Shown: piece after piece, positions 1 to 64,000 of the stretch | How positions within the stretch are numbered: position 1 is the first letter of the stretch | Layout: every line of letters begins with the position of its first letter | DNA from: Mycolicibacterium nivoides | Lineage (GTDB): Bacteria > Actinomycetota > Actinomycetes > Mycobacteriales > Mycobacteriaceae | NCBI RefSeq assembly: GCF_003855255.1 | Contig: NZ_CP034072.1 | Location: 558,001-622,000, forward strand | DNA: 64,000 nt | Reading direction: 5' to 3' | Notes under the pieces: model-generated | Databases searched by the model: none | Told to the model about the DNA's origin: nothing | Seen by the model: the letters and a program-made list of their open reading frames with translations, nothing else | Made by a program: the position numbers and the translations under genes

Positions 1-1
1 C

Positions 2-373
2 GATACGTTGCGGGAATTCGCGCCCAGCGCAGTCGATTCCGATTGGGAGCTGGACATCGCGGGCCAGCGTGTGCAGGTGATCAGGCGCAAGGGCGCGGGT
101 GGTGTGCTGGAATTCGGCACCACCGTGCTCACGGCGGCCGACGGCAGCATCGCCGGTCTGCTGGGCGCCTCGCCCGGCGCGTCCACCGCGGTGCCGGCCA
201 TGCTCGACGTGCTGGAGCGCTGCTTCACCGATCGCTACCAGAGCTGGCTGCCCAAGCTCAAGGAGATGGTCCCGTCACTCGGTACCAAGTTGTCCAACGA
301 ACCCGGCCTGTTCGAAGAGGTCTGGGCGTGGGGGACCAAGGCGCTCCAACTGGACGTCCCTGTGACCGCGTGA
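2..373 (+). CDS. mqo: Malate:quinone oxidoreductase, C-terminal end (partial)
   Basis: C-terminal part of the membrane-associated FAD enzyme that oxidises malate to oxaloacetate and passes electrons to the quinone pool. The frame is open from base 2, so the start lies outside the window and about 123 codons remain. The stretch [16 protein letters not shown] followed by YQSWLPKL is typical of the C-terminal region of Mqo. The next gene starts 13 bases downstream on the same strand, the order known for Rv2852c and Rv2851c in M. tuberculosis. Family assignment is by recognition, not search. Confidence 0.9.
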
Positions 374-386
374 CAGGGTCGGGCGG

Positions 387-854
387 ATGACGGTCGCACT
401 ACGCCGCAGCTGGGCCAAAGATCTCGACGTGCCAACGCTTTACGAGCTGCTCAAGCTTCGTGTCGAGGTGTTCGTGGTGGAGCAGGCCACGCCCTACCCG
501 GAGCTCGACGGCCGCGACCTGCTCGCCGAGACGCGCCACTTCTGGCTGGAAAGCCCTGACGGAGAAGTCATTTCGACACTGCGTCTGATGGAGGAGCATC
601 CCGGCGGCGAGAAGGCCTTCCGGATCGGCCGGGTGTGCACCAAACGCACCGATCGGGGCCGCGGGCACACCGCCAGGCTCATGCAGGCGGCGCTGGCCGA
701 GGTCGGCGACTACCCGTGTCACATCAACGCCCAGACCTACCTGGTCGACATGTACGGCCGGCACGGATTCGTCCGTGACGGAGACGAATTCCTTGACGAC
801 GGAATCCCGCACGTACCGATGGTGCGTGCCGGACGTGAGAGCGAGCCCAGCTGA
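387..854 (+). CDS. GNAT acetyltransferase, ElaA-like (Rv2851c homologue)
   Basis: A 155-residue single-domain GNAT protein expected to transfer an acetyl group from acetyl-CoA to an unknown substrate. Near the N-terminus the stretch [17 protein letters not shown] (about residues 29-45) is the hallmark of the ElaA subfamily. The acetyl-CoA pyrophosphate-binding loop is [13 protein letters not shown] (about residues 87-99). The gene lies 13 bases after mqo and 13 bases before the chelatase gene, so co-transcription is likely. The substrate cannot be read from the sequence. Confidence 0.88.
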
Positions 855-867
855 TGACGGCGGTCCG

Positions 868-2742
868 ATGACGGTGGAGACCCACACCTACCCCTTCAGC
901 GCACTTGTGGGGCAGGACCGGCTGCGGCTGGCCCTGCTGCTGTGCGCGGTGCACCCGGAGATCGGCGGCGTGCTGATCCGCGGCGAGAAGGGGACGGCGA
1001 AATCCACGGCGGTACGCGGCCTGGCCGCGGTGCTGTCCGCCGTCGACGACGACGCCCGGCTGGTCGAACTGCCGATCGGCGCGACCGAGGACCGGGTGGT
1101 CGGTTCACTGGACCTGCAGAAGGTGCTCCGGGACGGCGAGCACGCCTTCTCGCCGGGCCTGCTGGCCCGCGCCCACGGCGGCGTGCTCTACGTCGACGAG
1201 GTCAACCTGTTGCACGACCATCTGGTCGACGTTCTGCTCGATGCCGCCGCCATGGGGCGGGTACATGTTGAGCGCGAAGGGATTTCGCACTCACACGAGT
1301 CCCGCTTCGTCCTGATCGGCACCATGAACCCCGAGGAAGGCGAGTTGCGTCCGCAGCTGCTGGACCGTTTCGGGCTGACCGTGGACGTGGCCGCCTCGCG
1401 CGACGTCGACGTACGCGTCGAGGTGATCCGGGCCAGGATGGCGTTCGAGGCCGACCCGCGGGCTTTCGTCGATCGCCACGCCGCCGCCGACGCCGAGTTG
1501 GCCGAGCGTATTACCGCGGCCCGGGCCGCGATCGGCTCGGTGGTACTGCCTGACTCCGAACTGCGCCGTATCGCCGCGCTGTGCGCGGCATTCGACGTCG
1601 ACGGGATGCGCGCCGACCTGGTGGTCGCGCGCACCGCCGTCGCCCATGCGGCCTGGCGCGGTGCCACCACGGTCGCCGAGGAGGACATCCGGGTGGCTGC
1701 CGAACTGGCACTGCCACACCGGCGCCGTCGCGATCCTTTCGACGATCCGGGGCTGGATCCCGAGCGTCTTGAAGAGGCCATGCAGCAGGCGGGGGAGTCC
1801 GCCGAGCAGTCGGGGCAGGATGGCGGGCCGCCAGACCCGGAGATCGATCCCGACTTCGACCCGCCTGGGGGCGGAGCCGATGCCGGTTCCGAAAGTGGCG
1901 CGCCGCAGGGCAATTCGAAACAGTCTTCTACACGTCAGAGCGCCCCGCCATCGGCGGTGTTCCGGACCAGGGCACTGGTGGTGCCCGGGGTCGGTGAGGG
2001 TGCGCCCGGTCGCCGTTCGCGGGCCCGCAACCGCACGGGCACGCCGATCGCGGCCACCGCGGAACCCGGCAGCGGGTACGGGCTGCACATCTTCGCCACC
2101 CTGCTCGCCACCGCGGGCCGCCAACAGGGTGCGGGCCGGCCGCGCCCCCGTGCCGAAGACGTCCGGCGCGCGGTACGCGAGGGCCGCGAGGGCAATCTGG
2201 TGATCTTCGTCGTCGACGCCTCCGGGTCCATGGCCGCCCGTGACCGCATGTCAGCCGTCACCGGTGCGACGCTGTCGCTGCTGCGTGATGCCTACCAGCG
2301 TCGGGACAAGGTCGCGGTGATCACGTTCCGCCAGCAGGACGCCCGCGTGTTGCTCCCGCCCACCACCTCGGTGCACATCGCCGGCCGCCGGCTGGCCCGC
2401 TTCGACACCGGGGGCAAAACCCCGCTGGCGCAGGGCCTGCTGGCCGCCCGCGATCTCGTCATCCGCGAGAAGGCCCGCGACCGCGCCCGGCGCAGCCTGG
2501 TGGTGGTGCTCACCGATGGCCGCGCCACCGGAGGCCCCGATCCGTTGGGCCGCACCAGGCAGGCCGCGGCCGCGTTGGTGGCCGAGGGGGCTGCCGCCGT
2601 GGTCGTCGACTGCGAAACATCGTTCGTGCGACTGGGATTGGCCGGGCAGCTGGCCGAGCAGCTGGGGTCGCCGGCGGTACGGCTCGAGCAGTTGCGCGCG
2701 GCCGAACTGACCCGGCTCGTCCAACACCAGACCGCCGCCTAG
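868..2742 (+). CDS. Fused magnesium/cobalt chelatase-type AAA+ and VWA protein (Rv2850c homologue)
   Basis: A 624-residue fusion of a ChlI/BchI-like AAA+ ATPase and a ChlD/BchD-like von Willebrand A domain. Walker A is GEKGTAKST (residues 39-47) and Walker B is around VDEVNLL (about 108-114). A proline- and acid-rich linker (roughly 300-350) is followed by a VWA domain with MIDAS motif DASGS (450-454). Such proteins power metal insertion into tetrapyrroles. Since cobO and cobB follow directly and there is no sign of chlorophyll synthesis, cobalt insertion with a CobN-type subunit elsewhere is the likely role, by inference. The ATG at 868 is preferred to an in-frame ATG at 775, which would overlap the acetyltransferase gene and add unconserved sequence. 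Confidence 0.87.
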
Positions 2743-2774
2743 CGGCCACAGACTCTGCGCAGGAAGGACCGCCC

Positions 2775-3389
2775 ATGCCACAGGGACAGCCGCTGACCGT
2801 TCCCGACGACGGCTTGACCACCAAGGCCCGCCGCAACGCGCCGCTGCTCGCGGTCCACACCGGACCGGGAAAGGGCAAGTCGACCGCGGCCTTCGGGATG
2901 GCGTTGCGGGCGTGGAACCAGGGTTTCTCGGTCGCGGTGTTCCAGTTCGTCAAGAGCGCGAAGTGGAAGGTCGGGGAGGAGGCCGTGTTCGGTCAGCTCG
3001 GCCGCCTGCACGACGAACACGGTGCCGGCGGGCCGGTCGAATGGCACAAGATGGGCTCGGGCTGGTCCTGGACCCGCAAGCACGGCAGCGACGTCGACCA
3101 CGCTGCGGCCGCCGCTGACGGCTGGGCCGAGATCAAACGCCGGCTGGCCGAAGAACGCCACGACTTCTACGTGCTCGACGAGTTCACCTATCCGCTCAAG
3201 TGGGGCTGGGTCTCGGTGGACGAGGTGGTCGAGGTGCTGGCCGGCCGTCCGGGCACTCAACACGTGGTGATCACGGGACGCGACGCTCCGCAGGCCCTGA
3301 TCGACGCCGCGGATCTGGTGACCGAGATGACCAAGATCAAGCATCCGATGGATGCCGGCCGTAAGGGCCAGAAGGGCATCGAATGGTAG
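2775..3389 (+). CDS. cobO: Cob(I)yrinic acid a,c-diamide adenosyltransferase
   Basis: CobO (CobA/BtuR family, 204 residues) transfers the adenosyl group of ATP to the cobalt of corrinoids. The P-loop HTGPGKGKSTAAF (residues 28-40) near the N-terminus and the VLDEF motif (about residue 135) are characteristic. An AGGAAGG-like Shine-Dalgarno sits about 10 bases before the ATG. The gene lies between the chelatase and cobB, the order of Rv2850c-Rv2849c-Rv2848c. The gap to cobB contains a palindromic repeat, so read-through into cobB may be modulated. Confidence 0.93.
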   Translation: MPQGQPLTVPDDGLTTKARRNAPLLAVHTGPGKGKSTAAFGMALRAWNQGFSVAVFQFVKSAKWKVGEEAVFGQLGRLHDEHGAGGPVEWHKMGSGWSWTRKHGSDVDHAAAAADGWAEIKRRLAEERHDFYVLDEFTYPLKWGWVSVDEVVEVLAGRPGTQHVVITGRDAPQALIDAADLVTEMTKIKHPMDAGRKGQKGIEW

Positions 3390-3420
3390 GCGTGCTCATC
3401 TGTGGCGAGCTCAGCTGTGC

Positions 3421-3478
3421 CGAGCGACCGCTCCGGTACACGAAATGCGGCGTGTCGACGTACAGACACGGTCGCTCG
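3421..3478. repeat. 58-bp palindromic repeat, copy A
   Basis: Exactly 58 bases bounded by perfect 10-base inverted arms CGAGCGACCG and CGGTCGCTCG. The interior contains GGTACA near the left arm and GTACAGACA before the right arm. Its reverse complement aligns with copy B (19928-19985) over most of the interior with one small indel, so it is inserted in the opposite orientation. It lies between cobO and cobB. Confidence 0.85.
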
Positions 3479-3488
3479 CGGTGCTGAG

Positions 3489-4850
3489 GTGACCACCCCG
3501 GCGGTGGTGATCGCCGCACCGGCATCGGGTAGCGGGAAGACCACGGTGGCAACGGGTTTGGTCGGTGCGTTGCGCCAGGCCGGTCACACTCCTGCGCCGT
3601 TCAAGGTCGGGCCGGACTTCATCGACCCCGGCTACCACGCCTTGGCCGCGGGCCGTCCGGGCCGCAACCTGGACCCGGTGCTCGTCGGTGAGGATCTGAT
3701 CGGCCCGCTCTACCGGCATGGGTGCTCCGGTGCCGACATCGCGGTCGTCGAGGGCGTCATGGGTCTGTTCGACGGTCGGATCGAGGGACAGATGACGGGT
3801 ATCCCTCGGGGTTCGGCGGCCCAGGTCGCGGGTCTGCTGGGGGCCCCGGTGGTGCTGGTGGTCGATGCCCGCGGGCAGAGCCACAGCATCGCCGCCCTGC
3901 TGCACGGCTTCGTCACGTTCGACCCGGCGGTGCGGATCGCCGGGGTGATCCTCAACCGGGTGGGCTCCGACCGGCACGAGGCGGTTCTGCGTCAGGCTTG
4001 TGAACATGCCGGCGTGACGGTGCTGGGCGCGATTCCGCGGGCCGACGAATTGTCCGTCCCGTCAAGGCACCTCGGGCTCATCACCGCCGTCGAGCACGGC
4101 CGGCAGGCGCGCGACGCGGTGGCCGCGATGACCGCCCTGGTGGCCCGTCACGTGGATCTCGGGGCCCTGGTGTCCGCCTCATCCGCCCACGTCACGGCCG
4201 AGCCGTGGAGCCCGGCCGCCGAGTCGGTGACCAATGTCACGGTGGCCCTGGCCGCGGGTAAGGCCTTCAGCTTCAGCTATGCCGAGCACGCCGAACTGCT
4301 GCGCGGGGCCGGCGCGCAGGTCGCCGAGTTCGACCCGCTGTCCGAACCCCTGCCCGCCGGCGCCGACGCACTGGTGCTGCCCGGCGGGTTCCCCGAACAG
4401 TTCACGGCCGAACTCTCGGCCAACAATCTTGTCCGCCAGCAGATCAGGGATCTGGCCGCCCACGGTGCCCCGGTGCACGCCGAGTGCGCGGGCCTGACCT
4501 ATCTGGTCGACGATCTCGACGGAGTGCCGATGTGCGGCGTCCTGGCCGGCTCGGCGCGGTTCACCGAGCGTCTCACGCTGGGTTACCGCGACGCGGTCGC
4601 GGTTGTCGACTCCTGCATCCACGCGGCCGGTGATCGGGTCACCGGTCACGAATTCCACCGAACCGCAGTGGAATTCGCCGAAGACCAGTTGGGGGCCTGG
4701 GCGTTTGCCGGTCCCGGGCAGGCGGCCCGGCGCGACGGCGCCGTGCAGCGCGGCGTGCACGCCGGGTACCTGCACACCCACCCCGCGGCGCACCCCGAGG
4801 CCATCACCCGCTTCGTGACGACAGCAGCAACCTCTAAGCTCGGCAGGTGA
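3489..4850 (+). CDS. cobB: Cobyrinic acid a,c-diamide synthase
   Basis: Glutamine-dependent amidation of cobyrinic acid side chains a and c. A DTB-synthetase-like ATP domain starts at residue 4 with P-loop APASGSGKTT (10-19). The C-terminal class I amidotransferase domain has its nucleophile in HAECAG (Cys333) and a His-rich HTHPAAHPE near residue 430. The GTG at 3489 (453 residues) is chosen. An ATG at 3402 would make the protein read through the 58-bp repeat and add RSGTRNAACRRTDTVARG, which is repeat sequence rather than enzyme. The stop overlaps the GTG of cysG by four bases. Confidence 0.92.
   Translation: MTTPAVVIAAPASGSGKTTVATGLVGALRQAGHTPAPFKVGPDFIDPGYHALAAGRPGRNLDPVLVGEDLIGPLYRHGCSGADIAVVEGVMGLFDGRIEGQMTGIPRGSAAQVAGLLGAPVVLVVDARGQSHSIAALLHGFVTFDPAVRIAGVILNRVGSDRHEAVLRQACEHAGVTVLGAIPRADELSVPSRHLGLITAVEHGRQARDAVAAMTALVARHVDLGALVSASSAHVTAEPWSPAAESVTNVTVALAAGKAFSFSYAEHAELLRGAGAQVAEFDPLSEPLPAGADALVLPGGFPEQFTAELSANNLVRQQIRDLAAHGAPVHAECAGLTYLVDDLDGVPMCGVLAGSARFTERLTLGYRDAVAVVDSCIHAAGDRVTGHEFHRTAVEFAEDQLGAWAFAGPGQAARRDGAVQRGVHAGYLHTHPAAHPEAITRFVTTAATSKLGR
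4835..4840 (+). promoter_or_regulatory. -10 hexamer TAAGCT for cysG
   Basis: TAAGCT ends six bases before the GTG of cysG, the spacing expected for a leaderless transcript. It lies inside the last codons of cobB, so cysG can probably be transcribed separately from the cob genes. Confidence 0.5.
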
Positions 4851-6067
4851 CTTCGGAGAATGCCTACCTCGTCGGCCTGCGCCTGTCGGGCAAGAAGGTC
4901 GTCGTTGTCGGCGGTGGAACCGTCGCGCAACGTCGGCTGCCCCTGCTGATCGCCCACGGCGCCGACGTACACGTGATCGCCCGGGCGGCCAGCCCCGCGG
5001 TGGAGGCACTGTCCCACGATGAACCGGGGATCACCCTGCAGCTGCGCGACTTCCGCGCCGGTGATCTCGAGGGCGCCTGGTATGTGCTCGCGGCCACTGA
5101 CGACTCCGCGGTCAATGCCGCCATCGCCGCCGAAGCCGACGAGCGGCGCATCTTCTGCGTTCGCGCCGATGTGGCTCGCGAAGGATCCGCGGTGACCCCG
5201 GCGACGTTCGACTCCGACGGCCTCTCGGTGGGCGTCCTCGCCGGCGGTGAGCACCGCCGCTCGGCGGCCATCCGTACCGCCATCCACGAAGCGCTACAGC
5301 AAGGCCTGCTCACCGCCGACGCCGGTGCGGAGCCGGGGGAGGCGCCCAAGGGGGTGGCCCTGGTCGGTGGCGGTCCCGGCGATCCCGAACTGATCACGGT
5401 GCGCGGACGACGCCTGCTGGCCCGCGCCGACGTCGTGGTCGCCGACCGGCTGGCTCCCCAGGAATTGCTGGCCGAACTCGGGCCCCATGTCGAGGTGATC
5501 GACGCGGCCAAGATCCCGTACGGGCGGGCGATGGCGCAGGATGCGATCAACCAGGTGCTGGTCGAGCGGGCCCGCGCCGGGAAGTTCGTCGTCCGCCTCA
5601 AAGGTGGCGATCCGTTCGTCTTCGCGCGCGGCTATGAAGAGGTCCTGGCGTGCACCGAGGCCGGTATCCCGGTCACCGTCGTCCCCGGTGTGACAAGTGC
5701 CATATCGGTACCCGCATTGGCCGGGGTTCCGGTCACCCACCGCGGCATGACTCATGAGTTCGTGGTGGTCAGCGGCCATGTGGCGCCTGGTCATCCCGAA
5801 TCGTTAGTGAATTGGAATGCGCTGGCGGCGCTGACCGGCACGATCGTGCTGCTGATGGCCGTCGAACGCATCGAGCTGTTCACCAAGGCGCTGCTGGATG
5901 GCGGCCGACCTGCGGATACGCCGGTTCTGGTGGTGCAACACGGCACGACTGTCGCGCAGCGCACCCTGCGGGCCACGCTCGGCGACGCGCCCGAGCGGAT
6001 TCGTGCGGACGGTATTCGACCTCCGGCGATCATCGTGATCGGACCCGTGGCGGCCTTCGCCGGTTAA
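4847..6067 (+). CDS. cysG: Siroheme synthase: precorrin-2 dehydrogenase and uroporphyrinogen-III C-methyltransferase
   Basis: 406 residues. The N-terminal Rossmann domain (VVVVGGGTVAQRR, 18-30) matches the NAD-dependent precorrin-2 dehydrogenase/ferrochelatase part. The C-terminal half is an SAM-dependent methyltransferase with VGGGPGDPELITV (about 170-182) and VVRLKGGDPFVFARG (about 248-262). It makes precorrin-2 and siroheme for sulfite/nitrite reductases and feeds cobalamin synthesis. It corresponds to Rv2847c. The start overlaps the cobB stop, and a -10 hexamer sits just upstream. Confidence 0.92.
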   Translation: MTSENAYLVGLRLSGKKVVVVGGGTVAQRRLPLLIAHGADVHVIARAASPAVEALSHDEPGITLQLRDFRAGDLEGAWYVLAATDDSAVNAAIAAEADERRIFCVRADVAREGSAVTPATFDSDGLSVGVLAGGEHRRSAAIRTAIHEALQQGLLTADAGAEPGEAPKGVALVGGGPGDPELITVRGRRLLARADVVVADRLAPQELLAELGPHVEVIDAAKIPYGRAMAQDAINQVLVERARAGKFVVRLKGGDPFVFARGYEEVLACTEAGIPVTVVPGVTSAISVPALAGVPVTHRGMTHEFVVVSGHVAPGHPESLVNWNALAALTGTIVLLMAVERIELFTKALLDGGRPADTPVLVVQHGTTVAQRTLRATLGDAPERIRADGIRPPAIIVIGPVAAFAG

Positions 6068-6086
6068 AGGATTCTTAAGATTCCGG

Positions 6087-6092
6087 TAAGGT
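6087..6092 (+). promoter_or_regulatory. -10 hexamer TAAGGT for efpA
   Basis: TAAGGT lies eight bases before the efpA ATG in a 33-base gap that is more A+T-rich than its surroundings. This is compatible with its own, nearly leaderless, promoter. Confidence 0.45.
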
Positions 6093-6100
6093 GACGCGCT

Positions 6101-7621
6101 ATGACGGCTCTCAACGACGCCGAGCGCCAGGGCCTCGCTGCCCGCCTCCCGTCCTGGTTCCCGTCCTGGGGCTTCCTTTCCGCAGTCATCGCGATCGGCG
6201 GCATGCAGCTGCTGGCCACTATGGACAGCACGGTCGCGATCGTCGCCCTGCCGAGGATCCAGGACGAGCTCGGCCTTTCCGACGCCGGACGTAGCTGGGT
6301 CATCACCGCCTATGTCCTCACCTTCGGCGGCCTGATGCTGCTCGGCGGACGGCTCGGCGACACCATCGGCCGCAAGCGCACCTTCATCGTCGGCGTCGCG
6401 TTGTTCATCATCGCCTCGATCCTGTGCGGCATCGCCTGGAACGAAGCGACCCTGGTGATCGCCCGGCTGCTGCAGGGTGTCGGTGCGGCGATCGCCTCGC
6501 CGACGGGGCTCGCGCTGGTGGCGACCACGTTCCCGAAAGGGCCGGCCCGCAACGCCGCCACCGCGGTGTTCGGCGCCATGACCGCCATCGGCTCGGTGAT
6601 GGGTCTGGTGGTCGGTGGGGCCCTCACCGAGTTCTCCTGGCGGTTCGCGTTCCTGGTCAACGTGCCGATCGGTCTGGTGATGCTCTACCTGGCCCGCACC
6701 GCGCTGCGCGAGACCAACCGGGAGCGGATGAAGCTCGACGCCGCGGGCGCCCTGCTGGCCACCCTGGCCTGCACCGCCGCCGTGTTCGCCTTCACCCAGG
6801 GCCCGGAGAGCGGCTGGCTGGCCCCGGTGACGCTGGGTTCCGGCGCCGTCGCGGCGGTCTGCGGCATCGCCTTCCTGATCGCCGAGCGCAGCGCCGAGAA
6901 CCCGGTGGTTCCGTTCGACCTGTTCCATGAGCGCAACCGGGTCGCCACCTTCGCGGCGATCTTCCTGGCCGGCGGCGTGCTGTTCACCCTGACCGTGCTG
7001 ATCGGGCTCTACGTCCAGGACATCCTCGGCTACAGCGCCCTGCATGCCGGTGTCGGCTTCATCCCGTTCGTGATCGGTATGGGCATCGGTCTCGGAGCCT
7101 CGTCCCAGATCGTGCGGTTCTTCCAGCCGCGCATCGTGGTCATCGTGGGCGGCATCCTGGTGCTCGGTGCGATGCTGTACGGCTCGACGCTGCACGCCGG
7201 CATCCCTTACTTCCCGAACCTGGTGCTGCCCATCACCGTCGGCGGCATCGGTATCGGCATGATCGTGGTGCCGCTGACGCTCTCGGCGATCGCCGGTGTC
7301 GGCTTCGACCGGATCGGACCGGCTTCGGCCATCGCGCTGATGTTGCAGAACCTGGGCGGCCCGCTGGTGCTGGCCATCATCCAGGCCGTCATCACCTCGC
7401 GCACCCTGTACAACGGTGGGATCACCGGCCCGGTCAAGGACATGAACGGTCCGCAGCTGGCCGCACTCGACGCGGGGTACACCTACGGGTTGTTGTGGGT
7501 GGCCGCGGTCGCGGTCCTGGTGGGTGTTGCGGCGTTGTTCATCGGCTACACCTCCGAACAGGTGGCCCACGCCCAGGACGTCAAGGAAGCCATCGACGCC
7601 GGGGAGATCGAGGTCGACTGA
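6101..7621 (+). CDS. efpA: MFS drug efflux transporter EfpA
   Basis: 506-residue major facilitator of the 14-helix drug:proton antiporter (QacA) group in the inner membrane. Motif A appears as GGRLGDTIGRKRTF around residues 83-96. The early stretch GGMQLLATMDSTVAIVALP (about 31-49) is typical of EfpA, a conserved mycobacterial pump (Rv2846c) linked in the literature to drug tolerance. At least twelve hydrophobic segments can be read. It sits between cysG and a VOC-domain gene upstream of proS. Confidence 0.93.
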   Translation: MTALNDAERQGLAARLPSWFPSWGFLSAVIAIGGMQLLATMDSTVAIVALPRIQDELGLSDAGRSWVITAYVLTFGGLMLLGGRLGDTIGRKRTFIVGVALFIIASILCGIAWNEATLVIARLLQGVGAAIASPTGLALVATTFPKGPARNAATAVFGAMTAIGSVMGLVVGGALTEFSWRFAFLVNVPIGLVMLYLARTALRETNRERMKLDAAGALLATLACTAAVFAFTQGPESGWLAPVTLGSGAVAAVCGIAFLIAERSAENPVVPFDLFHERNRVATFAAIFLAGGVLFTLTVLIGLYVQDILGYSALHAGVGFIPFVIGMGIGLGASSQIVRFFQPRIVVIVGGILVLGAMLYGSTLHAGIPYFPNLVLPITVGGIGIGMIVVPLTLSAIAGVGFDRIGPASAIALMLQNLGGPLVLAIIQAVITSRTLYNGGITGPVKDMNGPQLAALDAGYTYGLLWVAAVAVLVGVAALFIGYTSEQVAHAQDVKEAIDAGEIEVD

Positions 7622-7640
7622 CCTCGTCCTGACCCCGCGT

Positions 7641-7646
7641 TAGGCT
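7641..7646 (+). promoter_or_regulatory. -10 hexamer TAGGCT for the VOC-domain gene
   Basis: TAGGCT ends seven bases before the ATG at 7654. No Shine-Dalgarno is visible, so leaderless transcription is likely. Confidence 0.5.
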
Positions 7647-7653
7647 GACGCCG

Positions 7654-8328
7654 ATGAACCGCCTGGAGATCTCCGAGGCCATCGGCCCGCTGGGCTGGCG
7701 CCTGGTGCTGGGAGCGGTCTACACCGAGGTACTGGTCCCGTCGATGGCTGATGCCGCCGCCGCGGCCGCTCACGCGGTGCGTGCGGCCGGCGCCGATGCG
7801 CCACGACACCTTTCGATCGACATCCGATCCGATCGCGCAGTGCTGCGCCTGCGCACGCGCGACGCGGGTGCGGTGACCGGGCGGGACCTGGAACTGGCCC
7901 GTGCGGTGTCCCAGACCCTCGCCGAGCACGGTTTCGAGCTGAGCGCCGGGCACGGCGCGATCCAGGCGTTGGAGATCGCGATCGACGCCCTCGACATCGG
8001 TGCGGTCCGGCCGTTCTGGAAGGCCGTCACGGGCTACATCGACGAGCCCTCGGCAGAACCGGGCTCATCGGATCTCAATGTCGGACTCGTCGATCCGTTC
8101 GGCCGCGGCCCGGCCATCTGGTTTCAGCAGATGGACTCACCGCGGCCCCAGCGCAATCGGATCCATCTCGACATCGACGTCACCCACGAGGCCGCGCCGG
8201 CCCGGGTCGATGCGGCGCTGGCGGCCGGCGGCAGGTTGCTCAGTGACCGCAGAGCGCCGGCGTTCTGGGTGCTGGCCGACGCGGAGGGCAACGAGGCCTG
8301 CATCTGTACCTGGCAGGGCCGCGACTGA
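7654..8328 (+). CDS. Pterin dehydratase-like plus VOC (glyoxalase-like) domain protein
   Basis: 224 residues in two parts. Residues about 10-95 resemble a pterin-4a-carbinolamine dehydratase fold: LRLRTRDAGAVTGRDLELA matches the THxxGGLTxxD region. However, the catalytic HHP triplet is not present (RHLSID instead), so dehydratase activity is doubtful. Residues about 105-224 form a VOC/glyoxalase-like half with WFQQMDSPRPQRNRIHLDID and a closing ACICTWQGRD. This pairing is common in actinobacterial proteins named 4a-hydroxytetrahydrobiopterin dehydratase. Substrate and reaction are unknown. It stands between efpA and proS. Confidence 0.7.
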   Translation: MNRLEISEAIGPLGWRLVLGAVYTEVLVPSMADAAAAAAHAVRAAGADAPRHLSIDIRSDRAVLRLRTRDAGAVTGRDLELARAVSQTLAEHGFELSAGHGAIQALEIAIDALDIGAVRPFWKAVTGYIDEPSAEPGSSDLNVGLVDPFGRGPAIWFQQMDSPRPQRNRIHLDIDVTHEAAPARVDAALAAGGRLLSDRRAPAFWVLADAEGNEACICTWQGRD

Positions 8329-8338
8329 GGACACGCTT

Positions 8339-8344
8339 TAAGGT
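8339..8344 (+). promoter_or_regulatory. -10 hexamer TAAGGT for proS
   Basis: TAAGGT ends eight bases before the GTG at 8353. This supports that GTG over the TTG at 8344, which overlaps the hexamer itself. Confidence 0.45.
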
Positions 8345-8352
8345 TGTCGCCT

Positions 8353-10116
8353 GTGATCACCCGCATGTCCGAGCTGTTCCTGCGAACCCTGCGCGACGAC
8401 CCCGCTGATGCCGAAGTGCCCAGCCACAAGCTGCTGATCCGGGCCGGCTATGTCCGTCCGGTCGGCCCCGGTATCTACAGCTGGCTGCCGCTGGGCCTGC
8501 GGGTGCTGCGCCGGATCGAGAAGATCGTGCGGGAAGAGATGAACGCGATCGGCGGCCAGGAGATCCTGCTGCCCGCACTGCTGCCGCGTGGCCCGTACGA
8601 GACCACCAGCCGGTGGACCGAGTACGGCGACACCCTGTTCCGGCTGAAGGACCGGCGAGGCAACGATTATCTGCTCGGGCCGACGCACGAGGAGATCTTC
8701 ACGCTGACGGTCAAGGGGGAGTACTCCTCCTACAAGGATTTCCCCGCGATCCTGTACCAGGTCCAGACCAAGTACCGCGACGAGGCGCGGCCGCGCGCAG
8801 GCATTCTGCGTGGCCGCGAGTTCGTGATGAAGGACTCGTACTCCTTCGACGTGGACGACGACGGCCTCAAGAACGCCTACCACGCCCACCGTGAGGCGTA
8901 CCAGAAGATCTTCGGCCGCCTGGGTGTGCGCTACGTGATCGTGTCGGCGGTCTCGGGCGCGATGGGCGGCAGCGCCTCGGAGGAGTTCCTGGCCGAGAGC
9001 GAGGTCGGTGAGGACACGTTCGTGCGCTGCCTGGATTCCGGCTACGCCGCCAACGTCGAAGCTGTCATCACCCGGTCGCCGGCGCCGCTGCCCATCGAGG
9101 GGCAGGCCGAGGCGCAGGTGCACGACACCCCGGACACCCCGACCATCGCGACACTGGTCGACTGGGCCAATTCGGCTGACCTGGCGCAGTTCTCGGGCCG
9201 TGAGGTGACCGCCGCCGACACCCTGAAGAACGTTCTGCTCAAGACCCGTGAGCCGGGCGGTGACTGGGAGCTGCTGGCCATCGGTGTGCCCGGTGACCGT
9301 GAGGTCGACGAGAAGCGCCTGGGCGCGGCGTTGGAGCCGGCCGAGTTCGCGCTCCTCGACGAAGCCGACTTCGCCAAGAATCCGTTCCTGGTCAAGGGCT
9401 ACGTCGGGCCGAAGGCGCTGCTGGACAACGAGGTTCGCTACCTCGTCGATCCGCGAGTGGTGGACGGCACGGCGTGGATCACCGGGGCCGACGCCCCCAA
9501 CAAGCATGTGGTCGGCCTGGTCGCCGGCCGCGACTTCACCCCCGACGGAACCATCGAGGCCGCCGAGGTCCGCGACGGTGATCCGTCACCGGACGGTGCC
9601 GGGGTGCTGACCTCGGCGCGGGGTATCGAGATCGGCCACATCTTCCAGCTGGGCCGCAAGTACGCCGATGCCTTCACCGCTGACGTTCTCGGCGAGGACG
9701 GCAAGCCGGTGCGGCTGACGATGGGCTCCTACGGCATCGGGGTGTCCCGCATGGTCGCGGTGATCGCCGAGCAGCAGCACGACGACCTGGGCCTGCGGTG
9801 GCCGTCTGCCGTCGCGCCGTTCGACGTGCACGTGGTCGTGGCGAACAAGGACGACGCCGCCCGGACCGGCGCCACCGAACTAGTCGCCGCCCTGGACCGG
9901 CTGGGCCACGAGGTGCTGTTCGACGATCGCAAGGCCTCGCCGGGCGTGAAGTTCAAGGACGCCGAGCTGTTGGGCATGCCGTGGATCGTGGTGGTCGGCC
10001 GCGGCTTCGCCGATGGAGTGGTGGAACTGCGCAACCGGTTCACCGGCGAGAACCGCGAGATCGCGGTCGACGACGCCGCGACCGAGATCTCGGCGGCGCT
10101 CAGCGAAGTCCGCTGA
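8353..10116 (+). CDS. proS: Prolyl-tRNA synthetase
   Basis: 587-residue class II aminoacyl-tRNA synthetase of the bacterial type, charging tRNA-Pro. Seen are the N-terminal class II core (GPTHEE, and [10 protein letters not shown] near residue 155), an inserted editing-type domain (about 225-400), motif 3 with GSYGIGVSR (near 457) and the C-terminal anticodon-binding domain. [17 protein letters not shown] matches the remembered start of M. tuberculosis ProS (Rv2845c), which decides the GTG start. A perfect hairpin follows the stop. Confidence 0.96.
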
Positions 10117-10122
10117 CGATGG

Positions 10123-10151
10123 CGGTGCGCTGACAACCGGTCAGCGCACCG
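10123..10151. terminator. Bidirectional terminator hairpin between proS and a convergent gene
   Basis: Perfect 12-bp stem (CGGTGCGCTGAC with GTCAGCGCACCG) around a five-base loop AACCG, placed in the 47-base gap between convergent stops. No T-run follows, as is usual for mycobacterial hairpin terminators. Confidence 0.65.
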
Positions 10152-10163
10152 GAACGCCCGGGC

Positions 10164-10784
10164 TCACGCCAACTCGGGCACCCGCAGGTGGGCGAGGGCC
10201 AACTCGAACTCGCATTCGTTCAATTCCTCGGCGCCGACTTCACGGATCGACGAAGTCTTCAGCGCACTGGCCCGCTCCTTGCTCCGTTCCATCGCTTCGC
10301 GGCTGTCGAACGACGCCGACGACACACCCCGCCCGGATGCGCGGTCGACCATCAGGCTGGCACTGCAGAACCCGTCGAGGTCCTCCATCGCGGGCAGCAC
10401 GGACGCCTTGTAGTGCTCGATGCCTCCGTCGATCTGGCCCGGCTCCAGCTGTGCCCATGTCGCCCGGACACACGCGCCCTCGTGGGTGCGATGGTCGCGG
10501 TGCAGGACGGCGATCTCCCACTCTTCGACGGTCGCGGTGCCCCCGAATGCTTCCACCGCCTGTGCCCGTAGCGGTGCTGCCCGCTCGGCACTCGCGTGCA
10601 TCGCTTCTTCGGTCTCCCACGCGGTGGTGGCGATGCACCGGCCGGATTCGCGATCGACCAACAACGAGATTCCGACGCAGCCGTTCATCTTCTGCAGCGC
10701 GGGCATGACCTCGTCGCGAACATGCGCAATACCGGCGTCGATCGCGTCGGGTTGCGCCTGGACAGTGGTAGAGCGTGCGTACAC
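10164..10784 (-). CDS. Duplicated ABM-like (dimeric alpha/beta barrel) protein
   Basis: 206 residues built of two similar halves. [19 protein letters not shown] with [19 protein letters not shown] in the first half corresponds to [19 protein letters not shown] with [19 protein letters not shown] in the second. This is the pattern of an antibiotic biosynthesis monooxygenase-like ferredoxin fold fused in tandem, which would give a barrel within one chain. Catalytic residues are not evident, so the function is unknown. The GTG at 10784 is chosen because AAAGGGGGTGGATC immediately upstream is a strong Shine-Dalgarno. A 16-bp palindrome lies about 30 bases upstream. Confidence 0.72.
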
Positions 10785-10813
10785 GATCCACCCCCTTTGT
10801 TCGGGGCGGCGCC

Positions 10814-10829
10814 CCGGTGGCGCCACCGG
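10814..10829. promoter_or_regulatory. 16-bp perfect palindrome upstream of the duplicated barrel gene
   Basis: CCGGTGGCGCCACCGG is fully self-complementary and lies 30 bases before the GTG, next to a second GC-rich inverted repeat. It could be an operator or an RNA hairpin in the leader; nothing decides between these. Confidence 0.4.
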
Positions 10830-10930
10830 TCCGACCTCTACCTTTCGCTCGGCGAGCGGACGTTGCAATGGGCACCGCGCCATCAATTACCGGGTGCAAT
10901 CAAAGGGATCCGGAGATCGCGTGCGCGGCG

Positions 10931-11410
10931 CTACTCGCCCCCGCCGGGGAAGGCGACGGTCACCGGCCAGGTGTTCAGGATCGCGCGCCATCTGGCCGCG
11001 GTGACGGCCGTCTCCGACAGCGCGGTGACCGCGAACGCGCGGTCGTCGGCGCTGGTGGCTTGTTCGAGCACGGCACGCCAAGCCACCGAGGTGTCCTCCT
11101 CCATGCGTATCGCGAGGTTGGCGGCATCGGTCGGATCGGTCACCGGTGCGGGCAGCTGATAGCCGGCCGCGGGCAGCGGCGGCGTGACCGACCGCGCCTC
11201 GAGCAGGGCCATGGCGGCCTCGCGGCGTGCGCGGTGTTCGGCCATCGCCGTGGCCACCAGGGCGTTGTCCTCGGCGGTCGAATGGGCCGATACCAGCCCG
11301 TAGCCGTAGATCGCGCCGTGCTCGACGGCGACGGCGTCGAACAGGGCCGCATCGGCGGCTGTCGTCGGACGGGTGGGCGAGGTGGTCGATCGTGGTCCAG
11401 GCGAGGTCAC
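10931..11410 (-). CDS. DUF4439 ferritin-like protein (Rv2844 homologue)
   Basis: 159 residues, mostly alpha-helical and alanine-rich. The stretches AVEHGAIYGYGLVSAHS, ALVATAMAEHRARREAAM and EEDTSVAWRAVLEQA resemble the four-helix ferritin-like DUF4439 family. The GTG at 11410 overlaps the stop of the upstream lipoprotein gene by three bases, indicating translational coupling. The pair is divergent from rimP, as Rv2844/Rv2843 are relative to Rv2842c. The molecular function is not known. Confidence 0.78.
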   Translation of the reverse strand: MTSPGPRSTTSPTRPTTAADAALFDAVAVEHGAIYGYGLVSAHSTAEDNALVATAMAEHRARREAAMALLEARSVTPPLPAAGYQLPAPVTDPTDAANLAIRMEEDTSVAWRAVLEQATSADDRAFAVTALSETAVTAARWRAILNTWPVTVAFPGGGE

Positions 11411-11931
11411 TGTGCACCTCCCAGCGCGACGGTGTGGGCGGCCGTGCACGAGGCGGCGATGGATCCGAGGAGGCCGGCGCGATAGCCGGAGAGCCTGCTG
11501 GCCAGACCGGCGGCCCGGTCCGCGGACTCCTTGAGCGCGTCGACCACGTCGCCGACGCCGGGTGCGGACGCATCTGCTCCTGCACTCGGGGTGGTCTTGG
11601 GCGTGCTTGTGGTGGTGCTGGTGGCGGTGTCCGCCGGGGCTGAACCCGTCATCCGGGTCAACTCGTCGGCCAGGGCTTTGGCATGTGCGCTGCGATCGCT
11701 GGCCACCGCGTTCAGTGCCCGGGTCGCCGCTGCCTGCGGGGGCTGGGCGGTCGCCGCCTCGGCAGCAAGCGCACTGTCGGCACGGGCCCGGTCCCACTGC
11801 GCGGTCAGGTCGTCCACTTCGGGTTGAGGCGTCGTCGTACTGCACGCGGCGGCGGTGGTGCCCAACAGGGCAAGGGCCGCGGCCGAGACCAGTACGCGCC
11901 GCCGGCTGATGTCTGCATGGGCGCTCGGCAC
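11407..11931 (-). CDS. Tat-exported lipoprotein (Rv2843 homologue)
   Basis: 174 residues. The N-terminus SRRRVLVSAAALALLGTTAA carries a twin-arginine motif and a hydrophobic core, followed by AAAC, a plausible lipobox. A helical, alanine-rich exported domain follows, with a low-complexity Thr/Ser/Pro linker (TATSTTTSTPKTTPSAGA). The start is the GTG at 11931, since upstream in-frame codons are Arg/Trp-rich and would bury the signal peptide. It is translationally coupled to the DUF4439 gene, so the two products may form an envelope complex. Confidence 0.75.
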   Translation of the reverse strand: MPSAHADISRRRVLVSAAALALLGTTAAACSTTTPQPEVDDLTAQWDRARADSALAAEAATAQPPQAAATRALNAVASDRSAHAKALADELTRMTGSAPADTATSTTTSTPKTTPSAGADASAPGVGDVVDALKESADRAAGLASRLSGYRAGLLGSIAASCTAAHTVALGGAQ

Positions 11932-12139
11932 GTGAACATCCTGCCATTGCTGTCGCACCCGCCTGACGCGGCGCTGACCGGCCGGCCGCCACCGGGGCGC
12001 CGACATTCGCCACGCACCAGATTGCGATTGGCAGTTGCTGCCGCGGGCCTGGCGTATCGTGAATAGGCGATTCCGGGGCCGCTGCAGGTGGCTGGCCCTG
12101 GCATTCGTGTCGGAGACAATTCAAGATGAGGAGCTCGCC

Positions 12140-12685
12140 GTGGCACCGGATCCAAAGTTGCGGTCTGCGGATTTGCCGTCGCAGACGCAGGTGATCGAGC
12201 TACTTGACGGCGAGTTCGCGCGCGCCGGTTACGAAATCGACGATGTCGTGGTCGACGCTTCGGTTCGCCCAGCCCGTATCACCGTGATCGCCGACGGCGA
12301 CGAGGGCCTCGATCTCGATACCCTGGCAGCGTTGTCGCGGACGGCAGCGGAGTTGCTCGATCAGCTCGCGCAGGGCGACACGCCGTATGTGCTCGATGTC
12401 ACCTCGCCGGGTGTGGACCGCCCGTTGACCCAGCCCAAGCATTTTCGTCGCGCCCGTGGGCGCAAGGCCGAGCTGACGCTGGCCGACGGTTCGGTGTTCA
12501 CCGGCAGGCTCGGGGAAACCGACGGCGAGGTGCTGAAAGTCGTGGTGCCAGAAGGTCGGGACTTGGCCATCCGTGAGGTTGCGCTTGCTGATATCGCCAA
12601 AGCTGTTGTGCAAGTGGAGTTTTCACCTCCCAACCGACGCGAGTTGGAACTGTCGGGAGAAACCGGAAAGGGGGCCGGGGAATGA
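12140..12685 (+). CDS. rimP: Ribosome maturation factor RimP
   Basis: 181 residues. RimP assists maturation of the 30S subunit. The alpha/beta N-terminal domain ([20 protein letters not shown]) and the sequence [22 protein letters not shown] and VQVEFSPP are diagnostic and match Rv2842c. The GTG at 12140 follows GAGGAG at a good distance; an ATG at 12035 would add a long unconserved Arg/Trp-rich extension. The last four bases overlap nusA. Confidence 0.92.
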
Positions 12686-13710
12686 ACATCGACATGGCGG
12701 CACTGCACGCCATCGAGGCGGACAAGGGCATCACCGTCGACGTGGTCGTGGAGACCATCAAATCGGCATTGCTCACCGCATATCGGCACACCGAAGGGCA
12801 TGAGCCCGACGCGCGCATCGACATCGATCGCAAGACCGGTGTGGTCAAGGTGATCGCCCGCCAGACCGATGCCGACGGCAACGTCCTGCATGAATGGGAT
12901 GACACGCCAGAGGGATTCGGCAGGATCGCGGCGACCACGGCCCGGCAGGTGATCCTGCAGCGGTTGCGCGACGCCGAGAACGAGAAGACCTACGGGGAGT
13001 TCGCGGCGCACGAGGGCGACATCGTCGCCGGCGTGATCCAGCGCGATGCCCGGGCCAACGCCCGCGGGCTGGTCGTTGTGCGGATCGGCAGCGAGACCAA
13101 GGGGTCTGAAGGGGTGATCCCGAGCGCCGAGCAGGTGCCGGGCGAGCGTTACGAACACGGCGACCGGCTGCGCTGCTACGTCGTCGGCGTCACCCGCGGG
13201 GCCCGCGAGCCGTTGATCACGCTGTCTCGCACCCACCCGAACCTGGTCCGCAAGCTGTTTTCCCTCGAGGTGCCGGAGATCGCCGACGGGTCGGTGGAGA
13301 TCGTGGCGGTGGCCCGGGAGGCCGGGCACCGGTCCAAGATCGCGGTGGCCTCGCGCGTGCCCGGGCTGAACGCCAAGGGGGCGTGCATCGGCCCGATGGG
13401 TCAGCGCGTGCGCAATGTGATGAGCGAATTGTCCGGCGAGAAGATCGACATCATCGACTACGACGAGGACCCCGCCCGTTTCGTCGCCAACGCCCTGTCG
13501 CCTGCCAAGGTGGTGTCCGTGTCGGTGATCGATGAGGCCGCCCGGGCGGCCCGGGTGATCGTGCCGGACTTCCAGCTCTCGCTCGCGATTGGCAAGGAAG
13601 GGCAAAACGCCAGGTTGGCGGCCCGGCTCACCGGTTGGCGGATCGATATCCGCAGCGATGCGGCGCCGCAGCCCGACCATGATGTCCGGCCCGGGGCGGT
13701 ACACGATTGA
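12682..13710 (+). CDS. nusA: Transcription termination/antitermination factor NusA
   Basis: 342 residues, the short actinobacterial form without the C-terminal acidic repeats. The N-terminal RNA polymerase-binding domain ([17 protein letters not shown]) is followed by an S1 domain (about 110-180) and two KH domains ([19 protein letters not shown] near 225 and [19 protein letters not shown] near 300). It binds RNA polymerase and nascent RNA and influences pausing. It is translationally coupled to rimP. Confidence 0.95.
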
Positions 13711-13750
13711 CAGTAGTGACCGGCGTTTCGGACCACAGCCCTCGGGGCGG

Positions 13751-13756
13751 TAGACT
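13751..13756 (+). promoter_or_regulatory. -10 hexamer TAGACT for ylxR
   Basis: TAGACT ends five bases before the GTG at 13762. It lies in the 51-base gap after nusA and gives an internal start in the operon, probably leaderless. Confidence 0.5.
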
Positions 13757-13761
13757 CAGCC

Positions 13762-14121
13762 GTGATCCAGCGCGAGACTCCGGCTCTGACGCATCGAAGC
13801 ACCTCCGACACCTCTGTCGGACCAGTGCGGACCTGCATCGGATGCCGGAAGCGAGAGTTGGCCGCCGAGTTGCTCCGAGTGGTCGCGGTAACCGACGGGA
13901 ACGGGACGAGTTCCGTAACCGTTGATACCGCGGCAAGCCTGCCAGGGCGTGGTGCGTGGCTGCACCCCGACCAGCAGTGCGCGCAGATGGCAGTGCGGCG
14001 ACGAGCCTTCGTCCGAGCGTTGCGACTCACCGGTTCACCGGATACATCCGCGGTGATCGAGTACGTCGAGAAGTTCGCTGAACCGCTCGATGGGCCCGGT
14101 TCCCGGCAACAGAACAGGTAG
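13762..14121 (+). CDS. ylxR: YlxR-family RNA-binding protein (Rv2840c homologue)
   Basis: 119 residues. The family signature [12 protein letters not shown] (about 21-32) and the [11 protein letters not shown] segment are clear. YlxR proteins lie between nusA and infB in many bacteria and are thought to bind RNA or influence RNase P or transcription; the precise role in mycobacteria is not established. It starts with GTG directly after a -10 hexamer. Confidence 0.9.
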
Positions 14122-14223
14122 CGAAGAACATGAGCACACCGTGAAGTCCCGATGACCATGCGTCATAGCTAAACCCGAGGCGCGGCGCCTACCACCGCTG
14201 TTGCCTCCAGACGAGGAGATGTA

Positions 14224-17046
14224 GTGGCAGCAGGTAAGGCCCGTGTGCACGAGTTGGCAAAGGAACTCGGTGTCACCAGCAAGGACCTCTTAGCCAAGCT
14301 CAAGGAGCAAGGCGAGTTCGTCAAGTCGGCGTCCTCCACTGTGGAGGCGCCGGTCGCGCGTCGGCTGCGCGAATCGTTCGGCGCAAAGGCCGGCGGTAAG
14401 AAGCCCGAAGACAAGCCCCGCCCGCAGGGTGGAGCCGCGCCCGCGGCCCCCAAGCCCGGGGCTCCCAGCCCCGCGACGGCGGCCAAGCCGGCTCCGGCCA
14501 AGCCCGCCGCGCCCGCGGCTCCGGCGGTCGAACCCCAGGCTCCGGCCGCTGAGGCCGCACCGGTCGCCGCGGCCCGGCCCGCAGCACCCAAGCCCGCCGC
14601 TCCGCAGCCCCCGGCCGCACCGAGCGTGCCGGCTGCTGCTGCGCCCAGCGCCCCGGCAGCGCCGACTCCGGGTGCTACGCCCGGTCCGCGGCCTACGCCC
14701 GGTGCCACGCCCGGCCCGCGTCCGGGCCCGGCGTCGGGTGCCCCGAAGCCGGCCCCGCGCGCTCCGCGTGTCGGCAACAACCCGTTCTCCTCGCAGCAGC
14801 CCGTCGAGCGGCCCATCCCGCGTCCGCAGCCGCGGCCGGGTGCCCCGCGTCCCGGCGGCGGCCCCCGTCCGTCGCCCGGCAACATGCCGCCGCGACCGGC
14901 AGGCGCCGGTGCTCCGGGTCGTGGCGGTCCGCGCCCCGGCCCGCGTCCCGGCGGCGGCCCCCGTCCCGGCGGTGCCGGTCAGGGTGCTCGTCCCGGTGGT
15001 GGTGGCGGTAACTACCGTGGCGGCGGCGGCGCCGGCGGTGGTGCCGGCGCAGGCGGAGCGGCTGCCGGCGGTTTCCGCGGTCGTCCCGGTGGTGGTGGCG
15101 GCGGTGGCCGTCCCGGCCAGCGCGGTGGCGCGGCCGGTGCGTTCGGTCGTCCCGGCGGAGCCCCCAAGCGCGGCCGTAAGTCGAAGCGGGCGAAACGCGC
15201 CGAATACGAGAACATGCAGGCCCCGGTCGTCGGTGGCGTGCGGTTGCCCAAGGGCAACGGTGAGACCATCCGGCTGGCCCGCGGCGCATCGCTGAGCGAC
15301 TTCGCCGAGAAGATCGACGCCAACCCGGCCGCACTGGTCCAGGCGCTGTTCAACCTCGGTGAGATGGTCACCGCGACCCAGTCGGTCGGTGACGACACCC
15401 TGGAGCTGCTCGGCAGCGAGATGAACTTCAAGGTGCAGGTCGTCTCGCCCGAGGACGAGGACCGCGAACTGCTGCAGTCCTTCGATCTCACCTACGGCGA
15501 GGACGAGGGTGACGAAGAGGACCTCGAGTTCCGTCCGCCCGTGGTCACCGTCATGGGTCACGTCGACCACGGCAAGACCCGACTGCTGGACACCATCCGG
15601 AACGCCAGCGTCCGCGAGGGCGAGGCCGGCGGCATCACCCAGCACATCGGCGCCTACCAGGTCGAGGTCGATCTGGACGGCAACGTCCGGCCGATCACCT
15701 TCATCGACACCCCGGGTCACGAGGCGTTCACCGCCATGCGTGCCCGTGGCGCCAAGGCCACCGATATCGCGATCCTGGTGGTCGCCGCCGACGACGGCGT
15801 CATGCCGCAGACGGTGGAGGCCATCAACCACGCGCAGGCCGCTGACGTGCCGATCGTGGTGGCGGTCAACAAGATCGACAAGGAAGGTGCCGACCCGGCC
15901 AAGATCCGGGCGCAGCTCACCGAATACAACCTGGTGGCCGAGGAGTACGGCGGCGAGACCATGTTCGTCGACATCTCCGCCAAGCAGGGCACCAACATCG
16001 AGGCGCTGCTGGAAGCGGTCGTCCTGACCGCCGACGCATCCCTGGACCTGCGGGCCAACCCCGACATGGAGGCCCAGGGTGTGGCGATCGAGGCGCACCT
16101 GGACCGCGGTCGCGGCCCGGTGGCCACGGTGCTCATCCAGCGCGGCACCCTGCGCGTCGGCGACTCGGTGGTGGCCGGCGATGCCTATGGTCGCGTCCGC
16201 CGCATGGTCGACGAGCACGGCGACGACGTCGAAGAGGCACTGCCCTCGCGTCCGGTCCAGGTCATCGGCTTCACGTCGGTGCCCGGTGCCGGTGACAACT
16301 TCCTGGTTGTCGACGAGGATCGCATCGCCCGCCAGATCGCCGACCGGCGCAGCGCGCGCAAGCGCAACGCGCTGGCCGCACGCAGCCGTAAGCGGATCAG
16401 CCTGGAGGACCTGGATTCGGCGCTGAAGGAAACCAGCCAGCTGAACCTGATCCTCAAGGGCGACAACGCCGGCACGGTCGAAGCCCTCGAGGAAGCCTTG
16501 ATGGGTATCGAGATCGACGACGAAGTGGAACTGCGGGTCATCGACCGCGGTGTCGGTGGCGTCACCGAGACCAACGTCAACCTGGCTTCGGCTTCGGACG
16601 CGATCATCATCGGGTTCAACGTCCGTGCCGAGGGCAAGGCGACCGAGCTGGCCAACCGCGAGGGTGTGGAGATCCGGTACTACTCGGTGATCTACCAGGC
16701 CATCGACGAGATCGAGAAGGCCCTCAAGGGCATGCTCAAGCCGGTGTACGAGGAGAAGGAGCTCGGCCGCGCCGAGATCCGGGCGATCTTCCGGTCGTCC
16801 AAGGTCGGCAACATCGCCGGTTGCCTGGTCACCTCGGGCATCATGCGCCGCAACGCCAAGGCCCGGCTGCTGCGTGACAACCTGGTGGTCGCGCAGAACC
16901 TCACGGTGTCCTCGCTCAAGCGGGAGAAGGACGACGCCACCGAGGTCCGCGAAGGTTACGAGTGCGGTCTGACTCTGACCTACAACGACATCAAGGAAGG
17001 CGACGTCATCGAGACGTACGAACTCGTCGAGAAGGTGCGTACATAA
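14224..17046 (+). CDS. infB: Translation initiation factor IF-2
   Basis: 940 residues. IF-2 brings initiator tRNA to the 30S subunit and promotes subunit joining with GTP hydrolysis. The N-terminal IF2_N motif ([20 protein letters not shown]) precedes a 260-residue Pro/Ala region and then a Gly/Arg-rich low-complexity region (to about residue 320). The G domain has GHVDHGKT (G1), DTPGHE (G3) and NKID (G4), followed by the C-terminal beta-barrels. The GTG start at 14224 follows GAGGAG. The skewed composition creates long false frames on the opposite strand. Confidence 0.97.
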
Positions 17047-17049
17047 GCG

Positions 17050-18550
<1,501 letters not shown>

Positions 18551-18552
18551 CC

Positions 18553-19887
18553 ATGGTTGAGCCGGAAGGCGATATTCCGGTCACTCCCGCCACCACCCGC
18601 CGCATCGCCGGCCTGGCGATCCCGGCACTCGGAGTCCTGGCGGCCGAGCCCATCTACCTGCTGTTCGACATCGCGATCGTCGGACGCCTGGGTGCGCTCA
18701 GCCTGGCCGGGCTGGCCATCGGCGGCCTGGTCCTCGGCCTGGTCAATTCGCAGGGGACATTTCTGTCCTACGGCACCACCTCGCGTTCGGCCCGGCTGTT
18801 CGGGGCGGGTGACCGGAAGGCGGCGGTAGGCGAGGGCGTGCAGGCCACCTGGTTGGCGCTGGGGCTGGGGCTGCTCATCATCGCGGTCGTGCAGGCCGCG
18901 GCGGTGCCGCTGCTCGGGGCGATCGCCGGACATTCCGATATCGCGGGCGCCGCGCTGCCGTGGCTCCGCATCGCGATCCTGGCCGCCCCGGCGATCCTGG
19001 TGTCGCTGGCCGGCAACGGCTGGATGCGCGGCGTGCAGGACACCGCGCGCCCCCTGCACTACGTGGTGTTCGGGTTTGCGGTGTCGGCGGTGCTGTGCCC
19101 GCTGCTGGTGTACGGCTGGCTGGGCCTGCCCCGCTTGGAGCTGGCCGGTTCGGCGGTGGCGAACGTTGTGGGGCAGTGGGTGGCGGCGCTGCTGTTTCTG
19201 CGTGCCCTGGTGATCGAGAAGGTCGCGTTGGGGGTCCGGCCGGCGGTGCTGCGGGCGCAGCTGACCATGGGCCGCGATCTGCTGCTGCGATCGATGGCGT
19301 TCCAAGCCTGTTTCCTGTCCGCGGGCGCGGTGGCAGCGCGATTCGGTGCCGCCTCCGTCGCGGCGCATCAGGTCGTCCTACAGGTGTGGAGTTTCCTTGC
19401 CCTGGTGCTGGATTCGCTCGCCATTGCCGCACAGTCACTGGTGGGTGCGGCGCTGGGTGCGGGTCAGCTCGCGCACGCCAAGAGCGTGGCCTGGCGGGTG
19501 ACACTGTTCTCCACCTTGGCCGGGGTGGTGCTGGCCGTCGTGTTCGCCGCCGGTTCGTCGGTGATGCCGTCGGTGTTCACCGACGATCGATCGGTGTTGG
19601 CCGCCGTCGGGGTGCCGTGGTGGTTCATGGTGGCCCAATTGCCCGTGGCGGGCATCGTCTTCGCGCTCGACGGCGTGCTGCTGGGTGCGGGCGACGCGAA
19701 GTTCATGCGCAACGCCACCCTGACGAGTGCGCTGGTCGGCTTCCTGCCGCTGATCTGGTTGTCGCTGCTCTACGGCTGGGGCCTGTTCGGCATCTGGTCC
19801 GGGTTGAGCACGTTCATGGTGCTGCGGCTGATCTTCGTCGGCTGGCGCGCGTTCTCAGGTCGCTGGTTGGTGCCGGGGACCGCCTAG
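18553..19887 (+). CDS. dinF: MATE family efflux protein DinF
   Basis: 444-residue multidrug/toxin extrusion transporter with about twelve hydrophobic helices in two similar halves. EPIYLLFDIAIVGRLGALSLAGLAIGG covers the first helices (only the start EPIYLLFDIAIVGRLG is diagnostic) and matches Rv2836c. The ATG at 18553 lies two bases after the nrnA stop. A longer in-frame ORF from 18298 reads through nrnA and is an artefact. No dedicated promoter is visible, so it is likely the last gene of the rimP-infB block. Confidence 0.9.
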   Translation: MVEPEGDIPVTPATTRRIAGLAIPALGVLAAEPIYLLFDIAIVGRLGALSLAGLAIGGLVLGLVNSQGTFLSYGTTSRSARLFGAGDRKAAVGEGVQATWLALGLGLLIIAVVQAAAVPLLGAIAGHSDIAGAALPWLRIAILAAPAILVSLAGNGWMRGVQDTARPLHYVVFGFAVSAVLCPLLVYGWLGLPRLELAGSAVANVVGQWVAALLFLRALVIEKVALGVRPAVLRAQLTMGRDLLLRSMAFQACFLSAGAVAARFGAASVAAHQVVLQVWSFLALVLDSLAIAAQSLVGAALGAGQLAHAKSVAWRVTLFSTLAGVVLAVVFAAGSSVMPSVFTDDRSVLAAVGVPWWFMVAQLPVAGIVFALDGVLLGAGDAKFMRNATLTSALVGFLPLIWLSLLYGWGLFGIWSGLSTFMVLRLIFVGWRAFSGRWLVPGTA

Positions 19888-19927
19888 TTCCACACCGCCG
19901 CGTCGTTGGCACCGCCTCGTTGCACCG

Positions 19928-19985
19928 CGAGCGACCGTGTCTGTACGCGACACGCCGCTCTTCTCTGTACAAGTGCGGTCGCTCA
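19928..19985. repeat. 58-bp palindromic repeat, copy B
   Basis: Exactly 58 bases with arms CGAGCGACCG and CGGTCGCTCA (one arm-end mismatch). The interior contains TGTCTGTACGCGACACGCCG and a second TGTAC near the right arm, so the stem can extend as TGTAC/GTACA. It sits between the convergent genes dinF and the methyltransferase and could double as a terminator. Confidence 0.85.
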
Positions 19986-19997
19986 CGGGGGCGGCGC

Positions 19998-20609
19998 TCA
20001 CCTTCGCGTACCGCTGACCACCCAGACGGACCCCTTGCCGTCGCCACGCTCGGCCACTGAAACGTCGTCGAATCCGGTGTCGCGACACAGTGTCGCGAAC
20101 GACTCGGCCTGCTGCAGCGTCCAGCCGTGGCTCGCCAATCCCGTGGCGTCGGGAGGTGATTGACGCTCGATCGCGATCAACCGTCCGCCGGGCACGAGCA
20201 CGCGGCGTGCCTCGGCAACCGCTTTGTCGACGTCCTGCCAATGGTGCACGGTGGCCAATGCCCACACCACTGTCGCCGATCCGTCAGGCACCGGCAGGGC
20301 TTCGGCGGTGCCCACCCTCCAGCTGATGGGTGCGCGTTTCGGTGTGACCAGGCGCGCGATGCGCAGCATGGTCGACGCGGGGTCGACGCCCGTCACTCGC
20401 GCACCGCGGCGGGCGGCCACCCGGGCGGCGGTACCCGGTCCGCAACCCACATCCACGACGTGGTCCGCGGAGGAGAGCTGCGCGGTATCGGCGGCCAACC
20501 GAGCCTTCGCCCGGCCTACCAAGAGAAAGACCAGCCCGCACAACACCCCGGTGACACCCGCGAACCCAGGGTGATCGGCATGGTGATTGATCGCACGCGC
20601 GGCGTCCAT
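19998..20609 (-). CDS. SAM-dependent class I methyltransferase
   Basis: 203 residues. Motif I VVDVGCGPGTAARVAARRG (51-69), the acidic GVDPAS loop and the later RVLVPGGRLIAIER strand give a standard methyltransferase fold. A hydrophobic stretch at residues 18-31 suggests a membrane-near or lipid-like substrate, but this is a guess. The gene is divergent from a MerR regulator 46 bases away, and its promoter has MerR-type geometry, so it is probably the regulated target. M. tuberculosis has the ugp genes after dinF instead, so this pair looks lineage-specific. Confidence 0.82.
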   Translation of the reverse strand: MDAARAINHHADHPGFAGVTGVLCGLVFLLVGRAKARLAADTAQLSSADHVVDVGCGPGTAARVAARRGARVTGVDPASTMLRIARLVTPKRAPISWRVGTAEALPVPDGSATVVWALATVHHWQDVDKAVAEARRVLVPGGRLIAIERQSPPDATGLASHGWTLQQAESFATLCRDTGFDDVSVAERGDGKGSVWVVSGTRR

Positions 20610-20616
20610 GGGGTAG

Positions 20617-20647
20617 ACCTTGCCGGTTCAAGGTGGGTTGAAGTCAA
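20617..20647 (-). promoter_or_regulatory. MerR-type promoter and operator of the methyltransferase gene
   Basis: On the minus strand, TTGACT (20647-20642) and CAAGGT (20622-20617) are separated by exactly 19 bases, the over-long spacer typical of MerR-activated promoters. The spacer region carries two dyads: ACCTTG-N6-CAAGGT (20617-20634) and TTCAA-N6-TTGAA (20627-20642). The -10 ends seven bases before the ATG of the methyltransferase. Confidence 0.65.
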
Positions 20648-20655
20648 ATGGCGGC

Positions 20656-21099
20656 ATGGACGTGATCCCGATCGGCGAGGCCGCTGCGAGGTTGCAGATG
20701 AGCCCGTCGGCGTTGCGGTACTACGACGAACGTGGGCTGGTGTCCCCACGGCTGCGGCGGGCCGGCAAGCGCATGTACGGGCCCGAGGAGCTTCGCCGGC
20801 TCGCATTGCTCAAGATTGTGAACCGGTTGGGTCTTCCACTCGACACCGCGGCCGCGGTGCTCGACGCGCCGAGTGAGCAGTGGCGCGCGACGGTGCGCGA
20901 GCAGATCGCCGCGCTGGATCGGGTGATCGCGCAAGCGCAAGGGGCGCAACAGTTTCTGACGCATGCGTTGCGTTGCCCGAAAGAGCATCCCGCACGCGAA
21001 TGCGACATGATGATCGGTGCGCTCGACAGGCTGGTCGACGGGATGAGCGTCGAGGAACTCGCCACCGGCGAGGCCGGAACGGGGTGGCTCGTCGACTGA
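20656..21099 (+). CDS. MerR family transcriptional regulator
   Basis: 147 residues. The N-terminal winged helix (IPIGEAAARLQMSPSALRYY, 4-23) and the RRYxPE-like KRMYGPEELRR are classic MerR. After the dimerisation helix comes RCPKEHPARECDMM with Cys107 and Cys116 spaced C-X8-C, similar to the metal- or redox-sensing loop of CueR, ZntR and SoxR-type proteins. It probably senses a metal or oxidant and activates the divergent methyltransferase. The ATG at 20656 is chosen; the upstream ATG at 20620 lies inside the operator. Confidence 0.86.
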   Translation: MDVIPIGEAAARLQMSPSALRYYDERGLVSPRLRRAGKRMYGPEELRRLALLKIVNRLGLPLDTAAAVLDAPSEQWRATVREQIAALDRVIAQAQGAQQFLTHALRCPKEHPARECDMMIGALDRLVDGMSVEELATGEAGTGWLVD

Positions 21100-21129
21100 T
21101 CCTGCGCCTCCTCTGCCGCGCCTGCCGCG

Positions 21130-21187
21130 CGAGCGACCGCAGATGTACGCGACACACCGGGCGTTGCTGTACAGACACGGTCGCTCG
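21130..21187. repeat. 58-bp palindromic repeat, copy C
   Basis: Exactly 58 bases with perfect arms CGAGCGACCG and CGGTCGCTCG. The interior has TGTACGCGACACACCGGG and CTGTACAGACA. It shares GTACGCGACAC with copy B in the same orientation and the right half GTACAGACACGGTCGCTCG with copy A. It lies between the convergent merR and echA16 genes. Confidence 0.85.
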
Positions 21188-21227
21188 CGGTGCAAGGGGC
21201 ATCGCGGTGCCAGGAGGGGCGGCAGTG

Positions 21228-21983
21228 TCAGCGCACCTGCGCGCGCCCCCGCTCGATCACGGCACCGCGGTTGGCCGCGATGTCGTCACCGGTGGCCGTC
21301 GCCATCCATTCGCGCGCCGAGGCAGCCTCGATCCAGAGACCCTGATCGGTCTGGGACGCGTCGATGCGGTGATACGAGGCGAGCAGGGCCCGGACGGCGG
21401 CCTGATTGTTGGCGACGATCGAGGCGGCCACCCGGCGGGCGGCGGGCAGCAGCTCGTCGTGGGGGACCACCTCGGTGACCAGGCCGGCGCGCAGGGCCTC
21501 GGCGGCCGAGAGGTAGTCGCCGGTGAGGCTCATCCGACGGGCCAGGCCCACGCCGACCTTCTGCGGCAGTCGCACGCTCAGGCCCCAGGTCGGCAGCAGA
21601 CCCACCCGGGCGTGGGTGTCCGCGAACTTGGCCTGCTCCGAGGCGATCAGGATGTCGCAGTACAGCGCCAATTCCAGGCCTCCGGTGACCGCGGCGCCGT
21701 TGATGGCCCCGATCACCGGTTTGGTCATCGCGGGCCATTTGGGGGAGATGTCGGGCAGTTCGGTGGTGTCGCCGAGTTCCTTGAGATCCAGGCCCGCGCA
21801 GAACACCGGGTCGGCGCCGGTGAGGAGGACGACGTCGACGGCGTCATCGGCCTGTGCTGTGCGCAGCGCACCGTAGAACTCCGTGCGCAGCTGCGTCGAC
21901 AGCGCATTGCGCGACTCGGGCCGATTCAGCGTCAGGGTTCGGACCCGGTCGGTGGTATCGATCAGCAGCACTGGATCGGTCAT
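21228..21983 (-). CDS. echA16: Enoyl-CoA hydratase/isomerase (EchA16-like)
   Basis: 251-residue crotonase-fold protein likely acting in fatty acid or sterol side-chain beta-oxidation. The oxyanion-hole motifs are TGADPVFCAGLDLKEL (about 54-69) and NGAAVTGGLELALYCD (about 93-108). The sequence closely resembles Rv2831 (echA16) as remembered, including WPAMTKPVIGAINGAA. The catalytic Glu positions of true hydratases are not obvious, so the substrate and reaction (hydratase or isomerase) remain open. Its promoter faces that of DUF2277. Confidence 0.87.
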   Translation of the reverse strand: MTDPVLLIDTTDRVRTLTLNRPESRNALSTQLRTEFYGALRTAQADDAVDVVLLTGADPVFCAGLDLKELGDTTELPDISPKWPAMTKPVIGAINGAAVTGGLELALYCDILIASEQAKFADTHARVGLLPTWGLSVRLPQKVGVGLARRMSLTGDYLSAAEALRAGLVTEVVPHDELLPAARRVAASIVANNQAAVRALLASYHRIDASQTDQGLWIEAASAREWMATATGDDIAANRGAVIERGRAQVR

Positions 21984-21989
21984 TCGCTC

Positions 21990-21995
21990 ACCGTA
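21990..21995 (-). promoter_or_regulatory. -10 hexamer TACGGT for echA16
   Basis: Read on the minus strand, TACGGT ends six bases before the ATG of echA16, the leaderless spacing. Confidence 0.45.
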
Positions 21996-22015
21996 GCCGC
22001 CGGGCCCAACCGGCC

Positions 22016-22021
22016 TATCGT
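22016..22021 (+). promoter_or_regulatory. -10 hexamer TATCGT for the DUF2277 gene
   Basis: TATCGT ends seven bases before the ATG at 22029. Together with the echA16 hexamer it makes a compact divergent promoter in a 45-base gap. Confidence 0.45.
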
Positions 22022-22028
22022 GGGTGGT

Positions 22029-22292
22029 ATGTGCCGCAACATCACAGAGCTGCGCGGGCTGGAACCCGCCGCCAGCGACGAGGAGATCGAGGCCGCAGCC
22101 CGCCAGTACGTGCGCAAGGTCAGCGGTATGACCCGGCCGACCGGTGCCAACGTCGAGGCGTTCGAGGCCGCGGTCGCCGAGGTCACCGCGACGACGACAC
22201 GGCTGCTCGACGGGCTGGCCCCGCGCCGTCAGCCGCCCAAGACCGTTCCGCCGCTGCGCCGTCCGGAGGTCCGCGCCCGGCTGGCAACATGA
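22029..22292 (+). CDS. DUF2277 family small protein
   Basis: 87 residues beginning MCRNITELRGLEPAASDEEI, the signature of DUF2277, a family of small conserved proteins of unknown function. ATEEEI-like helix residues and the QYVRKVSGM segment are conserved in relatives I recall. The C-terminal third is Pro/Arg-rich. The stop overlaps the ATG of the DUF1802 gene by four bases, so the two are co-translated. Confidence 0.82.
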   Translation: MCRNITELRGLEPAASDEEIEAAARQYVRKVSGMTRPTGANVEAFEAAVAEVTATTTRLLDGLAPRRQPPKTVPPLRRPEVRARLAT

Positions 22293-22852
22293 TCCAGCGC
22301 GAGCTGACCCAACCCTCCCTCAAGGAGTGGAGTGCGGCCGTGCACGCGTTGCTCGACGGCCGTCAGACCGTGCTGCTGCGCAAGGGCGGTATCCACGAGA
22401 AGCGGTTCTCGGTGGCCGCACCCGAGTTCATCCTGTTCCCGACGATCGCGCACAGCCATGCCGAACGGGTGCGGCCACAACACGCGGACCTGCTCGACGC
22501 TGCCGCGCAAGACAGCACCGAGGACGCTGTGGTGATTCGGGCCGGGGCGAAAGTTGTTGCCGCAGTGGAGGTCAACCGCCCGGAGTTCATCGATGAACTC
22601 GCCGATCTGCACATCTGGACCTCCGAATCGGTGCGGGCTGACCGGCTCGATTTCCGCCCCAAACACCGATTGACCGTCCTGGTCGTCCAGGTCAGCCCGT
22701 TGCTTACACCGATCTGGCTGGCCCGCACACCCGAATTCGCCGGGTGCAAGAGCTGGGTCGACCTGCCGGTCCGGGCGGACTGGGGCCCACCGGTGCACGA
22801 CGACGCGGTGCTGCGCGACGTCGCCGAGCGGGTGCGAACCTCAGTCGGCTGA
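22289..22852 (+). CDS. DUF1802 family protein
   Basis: 187 residues. SLKEWSAAVHALLDGRQTVLLRKGGIHE followed by FILFPTIAHSHAERVRPQH is characteristic of DUF1802 (only the LLRKGGIHE core is needed to recognise it). The function is unknown; the family is sometimes encoded near nucleic acid enzymes, but no such neighbour is seen here. It is coupled to the DUF2277 gene by an ATGA overlap. Its last twelve bases overlap the convergent hydrolase gene. Confidence 0.75.
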   Translation: MIQRELTQPSLKEWSAAVHALLDGRQTVLLRKGGIHEKRFSVAAPEFILFPTIAHSHAERVRPQHADLLDAAAQDSTEDAVVIRAGAKVVAAVEVNRPEFIDELADLHIWTSESVRADRLDFRPKHRLTVLVVQVSPLLTPIWLARTPEFAGCKSWVDLPVRADWGPPVHDDAVLRDVAERVRTSVG

Positions 22853-24484
22853 CGGCGGCACCGGGCCGGCGGGCAGCACCAGCCGCGACATCCCACCCTC
22901 GCCGTGATGCACGCTGTGGGTGGCCCGGACCAGCTTGGAACCGGAGATCGGCGGTTCGGCGGTGCCTAGATTGCGGGCGAACCGCGGATGCGATCCACCG
23001 GCGATCAGCAGCCGGATCCGTGCCCCTGCCCGGAAGTGGTGTGCGACGGCATCCAGCTCGAGGCGAACCGGCCCGGTGTGGCCGTTCAATCGGCGGAAAG
23101 CGTCGGATACGTTGCGGGACCGGCCCTTTGCGTCCACCTCGCTGATCCGGACGAAGATGTCGTGATGCGGGTTGTCGCAGTTGTGTGCCAGCTCGACGAC
23201 CGGGTTGCCGGCCACGTACAGATCGGCCGAAAGTGGGTCGCCGGTGAACGTCAGCACATCGCTGCGCCGGGCCAGCCGGGTGTCGTCGCGGTAACCGCCC
23301 GTCGCGGCCAGCAGTCGCCCGCCGACCGTGGGGGTGGGGTCGGCGGGGTGGTAGGTGAATCCAGACGGTGGCGCGGATTCCGGCGGTGGTGTCTCGCCGA
23401 GGCGCCCCGCCGGCTGCAGGAACAACTCGTGTTCGGGCATGACCGGGGGCCAGTCGGCCAGCTCCACCCAACCGTGGCCGTTGACGTGGATCCGGACCGT
23501 GCTGCGGTTGGTTTCGCCGTCGCCGGCCAGGTGCGCACCGAGCCAGTCCAGCGATTCGCCGACCACGGTGGTGAGCCCTTTGGTCATCAGCTGCGTATGG
23601 GTCCACGGCCCGACCGTGAGCGCAACCGGGACGCCGCGCCGTTGCAGCTGCTCGTACTGCTCCAGCGTCTGGTTCAGGAAGAGGTCCTGCCACCCGCTCA
23701 GCAACAGAATGGGCAGTTCGACCCGTTGCAGGGCCTCGTGGAACCGCAGCCGGTCCCAGAACGGATCGTCGCGTTCGGGGTGTTCCAGCCAGGATTCGTA
23801 CCACGGGGCGCCGTCGCCCAGCAGCTGGCGGCCGGCCTCACCCATCGGCAGGCCGGCGGTCGCCTTGGCCAGCTCCGCGGGGCCCCGCAGCTGCCGGTTC
23901 AGGGCCTGCACCAGGCCGGGGTCCTCCTGGCGGGCCACCATCGCGCTCCAGCCCAGAAAATCGTTCAGAGTGAACGCGCCGGTGCCCCAGGCTGATTCGC
24001 TGAAATCATGCGGGCCGACGGTGATGACGGCCGCTTTCATCTCCGGCGGCGGGTCGACCAGCAGCGCCCACTGGGTGAAGCCGAGGTAGGACAGCCCCAC
24101 CGTGGCGAACGACCCGGTGAACCAGGGCTGGTTCCGCAACCAGGCCACGGTATCGGCGCCATCGGCCATCTCGTGCACCATCGGGGTGAACTGACCTCCA
24201 GAGCCGAAGGTCCCGCGCACACTCTGCAACACCACGTGATATCCGCGGGCCGCATAGACCTGCGCGAACACCGGGGAGAACGGGAAGCGGCGGCCATACG
24301 GTCCGCGTACCAGCAGCGTGCCCGCGGGACGGTCGGTGACGGGCGCGTAGTGGTCGGCGACCAGTTCGACGCCGTCGCGCATCGGCACCCGCAGCCCGTG
24401 CTGCACGGTGAAGTCGGTCTCGTGCGGCGGTAGGCCCAGGATCCTGCTGACGGCCTTGCCGGCGTACCGGCCGAATGTGCTCAC
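22841..24484 (-). CDS. CocE/NonD-type alpha/beta hydrolase (Rv2800 homologue)
   Basis: 547 residues, peptidase family S15-like. The N-terminal alpha/beta hydrolase has the nucleophile elbow GLSYLGFTQW, an upstream GPYGRR, and a helical cap. The C-terminal jelly-roll domain ends with RIRLLIAGGSHPRFARNLGT, the usual CocE/X-Pro peptidase closing motif. It hydrolyses an ester or amide; the natural substrate is unknown. The start is a GTG with a -10 hexamer six bases upstream. In M. tuberculosis Rv2800 lies next to Rv2799, as here. Confidence 0.86.
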   Translation of the reverse strand: MSTFGRYAGKAVSRILGLPPHETDFTVQHGLRVPMRDGVELVADHYAPVTDRPAGTLLVRGPYGRRFPFSPVFAQVYAARGYHVVLQSVRGTFGSGGQFTPMVHEMADGADTVAWLRNQPWFTGSFATVGLSYLGFTQWALLVDPPPEMKAAVITVGPHDFSESAWGTGAFTLNDFLGWSAMVARQEDPGLVQALNRQLRGPAELAKATAGLPMGEAGRQLLGDGAPWYESWLEHPERDDPFWDRLRFHEALQRVELPILLLSGWQDLFLNQTLEQYEQLQRRGVPVALTVGPWTHTQLMTKGLTTVVGESLDWLGAHLAGDGETNRSTVRIHVNGHGWVELADWPPVMPEHELFLQPAGRLGETPPPESAPPSGFTYHPADPTPTVGGRLLAATGGYRDDTRLARRSDVLTFTGDPLSADLYVAGNPVVELAHNCDNPHHDIFVRISEVDAKGRSRNVSDAFRRLNGHTGPVRLELDAVAHHFRAGARIRLLIAGGSHPRFARNLGTAEPPISGSKLVRATHSVHHGEGGMSRLVLPAGPVPPSAD

Positions 24485-24490
24485 CTAGCC

Positions 24491-24496
24491 AGGCTA
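24491..24496 (-). promoter_or_regulatory. -10 hexamer TAGCCT for the CocE-type hydrolase
   Basis: On the minus strand TAGCCT ends six bases before the GTG at 24484. The hydrolase may therefore be transcribed independently of the upstream DUF3558 gene. Confidence 0.4.
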
Positions 24497-24516
24497 CGGA
24501 TCGGTCGCGGCAACCC

Positions 24517-25113
24517 TCAGAACTTGTAGTACGGCGCCAGTTCGTGGGCTCGCTGCAAGTTGGTCTGCAGGCAGTCCGGCCGGTCCGGGGAGTGGACGGG
24601 CGAGTAGAACAGCGACTGCTGGATGACGCCGTAGCTGGTGTCGAAGGCGATCATGCAGGTGATCCACCAGCGGTCGTTCCAGTCGGTGGGCTTCATGATC
24701 CAGTACTGCGCGGCCCGGTGCCCGTTGATGTCCAGTTCGACCGCGTCGGGCGGGATGGTCTGCTCGTAGGTGCGCCAGACGAATGCCTCGACGGCCATCT
24801 GGTAGTCACCGGCGTCGTAGTGGCACCGCAGGCTGTCCTCGGGCTCCGGCGGGGTGAAGGCCAGGCCGAGCCGCTGAACCGCGTCGAACGGGATGTCGTT
24901 GCACGGATCGAACGGTGACGGGTCCGTGGTCTCGATGACCGGCCACTTGATCGTCGTGGACACGTTGGTCATCGGGAGGTCTGTGGCATCGAGGTGCAGC
25001 GGGCCGGCGCCCGCGACCTCGGTGGGGCCCGACTGCCACCCCACGATCACCGCCGATACCAGCGCCGCAACCATGCCTGTCGATGCCGACAGCAGACGCC
25101 ACTTGGCGGCCAT
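24517..25113 (-). CDS. DUF3558-like secreted or membrane-anchored protein (Rv2799 homologue)
   Basis: 198 residues. One N-terminal hydrophobic segment (STGMVAALVSAVIVGW, about 10-25) is an anchor or uncleaved signal, followed by an extracytoplasmic domain. FDPCNDIPFDAVQRLGL and the paired cysteines (CHYDAGDY; ITCMIAFDTSYG) fit the DUF3558 family of actinobacterial envelope proteins. The ATG at 25113 follows GAGGGGGTGTG; the adjacent GTG at 25116 is equally possible. A KstR-like box lies about 90 bases upstream, suggesting link to sterol or lipid metabolism. Function unknown. Confidence 0.78.
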   Translation of the reverse strand: MAAKWRLLSASTGMVAALVSAVIVGWQSGPTEVAGAGPLHLDATDLPMTNVSTTIKWPVIETTDPSPFDPCNDIPFDAVQRLGLAFTPPEPEDSLRCHYDAGDYQMAVEAFVWRTYEQTIPPDAVELDINGHRAAQYWIMKPTDWNDRWWITCMIAFDTSYGVIQQSLFYSPVHSPDRPDCLQTNLQRAHELAPYYKF

Positions 25114-25197
25114 CACACCCCCTCGTAGTTTGGTGGCAAAACGTTCCCCGGCTTGCGGGGAGTGTAGCGGTCGGTTGCAACGGACTCGACCATAAAC

Positions 25198-25211
25198 GAG
25201 AACCTGTTCTA
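25198..25211. promoter_or_regulatory. KstR-like operator
   Basis: GAGAACCTGTTCTA has the AAC-NN-GTT core of the published KstR consensus TNNAACNNGTTNNA and differs only in the first base. It lies between the divergent Rv2799-like and phosphoesterase genes. Confidence 0.5.
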
Positions 25212-25271
25212 GTTGTCAACGGCCTGCGCCGCCGCCGCCCGGTTAGGCTGGTCCGTTGTGGTGGTGCAACT

Positions 25272-26231
25272 GTGATTGATCACGAGTCGAGGGACCGGCA
25301 GCCGATTCTGTGGGCGATCAGCGATCTGCATACCGGGCACACCGGGAACAAGCCGGTCACTGAGTCCTTGTACCCGGCCTCGCCGGACGATTGGCTGATC
25401 GTCGCCGGTGACGTCGGGGAGCGCACCGACGAGATCCGGTGGGCGCTGGACCTGCTGCGCAAGCGGTTCGCGAAAGTCATCTGGGTTCCGGGCAACCACG
25501 AGCTGTGGACCACCAACAAGGACCCGATGCAGATCTTCGGCCGGGCCCGATATGACTACCTGGTCGACATGTGCGACCAGATGGGTGTCATCACCCCCGA
25601 GCACCCGTTCCCGGTCTGGACCGAACAGGGTGGCCCGGCCACGATCGTGCCGATGTTCCTGCTCTACGACTACACGTTCCTGCCCGAGGGGGCCTCCAAC
25701 AAGGCCGAGGGGCTGGCCATCGCCCGGGACCGCAACGTCGTCGGCACCGACGAGTTCCTGTTGTCCAGCGAGCCCTACGCGACCCGCGACGCCTGGTGCC
25801 GTGACCGCGTGGCGGCCACCCGCAAGCGACTCGAAGACATGGACTGGATGGACCCGACGGTTCTCGTCAACCATTTCCCGCTGGTCCGCGAACCCTGTGA
25901 CGCGATGTTCTATCCCGAGTTCTCGCTGTGGTGCGGTACGACGGCCACCAAGGACTGGCACACCCGCTACAACGCGATCTGCTCGGTGTACGGCCACCTG
26001 CACATTCCGCGCACCACCTGGTACGACGATGTGCGCTTCGAAGAAGTGTCGGTCGGTTATCCGCGGGAGTGGCGCCGCCGAAAGCCCTTCCGGTGGCTGC
26101 GCCAAATCCTGCCGGACCCCAACTACACACCCGGCTATCTCAACGAGTTCGGCGGACACTTCCAGATCACGGCCGAGATGCGCGCCCATGCCCAGCAGAT
26201 GCAGGAGCGGATCAAGGCGAGGCGCTCATGA
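25272..26231 (+). CDS. Calcineurin-like metallophosphoesterase (Rv2795c homologue)
   Basis: 319 residues. The five metallophosphoesterase blocks are in order: WAISDLHTGH, VAGDVGE, WVPGNHELW, VNHFPL and VYGHLHIPR. These bind the two catalytic metals. The substrate is unknown, but coupling with pptT (ATGA-type overlap at 26228) suggests a role in CoA or phosphopantetheine metabolism; in the literature the Rv2795c product is called PptH and removes phosphopantetheine from carrier proteins, opposing PptT. The GTG at 25272 gives a length near that of Rv2795c. Confidence 0.88.
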   Translation: MIDHESRDRQPILWAISDLHTGHTGNKPVTESLYPASPDDWLIVAGDVGERTDEIRWALDLLRKRFAKVIWVPGNHELWTTNKDPMQIFGRARYDYLVDMCDQMGVITPEHPFPVWTEQGGPATIVPMFLLYDYTFLPEGASNKAEGLAIARDRNVVGTDEFLLSSEPYATRDAWCRDRVAATRKRLEDMDWMDPTVLVNHFPLVREPCDAMFYPEFSLWCGTTATKDWHTRYNAICSVYGHLHIPRTTWYDDVRFEEVSVGYPREWRRRKPFRWLRQILPDPNYTPGYLNEFGGHFQITAEMRAHAQQMQERIKARRS

Positions 26232-26902
26232 GCGACACGCTGCTGGGGCAGGTGTTGCCCGACATGCCGGACAAGCTCGCCGCGGCCGAGATGTACGACG
26301 ACCCGCCGGGCCTGACGGCGCTGCCCGAGGAGGCGGCGCTGGTGGCCCGCGCGGTGGCCAAGCGCCGCAACGAGTTCACCACGGTGCGCTACTGCGCCCG
26401 CCAGGCGCTGGACGAGCTCGGCGTGGGTCCGGTGCCGATACTCAAGGGGGACAAGGGCGAGCCGTGCTGGCCCGATGGCATCGTCGGTAGCCTGACGCAC
26501 TGTCAGGGCTTTCGGGGGGCCGTAGTCGGCCGCGTCGGTGGGGTGAGATCAGTCGGCATCGATGCCGAACCGCACGACGTGCTGCCCGACGGAGTTCTGG
26601 GCGCCATCTCGCTGCCATTGGAGCGTTCCGAGCTCGGCGGGCTGCCGGACGGCCTGCACTGGGACCGAATCCTGTTCTGCGCCAAGGAGGCCACCTACAA
26701 GGCCTGGTATCCGCTGACGCACCGCTGGCTGGGCTTCGAGGATGCCCACATCACGTTCGGGGTGGACGACACCGGCGCGGCCGGAACGTTCCGGTCCCAG
26801 ATCCTCATCGACCCGGCCGCCGAACACGGGCCGCCGCTGACCGCCCTGGACGGCCGCTGGTCGGTGCGCGACGGCGTGACGTTGACGGCGATCGTGTTGT
26901 GA
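26228..26902 (+). CDS. pptT: 4'-phosphopantetheinyl transferase PptT
   Basis: 224-residue Sfp-type transferase that attaches the phosphopantetheine arm of CoA to acyl and peptidyl carrier proteins for mycolate, polyketide and siderophore synthesis. The Mg-binding motif [11 protein letters not shown] (about 107-117) and the [13 protein letters not shown] motif (about 148-160) are clear, as is [12 protein letters not shown]. It overlaps the preceding phosphatase gene and the following truB by four bases each. Corresponds to Rv2794c. Confidence 0.95.
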
Positions 26903-27786
26903 GCGGTCCAGAAGCCGGCCTGGTGATCGTCGACAAGCCGGCCGGGATGACCAGCCATGACGTGGTGGGGCGGTGCCGTCGGCTGTTCGGCACCCGCAAG
27001 GTGGGACATGCCGGCACCCTCGACCCGATGGCGACCGGCGTGCTGGTGGTCGGGATCGAGCGCGCCACCAAGATCCTCGGCCTCCTGACCGCCACCGACA
27101 AGTCCTATGCCGCGACAATCCGGCTCGGCCAGACCACGTCCACCGAGGACGCCGAAGGTGAAGTGCTGCAGACGGTTTCCGCTGCCCATGTCACCGACGA
27201 TCAGATCGAGGACGCGGTCGCGGCACTGCGCGGGGAGATCGAGCAGGTGCCCTCGGCGGTGAGCGCCATCAAGGTCGACGGGCAACGGGCCTACAAGCTG
27301 GCCCGCGAAGGCAAGGCGCCGGAGCTTGCGGCTCGGCGGGTCAGGATCGACCGCTTCACGGTGGACGCTGTCCGTCGTGTTGAAGAGTTTGTCGACGTGG
27401 ATGTCACCGTGGACTGTTCGTCGGGCACCTACATTCGGGCACTGGCCCGCGACGTCGGTGCTGCGCTCGGTGTCGGCGGACATCTGACGGCGTTGCGGCG
27501 CACCAAGGTTGGGCGCTACGGACTCGAAGAGGCGCGCACCCTGGAGCAGCTGACCGATGCCGCGAAATTGAGCTATTCGCTGGACGCCGCTTGCCTGCTC
27601 GGGTTTCCGCGCCGCGACCTCACCGACGCGGAGACCGAGGATGCCCGGCACGGCCGGGCGCTGGCACCGGCAGGCATCGACGGGATCTATGCCGCCACCG
27701 CACCCGACGGTCGGGTCATCGCGCTGCTGCAGGACGGCTCGTCGCGCACCAAGAACGTCGTGGTGTTGCGGCCCGCCACCTTGTAG
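26899..27786 (+). CDS. truB: tRNA pseudouridine(55) synthase TruB
   Basis: 295 residues; makes pseudouridine 55 in the T-loop of tRNA. The catalytic motif [16 protein letters not shown] holds the nucleophilic Asp (about residue 41). [20 protein letters not shown] and [14 protein letters not shown] are further TruB blocks. The GTG start overlaps the pptT stop. The next gene converges ten bases downstream. Confidence 0.95.
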
Positions 27787-27796
27787 GCGCCGTGCC

Positions 27797-29014
27797 TCAA
27801 AGCTGGCCGTGGCGAGGCGGTTTCGTGCCCGAGAGGGTGTAGTTGCCGATGTGACGGATCTTCCACCGGGTGGCGTCGTGCAACGTGTGGGTGCGGGCGT
27901 CACGCCAGTACCGCGACAGATTGCCCGATGCCGAGGCGCTGCGGGTCCCGCCGAATTCGAACAGTGCGCTGCCGGCCTGCACCGCCGCCCGCGCGGCGGA
28001 CACCTTGGCGATCGCCACCGCGATCGAGGCCGCCGCGGCGCTGTCCTCGGTGAGATCGGCTCGGGCCGCATCGACCTGGCGGGCCGCCTCGATGAGAAGC
28101 GCTTCCGCACCGCGCACCGTCACCGTCAGCTCACCGGCCACCTGCACGAGGGTCGGGTCTTCGACGGCGCTGGACACCGCGGCCTCGAAATGTGGCCGGG
28201 CCTTGGCGGCCTGACGCACCGCTTCCTCCAGTGCGCCAGTGGCGATGCCCACGTCGAGCGCCGCATGCAGCACCTGGGCCCGGGCCCCGTACACCGTGGG
28301 GCGCGTGAAGATCGGGCTGAACTCGACCACATGTGCCGCCGGCACCTCGACGGCGTCGAGGGTGACGGTGCCAGAGGCCGTGGTCCGCTGGCCCATGCCG
28401 TCCCAGTCGTCGACGACCTCCACCCCGTGGGCATCGCGCGGAACGAAGGCGATGGCCTTGGGTGTGGTCGCCGTCGGCACCTGTCCCGAACCATCGGCCA
28501 GCGAGGCCCGCACGATCAGCCAGTCGGCGAACAACGCGCCGGTGGAGTAGTACTTGCGGCCGCTCAGGACATAGCCTCCATCGGCCACCGTGAGTGTTGT
28601 GGTGTCCACGTCGATGGGGTGCGGGCCCCGTTCGGACTGGGCATTGGCGAACAACGCCCCGTCCAGCACCAGCCCGTAGAAATATGCCTGCTGCGCCGGC
28701 GTGCCCTGTAGTCGCAGCGCCTCCAGGAACGTGAAATGCGAGTGCGGGATCTGACCGATGGACGGATCACCGTGTGCCAGCAGGCGGAACACCTCGGCGA
28801 GTACGGCGACGGGTACGTCGAGCCCGCCGTGCTCGGCGGGCACGGTCAGTGCCAGCAGGCCGGATTCCTTGAGGGCCCGCACCTGGTCGTGCGGCAGGAC
28901 CCGGTGCGCGTCGCGGGCACCGGCCCCCTCGGCGAACGATCTCGACAGCTGCGTCGCGGCGGTCAGTGCGGCTTCCGTCGACGAGATGCGGGTGGCACCG
29001 GCCAGATCGGTCAT
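27797..29014 (-). CDS. SfnB-like acyl-CoA dehydrogenase-fold flavin monooxygenase
   Basis: 405 residues with the acyl-CoA dehydrogenase fold. ALKESGLLALTVPAEHGGL, GQIPHSHFTFLEALRL and YYSTGALFADWLIV resemble the SfnB/DszC group, which uses reduced flavin to oxidise sulfur compounds rather than acyl-CoA. The ATG overlaps the stop of the upstream SsuD-like gene by four bases, and the shared sulfur theme supports this assignment. A true acyl-CoA dehydrogenase is less likely. No flavin reductase gene is adjacent. Confidence 0.78.
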   Translation of the reverse strand: MTDLAGATRISSTEAALTAATQLSRSFAEGAGARDAHRVLPHDQVRALKESGLLALTVPAEHGGLDVPVAVLAEVFRLLAHGDPSIGQIPHSHFTFLEALRLQGTPAQQAYFYGLVLDGALFANAQSERGPHPIDVDTTTLTVADGGYVLSGRKYYSTGALFADWLIVRASLADGSGQVPTATTPKAIAFVPRDAHGVEVVDDWDGMGQRTTASGTVTLDAVEVPAAHVVEFSPIFTRPTVYGARAQVLHAALDVGIATGALEEAVRQAAKARPHFEAAVSSAVEDPTLVQVAGELTVTVRGAEALLIEAARQVDAARADLTEDSAAAASIAVAIAKVSAARAAVQAGSALFEFGGTRSASASGNLSRYWRDARTHTLHDATRWKIRHIGNYTLSGTKPPRHGQL

Positions 29015-30180
29015 CGCGGCGCGCCGACGAACGGTATCGAGGTCGGGGTGGCGGCCTGGTCGCCTCCGCCGAACAGACCGCGCTCGCGCAGGATCGGCAC
29101 CACCCCCTCGCCGAACCAGAACAGCTCCTCCAGGTGCGGATAGCCGGAGAAGATGAACTCGTCGATGCCGATCTCGGCGTACTCGGCGATCCGGTCGGCC
29201 ACCTCGGTGTGGCTGCCCACCAGAGCGGTGCCCGCGCCGCCGCGCACCAATCCGACGCCCGACCACAGGTTCGGGGCGATCTCCAGGCTGCGGGCGTCAC
29301 TCCAGGTGCCGTTGGTGCGGTTGGCCTCGTGCAAGGCCAGCATGCGCTTCTGGCCCTCGGACTGGCTGCGGGCCAGTCCGGCCTGTGCCGCGGCGACGGT
29401 CTCCTCGTCGAGGGCGGCGACCAGCCGGTCGGCCTGGGCCCACGCCTCCTCGGAGGTGTCCCGGGAAATGGTGTGCAGGCGGATGCCGAATCGCAGTTTG
29501 CGGCCCTGCTCCTCGCCGAGTGCGCGGATCCATTCGATTTTCTTCCGTACGGCGGCCGGCGGCTCTCCCCAGGTCAGATAGACGTCGGAGTGCCGGGCCG
29601 CCACCGGGCCGGCGGCCTGCGAGCTGCCGCCGAAGTACAGCGGCGGTACCGGGGTGGGCGGCAGGGCCAGGGAGGCCTCTTCGACGTCGATGTACTCACC
29701 CTTGTGGGTCACCGTCTCACCGGCCCACAGCCGGCGGACCACGTCGAGGAACTCGTCGCAGCGCGCATACCGTGCGTCCTTGTCCAGGTGGTCGCCGAAG
29801 GCGCGCTGTTCGTGCGCTTCGCCTCCGACGACGACGTTCAGCAGGATGCGCCCCGGTGCGTGCCGGGCGAACGTGGCGGCCATCTGGGCCGACAGGGTCG
29901 GGCTGACCAGGCCCGGGCGGAACGCCACCAGGAACGCCAGCGAAGTGGTCTCGCGGGCCAGCAGTGCCGCGGTGATGAACGCGTCCTCGCACCAGGCACC
30001 GGTCGGGATGAGTGCGCCGGTGAAGCCGAACCGCTCCGCCGACCGGACGATCGAGGCCAGGTAGTCGATGGAGGCTTCACGGTCACCACCGGCGGCGCCC
30101 GCGGGCGTGCCGTGGCCGCCTCCGACGATCAGCCGGCTGTCGCCGTAGGTGGGAAGGAACCAGTGCAGAGAGACAGTCAC
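29011..30180 (-). CDS. FMNH2-dependent alkanesulfonate monooxygenase-like (LLM family, SsuD-type)
   Basis: 389-residue luciferase-like TIM barrel. SLHWFLPTYGDSRLIVGG, LIPTGAWCEDAFI, FLVAFRPGLVSPTLSAQMA and NVVVGGEAHEQRAFGDHLDK are typical of SsuD/MsuD enzymes that release sulfite from alkanesulfonates during sulfur starvation. It is translationally coupled to the SfnB-like gene. It starts with GTG; the promoter should be in the 73-base gap after sirR. No ABC transporter or flavin reductase is present nearby. Confidence 0.87.
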   Translation of the reverse strand: MTVSLHWFLPTYGDSRLIVGGGHGTPAGAAGGDREASIDYLASIVRSAERFGFTGALIPTGAWCEDAFITAALLARETTSLAFLVAFRPGLVSPTLSAQMAATFARHAPGRILLNVVVGGEAHEQRAFGDHLDKDARYARCDEFLDVVRRLWAGETVTHKGEYIDVEEASLALPPTPVPPLYFGGSSQAAGPVAARHSDVYLTWGEPPAAVRKKIEWIRALGEEQGRKLRFGIRLHTISRDTSEEAWAQADRLVAALDEETVAAAQAGLARSQSEGQKRMLALHEANRTNGTWSDARSLEIAPNLWSGVGLVRGGAGTALVGSHTEVADRIAEYAEIGIDEFIFSGYPHLEELFWFGEGVVPILRERGLFGGGDQAATPTSIPFVGAPR

Positions 30181-30253
30181 GAACAGGTCATCTTGGTGCT
30201 GAATCGGCCAGAGCGCACGGGTAAAAATCGCCGTGATCCCCTCCGGCGTGTCG

Positions 30254-30979
30254 TCAGCTCGCGACGACCCAGATCGCCTCGGCCGCCGGATTGCCCAGCT
30301 CGACCTGGATGCCGGCGTCGTCTCCGCCGGTGGCCGCGTCGCCGGTCTTACCTGGGCTTTGTACGGCCACCGAGATCACGCCGGCGAAGTCACGTCGCGC
30401 CAATACCCGCACCCGGGAATCGAGGCTGATGCCGACGCTGTCGAAGTAGCGCAGCATCTCCGGATCGGCGTCGGAGATGCGGGCCACCGTGCCCGCGTCG
30501 CCGTCCTGGCATGCCGACAGCTGGCGGGCCGGCGGGGTCGGTACCTGGCCGTCGGCCGCCGGGATCGGGTCGCCGTGCGGATCGCGGGTGGGGTGGCCCA
30601 GCTTGGCGTCGATGCGGTCGAGCATCCGGTCGGATACCGCGTGCTCGAGGATTTCGGCCTCGTCGTGCACCTCGTCCCAGCCGTAGCCCAACTCCTGCAC
30701 CAGGAAGGTCTCCATCAGCCGGTGCCGACGCACCATCGCCAGCGCCGCGCGTCGGCCCGCGTCGGTCAGCGTCACCGCGCCGTACTTCTCGTGGTGGACC
30801 AGGCCCTGGTCGGCGAGTTTGCGGATCGATTCCGACGCCGTGGACGCGGACACGCCGATCCGCTCGGCCAGCAGTTTCGTGCTGACCTTTTCGCGAGACC
30901 ACTCCTGGGCTGTCCAGATGACTTTTAGATAGTCCTGGGCAACCGTGGAGAGGTCTTGATGGTTACCGTCGGGACTCAC
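30254..30979 (-). CDS. sirR: DtxR/MntR family metal-dependent repressor (SirR homologue)
   Basis: 241 residues. The N-terminal winged helix (TKLLAERIGVSASTASESIRKLADQGLV), the metal-binding dimerisation region (GLVHHEKYGAVTLTDAGR; HRLMETFLVQELGYGWDEVHDEAEILEHAVSD) and a C-terminal SH3-like FeoA domain are present in the order of Rv2788 (SirR/MntR). It probably represses manganese uptake genes when the metal is plentiful. It starts with GTG, with TAAACT eight bases upstream. Confidence 0.9.
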   Translation of the reverse strand: MSPDGNHQDLSTVAQDYLKVIWTAQEWSREKVSTKLLAERIGVSASTASESIRKLADQGLVHHEKYGAVTLTDAGRRAALAMVRRHRLMETFLVQELGYGWDEVHDEAEILEHAVSDRMLDRIDAKLGHPTRDPHGDPIPAADGQVPTPPARQLSACQDGDAGTVARISDADPEMLRYFDSVGISLDSRVRVLARRDFAGVISVAVQSPGKTGDAATGGDDAGIQVELGNPAAEAIWVVAS

Positions 30980-30987
30980 AGTAGGAA

Positions 30988-30993
30988 AGTTTA
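30988..30993 (-). promoter_or_regulatory. -10 hexamer TAAACT for sirR
   Basis: On the minus strand TAAACT ends eight bases before the sirR GTG. The surrounding TTGCCTAAACTT looks like a half-site for a DtxR-type repressor, so autoregulation is possible but unproven. Confidence 0.4.
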
Positions 30994-31047
30994 GGCAATC
31001 GTCACCTGATCGGGGGATCTAGAGGCGACCGTGCCGCCTTCGGGTCG

Positions 31048-31053
31048 TAGGCT
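31048..31053 (+). promoter_or_regulatory. -10 hexamer TAGGCT for ribF
   Basis: TAGGCT ends six bases before the ribF GTG, the leaderless spacing. Confidence 0.5.
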
Positions 31054-31059
31054 GATTGC

Positions 31060-32046
31060 GTGCAGCGCTGGCGTGGGCAGGACGAGATCCCCACGGACTG
31101 GGGCAGGTGTGTAGTCACCATCGGGGTGTTCGACGGGGTTCACCGTGGACACGCGGAGTTGATCAGCCATGCGGTGAAAGCGGGCCGATCACGCGGAGTG
31201 CCGGTGGTTCTCATGACCTTCGACCCACATCCGATGGAGGTGGTGTTTCCGGGGAGTCATCCGGCGCAGTTGACGACGCTGACCCGGCGGGCCGAGCTCG
31301 TCGAGGAGCTCGGCGTCGACGTATTTCTGGTCATGCCGTTCACCTCGGATTTCATGAAGCTCACCCCTGAGCGCTACATCCACGAACTGCTGGTCGAAGA
31401 CCTGCATGTGGTGGAGGTCGTCGTGGGGGAGAACTTCACCTTCGGCAAGAAGGCGGCGGGCAACGTCGCGATGCTGCGCGCGGCCGGGGAACGCTTCGGT
31501 TTTGCCGTCGAGAGCATGTCGCTGGTGACCGAAACGCTCGACGCCGAGCATCGGGATGAGCGGGTCACCTTCTCGTCGACATACATCCGGTCCTGCGTGG
31601 ATGCCGGCGACGTAGTGGCAGCCACCGAAGCCCTGGGCCGTCCGCATCGCGTCGAGGGCGTGGTGGTGCGCGGTGACGGGCGCGGCCGGGTGCTGGGCTT
31701 CCCGACGGCCAACGTGGCGCCGCCGATGTTCTCGGCGATTCCGGCCGACGGTGTGTACGCCGCTTGGTTCACGGTGCTGGGGCATGGCCCCGTGATGGGC
31801 ACCGTCATCCCCGGCGAGCGGTACGAGGCCGCCGTCTCGGTCGGCACCAACCCGACGTTCTCCGGGCGGACTCGCACGGTCGAGGCGTTCGTGCTCGACA
31901 CCAACGCCGACCTGTACGGGCAGCACGTCGCGGTCGATTTCGTGGCCCGGATCCGGGGCCAGGAGAAGTTCGAATCGGTGAAGGATCTGGTCGTGGCCAT
32001 GGAGGCCGACACCGACCGGGCCCGCGCGATTCTTGCTGCGCAATAG
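31060..32046 (+). CDS. ribF: Bifunctional riboflavin kinase / FAD synthetase
   Basis: 328 residues; converts riboflavin to FMN and FMN to FAD. The N-terminal nucleotidyltransferase has GVFDGVHRGH (22-31) and FSSTYIRSCVDAGDV (ISSTxIR-like). The C-terminal riboflavin kinase has GRGRVLGFPTANV (about 206-218) and GTNPTFSGRTRTVEAFVLD. It corresponds to Rv2786c. The stop lies in the first unit of a 24-bp tandem duplication whose second unit would continue the same frame. Confidence 0.95.
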   Translation: MQRWRGQDEIPTDWGRCVVTIGVFDGVHRGHAELISHAVKAGRSRGVPVVLMTFDPHPMEVVFPGSHPAQLTTLTRRAELVEELGVDVFLVMPFTSDFMKLTPERYIHELLVEDLHVVEVVVGENFTFGKKAAGNVAMLRAAGERFGFAVESMSLVTETLDAEHRDERVTFSSTYIRSCVDAGDVVAATEALGRPHRVEGVVVRGDGRGRVLGFPTANVAPPMFSAIPADGVYAAWFTVLGHGPVMGTVIPGERYEAAVSVGTNPTFSGRTRTVEAFVLDTNADLYGQHVAVDFVARIRGQEKFESVKDLVVAMEADTDRARAILAAQ

Positions 32047-32072
32047 CACGCGATTCTGGCTGCGCAGCAGAA
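32025..32072 (+). repeat. 24-bp tandem duplication across the ribF stop codon
   Basis: Units 32025-32048 and 32049-32072 share CGCGATTCT-N-GCTGCGCA and differ at only a few positions. The unit is eight codons long, so translation past the TAG would repeat AILAAQ. The second unit overlaps the likely -35 region of rpsO. Confidence 0.7.
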
Positions 32073-32077
32073 ACTGC

Positions 32078-32083
32078 TAGACT
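32078..32083 (+). promoter_or_regulatory. -10 hexamer TAGACT for rpsO
   Basis: TAGACT sits 83 bases before the rpsO GTG, so the transcript would have a leader of about 75 bases that contains a stem-loop. Confidence 0.5.
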
Positions 32084-32106
32084 TTCGGCCGATCCGGTGC
32101 ATGCTG

Positions 32107-32147
32107 CAGTCCGCGGTGGCTGCGCCGAGAATATGTTCGCGGGACTG
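32107..32147 (+). promoter_or_regulatory. Stem-loop in the rpsO leader
   Basis: CAGTCCGCG (32107-32115) can pair with CGCGGGACTG (32138-32147) with one bulge, just upstream of the ribosome-binding region. S15 represses its own mRNA through leader structures in several bacteria, so this could be a control element. Confidence 0.35.
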
Positions 32148-32166
32148 AAATGATGGAGTTACTTTC

Positions 32167-32436
32167 GTGGCGCTTACTGTCGAGCAGAAAAAAGAAATCC
32201 TGACCAGCTACGGCCTGCACGAGACCGACACCGGTTCGCCGGAGGCCCAGGTCGCCCTGCTGACCAAGCGGATCTCGGACCTGACCGAGCACCTCAAGCA
32301 GCACAAGCACGACCACCACTCGCGTCGCGGCCTGCTGCTGCTCGTCGGCCGTCGTCGCCGGCTGCTGAAGTACGTCGCCCAGGTTGACGTGGCGCGCTAC
32401 CGCTCGCTGATCGAGCGCCTCGGGCTGCGTCGCTGA
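32167..32436 (+). CDS. rpsO: 30S ribosomal protein S15
   Basis: 89 residues, full length. [46 protein letters not shown] contains the universal S15 core ([25 protein letters not shown]). S15 binds 16S rRNA at the central domain junction early in 30S assembly. It is followed ten bases later by lppU and a perfect terminator-like hairpin, and then pnp, the common rpsO-pnp order. Confidence 0.98.
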
Positions 32437-32446
32437 CGCGGCGTCG

Positions 32447-32947
32447 ATGCCACCACTTTCCGCGGCTGCCCCTATCGGGGCAGCCGCGATACTTTTCATC
32501 GCCGGTTTGACGGCATGCTCGTCCGCGGCGGCCGCGGACATGAAGGCAGGGGACTGCCTGAAGATGAGCGGCACGTACGAACGCCCGGACGCCAGTCGGG
32601 CGGAGTGCGGCAGCGACGCATCGAACTACAAGGTGATCTCCACGGTCACCGACAGCGACCAGTGCCCCGGCGACGTCGACACCTACTACTCGGTGCGCAG
32701 CGCATTCGATGACGAGACACAGACGCTGTGTCTGGACATCGACTGGATCACCGGCACCTGCATGAGCATCGATCCGGAGAACGACAAGGACCCGTACCGG
32801 GTGGATTGCGCGGATTCGTCTGCGCCGCACCGGCAACGGGCCACCGAGGTCCTCCGCGGGGTTTCGAACGTCGATCAATGCGCCAGCGGAGTGGGCTACG
32901 CATACTCGGAACGCCAGTTCACCGTATGCGTGGAGGACGTCTCCTAA
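32447..32947 (+). CDS. lppU: Lipoprotein LppU homologue
   Basis: 166 residues. The signal sequence ends with a lipobox GLTAC (Cys24), after which AAADMKAGDCLKMSGTYERP begins the mature domain. Six or more paired cysteines suggest disulfides outside the cytoplasm. DIDWITGTCMSID and RVDCADSSAPHRQRATEVL are close to Rv2784c as remembered. The function is unknown. The ATG at 32447 is the only start that gives a complete signal peptide, and a 12-bp perfect hairpin is written inside it. Confidence 0.83.
   Translation: MPPLSAAAPIGAAAILFIAGLTACSSAAAADMKAGDCLKMSGTYERPDASRAECGSDASNYKVISTVTDSDQCPGDVDTYYSVRSAFDDETQTLCLDIDWITGTCMSIDPENDKDPYRVDCADSSAPHRQRATEVLRGVSNVDQCASGVGYAYSERQFTVCVEDVS
32461..32496 (+). 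terminator. rpsO terminator-like hairpin inside the lppU signal peptide
   Basis: Perfect 12-bp stem CGCGGCTGCCCC / GGGGCAGCCGCG with loop TATC, followed by ATACTTTT. This is the best intrinsic-terminator shape in the window. It begins 25 bases after the rpsO stop and encodes the AAAPIGAAA part of LppU. Confidence 0.6.
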
Positions 32948-33033
32948 GCAGGTCTGCAATGGCGGTCATGCTGTTGCTGCCGTGTAACATGAGGTCGTTC
33001 AGCGGCAGAAGTCTGCGCTGAACACAGGTGCGG

Positions 33034-33052
33034 CACCCGCGAACCGCGGGTG
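33034..33052 (+). terminator. Hairpin between lppU and pnp
   Basis: CACCCGCG and CGCGGGTG form a perfect 8-bp stem around AAC, followed by TTGTTCCT. It may end the lppU transcript or be part of the pnp leader. Confidence 0.45.
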
Positions 33053-33239
33053 TTGTTCCTGCGAGTCATATCGGGCCCGCCTGGTCGGGCGGTCTTCGGT
33101 AGTGGCAGCCGGAACCCCATTGCGGGGCCCATCCGGCCGCTTCGATCGACGGCCGTAGCCGTAACCAGGGCCCGTGGCGTATCGCCACCGTGACGCCGCG
33201 AAAACAGTTGAATGAATTCGAAAGAGGCCAACGGACTCT
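33053..33239 (+). promoter_or_regulatory. pnp leader region
   Basis: The 292-base gap between lppU and pnp holds no convincing gene. The part from 33053 contains GC-rich inverted repeats, including CCGG-anchored pairing around CCCC-ATTGC-GGGG near 33113-33142, and ends with GAAAGAGG before the ATG. PNPase mRNA leaders are often structured targets of RNase III and PNPase itself; that role here is inference. Confidence 0.35.
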
Positions 33240-35519
33240 ATGTCTGTAGTTGAACTTGAAGACGGTGTGTTCGAATCCACCGCAACCCTCGACAACGGGA
33301 GCTTCGGCACCCGCACCATCCGTTTCGAGACCGGGCGGCTCGCCCAGCAGGCCGCCGGCTCCGTCGTCGCCTACCTCGACGACGAGACCATGCTGCTGAG
33401 CGCCACCACCGCCAGCAAGACGCCGAAGGATCACTTCGACTTCTTCCCCTTGACCATCGACGTCGAGGAGCGGATGTACGCCGCGGGCCGGATCCCCGGC
33501 TCGTTCTTCCGGCGTGAGGGCCGTCCCTCCACCGATGCGATCCTGACCTGTCGCCTGATCGACCGGCCGCTGCGCCCGTCGTTCGTCAGCGGTCTGCGCA
33601 ACGAGATCCAGGTCGTGGTCACCGTGCTGAGCCTGGATCCGAAGGATCTGTACGACGTGCTGGCCATCAACGCCGCCTCGGCGTCGACCCAGATCTCCGG
33701 CCTGCCGTTCTCCGGTCCGGTCGGCGGCGTGCGCGTCGCCCTGATCGACGGCCAGTGGGTCGCCTTCCCGACCGTCGAGCAGCTTGAGAAGGCTGTCTTC
33801 GACATGGTCGTCGCGGGCCGCAAGGTGGGCGACGACGTCGCGATCATGATGGTCGAGGCCGAAGCCACCGAAAACGTGATCGAGCTGGTCGCCGGCGGCG
33901 CTCAGGCTCCCACCGAGGCCGTCGTCGCCGAGGGCCTGGAGGCTGCCAAGCCATTCATCGCGACCCTGTGCGACGCCCAGGCCGCGCTGGCCGAGAAGGC
34001 CGCCAAGGAGATCGCCGAATACCCGCTGTTCCCGGACTACGCCGAGGACGTCTACGACGCCGTGGCCGCGGTGGCCACCGACGCGCTGTCGGAGGCCCTG
34101 ACCATCGCGGGCAAGCACGAGCGCGATGACCGCACCAACGAGATCAAGGTCGAGGTGCTCGAGCGCCTGGGCGAGACCTACGCCGGCCGCGAGAAGGAGA
34201 TCGGCGCGGCCTACCGCTCGCTGACCAAAAAGCTTGTGCGCCAGCGCATCCTGACGGACCACTTCCGTATCGACGGCCGTGGTGTGACCGACATCCGCGC
34301 CCTCTCGGCCGAGGTGGCCATCATCCCGCGGGCGCACGGCAGCGCGTTGTTCGAGCGCGGCGAGACCCAGATCATGGGTGTCACCACGCTGGACATGGTC
34401 AAGATGGCCCAGCAGATCGACTCGCTCGGGCCCGAGACCAGCAAGCGCTACATGCACCACTACAACTTCCCGCCGTTCTCGACCGGTGAGACCGGTCGCG
34501 TGGGTTCGCCCAAGCGCCGCGAGATCGGCCACGGTGCGCTGGCTGAGCGGGCCCTGGTTCCCGTGCTGCCCAGCGTCGAGGAGTTCCCCTACGCCATCCG
34601 TCAGGTGTCGGAGGCCCTGGGCTCCAACGGCTCGACCTCGATGGGCTCGGTGTGTGCCTCGACTCTGTCGCTGCTGAACGCCGGTGTGCCGCTCAAGGCG
34701 CCGGTGGCCGGCATCGCCATGGGCCTGGTCTCCGACCAGATCGAAAATGAGGCCGGTGAGTCCGAGCGTCGTTTCGTGACCCTGACCGATATCCTCGGCG
34801 CCGAGGATGCCTTCGGCGACATGGACTTCAAGTGCGCGGGCACCAAGGACTTCGTCACCGCCCTGCAGCTCGACACCAAGCTGGACGGCATCCCGTCCAA
34901 GGTGCTGGCCGGTGCGCTGGCGCAGGCCAAGGACGCGCGCCTGACCATCCTCGACGTGATGGCCGAGGCCATCGACGCGCCCGACGAGATGAGCCCGTAC
35001 GCACCGCGGATCACCACGATCAAGGTGCCGGTCGACAAGATCGGCGAGGTCATCGGGCCCAAGGGCAAGATGATCAACTCGATCACCGAGGAGACCGGCG
35101 CGTCGATCTCCATCGAGGACGACGGCACCGTGTTCGTCGGCGCCAGCAATGGCGAGGCGGCTCAGGCCGCGATCGACAAGATCAACGCCATCGCCAACCC
35201 GCAGCTGCCCAAGATCGGTGAGCGGTTCCTCGGAACCGTGGTCAAGACCACCGACTTCGGCGCGTTCGTGTCGCTGCTGCCGGGTCGTGACGGCCTGGTC
35301 CACATCTCCAAGCTGGGGCGTGGCAAGCGCATCGCCAAGGTCGAGGATGTGGTGAAGGTCGGCGACAAGCTGCGCGTCGAGATCGCCGATATCGACAACC
35401 GCGGCAAGATCTCGCTGGTGCTCGTCGATGAGGAGTCAGCAGAGCAGGCCGACGGTGGCGACAAGGCTGCCGACGGCGCCCCGGCCACGGCCGACGCCGC
35501 TGCCGCTGCCGAGTCCTGA
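33240..35519 (+). CDS. pnp: Polyribonucleotide nucleotidyltransferase (PNPase)
   Basis: 759 residues; phosphorolytic 3'-5' exoribonuclease and nucleotide polymerase, also called gpsI (Rv2783c). Two RNase PH domains are seen (first with [20 protein letters not shown], second with [14 protein letters not shown] and [15 protein letters not shown]), then a KH domain ([19 protein letters not shown]) and an S1 domain ([20 protein letters not shown]). The C-terminal tail is Ala/Asp-rich. pepR follows after about 30 bases. Confidence 0.98.
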
Positions 35520-35548
35520 TCACCTCAGCTCGACACAAGGCGTCTGCA

Positions 35549-36838
35549 CTGAACACCACACATGTCCGCCGGACAGATCTTCCCGGCGGACTCCGGGTGG
35601 TCACTGAGTACATCCCGTCGGTGCGTTCCGCATCCGTCGGGGTCTGGGTGGGTGTCGGTTCCCGCGACGAAGGACGAAGCGTCGCGGGTGCCGCCCACTT
35701 CCTGGAACACCTGCTGTTCAAAGCCACCCCGACGCGTAGCGCAGTCGAGATAGCTCAGGCTGTCGATGCCGTCGGCGGTGAGCTGAACGCGTTCACCACG
35801 CGCGAGCACACCTGCTACTACGCACACGTGCTCGACTCCGACCTGGAACTCGCGGTCGACCTGGTGGCCGACGTCGTGCTCCGTGGTCGTTGTGCCACCG
35901 AGGATGTCGAGGTGGAACGCGACGTCGTCCTCGAAGAGATCGCCATGCGCGACGACGACCCCGAGGACAGCCTCGGCGACGTCTTCCTCTCGGCGATGTT
36001 CGGCGATCACCCGGTGGGACGTCCGGTGATCGGCAGCGTCGAGTCGATCGAGACGATGACGCGCGCGCAGCTGCACTCGTTCCACGTCCGTCGTTACACG
36101 CCCGAGCGGATGATCGTGGCGGTGGCGGGCAACATCGACCACGACGTCGTGTTGTCGTTGGTGCGACAGCATTTCGGTCCGCGGCTGGAAGCGGGGCGCA
36201 CCGCGGTGGCTCCGCGTAAGGGTGCGGGACGGGTCGGCGGCAAGCCGTCGTTGCTCGTGGTCGACCGCGACGGGGAGCAGAGCCACGTGTCGCTCGGCGT
36301 TCGCACGCCCGGCCGGCACTGGGAACACCGGTGGGCGCTGTCGGTGCTCAACACCGCGCTCGGCGGTGGCCTGAGTTCCCGTCTGTTCCAACAGATCCGG
36401 GAATCCCGCGGCCTGGCCTACTCGGTGTACTCGACGGTCGACACCTTCGCCGACAGCGGGGCGCTCTCGGTGTATGCGGGATGTCAGCCGGAACGGTTCG
36501 AAGAAGTGGTCCGGGTTACCACCGATGTCCTGGAAGGCGTTGCCAGAGACGGGATCACCGCCGACGAATGCCGCATCGCCAAGGGCTCGTTGCGTGGTGG
36601 GCTGGTGCTCGGGCTGGAGGATTCCGGTTCGCGCATGCACCGGATCGGGCGTAGCGAGCTCAATTACGGTGAACACCGGACCATCGATCACACGTTGTCC
36701 CAGATCGAGGCGGTTACTCTCGAAGAGGTCAACGCGGTGGCTCACCAGTTGCTGTCTCGGGACTACGGTGCCGCGGTTCTCGGTCCGTACCGTTCGAAAA
36801 AGACTCTGCCGCAACGGCTTCAAGCTCTCGCCGGCTGA
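35549..36838 (+). CDS. pepR: M16 zinc metalloprotease PepR, probable CTG start
   Basis: A pitrilysin-family protease with the inverted zinc motif HFLEH (about residue 50 with this start) and downstream VVLEEIAMRDDDPEDSL. In frame upstream of the first ordinary start (GTG 35597) the sequence reads VRRTDLPGGLR, the conserved first strand of this family (Rv2782c has RRTTLPGGLRVVTE as I recall). No ATG, GTG or TTG exists in that frame back to the TGA at 35429. A CTG at 35549 preceded by AAGG at 8 bases is therefore the most likely start. If it is not used, the protein begins at 35597 and lacks this strand. Confidence 0.85.
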   Translation: MNTTHVRRTDLPGGLRVVTEYIPSVRSASVGVWVGVGSRDEGRSVAGAAHFLEHLLFKATPTRSAVEIAQAVDAVGGELNAFTTREHTCYYAHVLDSDLELAVDLVADVVLRGRCATEDVEVERDVVLEEIAMRDDDPEDSLGDVFLSAMFGDHPVGRPVIGSVESIETMTRAQLHSFHVRRYTPERMIVAVAGNIDHDVVLSLVRQHFGPRLEAGRTAVAPRKGAGRVGGKPSLLVVDRDGEQSHVSLGVRTPGRHWEHRWALSVLNTALGGGLSSRLFQQIRESRGLAYSVYSTVDTFADSGALSVYAGCQPERFEEVVRVTTDVLEGVARDGITADECRIAKGSLRGGLVLGLEDSGSRMHRIGRSELNYGEHRTIDHTLSQIEAVTLEEVNAVAHQLLSRDYGAAVLGPYRSKKTLPQRLQALAG

Positions 36839-36843
36839 CCCGC

Positions 36844-36849
36844 TACGCT
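36844..36849 (+). promoter_or_regulatory. -10 hexamer TACGCT for the beta-lactamase gene
   Basis: TACGCT ends seven bases before the ATG at 36857, so the beta-lactamase can be made from its own leaderless transcript rather than from the pnp-pepR message. Confidence 0.5.
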
Positions 36850-36856
36850 GGGTCCG

Positions 36857-37741
36857 ATGACGGGACTCTCGCGACGCAATGTTCTGATCGGTTCGCTCGT
36901 GGCGGCGGCTGCCGTCGGTGCCGGTGTGGGTAATGCCGCACCGGCTCTCGCGGCCCCGGTCGACGACCAGATCGCCGAACTGGAACGTCGTGACAACGCC
37001 CTGATCGGCTTGTACGCGGCCAATCTGGATTCCGGGCGGATTCTCACGAACCGGCCCGACGAGATATTCGCGATGTGCTCGACGTTCAAGGGCTATGCCG
37101 CCGCGCGGGTGCTGCAGATGGTCGGGCGCCGTCAGATCTCGCTGGACAACCGGGTGTTCGTGGACCCGGAGGCGATCGTGCCGAACTCCCCGGTCACCGA
37201 GACCCATGCCGGTGCCGAGATGACGTTGGCGGAGCTGTGTCAGGCAGCGTTGCAGCGCAGCGACAACACCGCGGGCAACCTGCTGCTGAAAACGATTGAC
37301 GGGCCAGCAGGTATCACCGCATTCGCCCGCAGCGTCGGAGACGAGCGCACCCGGTTGGACCGCTGGGAGGTTGATCTGAACTCGGCGATACCCGGCGACC
37401 CCCGGGATACCTCCACCCCGGCGGCATTGGCGGTCGGGTACCGCGCGGTGCTGGCCGGTGACGCGTTGAGCCCGCCGCAGCGCCGCCAGTTGGAGGACTG
37501 GATGCGGGCCAATCAGACCTCGAGCGTGCGTGCGGGGCTTCCGGAGGGCTGGACCACGGCCGACAAGACCGGGAGCGGGGATTACGGCAGCACCAACGAC
37601 GTCGGGATCGCCTATGGGCCGAACGGGCAACGATTGTTGCTGGCGGTGATGACACGGTCGCAGGCCGACGACCCGAAGGCCGACAACCTGCGCCCGCTCA
37701 TCGGTGAGTTGACGGCGCTGGTGCTGCCGTCGCTACTCTGA
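36857..37741 (+). CDS. Class A beta-lactamase, Tat-exported
   Basis: 294 residues. It hydrolyses beta-lactams outside the cytoplasmic membrane. The Tat signal [17 protein letters not shown] ends near ALAAP. All class A motifs are intact: STFK (Ser75), SDN (135-137), RWEVDLN with Glu171, and KTGS (237-240). The place after pepR matches the chromosomal blaS of M. smegmatis as remembered. Its last nine bases overlap the convergent hsp20 gene. No regulator gene of the blaI/blaR type is nearby. Confidence 0.93.
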
Positions 37742-38203
37742 GTGCTCGGCGGATTCGATTGCCGTCGAGCCGTTTTCGGTGTTCTGGATCTCGATCTGGC
37801 GGGCACCGGCGGGGTTCTCCGACAACGGCACCCGCACGGTCAGGATGCCGCGCTCGTAGCCGGCGGTGATGTTGTCCTCGTCGGCTTCGGCGGGCAGTGT
37901 CACGGTGCGCAGGAACGAGCCGTAGGAGAACTCCGACCGCGCGGTGGTGTCGGCTCGCTCCGAACGCTCGGCCTTCACCGTCAGCTGGCCGTCGGCCACG
38001 GTGATCTGAACGTCGTTGGCCGGATCGATACCGGGGATCTCGGCACGCAGTTCGTAGTGGTCCTCGGTGACCTCATCCTCGATGCGCATGAGGTTGCGCT
38101 CGAAGATCGGCCGCAGGCTGGCGAACGGGGTGATCCCGGCGAAGAACTCCGAGAGCTCGGGCAGCAGCGGGCGGGGCTGGTGCGCGACGGGCAGGTTGAC
38201 CAT
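37733..38203 (-). CDS. Small heat shock protein, Hsp20/alpha-crystallin family
   Basis: 156 residues. It prevents aggregation of unfolded proteins. The alpha-crystallin domain runs from [20 protein letters not shown] to [15 protein letters not shown], with the typical GILTVRVP near the end. The N-terminus [15 protein letters not shown] resembles mycobacterial Hsp18/HspX-type proteins. The ATG at 38203 follows GAGGAG; a longer in-frame start at 38290 is Arg/Lys-rich and unsupported. The end overlaps the beta-lactamase gene. Confidence 0.9.
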
Positions 38204-38330
38204 GGGTGACTCCTCAGTTCTGGAACGTCGATCGGAGGAAAAGGCCTTGTAACGCTTGCCCTTTCGATCCAAGCACCGACGTGGAGCCACCGGCCGAATG
38301 TGTGGTGAACAGCGTGCGTACGGGCGGCTG

Positions 38331-38894
38331 CTAGGTCACCCGCAGGGAGTCGTCGCGCTGCAGGACGAAGAAGTAGGGCTTGTGGGAGTTCCGCAGGTCC
38401 ATCGCCCCGATCACGGCGTCGTCGGACAGGCGCCGGAACACGTCGTTGATGGGCAGCTGGTCGTAGACCATCGTCGCGGTATCGACGCCGCGGTAGCGGG
38501 TGGTCCGCAACCTGGCCTTGGGCGCACGGGTTTGTAGGACGGGCCGCAACGCTGCGATCGGCGCCGACATCGACCGGTTCCGAAGCAAAGGGATCTTGGT
38601 CGACACCGCGAGGCCCGCGAAGGCCGGCGCCGGGTTGAGGGCCCACAGCGACGTGCCGTCACCGGCGGGGAACAGCAGCGGGTGAACGGTCTCGCCGTCG
38701 ACGAACTGTTTGCCCCACCAGCCGCTGGCCGCCAGCAGGCCGTCCATCGGATGGCCGGTCGGCAATTCGGCACCGTGCCAGGTGCCGAGCATGAACTCCG
38801 GCTCGACGGCCTCGGCCGCGTCGAAGGCGCCCAGCGCCTCACTCGTGGTCATCGGAACAGTGGGAAACAACTGCTGCAGCATGGACGCCACCAT
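38331..38894 (-). CDS. GXWXG/DUF4334 domain protein
   Basis: 187 residues. The [18 protein letters not shown] motif (about 37-54) is the GXWXG domain, and the C-terminal half ([26 protein letters not shown]) is DUF4334. Such proteins occur in actinobacteria without a proven function; a hydrophobic-ligand barrel is plausible. The start is uncertain: ATG 38894, ATG 38882, or GTG 38903, the last lying inside a perfect palindrome that is probably an operator. Confidence 0.7.
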
Positions 38895-38895
38895 A

Positions 38896-38911
38896 CTTGA
38901 CACGTGTCAAG
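38896..38911. promoter_or_regulatory. 16-bp perfect palindrome, probable TetR-type operator
   Basis: CTTGACACGTGTCAAG is fully symmetric and sits directly at the 5' end of the DUF4334 gene. No regulator gene is adjacent, so the protein that binds it must be encoded elsewhere. Confidence 0.6.
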
Positions 38912-38979
38912 AATGGCTACGGGCCGAAATGCGCATCGCCCGGCCGGAGCGAACTCCAGCCGGGCGACAGTGCGTGAGA

Positions 38980-40095
38980 TCAGGCCAGGACCGTGGCCGG
39001 ATCGGTGAACGGCATGTTGAGGTCGAAGGCGACCTGCTCGGACAGCAGCGCGCCCTCGTGCGTCGAGAGGCCCTTGGCCAGTGCCTGGTCGGCCTCGCAG
39101 GCGGCCTTCCAGCCCTTGTCGGCCAGCTTGAGCACGTACGGCATGGTGGCGTTCGTCAGCCCGAAGGTGGACGTGCGCGGCACCGAGCCGGGCATGTTGG
39201 CCACGCAGTAGAACACCGTGTCGTGCACGGCGAACGTCGGATCGTCGTGGGTGGTGGGCCGCGAATCCTCGAAGCAGCCACCCTGGTCGATGGCGATGTC
39301 GACCAGCACCGCGCCCGGCTTCATTTGGGCCACGGTCGAATTGGTGACCAACTTGGGGGCCTTGGCGCCCGGGATCAGCACCGCGCCGATCACCAGGTCG
39401 GCCTTCTTGACGGCCTCTTCCAGTTCCAGCGACGACGAGTAACGGGTCTCGATGCTGCCGTTGTTCTCGTTGTCGATCTTGCGCAGCGTGTTGATGTTCA
39501 GGTCGAACACCGTGACGTGGGCGCCCATACCCTTGGCGATGCGCGCGGCGTTGTAGCCGGCGACGCCACCCCCGATGACGACGACCTCCGCCGGTGCGAC
39601 GCCGGGGACGCCACCCATCAGCACGCCGCGGCCGCCCTGCGTGCGCATCAGGTGGTAGGAGCCGACCTGAGCGGACAGACGCCCCGCGACCTCGCTCATC
39701 GGGGCGAGCAGCGGCAGCGCTCCGTCAGCGGTCTGCACGGTCTCATAGGCGATCGAGGTGGTGCCCGAGGCCAGCAGCGCGTCGGTGCATTCCTTGGATG
39801 CCGCCAGGTGCAGATAGGTGAACAGCGTCTGGCCCTTGCGCATGCGCGAGTACTCGGCCGCGATGGGCTCCTTGACCTTGAGGAGCAGTTCGGCGTCGGC
39901 CCAGACCTGGTCGGCCGTGGTGACGATCTGAGCCCCTGCGGCCTTGAAGTCGTTGTCGGAGATGGCCGAGCCTTCGCCCGCGCCGGCCTGGATGATCACG
40001 TCGTGTCCGCGTCGGGTCAACTCCGCCACGCCCGCCGGGGTGATCGCCACGCGGTACTCGTTGTTCTTGATCTCGGTCGGGACACCGACGAGCAT
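38980..40095 (-). CDS. ald: Alanine dehydrogenase
   Basis: 371 residues, the full length of the enzyme that interconverts alanine and pyruvate with NAD and ammonia. The N-terminus [35 protein letters not shown] and the NAD-binding [22 protein letters not shown] ([10 protein letters not shown] core) are typical and match Rv2780. It is divergent from an Lrp-type regulator, and a GGAG Shine-Dalgarno precedes the ATG. Expression is probably induced by alanine through AldR. Confidence 0.96.
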
Positions 40096-40189
40096 GATCG
40101 CTCCTTCACAGTTTGGGATGCTGAAATAATTGTGAAGAACCTTCGGTTATTGAGCAATATCTCCGATAAAGATTCGTTAGAATCGTCTA
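40096..40189. promoter_or_regulatory. ald-aldR divergent regulatory region
   Basis: 94 bases, strikingly A+T-rich compared with the surroundings, with repeated half-sites such as TTATTGAGCAATAT and GATAAAGATTC. AldR of M. tuberculosis is known to bind several sites in the equivalent gap. The aldR -10 hexamer TAGAAT (40178-40183) ends six bases before its GTG. Confidence 0.6.
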
Positions 40190-40702
40190 GTGGTGGAAGA
40201 ATCGTCAATATTGCCCGGACGTGCGGCCCGTTCGCCGAAGGATGTTCGGCACGAACTCGATGAAGTGGACCGGCGCATCCTGCTGGCGCTGCATGCCGAT
40301 GCCCGCATTTCCAACAGCGCGCTGGCCGACGCGGTTGGTGTCGCCGCGTCGACCTGTCACGGTCGGGTGCGCAGGCTCCAGGAGATCGGGGTGATCCGGG
40401 GCTTCTACACCGACATCGATCCGGCTGCTGTGGGGCTGAGCCTGCAGGCGATGATCTCGGTGAGCCTGCAGTCGAACGCGCGGGGCAAGATCCGCAATTT
40501 CATCGCCCACATCCGCAAACTACCGCAGGTGATGGACGTGTACTTCCTGGCCGGGGGAGACGACTTCATCCTGCATGTGGCTGCTCGGGACACCGATGAT
40601 CTGCGGGCGTTCGTGGTGGAGCACCTCAACGCCGACGCCGATGTCGCGGGTACGCAGACGTCGCTGATCTTCGAGCATCTGCGGGGAGCGTCACCGCTCT
40701 GA
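40190..40702 (+). CDS. aldR: Lrp/AsnC family regulator AldR
   Basis: 170 residues. The N-terminal helix-turn-helix (LDEVDRRILLALHADARISNSALADAVGVAASTCHGRVRRL, residues about 22-62) and the C-terminal RAM ligand-binding domain (VMDVYFLAGGDDFILHVAARD) are complete. It corresponds to Rv2779c, an alanine-responsive activator of ald. The first codon is a GTG directly followed by another GTG; the spacing to TAGAAT favours the first. Confidence 0.92.
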   Translation: MVEESSILPGRAARSPKDVRHELDEVDRRILLALHADARISNSALADAVGVAASTCHGRVRRLQEIGVIRGFYTDIDPAAVGLSLQAMISVSLQSNARGKIRNFIAHIRKLPQVMDVYFLAGGDDFILHVAARDTDDLRAFVVEHLNADADVAGTQTSLIFEHLRGASPL

Positions 40703-40722
40703 AGGTCACCCCCCCCTTGACG

Positions 40723-41493
40723 TCACTGCGCCCGCAGTACCAGCCCGTTGCCGTCGGTGCCGGAGAGCTTCAGTTCATCGGCGTCGATGGCGGTCTGGAC
40801 CGTGCCCTTGAGGACCCGCAGCACGGCCTGCTCAACTTCGCCGACCTCCGGTGCGCAGGCCATCCTGGTGGTGGCCAGCGGGCCGAACTCGATGACTGCC
40901 GGCGACCCGGAAACCGTTGCGTGGCCGGTGATCCGGTTGCATCCGGTCGAGCCACTCACGGCGCCGTCGTCCCCGATGGTCAGCGTGGGCTTGGACTGCT
41001 CGAGGGCGACCGAGGTGGTGACCGCCTGCGCGGACACCAGGCTGGTGACCTGCCAGGTGGTGCCGGTGAGCGGGCGATCGGGGTCGACCACCTTCTTGTC
41101 CCGCAACGTGACGGTCGCGGCGTCCGTGCGCAACGTGAGGGCATCGCCGGACAGCGACCAGGTGGGCTTGGCGTCGAAGAACTTCGATACCCAGGCGTCG
41201 GAATCGCCGACCGGTGGCGCGCAGGCCATCATCGTCATGGCCAGCTGTGTGGTGATCCGCCCATCAGCCAGATTGGCGGTGCCCGAGCCGTGGTTACAGC
41301 CGGCGAAGATGCTGATCTGCGTCCCGTCGAATCCGACGGTCAACGGGCCGCCGCCGGGGATCTGGTCGCCCTCGACCTGGACCGAGACAAAGGTGCGGCC
41401 GTTGAGGTCATCGGCGTCGGCAGCGGCGTTGTCAGAACACCCCATGAACAGAAGGACAGCGACGGCGAACGGCACCAGCGGGATCAGACGCAT
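40723..41493 (-). CDS. Lipoprotein with two META (HslJ-like) domains
   Basis: 256 residues. The signal peptide has lipobox FMGC (Cys19). Two META domains follow, each with an FxGCNxxSG-like core: SIFAGCNHGSGTANL near residue 62 and VSGSTGCNRITGHATV near 180, and each with a later MACAP (TMMACAPP; TTRMACAPE). META proteins include heat-induced HslJ and envelope proteins of unknown role. A TACGGT hexamer six bases upstream of the ATG suggests a leaderless transcript. Confidence 0.85.
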   Translation of the reverse strand: MRLIPLVPFAVAVLLFMGCSDNAAADADDLNGRTFVSVQVEGDQIPGGGPLTVGFDGTQISIFAGCNHGSGTANLADGRITTQLAMTMMACAPPVGDSDAWVSKFFDAKPTWSLSGDALTLRTDAATVTLRDKKVVDPDRPLTGTTWQVTSLVSAQAVTTSVALEQSKPTLTIGDDGAVSGSTGCNRITGHATVSGSPAVIEFGPLATTRMACAPEVGEVEQAVLRVLKGTVQTAIDADELKLSGTDGNGLVLRAQ

Positions 41494-41841
41494 GGGTCCA
41501 CCGTAGATGGCGGATTCCTCTGCGCCCCGGTTATATGCAATCAGCTTGGATGACAGTCGTTTTCGTCGCCATCTTCACTCGTATCGACGTCAGGCGCATG
41601 TCACTGAGGGATGGCGGGAGAGCTGCGCGTCCGGCCCGCGATGCTCCGGATGCGACTCGCGGAGCGTTAGGTCAGTTACTTCTACCCAGAAGGTGTGACG
41701 CGCGCCTCCCGCCGGTGGCAATTTGATGTTTGCCGCACTCGGGGCCTTGCAGTTGCAGTCGTCTCTGATCGTTTGCGAGAGTTCTGCTCGCTCACTCGCT
41801 GACCAACTGGTTGGCCGCGTCAACAGTTTGGAGGTTTGTGC
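41494..41841. other. Intergenic region upstream of the orphan Mce gene
   Basis: 348 bases without a supportable gene; the short frames here lack codon bias and homology. It contains the META-gene -10 hexamer (41500-41505, minus strand) and small inverted repeats GGCAA/TTGCC near 41717 and CCAAC-TG-GTTGG near 41804. A GGAGG Shine-Dalgarno at 41830-41834 precedes the Mce start. Confidence 0.5.
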
Positions 41842-43074
41842 GTGGCCTCATCGCGGTTCCAGCCCGAACGGCAATTCAAGCACTGGCGATACGACCCGCC
41901 CTACAAGACGGCGTGCGCGGGGATGATCATCGTGCTGGTCGCGGTGCTGACGCTGACGTGGATGCAGTTCCGGGGTGCGTTCGAGGAGAAGACGCAGCTG
42001 ACCGTGTTGTCGGGCCGGGCCGGTCTGTCGATGGACCCGGGCTCGAAGGTCACCTTGAACGGTGTGCCGATCGGTCGCCTGGCGTCGGTCGACGTCGTCA
42101 CCGTCGACGACAACCCCGAGGCCAAGCTGACCCTGGACGTCAAGCCTCAGTACCTGAAGCTGATCCCGGAGAACGTGACCGCCGAGCTGCGGGCCACGAC
42201 GGTGTTCGGCAACAAGTACATCTCGTTCCTGTCGCCGGCCAACCCGTCGGCAGCGCGGTTGTCGCCCGGAACGCCGATCCGGGCCCAGGGTGTGACGACG
42301 GAGTTCAACACCCTGTTCGAGACGATCACCGCGATCTCCGAGCAGATCGACCCGATCAAGCTGAACCAGACGCTGACGGCCACCGCGCAGGCCCTCGACG
42401 GCCTGGGTGACAAGTTCGGCCAGTCGATCGTCAACGGCAACGACATCCTGTCGGACCTCAACCCGCGTATGCCCCAGATCCGCCGCGACATCGCGGGTCT
42501 GGCGGACTTGGGCGAGGTTTACGCGAATGCGGGTCCGGACCTGTTCGACGGTCTGACCAATGCGGTCGCCACCGCCCGCACGCTCAACGAGCAGCGCGAC
42601 AATCTGGATCAGGCGTTGGTGGCGGCGGTCGGCTTCGGCAACACCGGCGGGGACATCTTCGAGCGCGGCGGCCCCTATCTGGTCCGCGGCGCCCAGGACC
42701 TGCTGCCCGTCAGCGAGATGCTCGACCGCAACAGCCCGGCGTTGGCGTGTTCTGTCCGCAACTATGCGGAGGCAGCGCCGAAGTTCGCCGCGCAGACCCG
42801 CAACGGCTACGCGCTTGAGCTGCACGATTTCCTGATCGGCGTTGGTAATCCGTACGTCTATCCCGACAACCTGCCGCGGGTCGACGCCAAGGGTGGACCC
42901 GAGGGCCGGCCCGGCTGCTGGCAGCCGGTCACCAAGGACCTGTGGCCGGCTCCATACCTGGTGATGGACACCGGGGCGTCGATCGCCCCGTACAACCACC
43001 TCGAGATGGGGCAACCTTTGGTGTCCGAGTACGTGTGGGGCCGCCAGATCGGCGAGAACACCATCAACCCGTAG
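41842..43074 (+). CDS. Orphan Mce-family protein, MceA type
   Basis: 410 residues. One N-terminal transmembrane segment (IIVLVAVLTLTWMQF) is followed by the MlaD/MCE domain (TQLTVLSGRAGLSMDPGSKV; NGVPIGRLASVD) and an extended helical region, then the MceA-type ending EYVWGRQIGENTINP. Mce proteins form hexameric tunnels for lipid uptake, normally encoded as six genes with two YrbE permeases. None of those genes is adjacent, so this subunit stands alone. The GTG at 41842 is fixed by GGAGG seven bases upstream. Confidence 0.88.
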   Translation: MASSRFQPERQFKHWRYDPPYKTACAGMIIVLVAVLTLTWMQFRGAFEEKTQLTVLSGRAGLSMDPGSKVTLNGVPIGRLASVDVVTVDDNPEAKLTLDVKPQYLKLIPENVTAELRATTVFGNKYISFLSPANPSAARLSPGTPIRAQGVTTEFNTLFETITAISEQIDPIKLNQTLTATAQALDGLGDKFGQSIVNGNDILSDLNPRMPQIRRDIAGLADLGEVYANAGPDLFDGLTNAVATARTLNEQRDNLDQALVAAVGFGNTGGDIFERGGPYLVRGAQDLLPVSEMLDRNSPALACSVRNYAEAAPKFAAQTRNGYALELHDFLIGVGNPYVYPDNLPRVDAKGGPEGRPGCWQPVTKDLWPAPYLVMDTGASIAPYNHLEMGQPLVSEYVWGRQIGENTINP

Positions 43075-43115
43075 GCGTCTGGACGAGCCAAACGGCCCGC
43101 CACACTGTTCATGAT

Positions 43116-43131
43116 TCGAACGTTGGTTCGA
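43116..43131. promoter_or_regulatory. Perfect LexA (SOS) box
   Basis: TCGAACGTTGGTTCGA fits the mycobacterial LexA consensus TCGAAC-N4-GTTCGA at all twelve defined positions. It is 108 bases upstream of the dapB ATG. No recognised DNA-repair gene follows. Confidence 0.7.
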
Positions 43132-43157
43132 TGCTGTGACCCTCCTATTCGGTTTGA

Positions 43158-44439
<1,282 letters not shown>

Positions 44440-44443
<4 letters not shown>

Positions 44444-44895
44444 CCAAGACACTGCTGGTGGTGCATCACACGCCGTCTCCGGCGACGCGAGAGCTCCTGG
44501 AAGCAGTGCTGGCCGGAACACACGATCCGGACATCTCGGGCGTCACGATCGAATCGAAGCCCGCGTTGGCTGCAACCGTCACCGACATGTTGTCCGCGGA
44601 CGGCTATTTGTTCGGCACCACAGCGAATTTCGGCTATATGAGCGGTGCCCTGAAACACTTCTTCGATACTGTGTACTACCCGAGCCTCGATCATGTGGCC
44701 GGGCGTCCGTACGGGCTGTGGGTGCACGGCAACAACGACACGGTCGGTGCGGCGAGCGCGGTCGACAAGATTGTGACCGGGCTGGCGTTGGTCAAAGCGG
44801 CTGACGTGCTTGAAGTTACGGGTGAGGTAGACGGCGGTGTCCGGGAACGGGCCTATGAGCTGGGCGGCACCCTGGCCGCAACGCTGATGGAGTGA
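44440..44895 (+). CDS. Flavodoxin-like NAD(P)H-dependent reductase (Rv2771c homologue)
   Basis: 151 residues. The N-terminal KTLLVVHHTPSPATREL is an FMN phosphate-binding loop, and GTTANFGYMSGALKHFFD (about 60-77) is the second flavin loop of the NADPH:FMN reductase/flavodoxin family. The substrate is unknown. It is coupled to the upstream membrane-protein gene and followed by a small membrane protein. Confidence 0.83.
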
Positions 44896-44907
44896 TGGAG
44901 GGACGGT

Positions 44908-45372
44908 ATGCCAGGAATCGCCGAACTTGCGCTAGGGGCGGCGCCCATCGCCGGTGGTGCGATGCTCGGGGTGATCGCGGGCAATCTCAAACCGCCGGAC
45001 ATCCGCGGCATGATCACCAAGGACCTCGACCTGCTGGACCGATTGCCGGCCGAGGATGTCGAGCGGAAGGCGCGGCTCAAGGCCAGTATCGACGAACGAA
45101 TCGACGGCCTGATCGATGCGAGTGACCGCAGTCGCGAGATCCGTGAAGCCGCGATGTCCTACCGCGGGAATTGGCGGGACATCGTCGTTTTCGTCTGCGC
45201 GCTGCTGTTCACGTTCATCTGGTGGAACGTCAGTCACAGCCGGTCCAACTGGCTGGTGATGTTCATTGCGATGATCATCGTGTCTGTCGCCGCGGGCATC
45301 TACGCGGGCCGCGGTGTGACGCGTGCGATCAGTACGTTCCTGCACCGCAACGACGCCAACCCGCAGCCCTGA
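44908..45372 (+). CDS. Small membrane protein of unknown function
   Basis: 154 residues. An N-terminal hydrophobic segment (IAELALGAAPIAGGAMLGVIAG), a charged helical middle (ITKDLDLLDRLPAEDVERKARLKASIDERID) and two C-terminal transmembrane helices (DIVVFVCALLFTFIWW; MFIAMIIVSVAAGIYAG) are seen. The ATG follows GGAGGG. I do not recognise a family with certainty. It ends eight bases before a convergent lyase gene. Confidence 0.65.
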   Translation: MPGIAELALGAAPIAGGAMLGVIAGNLKPPDIRGMITKDLDLLDRLPAEDVERKARLKASIDERIDGLIDASDRSREIREAAMSYRGNWRDIVVFVCALLFTFIWWNVSHSRSNWLVMFIAMIIVSVAAGIYAGRGVTRAISTFLHRNDANPQP

Positions 45373-45379
45373 GCCACCC

Positions 45380-46297
45380 TCAGTAGTGGTACGTGTCGGA
45401 CGGGGCCGGCACGTGATCCGGATCGTCGCTGTACTCGGGTTCGTGGATGCCGTACGCCCTGGCCAGATCGAGGATCTTGTTGGCCCGGGCGATACGGGGC
45501 AGGTCCGACCCGTTGCGGATCTCCCCGCCGTCACGCTGGAATTCGGCGAAAAACTCTTTGGCCCAGCTGATCTCGTCCTGGGAGGGGGCCAGGCCCTCGT
45601 TGACCGTCGGGCACTGGTCTGGCGTCAGGCAGATCTTGCCGGTCATTCCGAACTCGGCCGAGACCGCGGTGGCCTCCGATAGCCGCAGCGCGCTGGACCC
45701 CACGGTGGGGCCGTCGATGGCTCCGGGTAGCCCGGCGGCCTTGGCAGCGATGGTGAACCGTGACCGCGCATACGCCAGGGTTGCCGGGTTCTCGCCGAAG
45801 CCGGTGTCGCGCCGGAAGTCGCCGATACCGAAGGCAAGCCGGAACGCGCCCTTGGCTGAAGCGATCTCGGTGATCCGCTCCAGGCCGCGGGCGGTCTCGA
45901 CCAGCGCGACGATCGGCACGTCGGGCAGGCGGCGGGCCGTCTCGGTGACGTGGTCCACCGACTCGACCATGGCCAGCATCACACCGCCGACCGATGTGCC
46001 GGCCAGCATCTCCAGGTCATCGGCCCACCACGGGGTGCCGAAGCCGTTGATCCGGACCCAGTCGCTGTTGTCGTCGGCCAGCCACCGGGTCACCTTCTCG
46101 CGCGCGGCCACCTTGTCCTTGGGGGCCACCGCATCCTCGATGTCGAGGACGACGATGTCGGCGCGGGAGCGGGCCGCCGGGGCGAACCGCTCATACTGTG
46201 CGCCGTTTACCAGCAACCAGCTCCGGGCCAATACCGGGTCGATCCGGAATCCGGGCTCGGTGGGATGGGACTCATCGGAGAAGGGCTGGTCATACAC
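45380..46297 (-). CDS. HpcH/HpaI family lyase (citrate lyase beta-like)
   Basis: 305 residues. The TIM-barrel motifs are RSWLLVNGAQ, DIVVLDIEDAV (metal-binding Glu/Asp), VRINGFGTPW, VALVETARGL and GMTGKICLTPDQ. The family splits or forms C-C bonds of CoA esters such as citramalyl-CoA or malyl-CoA. CoA ester cleavage is inferred from similarity to CitE-like proteins (Rv2498c type); the precise substrate is unknown. The start is a GTG; the next gene on the same strand starts upstream at 47069. Confidence 0.86.
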   Translation of the reverse strand: MYDQPFSDESHPTEPGFRIDPVLARSWLLVNGAQYERFAPAARSRADIVVLDIEDAVAPKDKVAAREKVTRWLADDNSDWVRINGFGTPWWADDLEMLAGTSVGGVMLAMVESVDHVTETARRLPDVPIVALVETARGLERITEIASAKGAFRLAFGIGDFRRDTGFGENPATLAYARSRFTIAAKAAGLPGAIDGPTVGSSALRLSEATAVSAEFGMTGKICLTPDQCPTVNEGLAPSQDEISWAKEFFAEFQRDGGEIRNGSDLPRIARANKILDLARAYGIHEPEYSDDPDHVPAPSDTYHY

Positions 46298-46319
46298 GCC
46301 GTCAATCGTCGCTTACTGC

Positions 46320-47069
46320 CTATGCCGGGGTGAAAGCGGCCCCGAACACCCGCTCGGTGTTCTCCCAGTGCCGCTTTGCGGCTGCTTCGTCATACACCGC
46401 CGCATGATCGGGCACCGCGAAGCCGTGCGCTGCGGGATAGAACTCGATGGTGTGGTCGACGGCGGCGCCCGACAACGCGTCCTCCAGCCGTTTGGCGTCG
46501 TCTTCGGTGAAAGAGGCGTCGTTCTCGGCTGCGGCCACGTAGACCACGGCCTGGATCTTGTCGGCCAGCAGGTGGGGGCTGTCCGGATCGTCGGCGACTG
46601 CCAGCCGGCCGCCGTGGAAGGAGAGCGCGGCCGCGACCCGCTCCGGCACCCGGGTGGCGACGATCAGGGATGCCCGCCCGCCCATGCAGTAGCCGGTGGT
46701 GCCGAACTTCTCCCCGGTGACATCCGGCCGGGCCGCGAGGTAGTCGAAGAACGCCTCGGCGTCGGCGGCGAGGATCTCCGGGGTGAGCGTGCTCATCAAC
46801 TCGAAGAGCTTTTTGCGCTGCTCCTGGTCGGTGAACACGGTGTTGAGGTCGATGGGTCCCCAGCCGGGGTTTCGGTAGTAGACGTCGGGTACCAGCACGA
46901 CGTAACCGAATCCGGCCAGCTTCGCCCCCATCTCTTCCATGGTGGGTCGCAGGCCGCCGGCGTCCGGGAACAAAACGACCCCAGGCCAGGGGCCGTCTCC
47001 CTCCGGCGTGGCGACGGTGACGCGGCAGGTGCCATCGGAGGTGGTGATCGTGTCAGTGGTGGTCGGCAT
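46320..47069 (-). CDS. Dienelactone hydrolase family protein
   Basis: 249 residues of alpha/beta hydrolase fold. The nucleophile is in GTTGYCMGGRA (Cys at the elbow, as in dienelactone hydrolases), followed by the acid and the histidine of FYPAAHGFAVPD near residue 215. VVLFPDAGGLRP is the oxyanion loop. The likely substrate class is cyclic or aryl esters. The ATG at 47069 is chosen; a longer frame from 47345 runs over thyA and is an artefact. Twenty-two bases separate it from the lyase gene, so the two may be an operon. Confidence 0.86.
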   Translation of the reverse strand: MPTTTDTITTSDGTCRVTVATPEGDGPWPGVVLFPDAGGLRPTMEEMGAKLAGFGYVVLVPDVYYRNPGWGPIDLNTVFTDQEQRKKLFELMSTLTPEILAADAEAFFDYLAARPDVTGEKFGTTGYCMGGRASLIVATRVPERVAAALSFHGGRLAVADDPDSPHLLADKIQAVVYVAAAENDASFTEDDAKRLEDALSGAAVDHTIEFYPAAHGFAVPDHAAVYDEAAAKRHWENTERVFGAAFTPA

Positions 47070-47099
47070 GGCTACCGTTCTACTCCCCGTGACGGCACG

Positions 47100-47105
47100 T
47101 AAGCT
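47100..47105 (+). promoter_or_regulatory. -10 hexamer TAAGCT for thyA
   Basis: TAAGCT ends six bases before the thyA GTG; leaderless spacing. Confidence 0.5.
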
Positions 47106-47111
47106 GAGTGT

Positions 47112-47912
47112 GTGCCGATCCAGACCCCCTACGAGGACCTGTTGCGGAAGGTGACCGAGCAGGGGGTGGTGAAATCCGATCGCACCGGTACCGGCACCCG
47201 CAGTCTGTTCGGGCACCAGATGCGTTACGACCTGGCCGCCGGCTTTCCGTTGATCACCACCAAGAAGGTGCACACCAAATCGGTCATCTACGAGCTGCTG
47301 TGGTTCTTGCGCGGAGAGTCCAACGTGCGGTGGCTGCAGGACCACGGTGTCACCATCTGGGATGAATGGGCCAGTGAGACAGGCGATCTCGGTCCGGTTT
47401 ACGGCGTGCAGTGGCGTTCGTGGCCGACTCCGTCAGGTGAACACATCGACCAGATCTCGAACGCCCTCGATCTGCTCAAGCGTGATCCCGATTCGCGGCG
47501 CAACATCGTCTCGGCGTGGAATGTCGGCGAGATCCCGCAGATGGCGCTGCCGCCGTGCCACGCCTTCTTCCAGTTCTATGTGGCTGACGGGAAGTTGTCC
47601 TGCCAGCTCTACCAGCGGAGCGCAGACCTCTTCCTGGGTGTGCCGTTCAACATCGCCAGCTATGCCCTGCTGACGCACATGATGGCCGCGCAGGCCGGGC
47701 TGGGCGTCGGTGAGTTCGTCTGGACCGGCGGTGACTGCCACATCTACGACAACCACGTCGAGCAGGTGGCCCTGCAGCTGAGCCGGGAACCCCGGCCGTA
47801 TCCCGAACTTGTTCTGGCGCATCGTGATTCGATATTCGACTACACCTATGAGGACGTCGCGATCGTGAATTACGATCCGCATCCGGCGATCAAGGCTCCT
47901 GTCGCTGTATGA
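47112..47912 (+). CDS. thyA: Thymidylate synthase ThyA
   Basis: 266 residues; makes dTMP from dUMP with methylene-tetrahydrofolate, producing dihydrofolate. The catalytic Cys is Cys149 in [31 protein letters not shown] and the [13 protein letters not shown] folate site are universal. It overlaps dfrA by four bases, coupling dihydrofolate production to its reduction. The window also encodes the unrelated flavin-dependent enzyme ThyX. Confidence 0.97.
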
Positions 47913-48400
47913 CCGACGATCTTCGAGCCCTGTCGATGATCTGGGCCCAGTCGACCTCTGGCGTCATCGGCCGGGACAACGACATCCCGTGGCACTTGCC
48001 GGAGGATCAGGCCCGGTTCAAGCAACTCACCCTCGGGCAAACCGTGGTGATGGGTCGCCTGACGTGGGAATCGTTGCCCGCCAAGGTCCGTCCGCTGCCT
48101 GGGCGGCGCAACGTCGTCATCACCCGCGACCCCGGGTACGTGGCCGAAGGCGCCGAGGTGCTGACCGGACTCGATGACGTCTTCCGGGGCTGGGTGATCG
48201 GCGGGGCCCAGATCTATGCGCAGGCTCTTCCACACGCCGTCCGGTGCGAGGTGACCGAGATCGACGTCGACCTGCCGGCCGTCGCGGGGGATGCGTTGGC
48301 GCCGGTGCTCGACGACTCCTGGACCAAGACCACCGGGGAGTGGATGACCAGCGGCTCGGGACTTCGGTACCGGTTCTGCAGCTACGTGCGGGCGCGGTAG
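47909..48400 (+). CDS. dfrA: Dihydrofolate reductase
   Basis: 163 residues; reduces dihydrofolate to tetrahydrofolate with [25 protein letters not shown] (about 19-38) holds the substrate-site Asp and Trp, [12 protein letters not shown] and [12 protein letters not shown] bind NADPH. It corresponds to Rv2763c and is translationally coupled to thyA. Its end overlaps a convergent HEAT-like gene by 19 bases. Confidence 0.96.
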
Positions 48401-49623
48401 CCGGCCAGCCTGCGCACTTCGCTGTCGGGGTCGTCGGCCGCGAGCTCGTCGATCCGTTTCTCCAGGGCCTTCACCTCGTCGCTGTCGAGGTTGCCGGGGC
48501 CCATGGGGCCGATCAGATCGCTGATGACGATGACCGCGTGGCAGCGGATCAACGGCTTGGAATGGTCGAGTCCGAGCCGGGTGCCGGGCAGGTCAGCGGC
48601 GTCGAGCGTGCAGTATCCACGTCCCGGCTTCAGATCTTCTGCCACGATCGGCGCGACAGACGGATCCGCGAGCCCGGCGGCCAACAGTGTGTAATCCAGC
48701 GGCGGGTGCCCTCGCCCCTGATCGCGAAACGAACGGTACGGCGCGGCGACCGCGGCCGATCTGCTGCCCGCCGGCAGCTCGGTGCGGGCCAACACCTCCA
48801 GGCCGACGCCGAGGCGGCCCAGGGCAGTCGCCACCCAGTCGTGGGCGTTGCCGCGGAGCGGTAGCGCTGCCCACAGTGCGTCCAACACCTCGGGCGTCGC
48901 GATGTTCAGGTCCGCGAGGAGTTTGGCGCCCACCCACGCGGTCTCGGGGTGGCCGAGTGCCGCAATCCCGACCGGCACCGCGGCGGTACCGGTGTCGAGC
49001 AGGAGTTCGATCGCGCGTTCCCGGCCGAGTTCGGTGGGTGGCCCGGGGGCCAGTCCTGCCGCCGCGGCGAGGGCTGACACCCGCTGCTCAACCGGCATGG
49101 CCAGCACGTTTCGTTCGGTCTCGGCTGCGGCGACGTACTCGGGAAAGTGGCGCCGCAGTTCATCGGCGGTCAACGACCTAACGAGCAGCTCCGCGTCCTC
49201 GTCATCGAGGTAGACCACAGCGTCGGCGGGCAGGGTGCCGTCGGCGACGAGCGCCGTGCGGGTTCGGGCAGCGATGTTGAGCATCGCCTCCGCGAACCGC
49301 TCCCATTCCTGTTCCCACTGCGCGCGGGGCAGCCCGGTGACGGCTGCGCTGAGCCGCTCACCCCACTGCGGATCGGTGTCGGCCCACTCGTAGTGCTGGT
49401 ATTCCCAGTCGGGCGGGCTGAACCGGCAGTCCGGGTCATCGACCGACTCCTCGGTGGCCAGCGCCAGGTTGGGGAGGTAGATCACCCCGGTGGTCTCGGC
49501 GTAGAACTCGCTGAACGCCACGGCGTACGGCGTCTCGGCGTCGGCCGCCTCGACCATCTCGCGGACCGCCTTCGCGGCGGCCATGCTCAACTCCGTCTCG
49601 AACGCATCCCAGTCGAACGCCAC
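48382..49623 (-). CDS. DUF4303-like and HEAT-repeat-like protein of unknown function
   Basis: 413 residues. The N-terminal part ([29 protein letters not shown]) resembles DUF4303-type proteins. The C-terminal half is a series of helical units around [35 protein letters not shown] and [15 protein letters not shown], like HEAT repeats. No catalytic motif is visible. The GTG at 49623 is preferred to a TTG at 49641, whose extra codons lie next to a tandem repeat. Confidence 0.65.
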
Positions 49624-49637
49624 GCGGACCAGTATCG

Positions 49638-49705
49638 CCAATCCGCTTCGCTACTTGTCGGGCCCCTCGCTCCAATCCGCTTCGCTACTTGTCGGTCCCC
49701 TAGGG
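49638..49705. repeat. Two tandem 34-bp direct repeats
   Basis: Units 49638-49671 and 49672-49705 share their first 24 bases exactly (beginning CCAATCCGCTTCGCTACTTG) and the following CCCCT after one mismatch. They fill most of the gap between two divergent genes. Confidence 0.8.
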
Positions 49706-49717
49706 AACGATGGTCGG

Positions 49718-50920
49718 GTGGCCACACTGACTCCCACGCAGGCCCGCCGCATCGCCGTCGCGGCGCAGGGTTTTCACGAATCCAAACCCCGCGGCCCGGT
49801 CACCCGTGCGCACCTGCGCAAGCTGATCTCCCGGATTCAGGTGCTGCAGCTGGATTCGGTGTCGGTGGCGGTGCGGGCGCACTACGCCCCCGTGTTCAGC
49901 CGGCTGGGACCGTACGACCGCGACACATTGGACCGGGCCGCGTGGTCGCACAGCGCGCGTTCACCCAGGCTGCTGGTGGAGTATTGGGCACACGAGGCCG
50001 CACTGATGTCCGTCGAGGACTGGCCGCTGCTGCGGTGGCGGATGCGGGAGTACACCCACGGCCGGTGGGGCACCGAGATCGTCCGGAAGAACCCCAAGCT
50101 GGCCGAGGACATCGTCGCTGCCGTCGCCGAACTCGGCCCGTCGACCGCCGGACAGATCGAGGCTCACCTGGAATCGGAGCCGCGCGGCCGCAAGGGACCG
50201 TGGTGGGACCGCAGCGAGACCAAGTGGGTGGCCGAGGCGCTGTGGTCCTCGGGGGTCTTGACGACGGCGACGCGAGTGGGGTTCGCCCGGCACTACGACC
50301 TCACCGAACGGGTGCTGCCACCGGAAGTACTGGGCCGGGAGGTCGGCGACGAGGAGGCAGTTCGCGAGCTCGCGCTCCGGGCCGCCACCGCGCTGGGCGT
50401 CGGCACCGAGGCCGATATCCGTGACTACTTCCGGATGGGGGCCAGACAGGTCAAGCCGGCCATCGCCAAGCTGGTGGCAGACGGGGAGCTGGAGCCCGTC
50501 GACATCGACGGAACCCCGGCGTATCTCCGCGCGGGCCAGGCCGTGCCGCGCCGTGACCGCGGGACAGCGCTGCTGTGCCCGTTCGACCCGTTGATCTTCT
50601 TCCGCCCCCGGGTGGAGCGGATGTTCGATTTCCACTACCGGATCGAGATCTACACACCCGCGCCCAAACGCCAATTCGGTTACTACGTATGGCCGTTCCT
50701 GCTGGACGGTGAACTGGTGGCGCGGGTGGACCTGAAACGCACCGACGCGGCGCTGCAGGTGCCGGGCGCGTTCATCGAGAACGGCCAGGACCCCGCGCGG
50801 GTGGCGGAGGCCCTGGCCGTCGAGCTGAGGACGATGGCGTCGTGGCTGGGGGTGGGCGAGGTCGAGGTGGGGGGCCGTGGCGACCTCGCCGAGCCGTTAC
50901 GTCGCCGGTTCCTCAGCTAG
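49718..50920 (+). CDS. Winged-helix DNA-binding protein, YcaQ/AlkX-like
   Basis: 400 residues. TPTQARRIAVAAQGF near the start, VLQLDSVSVAVRAHY, and later HYDLTERVLPPEVLG and FDPLIFFRPRVERMFDFHYRIEIYTP define the HTH_42 family. Its member YcaQ of E. coli unhooks DNA interstrand crosslinks. A glycosylase role here is by family analogy. The GTG at 49718 follows the tandem repeat. Its last 24 bases overlap the convergent permease gene. Confidence 0.84.
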   Translation: MATLTPTQARRIAVAAQGFHESKPRGPVTRAHLRKLISRIQVLQLDSVSVAVRAHYAPVFSRLGPYDRDTLDRAAWSHSARSPRLLVEYWAHEAALMSVEDWPLLRWRMREYTHGRWGTEIVRKNPKLAEDIVAAVAELGPSTAGQIEAHLESEPRGRKGPWWDRSETKWVAEALWSSGVLTTATRVGFARHYDLTERVLPPEVLGREVGDEEAVRELALRAATALGVGTEADIRDYFRMGARQVKPAIAKLVADGELEPVDIDGTPAYLRAGQAVPRRDRGTALLCPFDPLIFFRPRVERMFDFHYRIEIYTPAPKRQFGYYVWPFLLDGELVARVDLKRTDAALQVPGAFIENGQDPARVAEALAVELRTMASWLGVGEVEVGGRGDLAEPLRRRFLS

Positions 50921-52303
50921 CTCGGGGACCCCGCGTCCTCGGATCATGTTGGTGATGAAGATGATCCCGCCGATCACCAGCCACACGATGCCGCCGATCT
51001 TGGCCAGCGCGTCGGCGTTGATCAACACGTAGCCGATGATCAGGAAGCCGATGGTCGGCACCACGAGGTGCAGCAGGTAGTTCTTCGACTTCTGGCGCAC
51101 CAGGTAGTACCAGATGACCGAGGCGTGCAGCAGGCAGAAGCCGAACAGCGCACCGAAATTCACCAGCGACGAGATCAATCCGATCTGACCGACGAAGAAC
51201 AGCACCAGCACCAGGCTCAGGGCGCTGACCACCAGGATGGCTGCGATCGGCACCTTGCGGGAGCTGATCGTGGACAGGAATGCGGGCAGCTGGCGGTCGC
51301 GGCTCATCGAGAACAGCAACCGGCTGGTGGCGGCCTGGGCTGCCATCGCGTTGGCGAAACCGACGGCCAGCACGTTGACCACGAAGAACGCGTTCATCCA
51401 GCCGGTGCTCGACGCGGCCTGCACCAGTAGGAAGAACGCGTTGCCCACCTCGTCGTCGCTGAACGATTCGCGGCCTCCGGCCAGCAGGCTGGCCAGCCAG
51501 GTCTGGGTGATGAACAGGAACGCCACCACGAACAGGGCGACGATCATCGCCCGGCCGGCCGGGTTCTTCTTACCGGTCGATTCCTCGGCCAGTGTCGAGA
51601 TGCCGTCGAAGCCCAAGAAGCTCAGCACCGCGATCGACAGCGCGGCCGCGATCAAGGGCGCGGTGACCACCTCGGAGTTCCAGATCGGCAGCGCACTCCA
51701 ACCGACGTCGGGGAGGGACTGTCCGTTGATGGCGCGTACCGCGATGATCACGAAGAGCACGACGAAAACCAGTTCCACGGCGAGGAATACGCGGTTGACG
51801 AGCTTGAGCGAACCCACGCCGAGCAGGTTGATGATGGTGTTCACCACCACGAAGACGATCGCCCACACCCAGCGCGGAGTGTCCGGGAAGAGTCCGACCA
51901 TCGATTCGGCGGCGAAGACGTAGAGCAGAGTGGGGATCAGCAGGTAATCGAGCAGTATGGCCCAGCCTGCGAAGAAGCCCAGGCCGGGGTGGATTCCGCG
52001 GCCCACATAGGCGTACACCGATCCCGCCAACGGGAACGACTTGGCCATCTGGGAGTAGGCCAGCGCGGTGAACACCATCGCGATCAGCCCGATCAGGTAG
52101 ACCAGCGGCACCATGCCCGACGCGCTGTTGTAGACCGTCCCGAAGATGGTCCACGGTGCGATGGGCACCATGAACACCAAGCCGTAGACGATGAGGTCGG
52201 CCGTTGAGACGGAGCGGCTGAGTTCCTGCTTGTAGCCGAATGATTCGAGATCGCGTTGCCCTTCACCGGTGGTGAGATGGGCGGCGGCCGCTTCGGTTGC
52301 CAT
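50897..52303 (-). CDS. APC family amino acid permease
   Basis: 468 residues with about twelve transmembrane helices. The first helices (LIVYGLVFMVPIAPWTIFG; GMVPLVYLIGLIAMVFTAL) and SFPLAGSVYAYVGRGIHPGLGFFAGW are the APC signature region. It imports amino acids or polyamines with protons. It follows the proline iminopeptidase-like gene after 31 bases on the same strand and is probably in the same GntR-controlled unit, which suggests uptake of peptide-derived amino acids. Confidence 0.87.
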   Translation of the reverse strand: MATEAAAAHLTTGEGQRDLESFGYKQELSRSVSTADLIVYGLVFMVPIAPWTIFGTVYNSASGMVPLVYLIGLIAMVFTALAYSQMAKSFPLAGSVYAYVGRGIHPGLGFFAGWAILLDYLLIPTLLYVFAAESMVGLFPDTPRWVWAIVFVVVNTIINLLGVGSLKLVNRVFLAVELVFVVLFVIIAVRAINGQSLPDVGWSALPIWNSEVVTAPLIAAALSIAVLSFLGFDGISTLAEESTGKKNPAGRAMIVALFVVAFLFITQTWLASLLAGGRESFSDDEVGNAFFLLVQAASSTGWMNAFFVVNVLAVGFANAMAAQAATSRLLFSMSRDRQLPAFLSTISSRKVPIAAILVVSALSLVLVLFFVGQIGLISSLVNFGALFGFCLLHASVIWYYLVRQKSKNYLLHLVVPTIGFLIIGYVLINADALAKIGGIVWLVIGGIIFITNMIRGRGVPELAEEPAT

Positions 52304-52334
52304 GGCGTTCCTGTCGAGTCGAAGGTGAGAAGGG

Positions 52335-53252
52335 TCAGACCCGGGCGGCAGCGGCCAGATCGTGCTGATGCAGGAACTCGGCGATCACCGAGCGGAACTC
52401 CTCGGGTTTCTCCAGATGAGTGCAGTGGCTGGTGCCGGGGAACACGTGACTGCGGGCATCGGGAATGAGGTCGGCATAGGGCTGCCAGGTCGCCGGGGTG
52501 GCCTCGTCGAACTCGCCGGCGATGACGAGTGCCGGGGCGGTGACCGACGGCAGCCGGTCGATGATGGTCCAGTCGCGCAGAGTCCCGATGACGTGAAACT
52601 CATTGGGGCCGTTCATCGTGTGGTACACGGTCGGCTCGGCCTCCATCTGGGCCACGGTGTCGGCGAAGTCCTTGGGCATCGGCTCGACCCGGCAGACATG
52701 GCGACGGTAGAACTCCTCCGTTGCGGCCAGGTATTCGGGATCGGTGACCGTGCCATCGGCCTCGTGACGCTCCAGCGCGGACCGGACCTCCGGGGGCAGT
52801 TGGGCGCGAAGTTCGGCGGCGCCCTCGACCCACAACTGCATCGAGGCAGGCGAGTTGCAGATTGACAGCGAAGCCAGTCCCTCCGGGACACGGACGGCGA
52901 TCTCGGCGCCGAGCATGCCGCCCCACGACTGTCCGAGCACGTGATACCGGTCGATCCCGAGGGCCTCGCGGACGGTGTGGAACTCGTCGACGAAGAGCTG
53001 CGGTGTCCAGAAGCCGGCAGGGGCGTCGGGCAGGTGTGTGCTGTTACCGCAACCCAACTGGTCGTAGTGGATGACGGTGCGGCCGGTCTCGTCGGCCAGC
53101 GCGGCGATGTTGGCGACATAGTTGTGGGCCATGCCGGGGCCACCGTGCAGGACGAACAGGGGGAGGGCGCCGGGGTGCGCGGATTTCGGGGTGGTGATCT
53201 GGACCCAGGTCTCGTGGCCGCGGAAGGCCACCGTGCGGGTGGAACAAGGCAT
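52335..53252 (-). CDS. Proline iminopeptidase-family alpha/beta hydrolase (S33)
   Basis: 305 residues. HGGPGMAHNY is the oxyanion HGGPG motif of proline iminopeptidases, LGQSWGGMLG holds the nucleophile Ser, AGEFDEATPATW the acid and GTSHCTHLEKPEEF the His. It removes N-terminal amino acids such as proline from peptides, or cleaves related amides. The start is uncertain; ATG 53252 is used because ATG 53294 lies inside the GntR operator, with ATG 53264 as alternative. Confidence 0.85.
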   Translation of the reverse strand: MPCSTRTVAFRGHETWVQITTPKSAHPGALPLFVLHGGPGMAHNYVANIAALADETGRTVIHYDQLGCGNSTHLPDAPAGFWTPQLFVDEFHTVREALGIDRYHVLGQSWGGMLGAEIAVRVPEGLASLSICNSPASMQLWVEGAAELRAQLPPEVRSALERHEADGTVTDPEYLAATEEFYRRHVCRVEPMPKDFADTVAQMEAEPTVYHTMNGPNEFHVIGTLRDWTIIDRLPSVTAPALVIAGEFDEATPATWQPYADLIPDARSHVFPGTSHCTHLEKPEEFRSVIAEFLHQHDLAAAARV

Positions 53253-53271
53253 GGCGGACAGCATGGACCAA

Positions 53272-53296
53272 TAATGGTCTCGCAACAAGACCATTA
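53272..53296. promoter_or_regulatory. GntR-type operator, 25-bp dyad
   Basis: TAATGGTCT and AGACCATTA are perfect 9-bp arms around a 7-base spacer. The TGGTCT/AGACCA core is typical of FadR-type GntR operators. It lies between the peptidase gene and the divergent GntR gene. Confidence 0.75.
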
Positions 53297-53321
53297 ATCA
53301 GAATTTAATTTGAGACGTCGA

Positions 53322-53327
53322 TATTGT
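53322..53327 (+). promoter_or_regulatory. -10 hexamer TATTGT for the GntR gene
   Basis: TATTGT ends six bases before the ATG at 53334, supporting that start and a leaderless transcript. It lies 25 bases from the operator, so autoregulation is plausible. Confidence 0.5.
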
Positions 53328-53333
53328 GTGCCC

Positions 53334-54122
53334 ATGGGGAATCCCGAGCCGCAGACGACAGAGCCCGTGGGCGCCATGCCCGGGTTGCTCGAGCGCGAAC
53401 TCGAATCCTCCTCGCGGGTGGACGAGATCACCGACCGTCTCGTCACCGCATTGGCGATCGGCGAATACCTGCCCGGATCCCGCCTGCCTGCCGAGCGTGA
53501 ACTCGCCGCGTCCCTGCGGGTCGGGCGGATGACGGTACGAGCGGCCCTGTCCAGGCTGGTCGAGCTGGGCTTGGTGGAGACCCGGCGCAGCGGCCGCGGC
53601 GGCGGCACCTACGTGCTGCAGCAATGGCCGGAATCGTCGACCGCCGCCGTCGGGCGCACCCTGACCATGCGGCTCGATGAACTGCGGGACCGCTGCGACG
53701 CCATCTGCCGCATCCACGGTGCGGTGTGCCGTGCAGCCGCGGAGTCGCGCACCGATCACGATCTGTCCATGCTGCGGGAACGGCTTGAGGCCTACCGTTG
53801 CGCCGAGAGCGGACTGGCCGCCCAGCAGGCGGACAGCGCGTTGCACCTGGCGATCATGGACGCGGCCGGCAATCCGGTGCTCAAACAGATGCTGCTCGAG
53901 TTGGAAGCCTCCGTGAGCATCGCCGCACCGGCCCACCTGTGGGGTGAATCGGCGACCATGCGCCACATGGAACTACGGGCCCTGCGGGAGCACGAACAGC
54001 TGATCGATGCGATCGCCGGGCGTCGCGGGGACGACGCCGAAGCACTGGCACGCGCACACCTGGCGATCGACTTCGAACACATCACGGCCGCGATGCGGCG
54101 CGCCGGAGGCCTGGCCGACTGA
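53334..54122 (+). CDS. GntR family regulator with FCD ligand domain
   Basis: 262 residues. The winged helix is SRLPAERELAASLRVGRMTVRAALSRLVELGLV (about 58-90). The FCD domain follows with DLSMLRERLEAYRC, DSALHLAIMDAAGNP (metal-binding Asp/His) and HEQLIDAIAGRRGDDAEALARAHL. It probably represses the divergent peptidase-permease unit and itself through the 25-bp dyad and responds to an amino acid or organic acid. It ends at a hairpin before a convergent operon. Confidence 0.87.
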   Translation: MGNPEPQTTEPVGAMPGLLERELESSSRVDEITDRLVTALAIGEYLPGSRLPAERELAASLRVGRMTVRAALSRLVELGLVETRRSGRGGGTYVLQQWPESSTAAVGRTLTMRLDELRDRCDAICRIHGAVCRAAAESRTDHDLSMLRERLEAYRCAESGLAAQQADSALHLAIMDAAGNPVLKQMLLELEASVSIAAPAHLWGESATMRHMELRALREHEQLIDAIAGRRGDDAEALARAHLAIDFEHITAAMRRAGGLAD

Positions 54123-54133
54123 TGGTCGGCCAG
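54111..54133. terminator. Bidirectional hairpin between GntR and sulfotransferase genes
   Basis: CTGGCCGAC and GTCGGCCAG form a perfect 9-bp stem around TGATG, overlapping the GntR stop codon and lying six bases from the convergent stop. Confidence 0.6.
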
Positions 54134-54138
54134 GGCGC

Positions 54139-55386
54139 CTAGCCGAGGAACCGCTCGCGGTAGTCGCGGAATCGCTCGGCAAGAGCGGCCGGATCGAGGT
54201 TCAGGTTCGCCGCGTCGTAGATGACCCCGCCGTAGCGTCCGCGCGGGTGTTCGGTGAGGAAGTCGGTCATCGCCGCACGTACATCGTCACCGAACGGCTG
54301 GTCGGCGAGTCGGTAGATGTCGGCCAGCGTGGCCCGCTCGTCAGCCATGAAGTCGTCGAACCGGACGTCGATGGATTGCCCGGCGGGCAGCACATCGCGG
54401 TCGCGGATGCAGCCGGTGAGCAGATCGTCGATGCGGTTCAGCCAGTGCCCGGTCATCTTGGCCACATCGGGCTGAGCCACGGCCATCCGCATGGCATAGC
54501 AGATCATGGTCATCATCGACAGCGTCACGTCGACCGGATCGCGGTGGGTGACAACGAAAGTCGCGTCCGGGAACGTCCCGGCCAGGGTCGGGAACTGTTC
54601 CAGATGCTGTGGTGATTTGAGTACCCAGCGGGTTCCGCCGCGCAGCCATTGCATCGCCTGCAGGCTGCGCTTGACGTACGCGTATGACGGCGCCTGGTCG
54701 TGTGCCTTGTAGTGGGCGGTGAAACTCGGCACGTAATAGGTCGTTTCGAACAGCATGCCGGAGATGTCGTTGGCCAGGAGCTGGATCTCCTCGTGCGCGT
54801 GCTCGACGGTCATGTCATGCATGCGGCGAAACTCCGGCAACGAGGTGTTCACCAGTTCCAGGCCGGCGGCACAGCGATCGCGGCGCGGTTCGGGTGTGTC
54901 CTCTCCGGGGCCGGGCAGCGGTTCGAGGCTTTCCCAATAGGGCAGGTAGCGGAGAGTGGGATCGGCGGCGAGGAGGTTGTGCAGATGCGTGGTGCCGGTA
55001 CGGGGGAGACCGCAGATGATGATCGGTCGTTCGATCGCGATGTTCTCGATCTCGGGATGATCAGCGATCAGTGCCTCCAGGCGCAGCCGGTTGACCAGGT
55101 TGCCCACCAACTGCTCGAATGCGATCGCGAGTCCCGTATCGGACAAGCCCGCCTCGTCGCGCAATGCGGTACAGAGCACGTCGAGACGTTCCCGGAACGC
55201 CGGGTCGCCGAAATCGTCCAGCCCGGTGCGCTCGGTTGCGACCGCCAGCACCGCGTCCGGATTGAGATCCAGATTCGCGCCGTAGGCGGCCAGTCCGTCG
55301 CGGATGAGTTGGGCCGCAGGGGGATACACCGGATTGGCCAGATCATCGAACCGGATCGGCGCCGGACGTTGCATGCTGGTGGTCAC
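54139..55386 (-). CDS. Sulfotransferase family protein
   Basis: 415 residues. The PAPS 5'-phosphosulfate loop is IICGLPRTGTTHLHNLL (about 123-139), and the 3'-phosphate site resembles VVTHRDPVDVTLSMMTM later in the chain. This large actinobacterial family (Rv2267c-like) sulfates unknown lipids or steroids. The GTG at 55386 overlaps the stop of the DUF1214 gene, so they are co-translated in a TetR-headed operon. Confidence 0.87.
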   Translation of the reverse strand: MTTSMQRPAPIRFDDLANPVYPPAAQLIRDGLAAYGANLDLNPDAVLAVATERTGLDDFGDPAFRERLDVLCTALRDEAGLSDTGLAIAFEQLVGNLVNRLRLEALIADHPEIENIAIERPIIICGLPRTGTTHLHNLLAADPTLRYLPYWESLEPLPGPGEDTPEPRRDRCAAGLELVNTSLPEFRRMHDMTVEHAHEEIQLLANDISGMLFETTYYVPSFTAHYKAHDQAPSYAYVKRSLQAMQWLRGGTRWVLKSPQHLEQFPTLAGTFPDATFVVTHRDPVDVTLSMMTMICYAMRMAVAQPDVAKMTGHWLNRIDDLLTGCIRDRDVLPAGQSIDVRFDDFMADERATLADIYRLADQPFGDDVRAAMTDFLTEHPRGRYGGVIYDAANLNLDPAALAERFRDYRERFLG

Positions 55387-56459
55387 AGGGCCGCTACCTC
55401 GGCCACGTCCACAACCCGGCACTGTGGGTGCGCCGGGGTCTCCTCGGGCAGGAACCAGCGCAGCCAGATGAGACCCTTGGACCTCCCCGCCGTCGACACC
55501 CAGTTCGGGTGCCCGGGATCCTTGTCGCTGATCACGATCCGCCAGGATCCGTCCGGTTCGTAGGTGACGTGCGCGCCGTTGATCGTGACGCGTTCGTGGG
55601 TGTAGTCGTAGGTGTGCAGGAACGGATTCCACAGGCACAGATTCCAGAACACGCACTCAGGTGAGGTGCCCTCGATGACCAGGGCCTGATCCGGCGTCAG
55701 ATCGTAGGAGCCCATGGAGTACGCCGCGTCACCGGCGGACCACCCGTAGGCGTTCTGGGGGACCGGGAACGGCGGGTGCAGCTGATTGGCGGGCTCCACC
55801 TTGGTGGGCAGGAAGGAAACCTGTTCGTGCAGCCAGTTCTTGGCGTAGCGGAAGCGGCGGGCCAGCTCCGCGGCACTGTCTGAACGCCGGGCGGGCGGAT
55901 TGAGCGTCTCGATCCGCCACACCGGCCGGCGCCCGGTGGCAGAATCGTTCAGATAGTCACGGGTCAAGGCGAATTCGGCGTCGGCTTCCAGTTTGAGCCA
56001 GGCGCCCGGGTGCTGGTCGGGACTCATGATGAACTCGAAGTTCCCGTCCTCGTCGAATTCCAGATCGCGATCGTTGATGGTGCCGACGATGCGGTCGCTG
56101 TATCGGCCCTCACCCGGCCCGCCGTAGACCGTCAGCGACAGGTACACCGCGTCACCGCGGTTGCCGGTGACGCGGTAGGTGCGGTCCGGGTTCAGCGGGG
56201 CGAGCTGATAGAAGGCGTCCGCGTTGTCTCCGCCCCATTTGAGGTAGGGGCTGGTGACGTCGATCAGGATCGGCTTGTCGCGGTCGCCCCGCACATAGGC
56301 GTCGACGCTGACCTGCAGCACGCTGAATGCCAGGCGGTATCCGTCGAGCAGGTCGGGTTCGCTCAGCGCAGGTTCGGCGTTGAGCAACTTCTGCTCGATG
56401 CCGCGCACCTCGTCGAGAAGCGCGTTGAACGCCTCGGACAGCTCGGCCTTGTCGGTCAT
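55383..56459 (-). CDS. DUF1214 domain protein
   Basis: 358 residues. FALTRDYLNDSATGRRPVWRIETL in the middle, and near the C-terminus SPECVFWNLCLWNPFLHTYDY, WRIVISDKDPGHPNWVSTAGR and GLIWLRWFLPEE are typical of DUF1214. The function is not established. The ATG at 56459 overlaps the TetR stop by four bases; an upstream in-frame start lies within tetR and is rejected. Confidence 0.82.
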   Translation of the reverse strand: MTDKAELSEAFNALLDEVRGIEQKLLNAEPALSEPDLLDGYRLAFSVLQVSVDAYVRGDRDKPILIDVTSPYLKWGGDNADAFYQLAPLNPDRTYRVTGNRGDAVYLSLTVYGGPGEGRYSDRIVGTINDRDLEFDEDGNFEFIMSPDQHPGAWLKLEADAEFALTRDYLNDSATGRRPVWRIETLNPPARRSDSAAELARRFRYAKNWLHEQVSFLPTKVEPANQLHPPFPVPQNAYGWSAGDAAYSMGSYDLTPDQALVIEGTSPECVFWNLCLWNPFLHTYDYTHERVTINGAHVTYEPDGSWRIVISDKDPGHPNWVSTAGRSKGLIWLRWFLPEETPAHPQCRVVDVAEVAAL

Positions 56460-57067
56460 TGGTGATCCTTCCTTCGGGGGTGGGTAAGTCCGGCTCCTTC
56501 GATCAGCAAGGAGCACAGTCGGTCTGCGGTGTCGTCGACGTCCACGTCCGGCTCCATGTGGGCGGTGTAGAACGCGGTACCGAGTACTGCTTGGTAGACC
56601 ATGTCCACGTCGACATTGGGGTGGACATGGCCCTGTTCAACGCCGGAGGAGACCAGAGACCCGAAGGCGGCCTTGGTCCGCTCATCGAGCAGTTGTTGGG
56701 TCCGGATGTGCAGCTCCGGGTCGCGACGGCGTTCGGTGAGTATCCCGAGCGCGGCGGCCTCGACCACCGGATCACGCCAGAACGTGAGCACCGCGCGGGC
56801 GAAGGCGCGCAGATCAGTCTCGAAATCTCCTGATGCCGATAGGAGTTCGCCGCCGGGAGGCTGGCCGAATGCGGCGTCGAAGACCAGGTGGGCCTTCGAC
56901 GGCCACCGCCGGTAGATGGTGGGCCGGCTGACGCCGGCCTCGCGCGCGATGGCCTCGATGGACAGCTGGTCATAGCCGTCACATGCGAGCAGGCGACGGG
57001 TGGCGCTCATGATGTCGCGCTGAGTTTGTGGATCACGCGGCCGTCCGGGGCCTGTGAGCGAGGACAC
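56456..57067 (-). CDS. TetR family transcriptional regulator
   Basis: 203 residues. The HTH is LSIEAIAREAGVSRPTIYRRWPSKAHLV (about 35-62). The C-terminal helices (VVEAAALGILTERRRDPELH, QAVLGTAFYTAHMEP) resemble the TetR_C_33-type ligand domain. It heads the DUF1214-sulfotransferase operon and starts with GTG placed six bases after its own -10. The operator overlaps that promoter, so autorepression is expected. Confidence 0.88.
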   Translation of the reverse strand: MSSLTGPGRPRDPQTQRDIMSATRRLLACDGYDQLSIEAIAREAGVSRPTIYRRWPSKAHLVFDAAFGQPPGGELLSASGDFETDLRAFARAVLTFWRDPVVEAAALGILTERRRDPELHIRTQQLLDERTKAAFGSLVSSGVEQGHVHPNVDVDMVYQAVLGTAFYTAHMEPDVDVDDTADRLCSLLIEGAGLTHPRRKDHQ

Positions 57068-57073
57068 ACGATT

Positions 57074-57103
57074 AAATTACGATGCGTCACGTAATTAAGT
57101 CAA
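57074..57103 (-). promoter_or_regulatory. TetR operon promoter with overlapping operator
   Basis: On the minus strand -35 TTGACT (57103-57098), 18-base spacer, -10 TAATTT (57079-57074), then GTG six bases later. The dyad AATTACG-N8-CGTAATT (57075-57096) fills the spacer and overlaps the -10. Confidence 0.7.
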
Positions 57104-57149
57104 GGCTCAAGTTTTGACGCATGCGACGGGACATGGGATCGCGATCCGG

Positions 57150-57935
57150 TCAGGTTCCTTGGTCGATCAGGTCGAACACCATTAGCGCGTGTGAAAAGCG
57201 TTGTGGAGTAACGCCTATCGGGCCATAGGGGTGATCCAGCATGAAGACCAGGAACAGCAGCAACGACAGCAGAACGGTCACCGTGCTCACCAGGATCATG
57301 TGGGCGCGGTTGTTCTCCAGCCGCATGAAGCTCGCGAGGGTGATCAGGACCAGACTGCCGAAGATCAGCGCGCACCACAGCAGTGGGGGTATTCGTGGAC
57401 TCGAGTTGAGGATCCGTGCGCTGCGGTCCGAGGTCAGGACGGCCAGTTGGCTGAGGAACTGGCTTTCGATCGGGGTCGCGGTGGCGTCGGGTTTGGCGGT
57501 GCCGACGATGCGATACATCTCGGTGAGTGCGTGCCGGCCGTCGTTGTTGATGGTGCCGAACTCCTCCTTGCCCCATTCCGGGCCCTGGACTGCGGCCGCA
57601 TACCTGCGGAGTTGTTCGCGCACCTGGGCCTGTTCCGGCTGCGGCATGGCCACGGTCTGGCGATACATGGTTACCAACGTCGAGGCTTCGTTGGACACGT
57701 TCGTCTCAGCTGAAAGGTATTGCTGCCATCCGACGACCACGGTGAACCCGAGGAGCGCCCCGTAGACGAGGCCGACGACCGTGAGGAACGGCGACAACAC
57801 CGAGTTGTGTTCTGGTCGTGTGTCACGCGCGATGACCCGGCTGGCCAGCAGCACGCTACCGACCGCCAGTGCCACCGCGCCGACGACCACCACGGCGAGC
57901 ATGGTCCAAGCTCCGAACAACCCGAAGTCGCCCAT
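57150..57935 (-). CDS. DUF4239-like (bestrophin-like) membrane protein
   Basis: 261 residues with two N-terminal helices (TMLAVVVVGAVALAVGSVLLA; FLTVVGLVYGALLGFTVVVGW), an extracytoplasmic or cytoplasmic loop with LVTMYRQTVAMPQPEQAQVREQLRRYA, and two C-terminal helices. HNSVLSPFLTVVGLVYGALLGF is typical of DUF4239. Channel function is only suggested by the family name. Orientation is the same as the TetR operon but separated by 82 bases. Confidence 0.8.
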   Translation of the reverse strand: MGDFGLFGAWTMLAVVVVGAVALAVGSVLLASRVIARDTRPEHNSVLSPFLTVVGLVYGALLGFTVVVGWQQYLSAETNVSNEASTLVTMYRQTVAMPQPEQAQVREQLRRYAAAVQGPEWGKEEFGTINNDGRHALTEMYRIVGTAKPDATATPIESQFLSQLAVLTSDRSARILNSSPRIPPLLWCALIFGSLVLITLASFMRLENNRAHMILVSTVTVLLSLLLFLVFMLDHPYGPIGVTPQRFSHALMVFDLIDQGT

Positions 57936-58006
57936 AGTCGACCAAGGATGTCAGCAAAATACTCGGCGCGGAGGTGGATCTTTCCGTTTGGCCTGCGGTT
58001 GGCAGA

Positions 58007-58288
58007 TCAGATCATCTGCAGTGCGGCGAGATGGAGATCGGTCGAGGCGAAGGTATTGGCGGGCTTGATGCGCTTGTGGGCGACGCCACCGAGGCGCCGC
58101 TCGGAGAAGATGATGCGGCCATCCGGGCTGAACCCGATCTCCAGTTCGGTCACCACACCTGTTGCGCTGAGCAGGGGGTGCTCCCACACCATGGTGCGGT
58201 ACTCCGCGTTGGGTCCGCTGTCGAAGATCAGGTCCCAGTCCTTCTCGTTGGCGCGTTCTCGGACCAGATCCAGTATTTCGTAGTGCAC
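58007..58288 (-). CDS. Small conserved hypothetical protein
   Basis: 93 residues: HYEILDLVRERANEKDWDLIF at the start, and ELEIGFSPDGRIIFSERRLGG in the middle. I do not recognise a family. The GTG at 58288 follows GAGAGGAG at a good distance; a longer frame from 58477 lacks support. The gap between this gene and the EamA gene (58289-58548) shows nothing more than the promoter region this gene must have. Confidence 0.62.
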   Translation of the reverse strand: MHYEILDLVRERANEKDWDLIFDSGPNAEYRTMVWEHPLLSATGVVTELEIGFSPDGRIIFSERRLGGVAHKRIKPANTFASTDLHLAALQMI

Positions 58289-58548
58289 GGTCGCTCCTCT
58301 CGTGATCGCTGTCGTTCGGTATGGCGGAGATATGTTGTGCTGCAGGGGGATCGGTGGGATTCTCGCAGAAAGCACCGAGCTTGTTCGTGCCCCAAGTTTG
58401 GTGTAGTCAGTGTCCGGCGTCTGTCCGCTGATCGGCCCGGCACTCGGGCCAACCCGGATCCGCCGATCGGGGGACAACGAGGGCCGAAAGGTACTGGGGT
58501 GGGTCGGTCTGGATATCCGCCGGGCGGCTCAGGATGCAGCGACCACCC

Positions 58549-59415
58549 TCAGGAACTCTGGGCGCGGTCGTACTCAGCTGCGCCGGAGATGGCGAGTGCC
58601 ACGGCGCCGGTCACGGCGGCGATGAAGGCGATGACGACCAACCAGCCGTATCCCGGCCGTGAGGCATCACCCAGCAGCACGACGCCGACAATGCCGGGCA
58701 CCACGGTTTCGCCGACCACCAATGCCGCCGCCACGCCGTTCACCGAACCCACCTGCAGGGCAACGGTGAACAGGTAGAAGCCGCCGAGGCCCGCGACCAG
58801 CACGGCCCACATCGCCGGGTCCGCGATCAGCACGCGGAGGTTCAGGGGATCGAGACCGTCGACGAGTCGTATCGCCACCGCCATCGCCCCGTAGAGCACG
58901 CCGGCGATCAGGCCCGCGGGCACGGCAGCATTGCGCCCGAGCAGCCGGACCAGTGCGGCGCCCAGACCGAGGATGATCGCGGACACCACCAGGACACCCC
59001 AGTGCGTGACCGCGCCGGGATCCCGGTCGCCCAGGGGTCCCGCGGTGGCTCCCAGGATGCACAGCGCCACAAGAACTATGGCGATCGCGGTCCAGTCGCG
59101 CCGATGGAGCCGAACGTGGAGAACGAACAGGCTCAACACGGCGGTGACCACGAGATTGGCGCTGATGATCGTCTGCGACAGGAACAGTGGGATCAACCGG
59201 GCCGAGACCAGGCTGCCCACGAAGCCGAGTAAGTCCAGCGCCATGCCTGCGATGAAGACCGGGGCGAGCATCGCGCCGATCGTCGAACGCAGGGTGGGGC
59301 CGCGGTCTGCGGTTTCGGTTGCGTCGACGGAATGGCTTGCGGCGTACGACTGCAGCACCGAGGCGGTGCCGTAACCGACGCACGCGAGCAACGCGGCCGC
59401 TACTCCGATCAGCAC
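58549..59415 (-). CDS. EamA/DMT family transporter
   Basis: 288 residues with nine or ten hydrophobic helices in two halves, e.g. LIGVAAALLACVGYGTASVLQ at the N-terminus and YGWLVVIAFIAAVTGAVALAISG at the C-terminus. GLVSARLIPLFLSQTIISANLV-like sequence marks the drug/metabolite transporter fold. The substrate is unknown. It starts with GTG; TACAAT 23 bases upstream (59444-59439) is a possible -10. Confidence 0.8.
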   Translation of the reverse strand: MLIGVAAALLACVGYGTASVLQSYAASHSVDATETADRGPTLRSTIGAMLAPVFIAGMALDLLGFVGSLVSARLIPLFLSQTIISANLVVTAVLSLFVLHVRLHRRDWTAIAIVLVALCILGATAGPLGDRDPGAVTHWGVLVVSAIILGLGAALVRLLGRNAAVPAGLIAGVLYGAMAVAIRLVDGLDPLNLRVLIADPAMWAVLVAGLGGFYLFTVALQVGSVNGVAAALVVGETVVPGIVGVVLLGDASRPGYGWLVVIAFIAAVTGAVALAISGAAEYDRAQSS

Positions 59416-59473
59416 TGCGAACCGCCGGACATCAGGCGATTGTAGGAGCGCGACAGGCGCGGCAGGGCGAACC

Positions 59474-59539
59474 GGCGCCGATTTCTACCGCAGGGTCGTG
59501 GTTGTGGCGGCACTGACAACCCTGGCGTGGAAATCGGCG
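59474..59539. repeat. Long imperfect inverted repeat
   Basis: GCGCCGATTTC (59474-59484) pairs perfectly with GAAATCGGCGC (59529-59539), and the inner CAGGGT pairs with ACCCTG after a two-base mismatch, giving arms of about 22 bases. It lies in the divergent gap between the EamA and thyX genes. Confidence 0.65.
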
Positions 59540-59587
59540 CGCTGCCGATCCGCGCCGGACCCGTCAACGGTCCGGACCCCGCAACAG

Positions 59588-59593
59588 TAGGGT
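59588..59593 (+). promoter_or_regulatory. -10 hexamer TAGGGT for thyX
   Basis: TAGGGT ends six bases before the thyX GTG; leaderless spacing. Confidence 0.5.
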
Positions 59594-59599
59594 GGGCGA

Positions 59600-60352
59600 G
59601 TGGCCGAGATCGCGCCGCTGCGCGTGCAGCTGATCGCCAAGACGGAATTCCAGGCACCGCCTGACGTGCCGTGGAGCACTGATGCCGATGGCGGGCCCGC
59701 GCTCACCGAGTTCGCCGGCCGGGCCTGTTACCAGAGTTGGTCGAAGCCCAATCCGAGGACGGCGACCAACGCGAGCTACATCCGTCACATCATCGACGTC
59801 GGGCATTTCTCGGTGCTCGAACACGCCTCGGTGTCCTTCTACATCAGCGGTATCTCCCGGTCGGCCACCCACGAGCTGATCCGGCACCGGCATTTCTCCT
59901 ACTCCCAGCTCTCGCAGCGCTATGTGCCCGAGAACGACGCCGAGGTGGTGGTGCCGCCCGGGTTCGAGGACGACCCGGAGCTGGTGGAGATCTTCACCAC
60001 CGCCGTCGACGCCAGCCGCGCCACCTACGCCGAACTGCTCGCTCGTCTCGAAGCCAAGTTCGCCGACCAGCCCAACGCTGTTTTGCGCCGCAAGCAGGCC
60101 CGACAGGCCGCCCGGGCGGTGCTGCCCAACGCCACCGAGACCCGCATCGTGGTCACGGGCAACTACCGCGCCTGGCGCCATTTCATCGCGATGCGGGCCA
60201 GCGAACACGCCGATGTGGAGATTCGCAGGCTGGCGATCGCCTGTCTGCGCGAGCTCGTCGGAGCAGCTCCGGCGGTGTTCTCCGATTTCGAGATTTCGAC
60301 GCTGGCAGATGGTAGTGAGGTGGCAACCTCCCCGCTGGCGACGGAGGCTTGA
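59600..60352 (+). CDS. thyX: Flavin-dependent thymidylate synthase ThyX
   Basis: 250 residues. The ThyX motif [13 protein letters not shown] (95-107) is complete, and [30 protein letters not shown] precedes it (EHASVSFYI core). The enzyme methylates dUMP with FAD and NADPH and regenerates tetrahydrofolate directly. It corresponds to Rv2754c and is followed by dapA after 22 bases, as in M. tuberculosis. Confidence 0.96.
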
Positions 60353-60362
60353 GACCACCGGG

Positions 60363-61276
<914 letters not shown>

Positions 61277-61277
<1 letters not shown>

Positions 61278-62953
61278 TGAGCACCGAACTCGCGCCCCCC
61301 AAGCCACTGGCCCCCGGCGGTCTGCGAGTTACCGCGCTGGGCGGAATCAGCGAAATCGGCCGCAACATGACGGTCTTCGAGCATCTGGGCAAATTGCTCA
61401 TCGTGGATTGCGGTGTGCTCTTCCCGGGACACGACGAACCCGGGGTCGACCTGATCCTGCCGGACCTGCGTCACGTCGAGGACCGGCTCGACGATGTCGA
61501 AGCGCTCGTCGTCACCCACGCCCACGAGGACCACATCGGCGCTATCCCGTATCTGCTCAAGCTCCGTCCCGACATCCCGGTGGTCGGCTCGAAGTTCACC
61601 ATCGCGCTGATCCGCGAGAAGTGCCGCGAGCACCGCATCAAACCCGAGTTCATCGAGGTCGCCGAGCGGCAGAGCAGCCAGCACGGGGTCTTCGAGTGCG
61701 AATACTTCGCGGTCAACCACTCGATCCCGGGATGCCTGGCCGTCGCCATCCACACCGGTGCCGGCACGGTGCTGCACACCGGTGACATCAAGCTCGACCA
61801 GCAGCCGCTCGACGGCCGTCCGACCGATCTGCCGGGCATGTCGCGGCTCGGTGATGCCGGGGTCGACCTGTTCCTGTGCGACTCGACCAACTCCGAACAC
61901 CCGGGCGTCAGCCCGTCCGAGACCGAAGTCGGCCCGACGCTGCACCGGTTGATCCGCGGTGCCGAGGGGCGGGTGATCGTCGCCTGCTTCGCGTCGAACG
62001 TCGACCGCGTGCAACAGATCACGGATGCCGCGGTGGCGCTCGGCCGGAAGGTTTCGTACGTCGGACGCTCGATGGTGCGCAACATGGGCATCGCCCGCGA
62101 GCTGGGCTACCTGAAGGTCGACGACGCCGACATCCTCGACATCGGCGCGGCCGAGATGATGCCGGCCGAGAAGGTCGTCCTGATCACCACCGGTACCCAG
62201 GGTGAGCCGATGGCTGCACTGTCGCGGATGTCGCGCGGCGAGCACCGCAGCATCACGCTGACCGCGGGCGATCTGATCATCCTGTCCTCGTCGCTGATCC
62301 CGGGCAACGAGGAAGCGGTCTACGGAGTGATCGACGCGCTGGCCAAGATCGGCGCCCGCGTGGTCACCAATGCCCAAGCGCGCGTGCATGTTTCCGGCCA
62401 CGCCTACGCGGGTGAGCTGCTGTTCCTCTACAACGGGGTGCGTCCCCGCAATGTGATGCCGGTACACGGCACCTGGCGGCACATGCGGGCTAATGCGGCG
62501 CTGGCCGCCAGCACCGGGGTCCCGCCGGAGAACATCGTGCTGGCGGAGAACGGCGTGAGTGTGGACCTGGTGGCCGGTAAGGCCTCGATCTCCGGTGCGG
62601 TGACCGTCGGCAAGATGTTCGTCGATGGATTGATCACCGGGGATGTCGGCGACGCCACCCTCGGCGAACGTCTCATCCTTTCTTCGGGTTTCGTGGCGGT
62701 GACGGTGGTCGTGCACCGCGAGACAGGGAAGCCCGCCGCTCCCGCCCACCTGTATTCCCGCGGGTTCTCCGAAGATCCCAAGGCACTGGAGCCGGTGGCC
62801 CGCAACGTCGAGCGGGAACTGGAAAGCCTTGCCGCCGATAACATCACGGACCCGACGCGGATCGCCCAGGCCGTCCGGCGCACAGTAGGCAAGTGGGTGG
62901 GCGAGACCTACCGTCGCCAGCCGATGATCGTTCCGACCGTCATCGAGATCTAG
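61277..62953 (+). CDS. rnj: Ribonuclease J
   Basis: 558 residues of the metallo-beta-lactamase/beta-CASP family; RNase J has 5'-3' exo- and endonuclease activity and processes rRNA and mRNA. Metal ligands are in THAHEDHIGAIPY (His81, His83, Asp85, His86), HTGDIKLD and the later HVSGHAY. RVTALGGISEIGRNMTVFEH is a typical start. It corresponds to Rv2752c and is translationally coupled to dapA (TAGTG overlap). Confidence 0.95.
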
Positions 62954-62988
62954 CCGAATTGGTGCGCCGAGCGACGCGGCGCTGCCGT

Positions 62989-62994
62989 TAGATT
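62989..62994 (+). promoter_or_regulatory. -10 hexamer TAGATT for the next membrane protein
   Basis: TAGATT ends six bases before the GTG at 63001, which supports that start over the TTG at 62998. Confidence 0.5.
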
Positions 62995-63000
62995 GGGTTG

Positions 63001-63675
63001 GTGAGCCGTCCCGCACCGCAGGTGCCGTTCGAGCGACGTCGTCCGATTCCCCCGTTGAACTCGGTGGACGAGGTAAAGCGCGCGGTGGTGTACCCGCACG
63101 CAATCCGTTTCATGGTGGCGACGATGGCTGTCGCGGCTGTGTTCGTCGTGAGCATGGCCGCCTATGCCATCATCAACCGCGATCACCAGAACATGGTCCT
63201 GTACACGGTGTGCGTGGCGGTGTGGCTCGCGTTCTACTTCGGTAGCAACAAATTCGTGTTCCCGCGCCTGCTGAGTCGCTTCTACGACCGGGTGATGCGT
63301 GGCGGGGTGCTGTGCGACGTGTATCCGGCCGGTTTTCCGGATGCCAGGACCGCGATTCTGATCGACGCACGGCTACCCGAAGCGCAGGCCGCGCATGTTC
63401 ACCACACGATCGTCTCCTGGCTCGGATGGCTGGCGTCGAATCCCACGGCCCTCACGCAGGCCGGCGATCTGTTCGCCGACGGTCCGATTCGCAGTGCCGA
63501 CGAACTCGCCGGCCCGGGGGCGGGCGGTGGATTTCTCGTGGCCGGTGACAAGAATCCGGCCAAGGGCTGGCGGCTGATTCTTCCCGAGACGAATCCGCGT
63601 GACCCGCACCGGCCGTACTCGAATGGTCTTGTGGTTCAGGTCGACACGCCGAGCCTGGAGTCAGCCGGCAAGTAG
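63001..63675 (+). CDS. Conserved membrane protein of unknown function
   Basis: 224 residues. Two transmembrane helices (IRFMVATMAVAAVFVVSMAAY and MVLYTVCVAVWLAFYFG) are followed by a cytoplasmic domain with DVYPAGFPDARTAILIDARLP and ending GLVVQVDTPSLE. I do not recognise a family. The last 15 bases overlap the convergent gene. Codon use is like its neighbours. Confidence 0.68.
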   Translation: MSRPAPQVPFERRRPIPPLNSVDEVKRAVVYPHAIRFMVATMAVAAVFVVSMAAYAIINRDHQNMVLYTVCVAVWLAFYFGSNKFVFPRLLSRFYDRVMRGGVLCDVYPAGFPDARTAILIDARLPEAQAAHVHHTIVSWLGWLASNPTALTQAGDLFADGPIRSADELAGPGAGGGFLVAGDKNPAKGWRLILPETNPRDPHRPYSNGLVVQVDTPSLESAGK

Positions 63676-63993
63676 CAGGACCCCACCGGTCAGCAGGGCG
63701 ACGACCTTGATGAGCTCGAACGCGACGTAGACGTAGTGCGCCTGCGACCGCCCCGCTGCTTCCTCCCCCGGGGCGACGGCCAACACGGCGTTCGAGCGCT
63801 GAGTCAGCTTGGGCCGCACGGCGATCAGTTGCACGGCCAGCGCCGCGACCGCAATCGCGAAGGCCGTGATGGTTGCCGTCGACGGGCGGTGCATGGCGAG
63901 GGTCACGATGATGGCAACGGCGAACGCGGTTTCCACGGTGTTGAGCGCACGGAAAACCATGCGCCCGATGCCGAGTCCGATCTGCAGCGTCAC
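63661..63993 (-). CDS. Conserved membrane protein (Rv2749-like)
   Basis: 110 residues from a GTG at 63993, with three or four hydrophobic helices (VETAFAVAIIVTLAM; ITAFAIAVAALAVQLIAV; YVYVAFELIKVVALLTGGVLLLAG). The size and place resemble Rv2749, which also stands opposite to the RNase J gene. The start may lie beyond the window edge, seven bases away. Confidence 0.6.
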   Translation of the reverse strand: MTLQIGLGIGRMVFRALNTVETAFAVAIIVTLAMHRPSTATITAFAIAVAALAVQLIAVRPKLTQRSNAVLAVAPGEEAAGRSQAHYVYVAFELIKVVALLTGGVLLLAG

Positions 63994-64000
63994 ACCCGGC

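Follow-up and report, generated by a model that had tools for sequence, protein, structure and literature searches.

The window studied here, 64,000 nucleotides of the Mycolicibacterium nivoides chromosome (C1:558001-622000), holds three similar palindromes between genes, which raises the question of what they are and which gene, if any, belongs with them. Copy A (3421..3484, minus strand) has arms at 3421-3430 and 3469-3478, followed by an outer CGGTGC at 3479-3484. Copy B (19921..19985, plus strand) consists of an outer TGCACCG (19921-19927), a left arm (19928-19937) and a right arm (19976-19985) whose last base is A. Copy C (21130..21194, minus strand) has arms at 21130-21139 and 21178-21187 and an outer CGGTGCA at 21188-21194; its interior is inverted relative to its arms, as though the loop had flipped. 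A sequence-only reading of the window had claimed identical 10-base arms at 38-base spacing. This is exact for A and C, but B ends in ...GGTCGCTCA, one base off; the arm pattern found no match in 100 shuffles of the window. The opposite orientation of A and B was confirmed: with TGTCTG placed left, A is minus, B is plus and C is minus.

B and C occupy convergent gaps, as had also been described. Copy B lies at the 3' end of a MatE-family gene (18556..19887, plus strand; start codon provisional) that converges with a methyltransferase gene (19998..20609, minus strand), and copy C lies at the 3' end of an enoyl-CoA hydratase gene (21228..21983, minus strand) that faces a MerR-family gene (20656..21099, plus strand). 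The top strand of each copy is co-directional with the outer gene of its gap, and the copy lies 40 nt past the stop of that gene, MatE for B and the hydratase for C; the methyltransferase stop is 12 nt from B and the MerR stop 30 nt from C. Copy A runs against both its genes, being antisense to the flanking cobO-like and cobB-like genes, which are both on the plus strand. Elsewhere in the window an Actino-pnp RNA (RF01688) was matched at 33088-33157 (plus strand, 53.2 bits), and no Rfam family at the gathering threshold covered the palindromes.

A search with the arms of the whole genome, a single contig of 6,905,961 bases, recovered 19 strict copies and none for the reversed control. With the core word the number rose to 24, and a profile built from these 24 copies found 34 distinct places at E<=1e-3, which excludes a repeat of fewer than five genomic copies. 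Dispersal in related species, where the sequence-only reading had proposed to search, was found as well. The strict half-element pattern had matches in 149 of 296 genomes of the genus, with 0-40 per genome (counts sum both strands, and a perfect palindrome can count twice), while the reversed control gave two matches in one genome. An exact search for GTGTCTGTACGNCGACACGCCG returned at least 120 stretches, and all 80 loci among the matches listed were mycobacterial. The profile model matched 27 of 41 relatives, 23 of the same genus and 4 others weakly (best E 6.6e-4), and one exact element pattern had no matches in viral contigs. Chance palindromes were rejected on the 19 copies against no control matches; together with the half-element counts this already refutes chance or an alignment artefact, to which we assign practically no probability. 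The palindromes are a real mycobacterial repeat family.

The length of the repeat had been given as exactly 58 bp. This holds for 18 of the 19 strict copies, but one is 59 bp long and the conserved unit extends past 58. From the left it consists of a pyrimidine-rich lead, TGCACCG, CGAGCGACCG and then TGTCTGTACGNCGACACGCCG; the arms CGAGCGNNCG covary and the left interior is the conserved stretch used in the exact search above, conservation being much higher on the left side than on the right. Among 197 genus copies the offset to the right arm is 48 bases in 140, 49 in 53 and some other value in 4. The left arm contains a variable dinucleotide, often TG or AC and less often GG, GC or CG. In 161 of 202 copies, against 74 expected, this dinucleotide was complementary to its partner, which is covariation. 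In the 24 copies of M. nivoides, terminal inverted repeats were present and 88.5% of 504 stem cells pair; an inner stem, considered as a candidate inner pseudoknot, is paired in 88.3% of the cells in this genome, and no position was seen to change on both sides at once. By eye the right interior takes at least two forms, near CGTACAACTG or TGGCATTCTG, and relatives carry a second right-hand interior that does not pair. The consensus ends of the 24-copy alignment carry neither a GTAG nor a CGTC tag.

Several copies are altered at the left end. Tandem duplications of about 17-27 bp, with units ending at or near CGCGAG, were seen at L120, L188, L226, L308, L062, L007 and L195, and one 17-bp duplication of the M. 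nivoides genome is single in G267. Among 298 copies, CSGCGAG words numbered 32 upstream (26 locus-strands; shuffles gave a mean of 8.5 and a maximum of 17) and 6 downstream, and their reverse complement 15 upstream and 16 downstream. The duplications fit cutting after CGCGAG, and they fit replication slippage at a hairpin as well. Inverted element pairs about 100-170 bp apart, with no room for a gene between, were seen in G221, G204 and G100.

Where the copies lie relative to genes was assessed with a simple gene finder in 90 contexts (24 from M. nivoides and 66 from other genomes), 28 of them on overlapping calls that were treated as unreliable. Of the others, 28 were convergent and had the top strand in the sense of the left gene; the tandem contexts comprised 24 co-directional and 8 opposite cases; one context was divergent and one fell at an edge. 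The top strand was co-directional with the left gene in 52 of 61 clearly called copies, at a median distance of 16 nt from stop to arm and within 60 nt in 50 of these 52. The claim that the repeat is found only in gaps does not hold strictly: of 30 copies whose outer right-arm base is A, 29 have TCA at that point, possibly the TGA stop of the convergent gene lying inside the element.

These positions are what one would expect if the palindromes were purely functional 3' hairpins, that is I-shaped (U-tract-free) terminators or transcript-end stabilisers under host-gene selection, two of which the DUF559 gene described below would own by happenstance. The proximity to stop codons agrees with this explanation, as do the tandem bias (24 against 8, P=0.007), the 12-nt lead with 68% pyrimidine against 44% after the right arm (202 copies) and, in G100, inverted pairs in convergent gaps with one element per gene (for example L219 and L221). 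The available text of PMC12288462 describes U-less mycobacterial terminators lying no more than 50 bp from stops, although it also cites a paper that has a U-tract requirement of mycobacterial polymerase in its title. A terminator, however, could do without three features of the family: the conserved interior of 22 nt, the stem variant shared across a genome, and the nuclease gene between bracketing copies. G-U wobbles favoured the top strand only marginally (41/924 against 11/474, P=0.052, with the outer pair left out), and the first count, before the outer pair was left out, had given no asymmetry; the overlapping, uncertain gene calls under 28 of the 90 contexts also weigh against this explanation. 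We regard 3' hairpin function by itself as unlikely to account for the family.

A matching transposase was the next element of the sequence-only reading, which had seen none in the window. A partner gene does exist outside the window, but it is a DUF559 nuclease gene and not a classical transposase. A Y1 (RAYT, PF01797) transposase was rejected as the partner, with no PF01797 match in the M. nivoides genome and a positive control in 5 of 14 genomes. The DUF559 gene was found via close inverted element pairs about 1.05-1.09 kb apart. It lies at 4.76 Mb (G000:C1:4764603-4765508, minus strand), encodes about 300 amino acids and has inverted copies on each side whose left arms face outward. Its neighbours in this genome, as read by eye from their translations, are ytfP-like and amidohydrolase-like, and this reading showed no AbiEii toxin gene beside it. 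We took the 30 best protein matches among 296 genomes, picked by protein alone and including M. nivoides itself. The element flanked the homologue on at least one side in 30 of 30 and on both sides, inverted, in 28 of 30 (model E<=0.01). It was present on both sides at E<=0.1 in a further 22 loci, chosen partly for holding elements. The flanks of 16 other PF04480 genes gave one weak element match (E 0.0066).

Gene and repeat also occur together across genomes. A homologue at 1e-98 was present in 29 of 35 genomes having at least 8 strict matches. Over the 296 genomes, 107 had gene and element, 34 the gene only (a 1e-98 homologue with no strict element match), 42 the element only and 113 neither (P=1.7e-17, kinship uncorrected; this was one of five thresholds tried, with P<1e-10 at all five). 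In three genomes (G201, G255 and G256) the element matched 8-17 times and no homologue reached 1e-40. Palindromes were absent from the flanks of a remote homologue in Nonomuraea, and at L251 and L252 the DUF559 homologue was matched as two pieces, apparently broken. The partner protein had one remote match among plasmids (38% identity over 35%), in a chromosome-sized 11.9-Mb record, and one remote match among phages (34%). This near-absence is in keeping with tnpA-REP genes as the accessible part of PMC8266576 describes them.

By fold comparison and residue invariance, the partner protein likely joins an AbiEi-like DNA-binding half to a Vsr/homing-endonuclease-like (EDxHD) nuclease half. In Pfam, DUF559 passed its cut-off, while a C-terminal match to REase_MTES_1575 and an N-terminal one to AbiEi_4 fell short of theirs; PADLOC AbiEi models match residues 7-197. 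The AlphaFold model (pLDDT 88.4, pTM 0.83) matched the AbiEi antitoxin 6y8q in Foldseek (E 1e-5). Its C-terminal domain matched I-Bth0305I at E 0.004 (TM of target 0.65-0.75) and Vsr at E 0.045, the nuclease-domain matches between E 0.004 and 0.3 being I-Bth0305I, Vsr, the R2 endonuclease and TnsA. Residues E195, E199, D231, E242 and H249 are invariant in 39 sequences. The antitoxin similarity, and the element upstream of the partner gene itself, could mean that the protein is a regulator and the palindromes are the operators of its regulon. The copies, however, lie mostly behind genes and not in promoters, and a regulator does not account for nuclease residues conserved without exception, so that this reading is very improbable.

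The unit of element, gene and element was found at about six sites. Among 72 chosen loci, 61 were at ytfP/amiA1, many of them by construction because ytfP was bait, 7 at a hydratase/acyl-CoA-dehydrogenase site, one after sdhB, one in G100 and two elsewhere. In the ytfP-amiA1 interval, 27 of 30 loci were readable. The element was seen by eye in 13 (two degenerate, one inverted), and 11 of these 13 had the gene; none of the 14 element-free loci had it, and two of those had a stub such as CCGCGAGC. At L237 a different long palindrome (TTTGCCCGCCTCATAGCGACAA...) stands behind the ytfP orthologue. The distribution between these loci fits homing, with solo palindromes as targets of a free-standing homing endonuclease and a cut solo copy repaired from a unit elsewhere, converting an element into element-gene-element. 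A C-terminal fold near I-Bth0305I points the same way, and a palindromic target would explain the inverted brackets. Homing by itself does not explain new solo copies at many sites, however, and the 72 loci hold only those few unit sites; we consider it quite improbable as the whole explanation.

The sites themselves are stable. In 43 of 56 site-by-relative pairs (14 M. nivoides sites, four relatives) the gap was measurable, at 52-172 bp in 37 and 751-8185 bp in 6. The comparison of filled and empty sites that the sequence-only reading had proposed was largely one-sided: of 18 alignments, 17 were filled and one was empty (G244 at 6339198), and at this sole empty site, where the alignment is poor, no target-site duplication was visible. 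Movement thus appears slow, since nearly every alignment was filled. Sites persist within a group while the stem variant differs between genome groups, which argues for concerted change of the kind that conversion or an enzyme acting in trans would produce.

The stem variant connects the scattered copies to the partner gene. Where both bracketing copies were readable, their stem dinucleotides agree in 41 of 45 loci (by eye; the other 7 of 52 loci were left out as not readable on both sides). Most scattered copies of a genome share the bracketing dinucleotide in 22 of 25 genomes against 6.7 expected by shuffling. This count is uncorrected for kinship, includes some genomes with only 1-3 scattered copies listed, and leaves out G207 (no majority) and four ties (G262, G232, G214 and G264). 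For 12 genomes, whose results are part of this pooled count, predictions were fixed beforehand, with bracketing copies excluded from the scattered counts; 8 held, one failed, one tied and two had no entry, which is 8 of the 9 decidable, although elements are shared by descent and counts across genomes are not independent. Among the matches listed, GC held in G221 (18/19), G204 (21/23) and G206 (9/11), GG in G191 (14/14), CG in G312 (16/16), AC in G195 (7/10) and G116 (7/9), and TG in G188 (11/13); G264 tied, and G165 and G254 were the two with no entry. The failure was G112, where scattered copies are mostly AC and the bracketing copies TG, and where a second homologue has an AC neighbour copy. 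The cognate rule is broken in G273, G313 and G112.

Some other DUF559 genes have different repeats of their own. Inverted repeats in the flanks of 6 of 16 other PF04480 genes (four genomes) scored 25.5-43 against a control maximum of 16 (43 window genes); their arms mostly look palindromic themselves and differ from gene to gene. The remaining 10 do not exceed the control, and some show hairpins by eye. The genes concerned are at L260, L264 and L265 (M. nivoides) and at L267, L271 and L273, and some of their repeats are dispersed. For the three of these genes that belong to M. nivoides, the palindromes recur in the genome at about 16 places in one case, 9 in the second (two of them partial) and 4 in the third, counting the bracketing copies. 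DUF559 genes in general were rejected as cargo of the 58-bp element, as only one of seven PF04480 matches in M. nivoides carries it. At L275 a DUF559 gene lies between palindromes of type GAGCAGACG...CGTCTGCTC, which presumably resemble palindromes of M. tuberculosis. In the records examined, mycobacterial DUF559 genes are named 'hypothetical', 'DUF559' or 'AbiEi antitoxin domain', and the literature on DUF559, in the extracts available, gave no link to palindromic repeats. We see an even chance that these genes as a group form a new class of repeat-propagating system, in which a Vsr/homing-endonuclease-fold nuclease with an AbiEi DNA-binding domain would have its own palindrome family per gene, spread and homogenised by cutting, without HUH transposases.

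Taken together, bracketing, dispersal, arm covariation, cognate matching and 3'-end position make up a REPtron-like association that is strong for a computational result. The palindromes are probably the dispersed non-autonomous members of a mycobacterial REPtron-like system with an unrelated nuclease. The sequence-only reading had called them REP- or MITE-like. REP-like behaviour was found, in that many palindromes are scattered at the ends of genes, have a gene of their own between bracketing copies and differ in their arms from genome to genome, but the GTAG/CGTC tag and the Y1 transposase are lacking. We infer binding, cutting, copying, the direction of spread and any RNA or terminator role. 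Recognition of the palindrome by the protein would depend on the conserved left half together with the variable dinucleotide of the stem, and the cut may fall in or close to the left stem, perhaps behind CGCGAG. Repair would copy or convert elements, and in this way the stem variant seen in the bracketing pair would be maintained in most copies of a genome. Just past stop codons, where a hairpin may be harmless or may help to form the transcript end, new copies would survive.

A single enzyme class normally accompanies REP-type repeats, and if the proposed system is real, the REPtron lifestyle has evolved more than once. Mycobacterial DUF559 genes would also gain a likely role, and the system could account for several families of palindromes in this medically important genus; the link is directly testable with one protein and one oligonucleotide. 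As described in the available portions of PMC8266576 and PMC3733652, REP/RAYT (TnpA-REP) REPtrons likewise have palindromes scattered at the ends of genes and a chromosomal gene, mostly in low copy number, that has its cognate palindromes next to it; the presence of that gene also correlates with repeat number. They differ in their Y1 HUH enzyme, in contrast to AbiEi plus PD-(D/E)XK here, and in a GTAG/CGTC tag and a palindrome of 20-40 bp, in contrast to no tag and 58 bp or more. In TIRtrons (TIRYT), as PMC3733652 presents them in part, inverted repeats also bracket the gene and some are dispersed families, but the enzymes are tyrosine transposases. The I-shaped mycobacterial terminators of PMC12288462 share U-less hairpins soon after stop codons, and the available text describes no conserved interior or dedicated gene for them. 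VsrA of Caulobacter has a Vsr-like DUF559 nuclease domain, but in the accessible part of PMC12907096 it is studied as a proposed mismatch-repair endonuclease, with no palindromes mentioned there. Two stem-loop families of M. tuberculosis, Myt-1 (75 copies of 72 nt) and Myt-8, compared by their description in the portion of PMC2267715 available, are similar to the present family in size and number.
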